Positions 1 to 6,256 of a DNA stretch of 6,256 nucleotides are shown one piece after another (the stretch's first letter is position 1; every line of letters begins with the position of its first letter). The stretch comes from JBFJWU01 sp041623475 [NCBI: bacterium] (GTDB taxonomy: Bacteria; J088). The stretch is taken from positions 1 to 6,256 of the forward strand of contig JBFJWU010000208.1 of NCBI GenBank assembly GCA_041623475.1. The letters run 5' to 3'. The notes under the pieces were generated by a model that made no database searches, was not told the origin of the DNA, and saw only the letters and a list, made by a program, of their open reading frames with translations. A program made the translations under genes and the position numbers.

Positions 1-1
1 C

Positions 2-61
2 CTGGAAGCGGCCGATGCGGCTGCTGTGGCACGGTTCTGTGAATCAACTGGGGATATTTAA
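2..61 (+). CDS. C-terminal tail of an unidentified gene (partial, 5' end outside window)
   Basis: This frame is open from the window edge and ends in TAA at 59-61, giving the last 19 residues of a protein (ending in FCESTGDI). The final A of the stop codon is the first base of the next gene's ATG (TAATG). This is the usual sign of translational coupling within an operon and the main reason to think the frame is real. The fragment is alanine-rich and acidic and has no recognisable motif, so no function can be given. It implies that the left-hand operon starts upstream of the window. Confidence 0.5.
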   Translation: MEAADAAAVARFCESTGDI

Positions 62-447
62 TGGTTCCGTACCTGCCATTTGAGCGGACCTGGGCCGAAG
101 CGATTCTGGTGGCGACGGTCCCGGCTGGCGAACGACACCCGGGACTGGGGGCAGTTTCGCTGGATCGTTTCTGGGATGTTTTTGGTCAAAGTGCGCCGTT
201 TTTGATGAAAATCGGTTTTCGCGTCGCGATCTGGTTTGTCGCCCTGCAGCCGATCTGGTCACTGTCCGGTTGGCGAACGTTTGCCGGCAGCAGCCCGGAG
301 GACCGCCAGCAGTCCCTGCAGGCCCTGAACAGCAGTCATCGCGCGATGACCGAGCAATTGCTGTCATTGATCAAGTTAATGGCGTGCTTCGCCTATTTCG
401 AGGATGCCGCTATCCAGGACCGATTTCGCTCGGCAGGCCGCAAATGA
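61..447 (+). CDS. Small protein coupled to a GMC dehydrogenase; candidate accessory (gamma-like) subunit
   Basis: This 128-aa protein starts at ATG 61, with GGGGA at 50-54 six bases upstream. Its stop TGA overlaps the ATG of the GMC oxidoreductase (ATGA, 444-447), which indicates coupled translation and near-equal expression. Visible features are a hydrophobic, aromatic stretch at about residues 47-69 (it includes IWFVALQPIW, with K50 and R54 inside), then SGWRTFAG at 69-76, and a helical C-terminal half with a second hydrophobic patch around LLSLIKLMACFAYFED (100-115). Small helical proteins in this position, such as the gluconate 2-dehydrogenase subunit 3 type or the gamma subunit of FAD glucose dehydrogenase, act as chaperone or electron-transfer partners of GMC catalytic subunits. 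The same type of region is fused to the N-terminus in some GMC proteins. No twin-arginine or Sec signal is visible, unlike the exported gamma subunits, so a cytoplasmic or membrane-surface complex is more likely. The subunit role is inferred from position, size and general character, not from a clear motif. Confidence 0.72.
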   Translation: MVPYLPFERTWAEAILVATVPAGERHPGLGAVSLDRFWDVFGQSAPFLMKIGFRVAIWFVALQPIWSLSGWRTFAGSSPEDRQQSLQALNSSHRAMTEQLLSLIKLMACFAYFEDAAIQDRFRSAGRK

Positions 448-1934
448 ATCGAATTGACGGGCGCAATATCAGTGCGCCGCTGGATCTGGAAACAGATGTC
501 GTCATCGTTGGCAGTGGTCCGGCCGGGGCTGCGGTTGCCCAAGTCGTTGCCGGATCCGGTGCCAGGGTTGTTGTTGTTGAGGAGGGACACTGGGTACAGC
601 CGGATGAGTTCCCGGTCGATGCCCTCAGTTCGTTTGCCCGCCATTATCGCGATATGGGAACAACGGTGATGCACGGTCCGGCGATGGTTCCGTACATCCA
701 GGGCCGGGCTGTAGGCGGATCTTCAGTTATCAATGGCGCCATCTGCTGGAAGTTGCCGCAGGATGTCTACGCCGGCTGGATTCAGAACGACCCGGGAATA
801 GAGGCGAACCTGGCCTGGGCGGATGTCTCCGCTGCGGTTGACCAGGTCGAGACGGACTTGAATGTCCAGCCGACCGCACCGGCAATTGCCGGTGCCAAGA
901 ATACCTTGCTGGGCAAAGGGGCTGAGGCGCTCGGACTGGAACACCGGCCGATTCGGCGCAATGTCCGTGGCTGCAAAGGATTGGGTCGCTGCCTGCAGGG
1001 CTGCCCCGACGGCAACAAGTTGTCGATGGACAGGTCCTTCCTGGTTGAATCCGAGCGGCACGGGGCCATCGTGGCCAGCGGGGTTCGGGTACTGCGGGTC
1101 ATCCGGCGGCGGGGAAAAGCGGTTGGCGTCATCGGGCGTTCAGAGTCAGGTCATCGTGTCAGGGTAACGGCGGGCCGGGCGGTCGTCCTGGCCGCCAGCG
1201 CCATCCAGACACCTGCATTGCTGAGGCGCAGTGGCATACGGCATGGCCCCGTTGGGGACTACCTGCAATGTCATCCCGGCGTCGCGGTGTCAGGCGAATT
1301 TGAGGAATCGGTCCGCATGTGGGAAGGCGCAACCCAGGGACACGAGGTGATCGGACTTCGCAGCGAGGGGCTGAAGTTCGAAGCACTCGGTTTCGGGATC
1401 GGTCTTTTGGCCGGCCGGTTGCCTGGTGTTGGAACAGACCTGGCACGGGCGATGGATCGAATCGATCACTATGCCAACTGGGGTGCCGCCGTCAGGGCGA
1501 CCGGGCAGGGGCGGGTTCGTCCATTCGGGTCCGGTGTCGTTGTACGGTGGGCTCCGACCCAACGTGATGTCCAACTGTTCAGGCGGGGACTGGTTGTGCT
1601 TGGCCGGATGATGTTCGCTGCCGGGGCGCGCTCAATCACCCTCGACGCGGCGGGATGGTCGCAGCCGATTTCAGACCCACGCAAGTTGGACCAATTTGAA
1701 ACCGAGGGACCGTTGCGCGCCTCAGCCTATACACCTGCGGCAACGCACCTGTTTGGCACCTGTCGTATGGGTTCGGATCCGCGTTCCAGCGTCGTGCGGC
1801 CGGATTTCCGGCACCACAGGGTGGATCGCCTTTATGTCGCGGATTCCAGCGTTTTTCCGACGAATACCGGTGTAAATCCGCAGATAGCTATCAGTGCACT
1901 GGCCACGCTTTGTGGCCGAAATATTGTGGCGTAA
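444..1934 (+). CDS. GMC-family FAD-dependent oxidoreductase (alcohol dehydrogenase type, Fe-S-like Cys motif)
   Basis: This 496-aa enzyme probably oxidises an alcohol (or a sugar or steroid hydroxyl) with FAD. An ADP-binding beta-alpha-beta motif GSGPAG lies at residues 23-28, with the ribose-binding acidic end VVVVEEG at 42-48. The GMC signature GRAVGGSSVINGA spans 87-99. The C-terminal domain has HLFGTCRMG (H435) and GVNPQIAISALA (N478), the catalytic His/Asn pair placed as in choline oxidase and cholesterol oxidase. C177, C183 and C187 form C-x5-C-x3-C within RGCKGLGRCLQGCPDG, the spacing reported for the 3Fe-4S ligands of Burkholderia cepacia FAD glucose dehydrogenase. This points to a dehydrogenase rather than an oxidase. 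I chose ATG 444 because it overlaps the upstream stop and places the FAD motif near the N-terminus. An in-frame ATG at 270 would add 58 residues that lie inside the coding sequence of the preceding gene. No signal peptide is seen. The family call is firm; the substrate is unknown. Confidence 0.93.
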   Translation: MNRIDGRNISAPLDLETDVVIVGSGPAGAAVAQVVAGSGARVVVVEEGHWVQPDEFPVDALSSFARHYRDMGTTVMHGPAMVPYIQGRAVGGSSVINGAICWKLPQDVYAGWIQNDPGIEANLAWADVSAAVDQVETDLNVQPTAPAIAGAKNTLLGKGAEALGLEHRPIRRNVRGCKGLGRCLQGCPDGNKLSMDRSFLVESERHGAIVASGVRVLRVIRRRGKAVGVIGRSESGHRVRVTAGRAVVLAASAIQTPALLRRSGIRHGPVGDYLQCHPGVAVSGEFEESVRMWEGATQGHEVIGLRSEGLKFEALGFGIGLLAGRLPGVGTDLARAMDRIDHYANWGAAVRATGQGRVRPFGSGVVVRWAPTQRDVQLFRRGLVVLGRMMFAAGARSITLDAAGWSQPISDPRKLDQFETEGPLRASAYTPAATHLFGTCRMGSDPRSSVVRPDFRHHRVDRLYVADSSVFPTNTGVNPQIAISALATLCGRNIVA

Positions 1935-1952
1935 GCCCGCAAGGAGTTGACG

Positions 1953-2540
1953 ATGAACCCGAAAATCTATTCACGTGATGACCTGCTGGCAATGTCGCAG
2001 GCTGAACTGTGGGACGTGATGTGCCGCGCATACGCCGTTGATCCCGGTGGCGTCGCCGGGCACAAGTACATTGGTATTGACCTGAGCCTGCCGGCGTTCG
2101 TAAACAAGATCCTCTGGAAAACATTTCGGAAGACGTTTTACAAGGATCCGGAAACCGGGGTCGTCCGCGGCTGGAATGTTCGCATGCAGCAGACAGGATG
2201 GGATGCACCGCAGGAACCCATGCTGGACCGTAGTGGGCAGCAAAAATCATTCGGCCATTACCATCTGAGTGACGCGACCGGAATTAAGTTTCCACGGGGG
2301 TGGACCGGACCGTCGTTCCTGGATTACGGTGCTGGCCAGAATAAATGGTGGGACCTCGCCCGGTTTGGGTATACGCCGCTCGTTGCCGTCAACGATGGCG
2401 ACATGTCATTGCTGTTGGGGTGGGAAGTCATGAAGGTCGGCCCTGTCTGGCTGCCCATGTCCGACTACTGGCTTCTGGTCGAGGACGGACCGCTGGATAG
2501 GGTGGTCCCGCCGCCCGCTGTCGCGCGCCGGGGTCGGTAA
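1953..2540 (+). CDS. Unrecognised 195-aa tryptophan-rich protein
   Basis: I do not recognise this family. ATG 1953 is preceded by AAGGAG (1941-1946) with 6-nt spacing, and the gene lies 18 nt after the GMC stop, so it is almost certainly in the same operon. An in-frame TTG at 1947 abuts the ribosome site and is a worse start. The protein has ten tryptophans, including W132-W133, and a short N-terminal helix-like segment (residues 7-27). A conserved-looking core follows: HKYIGIDL (38-44), WKTFRKTFYKD (55-65), GVVRGWNVR (69-77), SFGHYHLSDA (99-108), LDYGAG (123-128). The last part resembles alternating strands: TPLVAVNDG (141-149), SLLLGWEV (152-159), DYWLLVEDGPL (171-181). There is no signal peptide, membrane span, cysteine cluster or nucleotide-binding motif. 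It has one cysteine (C24). The pattern suggests a soluble beta-rich fold, perhaps a small-ligand binder, but this is a guess. Its placement suggests a role with the GMC enzyme. Confidence 0.85.
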   Translation: MNPKIYSRDDLLAMSQAELWDVMCRAYAVDPGGVAGHKYIGIDLSLPAFVNKILWKTFRKTFYKDPETGVVRGWNVRMQQTGWDAPQEPMLDRSGQQKSFGHYHLSDATGIKFPRGWTGPSFLDYGAGQNKWWDLARFGYTPLVAVNDGDMSLLLGWEVMKVGPVWLPMSDYWLLVEDGPLDRVVPPPAVARRGR

Positions 2541-2562
2541 AAGTATCTTTCGTAGTAGTGCC

Positions 2563-2572
2563 TTACGCGTAA
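2563..2572. promoter_or_regulatory. 10-bp perfect palindrome upstream of the P450 promoter
   Basis: TTACGCGTAA is a perfect palindrome ending one base before the larger TTTACCA palindrome and just upstream of the predicted -35 box. A second regulator site, or an extension of the adjacent operator, would fit here. A 10-bp palindrome alone can occur by chance, so its position is the main support. Confidence 0.35.
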
Positions 2573-2573
2573 C

Positions 2574-2589
2574 TTTACCAAATGGTAAA
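2574..2589. promoter_or_regulatory. Candidate operator: 7-2-7 perfect inverted repeat over the -35 region
   Basis: TTTACCA and TGGTAAA are exact reverse complements separated by AA. The repeat covers the predicted -35 box and the first part of the spacer of the P450 promoter, so a bound protein would block RNA polymerase. Size and symmetry suit a dimeric helix-turn-helix repressor such as the TetR or MarR type, which often controls P450 and lipid or steroid catabolic genes and responds to the substrate. No regulator gene is present in the window, so the binding protein is unknown. Confidence 0.6.
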
Positions 2590-2603
2590 ATTTTTGCTAC
2601 AAT
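2575..2603 (+). promoter_or_regulatory. Sigma70-type promoter for the P450 gene
   Basis: A -35 box TTACCA (2575-2580, four of six consensus bases) and a -10 box TACAAT (2598-2603, five of six) are separated by exactly 17 nt. TG at 2595-2596 gives an extended -10 (TGCTACAAT). Transcription would start near 2610, leaving a leader of about 35 nt that contains the 8-bp palindrome AAACGTTT (2619-2626). The gap is visibly AT-rich compared with the genes on either side. The palindrome at 2574-2589 overlaps it, which suggests repression. Confidence 0.65.
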
Positions 2604-2645
2604 AGTCTCTGTCGTAACAAACGTTTTCAAACAGGGGTGGAAACG

Positions 2646-4028
2646 ATGTCCGAGGCTGCAGAGAAAATTCCAGTAGACGTATCGTCACAGCCGGAACCTA
2701 AACCGTTCGAAGAAATTCCCGGACATCCGGGCTGGCCCGTGATTGGCAACACAATTCCGATGTTGACCAAGCCCGTTGAGTTCTGTAACAAGTGGTACGA
2801 AAAATACGGACCGGTGTCGCGCACCAAACTGGTCAACCATGACCTGGTCTTTCTGTTGGGGCCGGAAATGAACCGATTTGCCCTGCTGGACCAGGAAGGT
2901 GTCATTTCCAGCAAAGAGGGCATGTCGTACTTTATGGAACCGTTCTTCAAAGAAGGACTGGTCCTGAAAGACGGAGAAGAACACCAGCTGCACCGCGGCA
3001 TCATGCAGGGTGCGTTCCGCAAGGACAAACTGCGGGACTATGTCGACATCATGAACCCGATCATCGAACAGAACATGCAGACCTGGCTGGCCGATGGTGT
3101 TGACTCGGCCGAAGTCAAGTTTTTTGATGTCTTCAAGCAGAATGCGTTGGACATTGCCTGCGCCGTTTTTATGGGCACCGAGGTCGATGGCAAGGAAGGC
3201 AAGAAACTGATCCAGGCGTTCCAGGACACGGTTGCCGCCAGTGTTGCAATCATCCGGGCACCGATCCCCGGCACGATCTACAACCGGGGCATCAAGGCCC
3301 GCAAGTTGCTGGAAGATTACTTTTACGCCCATATCGAGGAAAAACGCAAGAACCCGGGCAAGGACCTGTTCAGCGAATTGTGCATCAGCGAATCAGACGA
3401 GGGCGACGTTTTTACCGACGACGATGTCGTCAACCATATGATCTTTTTGATGATGGCGGCCCACGACACGACGACCTTCACCACGACCCGCATGGTTTAT
3501 CACATGGCCAAGCACCCGGAATGGCAGGACAAGGTTCGCGAAGAATCCCGAGCGATCGGCAAGAAATTCTCGGCGTTTGATGACCACCCTCAACAGCCGT
3601 TGGTGGAACTGATCATGAAGGAAGCGCTGCGGATGATGGCACCGGTGCCGGGGCTGCCCCGCAAGGTGATCAAGGACTGTGTGATTGGCGGCTATCGCGT
3701 ACCAGCTGGCACCCAGGTGCAGGTGGATATGCGGCACACCCACTACATGGAAGATTACTGGGACGAGCCGATGAAATTCGATCCAATGCGTTACGCCGAT
3801 GGCGGTCACGAAAACAAAAATCATCGTTATGCCTGGCTGCCCTTTGGCGGCGGCGTCCACAAGTGCATCGGCCGCCACTTTGGCCTGCACCAGATCAAGG
3901 CGGCGCTGCACCAGCTGGTGTTGAATTATGAATGGTCCGTGCTGGACGACTACGAAATGCCGGTCAGTTTCCCCGGCCTGCCGGTACCCAAGGACCACTT
4001 TCCGATGACGCTGACGCGTTTGTCGTAA
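2646..4028 (+). CDS. Cytochrome P450 monooxygenase
   Basis: This 460-aa soluble P450 inserts one oxygen atom from O2 into a hydrophobic substrate using electrons from separate redox partners. Marks in order are: proline-rich entry IPGHPGWPVIGN (24-35); C-helix HQLHR (113-117), with His where many families have Trp; I-helix AAHDTT (271-276), the oxygen-activating acid-threonine pair; K-helix ExxR as E326-R329; FDPMRY (378-383); and the haem loop FGGGVHKCIG (400-409), with C407 as the haem thiolate. All key residues are intact and the length is normal for a bacterial class. There is no membrane anchor. The overall look is closer to the CYP51/CYP120/CYP26-like group than to P450cam-like enzymes, by eye only. 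ATG 2646 has AGGGG (2633-2637) eight bases upstream; the in-frame GTG at 2637 overlaps that site. The gene has its own promoter and terminator. No ferredoxin or ferredoxin reductase is in the window. The family is certain; the substrate is not known. Confidence 0.96.
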   Translation: MSEAAEKIPVDVSSQPEPKPFEEIPGHPGWPVIGNTIPMLTKPVEFCNKWYEKYGPVSRTKLVNHDLVFLLGPEMNRFALLDQEGVISSKEGMSYFMEPFFKEGLVLKDGEEHQLHRGIMQGAFRKDKLRDYVDIMNPIIEQNMQTWLADGVDSAEVKFFDVFKQNALDIACAVFMGTEVDGKEGKKLIQAFQDTVAASVAIIRAPIPGTIYNRGIKARKLLEDYFYAHIEEKRKNPGKDLFSELCISESDEGDVFTDDDVVNHMIFLMMAAHDTTTFTTTRMVYHMAKHPEWQDKVREESRAIGKKFSAFDDHPQQPLVELIMKEALRMMAPVPGLPRKVIKDCVIGGYRVPAGTQVQVDMRHTHYMEDYWDEPMKFDPMRYADGGHENKNHRYAWLPFGGGVHKCIGRHFGLHQIKAALHQLVLNYEWSVLDDYEMPVSFPGLPVPKDHFPMTLTRLS

Positions 4029-4054
4029 CGCACATTACATTCGAGAACAACGGG

Positions 4055-4087
4055 AAAGGGCGTGGCGCTTCGGTGCTGCGCCTTTTT
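4055..4087 (+). terminator. Rho-independent terminator after the P450 gene (UUCG loop)
   Basis: The 5' arm at 4055-4068 (AAAGGGCGTGGCGC) pairs with the 3' arm at 4073 onward (GTGCTGCGCC, then T's). There is one bulged G and three G-U wobble pairs. The loop is TTCG closed by a C-G pair, an unusually stable tetraloop. Five T's follow the GC-rich stem (4083-4087); the first three also pair with the opening A's. It begins 26 nt after the P450 stop and ends well before the convergent gene. On the opposite strand the T-run is only three bases, so it should work mainly for the P450 transcript. Confidence 0.82.
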
Positions 4088-4163
4088 CTTAGCCCTGGGC
4101 GTTCGATGGCGGTGGTGGTTGCAGAACGGACTGACAGGTTTTGGAATTTGACAATTCAGCGTC

Positions 4164-4835
4164 TCAACACCACGACGCCTGGTTCAGGTTGTGGTCATCC
4201 AGCAATTCGCGGATGTTGGCTTCGATGATTTTGTAGCCGACGTTGCCGTACAGTTTCTGGCGACCGTGGTTCAGGACAAATGTGGGGCTGCCCTGAATCA
4301 GCTGGTCGTTCTTCATCTGGGCATCGTGCAATAGTGCGGCATAAGCGGCGCCGCTGTTCAGGTGCTCGCGAATCTCGTCACAAGGCAGGGCCAGTTCGGC
4401 GGCGATCTCGCCCTGGACTTCGCGCCGGGCGATGTTCAGGCCCTGCTCAAAGAATGCCTTGCGAAATGCGGTGATGGCTTCCTCAAAACGGCTGGGCCCG
4501 TCGGCGGGTTCGTCAAGGTCCAGCAGGCGGATGGCTGACAAGTACGTGTGGGTGGATGCCGATGTGGACGGTGGGTCGATTCGCCAGACGTTTGGATGGA
4601 TTTCAACATGGTCAAAATCGTGGTTCAGTTTCTGGACGTGGTCCGCGTAACCGTCTATCCCGCCCCGGTCCTTCCAGCCCTCGACAAATTTGTCGTGGGT
4701 ATTGCCGAACAGGGTCATGAATCGGTGTTCGAATTCGCACTGGTCGCCAAACTGGCGGCGGACTTCTTCCAGCTTGCGTTCGGCGATGTATGCCCAGACG
4801 CAGAGGATGTCGGAATAATAGGTGATATGGACCAC
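4164..4835 (-). CDS. DsbA-family thioredoxin-fold protein (2-hydroxychromene-2-carboxylate isomerase / FrnE-like)
   Basis: This 223-aa protein has the layout of the DsbA-like group that includes HCCA isomerase, kappa-class glutathione transferase and FrnE. A first beta strand leads to the active-site segment SDILCVWAY (8-16). A helical insertion follows, then the cis-proline loop GSPTF (182-186, P184) and the closing strand-helix with LYGNVGY (around 195-202). The active site is CVWA: C12 is kept but the second cysteine of the usual CxxC is alanine. It therefore cannot act as a normal disulfide oxidase and is more likely glutathione-dependent or an isomerase. No signal peptide is present, so it is cytoplasmic. 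I chose GTG 4835 because GGAGG (4842-4846) sits 6 nt upstream and the fold begins at once. The frame stays open to an ATG at 4991, but the extra 52 residues look unlike this fold. It is convergent with the P450 and divergent from the flavoprotein. Role in the pathway (ring-cleavage intermediate isomerisation or glutathione chemistry) is inferred. Confidence 0.85.
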   Translation of the reverse strand: MVHITYYSDILCVWAYIAERKLEEVRRQFGDQCEFEHRFMTLFGNTHDKFVEGWKDRGGIDGYADHVQKLNHDFDHVEIHPNVWRIDPPSTSASTHTYLSAIRLLDLDEPADGPSRFEEAITAFRKAFFEQGLNIARREVQGEIAAELALPCDEIREHLNSGAAYAALLHDAQMKNDQLIQGSPTFVLNHGRQKLYGNVGYKIIEANIRELLDDHNLNQASWC

Positions 4836-5028
4836 GGGTTGCCTCCATATTGAAGCGTCTTGATTCAGGAAAACAGGAAACCAGATGTCTCGACAATGAG
4901 CACGGTCAAGTTTGAACGCAGCTGAGTCTGAATTGCGCCGGTCCAGGACTGAATCACGCTGCACTTGCCGACGTGACCGCCAGCGCCGCATTCAGTAACT
5001 TAAAAGACCTGAACTCAAGGAGTCCATT
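4836..5028. other. Divergent intergenic region (193 bp) between the DsbA-like and FAD_binding_2 genes
   Basis: This gap must hold the start signals of both outward-facing genes. Clear ribosome sites are present on both sides: GGAGG on the minus strand at 4842-4846 and AAGGAG on the plus strand at 5017-5022. I could not find a convincing -35/-10 pair on either strand. On the minus strand TTGACC occurs near 4910, but no good -10 follows it. TGATTCAG (4861-4868) and its reverse complement CTGAATCA (4949-4956) form an 8-bp inverted pair 80 nt apart, of uncertain meaning. No small gene with a ribosome site is evident. Confidence 0.5.
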
Positions 5029-6256
5029 GTGAGCAAAGAAAAGTCATTTACGCCGACCCGCGCGATCGTGGTGGCGGATGTGCCCGGGTGGGATATCGAA
5101 ACAGATGTGGCCATCGTCGGGTTTGGTGGGGCAGGGGCGTGCGCGGCGATCGAGGCCGCTGATGCCGGGGCCAGCGTCGCCCTGTTCGAGCTGACCAGCG
5201 CCAGCGGCGGGTCGACGGCGCTGTCCAGTGCCGAGATCTATATGGGTGGCAATGGCGGGACACCGATTCAGCAGGCCTGCGGATTTTCGGATACGACCGA
5301 GGACATGATCAATTACCTGCTGGCCTCGATCGGGCCGCTGGCGGACGAGGAAAAGGTGCGGGCGTACTGCGAGGGCAGTACCGAACACTATGACTGGCTG
5401 GTGGGGCAGGGGGCCCGCTACAAGGAATCCTTTCATGAGCCACGGGCCGTCATGGCGCTGACCGATGACTGCCTGTTGTATACCGGCAGTGAAAAAGCCT
5501 GGCCGTTTGTCGATGTCGCCAAACCGTGCCCTCGTGGGCACAACCTGCAGGTCGAGGGCGACAACGGCGGGCCGCTGCTGATGAAGATCCTGACCGACCA
5601 GGTGGACGCGCGCGAGTCGATCAACGTCTACTACGATGCGCGGACCCTGTGCCTGGTGGTCGATGACGATCGTGCGGTCGTGGGGATCGTGGTGCGGATG
5701 GACCAGCAGGAGCATTTTGTCCGGGCCATTCGTGGCGTGGTCCTGTGCGCCGGCGGTTTTGTCATGAACCAGAAGATGGTCGCAAAGTTTGCGCCGCGCT
5801 TGCAGCTGGCATCAATGCCCATCGGCAATCCCGGTGACACCGGGACGGGGATCCAGATGGGGATGTCTGTTGGCGGCGCCGCGATCAATATGGGCGAGGG
5901 CTTTGTCAGCGTGCCATTTTATCCACCCGAGGATGTGACCAAAGGGATTTTCGTTAACGAGCAGGGGCAGCGGTTTATCAATGAGGATGTGTACCACGCC
6001 CGGGTTGGCGACGCGATCTTTAAACAGCCCGGCCAGCGAATCTATTTGATTGTCCAGGCCGAGGGCTTCAAGCGGCCACCGTACCTGAATGCCGATATCG
6101 CTGGCACCGGCGAGTCAATTGACGAACTGGTCGAGGACCTGGGGATGGTCGACACCGTGCTGGCCGAGACGCTGGCATTTTATAACCGGCAGGCGGCCGC
6201 AGGCAAGGATCCGCTGTTCCACAAGGATCCCAGGTGGCTGACGCCCCTGGAGCCGC
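5029..6256 (+). CDS. FAD_binding_2 flavoprotein, 3-ketosteroid delta1-dehydrogenase / fumarate-reductase-like (partial, 3' end outside window)
   Basis: The first 409 residues are visible and the frame has no stop to the window edge. GTG 5029 is the start, with AAGGAG (5017-5022) 6 nt upstream. Marks in order are: TDVAIVGFGGAGACAA (25-40), the FAD dinucleotide motif with G31, G33, G34 and G36; ALFE (51-54), the acidic end that binds the ribose; SGGSTALSS (59-67), the flavin-contact segment of this superfamily; VVLCAGGF (237-244), the second FAD contact; GDTGTGIQMG (269-278); and FVNEQGQRFINED (308-320), the start of the substrate-facing region. Family members add or remove hydrogens across a C-C double bond next to a carbonyl (fumarate, urocanate, 3-ketosteroids). 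The spot that holds the catalytic Arg of fumarate reductases appears to be Y322-H323 here, which argues against a fumarate reductase. No haem motif, signal peptide or flavin-transfer domain is seen in this part. A ketosteroid or related enone dehydrogenase fits the neighbours, but the C-terminal catalytic residues lie outside the window. Confidence 0.9.
   Translation, partial: MSKEKSFTPTRAIVVADVPGWDIETDVAIVGFGGAGACAAIEAADAGASVALFELTSASGGSTALSSAEIYMGGNGGTPIQQACGFSDTTEDMINYLLASIGPLADEEKVRAYCEGSTEHYDWLVGQGARYKESFHEPRAVMALTDDCLLYTGSEKAWPFVDVAKPCPRGHNLQVEGDNGGPLLMKILTDQVDARESINVYYDARTLCLVVDDDRAVVGIVVRMDQQEHFVRAIRGVVLCAGGFVMNQKMVAKFAPRLQLASMPIGNPGDTGTGIQMGMSVGGAAINMGEGFVSVPFYPPEDVTKGIFVNEQGQRFINEDVYHARVGDAIFKQPGQRIYLIVQAEGFKRPPYLNADIAGTGESIDELVEDLGMVDTVLAETLAFYNRQAAAGKDPLFHKDPRWLTPLEP

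Follow-up and report, generated by a model that had tools for sequence, protein, structure and literature searches.

A predicted cytosolic Fe-S dehydrogenase of the GMC family encoded with a small helical partner and a lipocalin-like protein

Three genes on the plus strand of the window (by which we mean the whole 6,256-nucleotide stretch of DNA analyzed here) look like one operon, comprising a small partner gene (61-447, an ORF of 128 aa), the gene for a GMC-family FAD dehydrogenase as the catalytic subunit (444-1934, 496 aa) and the gene for a third component (1953-2540, 195 aa). We surmise, with a probability of roughly 0.6, that these genes specify a cytosolic heteromeric Fe-S GMC dehydrogenase for a hydrophobic alcohol, in which the catalytic subunit would work together with the small partner and a lipocalin-like barrel protein; in this scheme, the Fe-S cluster, the substrate and the electron acceptor are what we infer. 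The original prediction had confined the feature to 61-1934, and the two-gene pair in that interval is real, but the interval misses the third gene of the operon.

Results

Gene layout

The stop of the small gene overlaps the start of the GMC gene by 4 bases, with the GMC start lying inside the small-gene stop (ATGA, 444-447, plus strand), and the third gene begins 18 bp past the GMC stop, preceded by AAGGAG. Beyond it, a 105-bp gap (2541-2645) sets off the cytochrome P450 gene (2646-4028, plus strand, recognized by Pfam and a PDB match) and is the probable end of the operon. This gap contains a promoter-like site (2574-2603) ahead of the P450 gene, which we regard as weak since the window has 4 promoter-like sites, two of them an overlapping pair in the gap, vs. 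a shuffled mean of 2.6. Further downstream are a minus-strand gene (4164-4835, found with Pfam; its start is our choice) for a DSBA-like thioredoxin-fold protein with weak similarity to FrnE, and the gene for an FAD flavoprotein (5029-6255, plus strand), which is open and runs off the window.

The cysteine motif of the GMC protein

The GMC protein, homologous to the large subunits of Burkholderia cepacia glucose dehydrogenase (BcGDH) and of fructose dehydrogenase (FDH), carries the Pfam domains GMC_oxred_N (PF00732; E 1.2e-42, 146.6 bits vs. a cut-off of 23) and GMC_oxred_C (PF05199; E 1.5e-22, 81.1 bits vs. a cut-off of 24.6). Among its cysteines (residues 101, 177, 183, 187, 276, 440 and 490), C177, C183 and C187 (codons 972-974, 990-992 and 1002-1004, plus strand) form a C-x5-C-x3-C motif, a pattern seen anywhere in the protein in just 14 of 20,000 shuffles. 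In phmmer and profile alignments, these three residues fall gap-free onto C212, C218 and C222 of 6a2u/8hdd, which PMC6719666 gives as the three 3Fe-4S ligands of BcGDH. The likeness in cysteine spacing to FAD glucose dehydrogenase, from which the original prediction started, is thereby extended to a one-to-one match with proven ligands, and we consider C177/C183/C187 to be predicted 3Fe-4S ligands. H435 (codon 1746-1748, plus strand) and N478 (codon 1875-1877, plus strand) are likewise aligned to His476 and Asn519 of BcGDH, probably its catalytic pair according to PMC6719666, and are the predicted catalytic residues here. All five positions (C177, C183, C187, H435 and N478) are invariant in 23/23 aligned sequences. 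The best NCBIfam scores of the protein were to two GMC relatives, MftG (TIGR03970) and bacterial cholesterol oxidase (NF058674); at 82 bits vs. a curated cut-off of 387.45 and 72.9 bits vs. 850, respectively, it is far below both.

Conservation of the pair

Relatives were collected in two ways. A scan of genome contigs yielded 22 relatives with 49-61% identity, all from MAGs, whose titles name Myxococcota, a Myxococcota group or Deltaproteobacteria in 12 cases and Binatia, Dadabacteria, Oligoflexia, proteobacteria or just 'bacterium' in the others. In a search of 188 genomes from one phylum, 46 matched at E≤1e-140 (24 of these with at least 695 bits), and loci were taken from the best 30 rows only. 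From both searches, 42 rows were picked by GMC score, window included, with the duplicates L043, L044, L045, L046 and L049 as well as L090-L095 left out of the counts; they form an ortholog clade with a support of 100/99. The C-x5-C-x3-C motif is found in 42/42 rows of this clade, and the small gene lies directly upstream of the GMC gene in 42/42 (L006 and L012 are cut by contig ends), with the 4-base overlap in 37/42.

Seven genomes contain a total of 39 non-ortholog GMC rows, of which we analyzed 20; in this sample, mostly of better-scoring rows and thus under-sampling ordinary GMC enzymes without the motif, the motif was present in 19, and all 20 had a small-partner match either immediately upstream or sharing the open frame (weak in L024 and L033). 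Because paralog partners were absorbed during iteration, the scores of the iterated small-subunit profile are self-inflated, and the independent support for the small partners of paralogs is their position beside the GMC gene. The paralog without the motif (L036) still has a small partner. At L089:2181-3107 (G003:C89), a GMC paralog is split exactly within the C-x5-C-x3-C motif by a 309-aa intein-like insert, which has Cys first and VTGN last before a Cys, the residue after the insert being the second predicted cluster ligand; the insert was not recognized in Pfam, NCBIfam or PDB searches, and its label is read from its anatomy.

The small partner protein

The AF2 model of the small protein (pLDDT 91.8) is all helical. 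Its top VIA match is 8jej_B, the FDH small subunit (Z 5.3, rmsd 4.4, 96 aligned), a match that is weak on its own because Cre recombinase, the next unrelated fold, follows closely with a Z of 4.7; Foldseek returned no match at E≤0.001, and the gamma subunit of glucose dehydrogenase is absent among the VIA matches listed, an absence that excludes nothing. At the level of primary structure, the small protein of the window has no match in Pfam, NCBIfam or PDB and is below the Pfam cut-off for Gluconate_2-dh3 (PF13618), whereas its relatives do match that family: 13 of 63 aligned partner proteins at E≤1, with a best value of 2e-8, and 1 of 21 members of a closer alignment (E 0.11). These matches of relatives make a stronger link than the model match. 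We regard the small protein as a probable relative of the 'hitchhiker' (gamma) small subunit that lacks a signal; kinship with the small subunits of glucose and fructose dehydrogenases is likely, given both PF13618 and the FDH model match. The family profile A1 had no PDB match, and two other sets of matches were judged to be chance, namely five PDB matches to family profile A4, the best being protein A repeats (E 0.0074), and three single-member NCBIfam matches among the 63 partner proteins (best E 0.037).

Export signals

In the small protein of the window, RR is absent from residues 1-60 and hydropathy at the N-terminus is weak, and an in-frame TGA at 40-42 leaves just 18 bp ahead of the ATG of its gene; therefore, no signal has been overlooked upstream. 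As judged by a simple regex on N-termini, Tat-like matches occur in 1/42 rows of the clade (L009, where the match lies inside the domain) vs. 8/26 outside the clade. Among the latter, the match of L069 is doubtful, as in L009, and clear twin-arginine signals are found in seven paralog partners (L027, L034, L035, L037, L038, L040 and L041); in L023 and L026, a stretch at the N-terminus is hydrophobic but contains no RR. The partner thus lacks an export signal, as had been proposed, and the absence of such signals in the window and its clade supports an intracellular setting at the level of sequence.

The third protein

The third protein has no Pfam family match, and a Pfam search with 15 members of its family gave two families at E 0.26-0.29, which were judged to be chance. 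Its AF2 model (pLDDT 87.4) is a lipocalin-like barrel, as exemplified by the top VIA match to 4mve (Tcur_1030 of Thermomonospora curvata; Z 10.8, rmsd 3.9, 137 aligned, 14% identity). The next VIA rows are beta barrels at 7.5 or below, including many lipocalins and nitrophorins at 6-7, and the top Foldseek rows are lipocalins as well (best E 5.1e-3, none at E≤0.001).

The third gene adjoins the pair in 20/42 rows and is fused in 5 of those 20, with 'fused' referring to a single open frame that no stop interrupts, in DNA that is GC-rich. The third protein shares one open frame with the GMC protein in L008 and L010, which belong to one lineage, and in L021 on another branch, while in L059 and L063 it shares a frame with the small protein. 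Genes of the third family also adjoin GMC paralogs in L025 and L089. Because the third protein is fused to either partner, we surmise that the three proteins work together where all are present. The two-component description given originally is therefore right about the pair but leaves out a gene that is fused to one or the other component in 5/42 rows.

Near the other 22/42 rows, no third gene was found; two of these rows, L009 and L055, are truncated by contig ends. Two genes of the third family (L087:3325-3915 and L088:2727-3445, the latter broken by stops) are not accompanied by a GMC gene within roughly 3 kb; L087 comes from genome G011, in which the third-family gene is on another contig than the operon, and that operon lacks a third gene. 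The genes at L022:824-1333, L009:4112-4618 and L020:6882-7403 lie directly upstream of the small gene and encode proteins (about 170 aa) that by eye resemble one another, contain hydrophobic stretches and are not matched in Pfam; the third gene is missing in L020 and L022, and L009 is cut by a contig end.

The genomic neighborhood

The best PDB match of the window P450 is CYP120, followed by lanosterol 14-alpha demethylase. The flavoprotein at 5029-6255 has as its closest PDB entry 4at0, a 3-ketosteroid-delta4-(5alpha)-dehydrogenase (9.9e-87), and scores 561.9 bits against NF005510 (cut-off 481). Among relatives, FA_hydroxylase genes adjoin the operon at L001:3187-3777 and L011:10216-11121, and, according to Pfam, GntR regulators are encoded immediately upstream in L004, L011 and L013, with GntR-like proteins in L005, L018 and L019 by eye. 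No neighbor common to most relatives names a substrate or an acceptor, and neither the window nor the 22 related loci contain a called gene with at least three CxxCH. We favor a hydrophobic substrate because of the 3-ketosteroid-dehydrogenase-like flavoprotein, the CYP120/CYP51-like P450 and the FA_hydroxylase neighbors; perhaps it is a steroid or a terpenoid, the hint to this coming from the neighbors in this window alone.

Discussion

The closest points of comparison are the solved Fe-S members of the GMC family matched here, which are sugar dehydrogenases. With the alpha and gamma subunits of BcGDH (6a2u, 8hdd), the operon products share the GMC fold, the C-x5-C-x3-C ligands, the His/Asn pair and a small helical partner. 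However, there are several differences: 1) the window enzyme has K178 at the position of Cys213, the residue described in PMC6719666 as disulfide-bonded to the small subunit of BcGDH; 2) it apparently has I96 at the position of His105, a residue to which FAD might be bound in BcGDH according to PMC6719666, this correspondence coming from a negatively scoring part of the alignment that a VGG motif anchors; 3) the operon has no Tat signal, its surroundings yielded no gene for a multiheme cytochrome c, and it includes a lipocalin-like protein. The GMC protein also resembles FDH of Gluconobacter japonicus (7w2j, 8jej, 8k6j), with residues 176-312, including the cysteine motif, matching residues 215-359 of the large subunit in a profile comparison, and the FDH small subunit heads the matches of the small-protein model. 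FDH, in contrast, is a membrane-bound complex by its entry title, while the operon and its 22 relatives have no called gene with three or more CxxCH nearby. As for the third protein, it shares the barrel fold with Tcur_1030 and lipocalins at a low identity to 4mve and outside any Pfam family. In our searches of the open-licence literature, we found neither a description of the three-gene form nor a paper on GMC enzymes and lipocalins together. Given that there is no Tat signal, no nearby cytochrome gene and no disulfide cysteine, we do not file the operon with the exported Fe-S dehydrogenases, even though it would operate like their alpha and gamma components.

We envisage the following scheme for a cytosolic enzyme. 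The GMC subunit would oxidize a hydrophobic alcohol at FAD using H435/N478, and electrons from FADH2 would reach a surface 3Fe-4S cluster on C177/C183/C187 and from there an acceptor inside the cell, in place of an attached multiheme cytochrome c; this acceptor should be intracellular because there is no cytochrome subunit and no export. The small helical protein would bind the catalytic subunit beside the cluster, where it may shield and stabilize it in the manner of the small subunit of BcGDH, which PMC6719666 describes as a Tat hitchhiker on which folding and secretion depend, with the distinction that the protein of the window has no Tat signal. The lipocalin-like protein, on the other hand, may deliver or hold the hydrophobic substrate or product. 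In a more specific form, which we advance tentatively and would not bet on at even odds, the enzyme is a cytosolic complex of three subunits in which the barrel hands over the alcohol, the hitchhiker protein serves only to stabilize cluster and flavin, and export occurs only in other branches.

The role of the barrel is where a different view carries the most weight. One may argue that the Fe-S GMC dehydrogenase has two subunits, with the lipocalin-like protein being a separate pathway enzyme, carrier or regulator and not a subunit, as would agree with the 22/42 rows near which the third gene was not found and with the L087 and L088 copies (the latter broken) that lack a GMC neighbor within roughly 3 kb. 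Fusion to the GMC protein on two branches and to the small protein on yet another, together with third-family genes next to GMC paralogs in L025 and L089, speaks against such independence, and we deem it unlikely, albeit worth keeping in mind.

It was also suggested originally that the enzyme acts on the product of the adjacent P450, an idea that differs from our preferred reading in the substrate and is otherwise compatible with it. The two genes do adjoin in the window and are both on the plus strand, but tblastn at E≤1e-2 found no relative of this P450 across the 22 related loci (some flanks are short, the shortest locus being 3.6 kb), and the 105-bp gap with its weak promoter-like site separates the P450 gene from the operon. 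Coupling to a P450 as a conserved feature was accordingly rejected, the idea is without support because of the missing P450 relatives, and we consider it improbable for the window enzyme.

As several solved GMC relatives are oxidases, one could alternatively view the three cysteines as structural or redox residues that hold no cluster, in an oxidase that uses O2. This is very improbable in our estimation, considering the one-to-one alignment with proven ligands, the invariance of the three cysteines in 23/23 sequences and of the motif in 42/42 rows, and the small partner that accompanies all 42 rows as in known Fe-S members. A periplasmic DET-type complex like BcGDH, with a signal peptide or cytochrome subunit missed by us, would share the ligand motif, the His/Asn pair and the small partner, and seven paralog partners do have clear Tat signals, yet we find it scarcely credible in view of the stop codon lying in frame 18 bp ahead of the small gene, which leaves no room for a signal, the sole Tat-like match among 42 clade rows falling within the domain, K178 in place of the disulfide cysteine and no called multiheme cytochrome near the 22 relatives.

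For the cytosolic enzyme that we favor, the implications concern both of its presumed partners. A clade in which the small partner accompanies the catalytic subunit in 42/42 rows with no convincing export signal offers a test of whether the basic job of this subunit is cluster protection. The lipocalin-like partner, in turn, suggests that hydrophobic alcohols may be oxidized by soluble Fe-S dehydrogenases operating without an attached cytochrome subunit.
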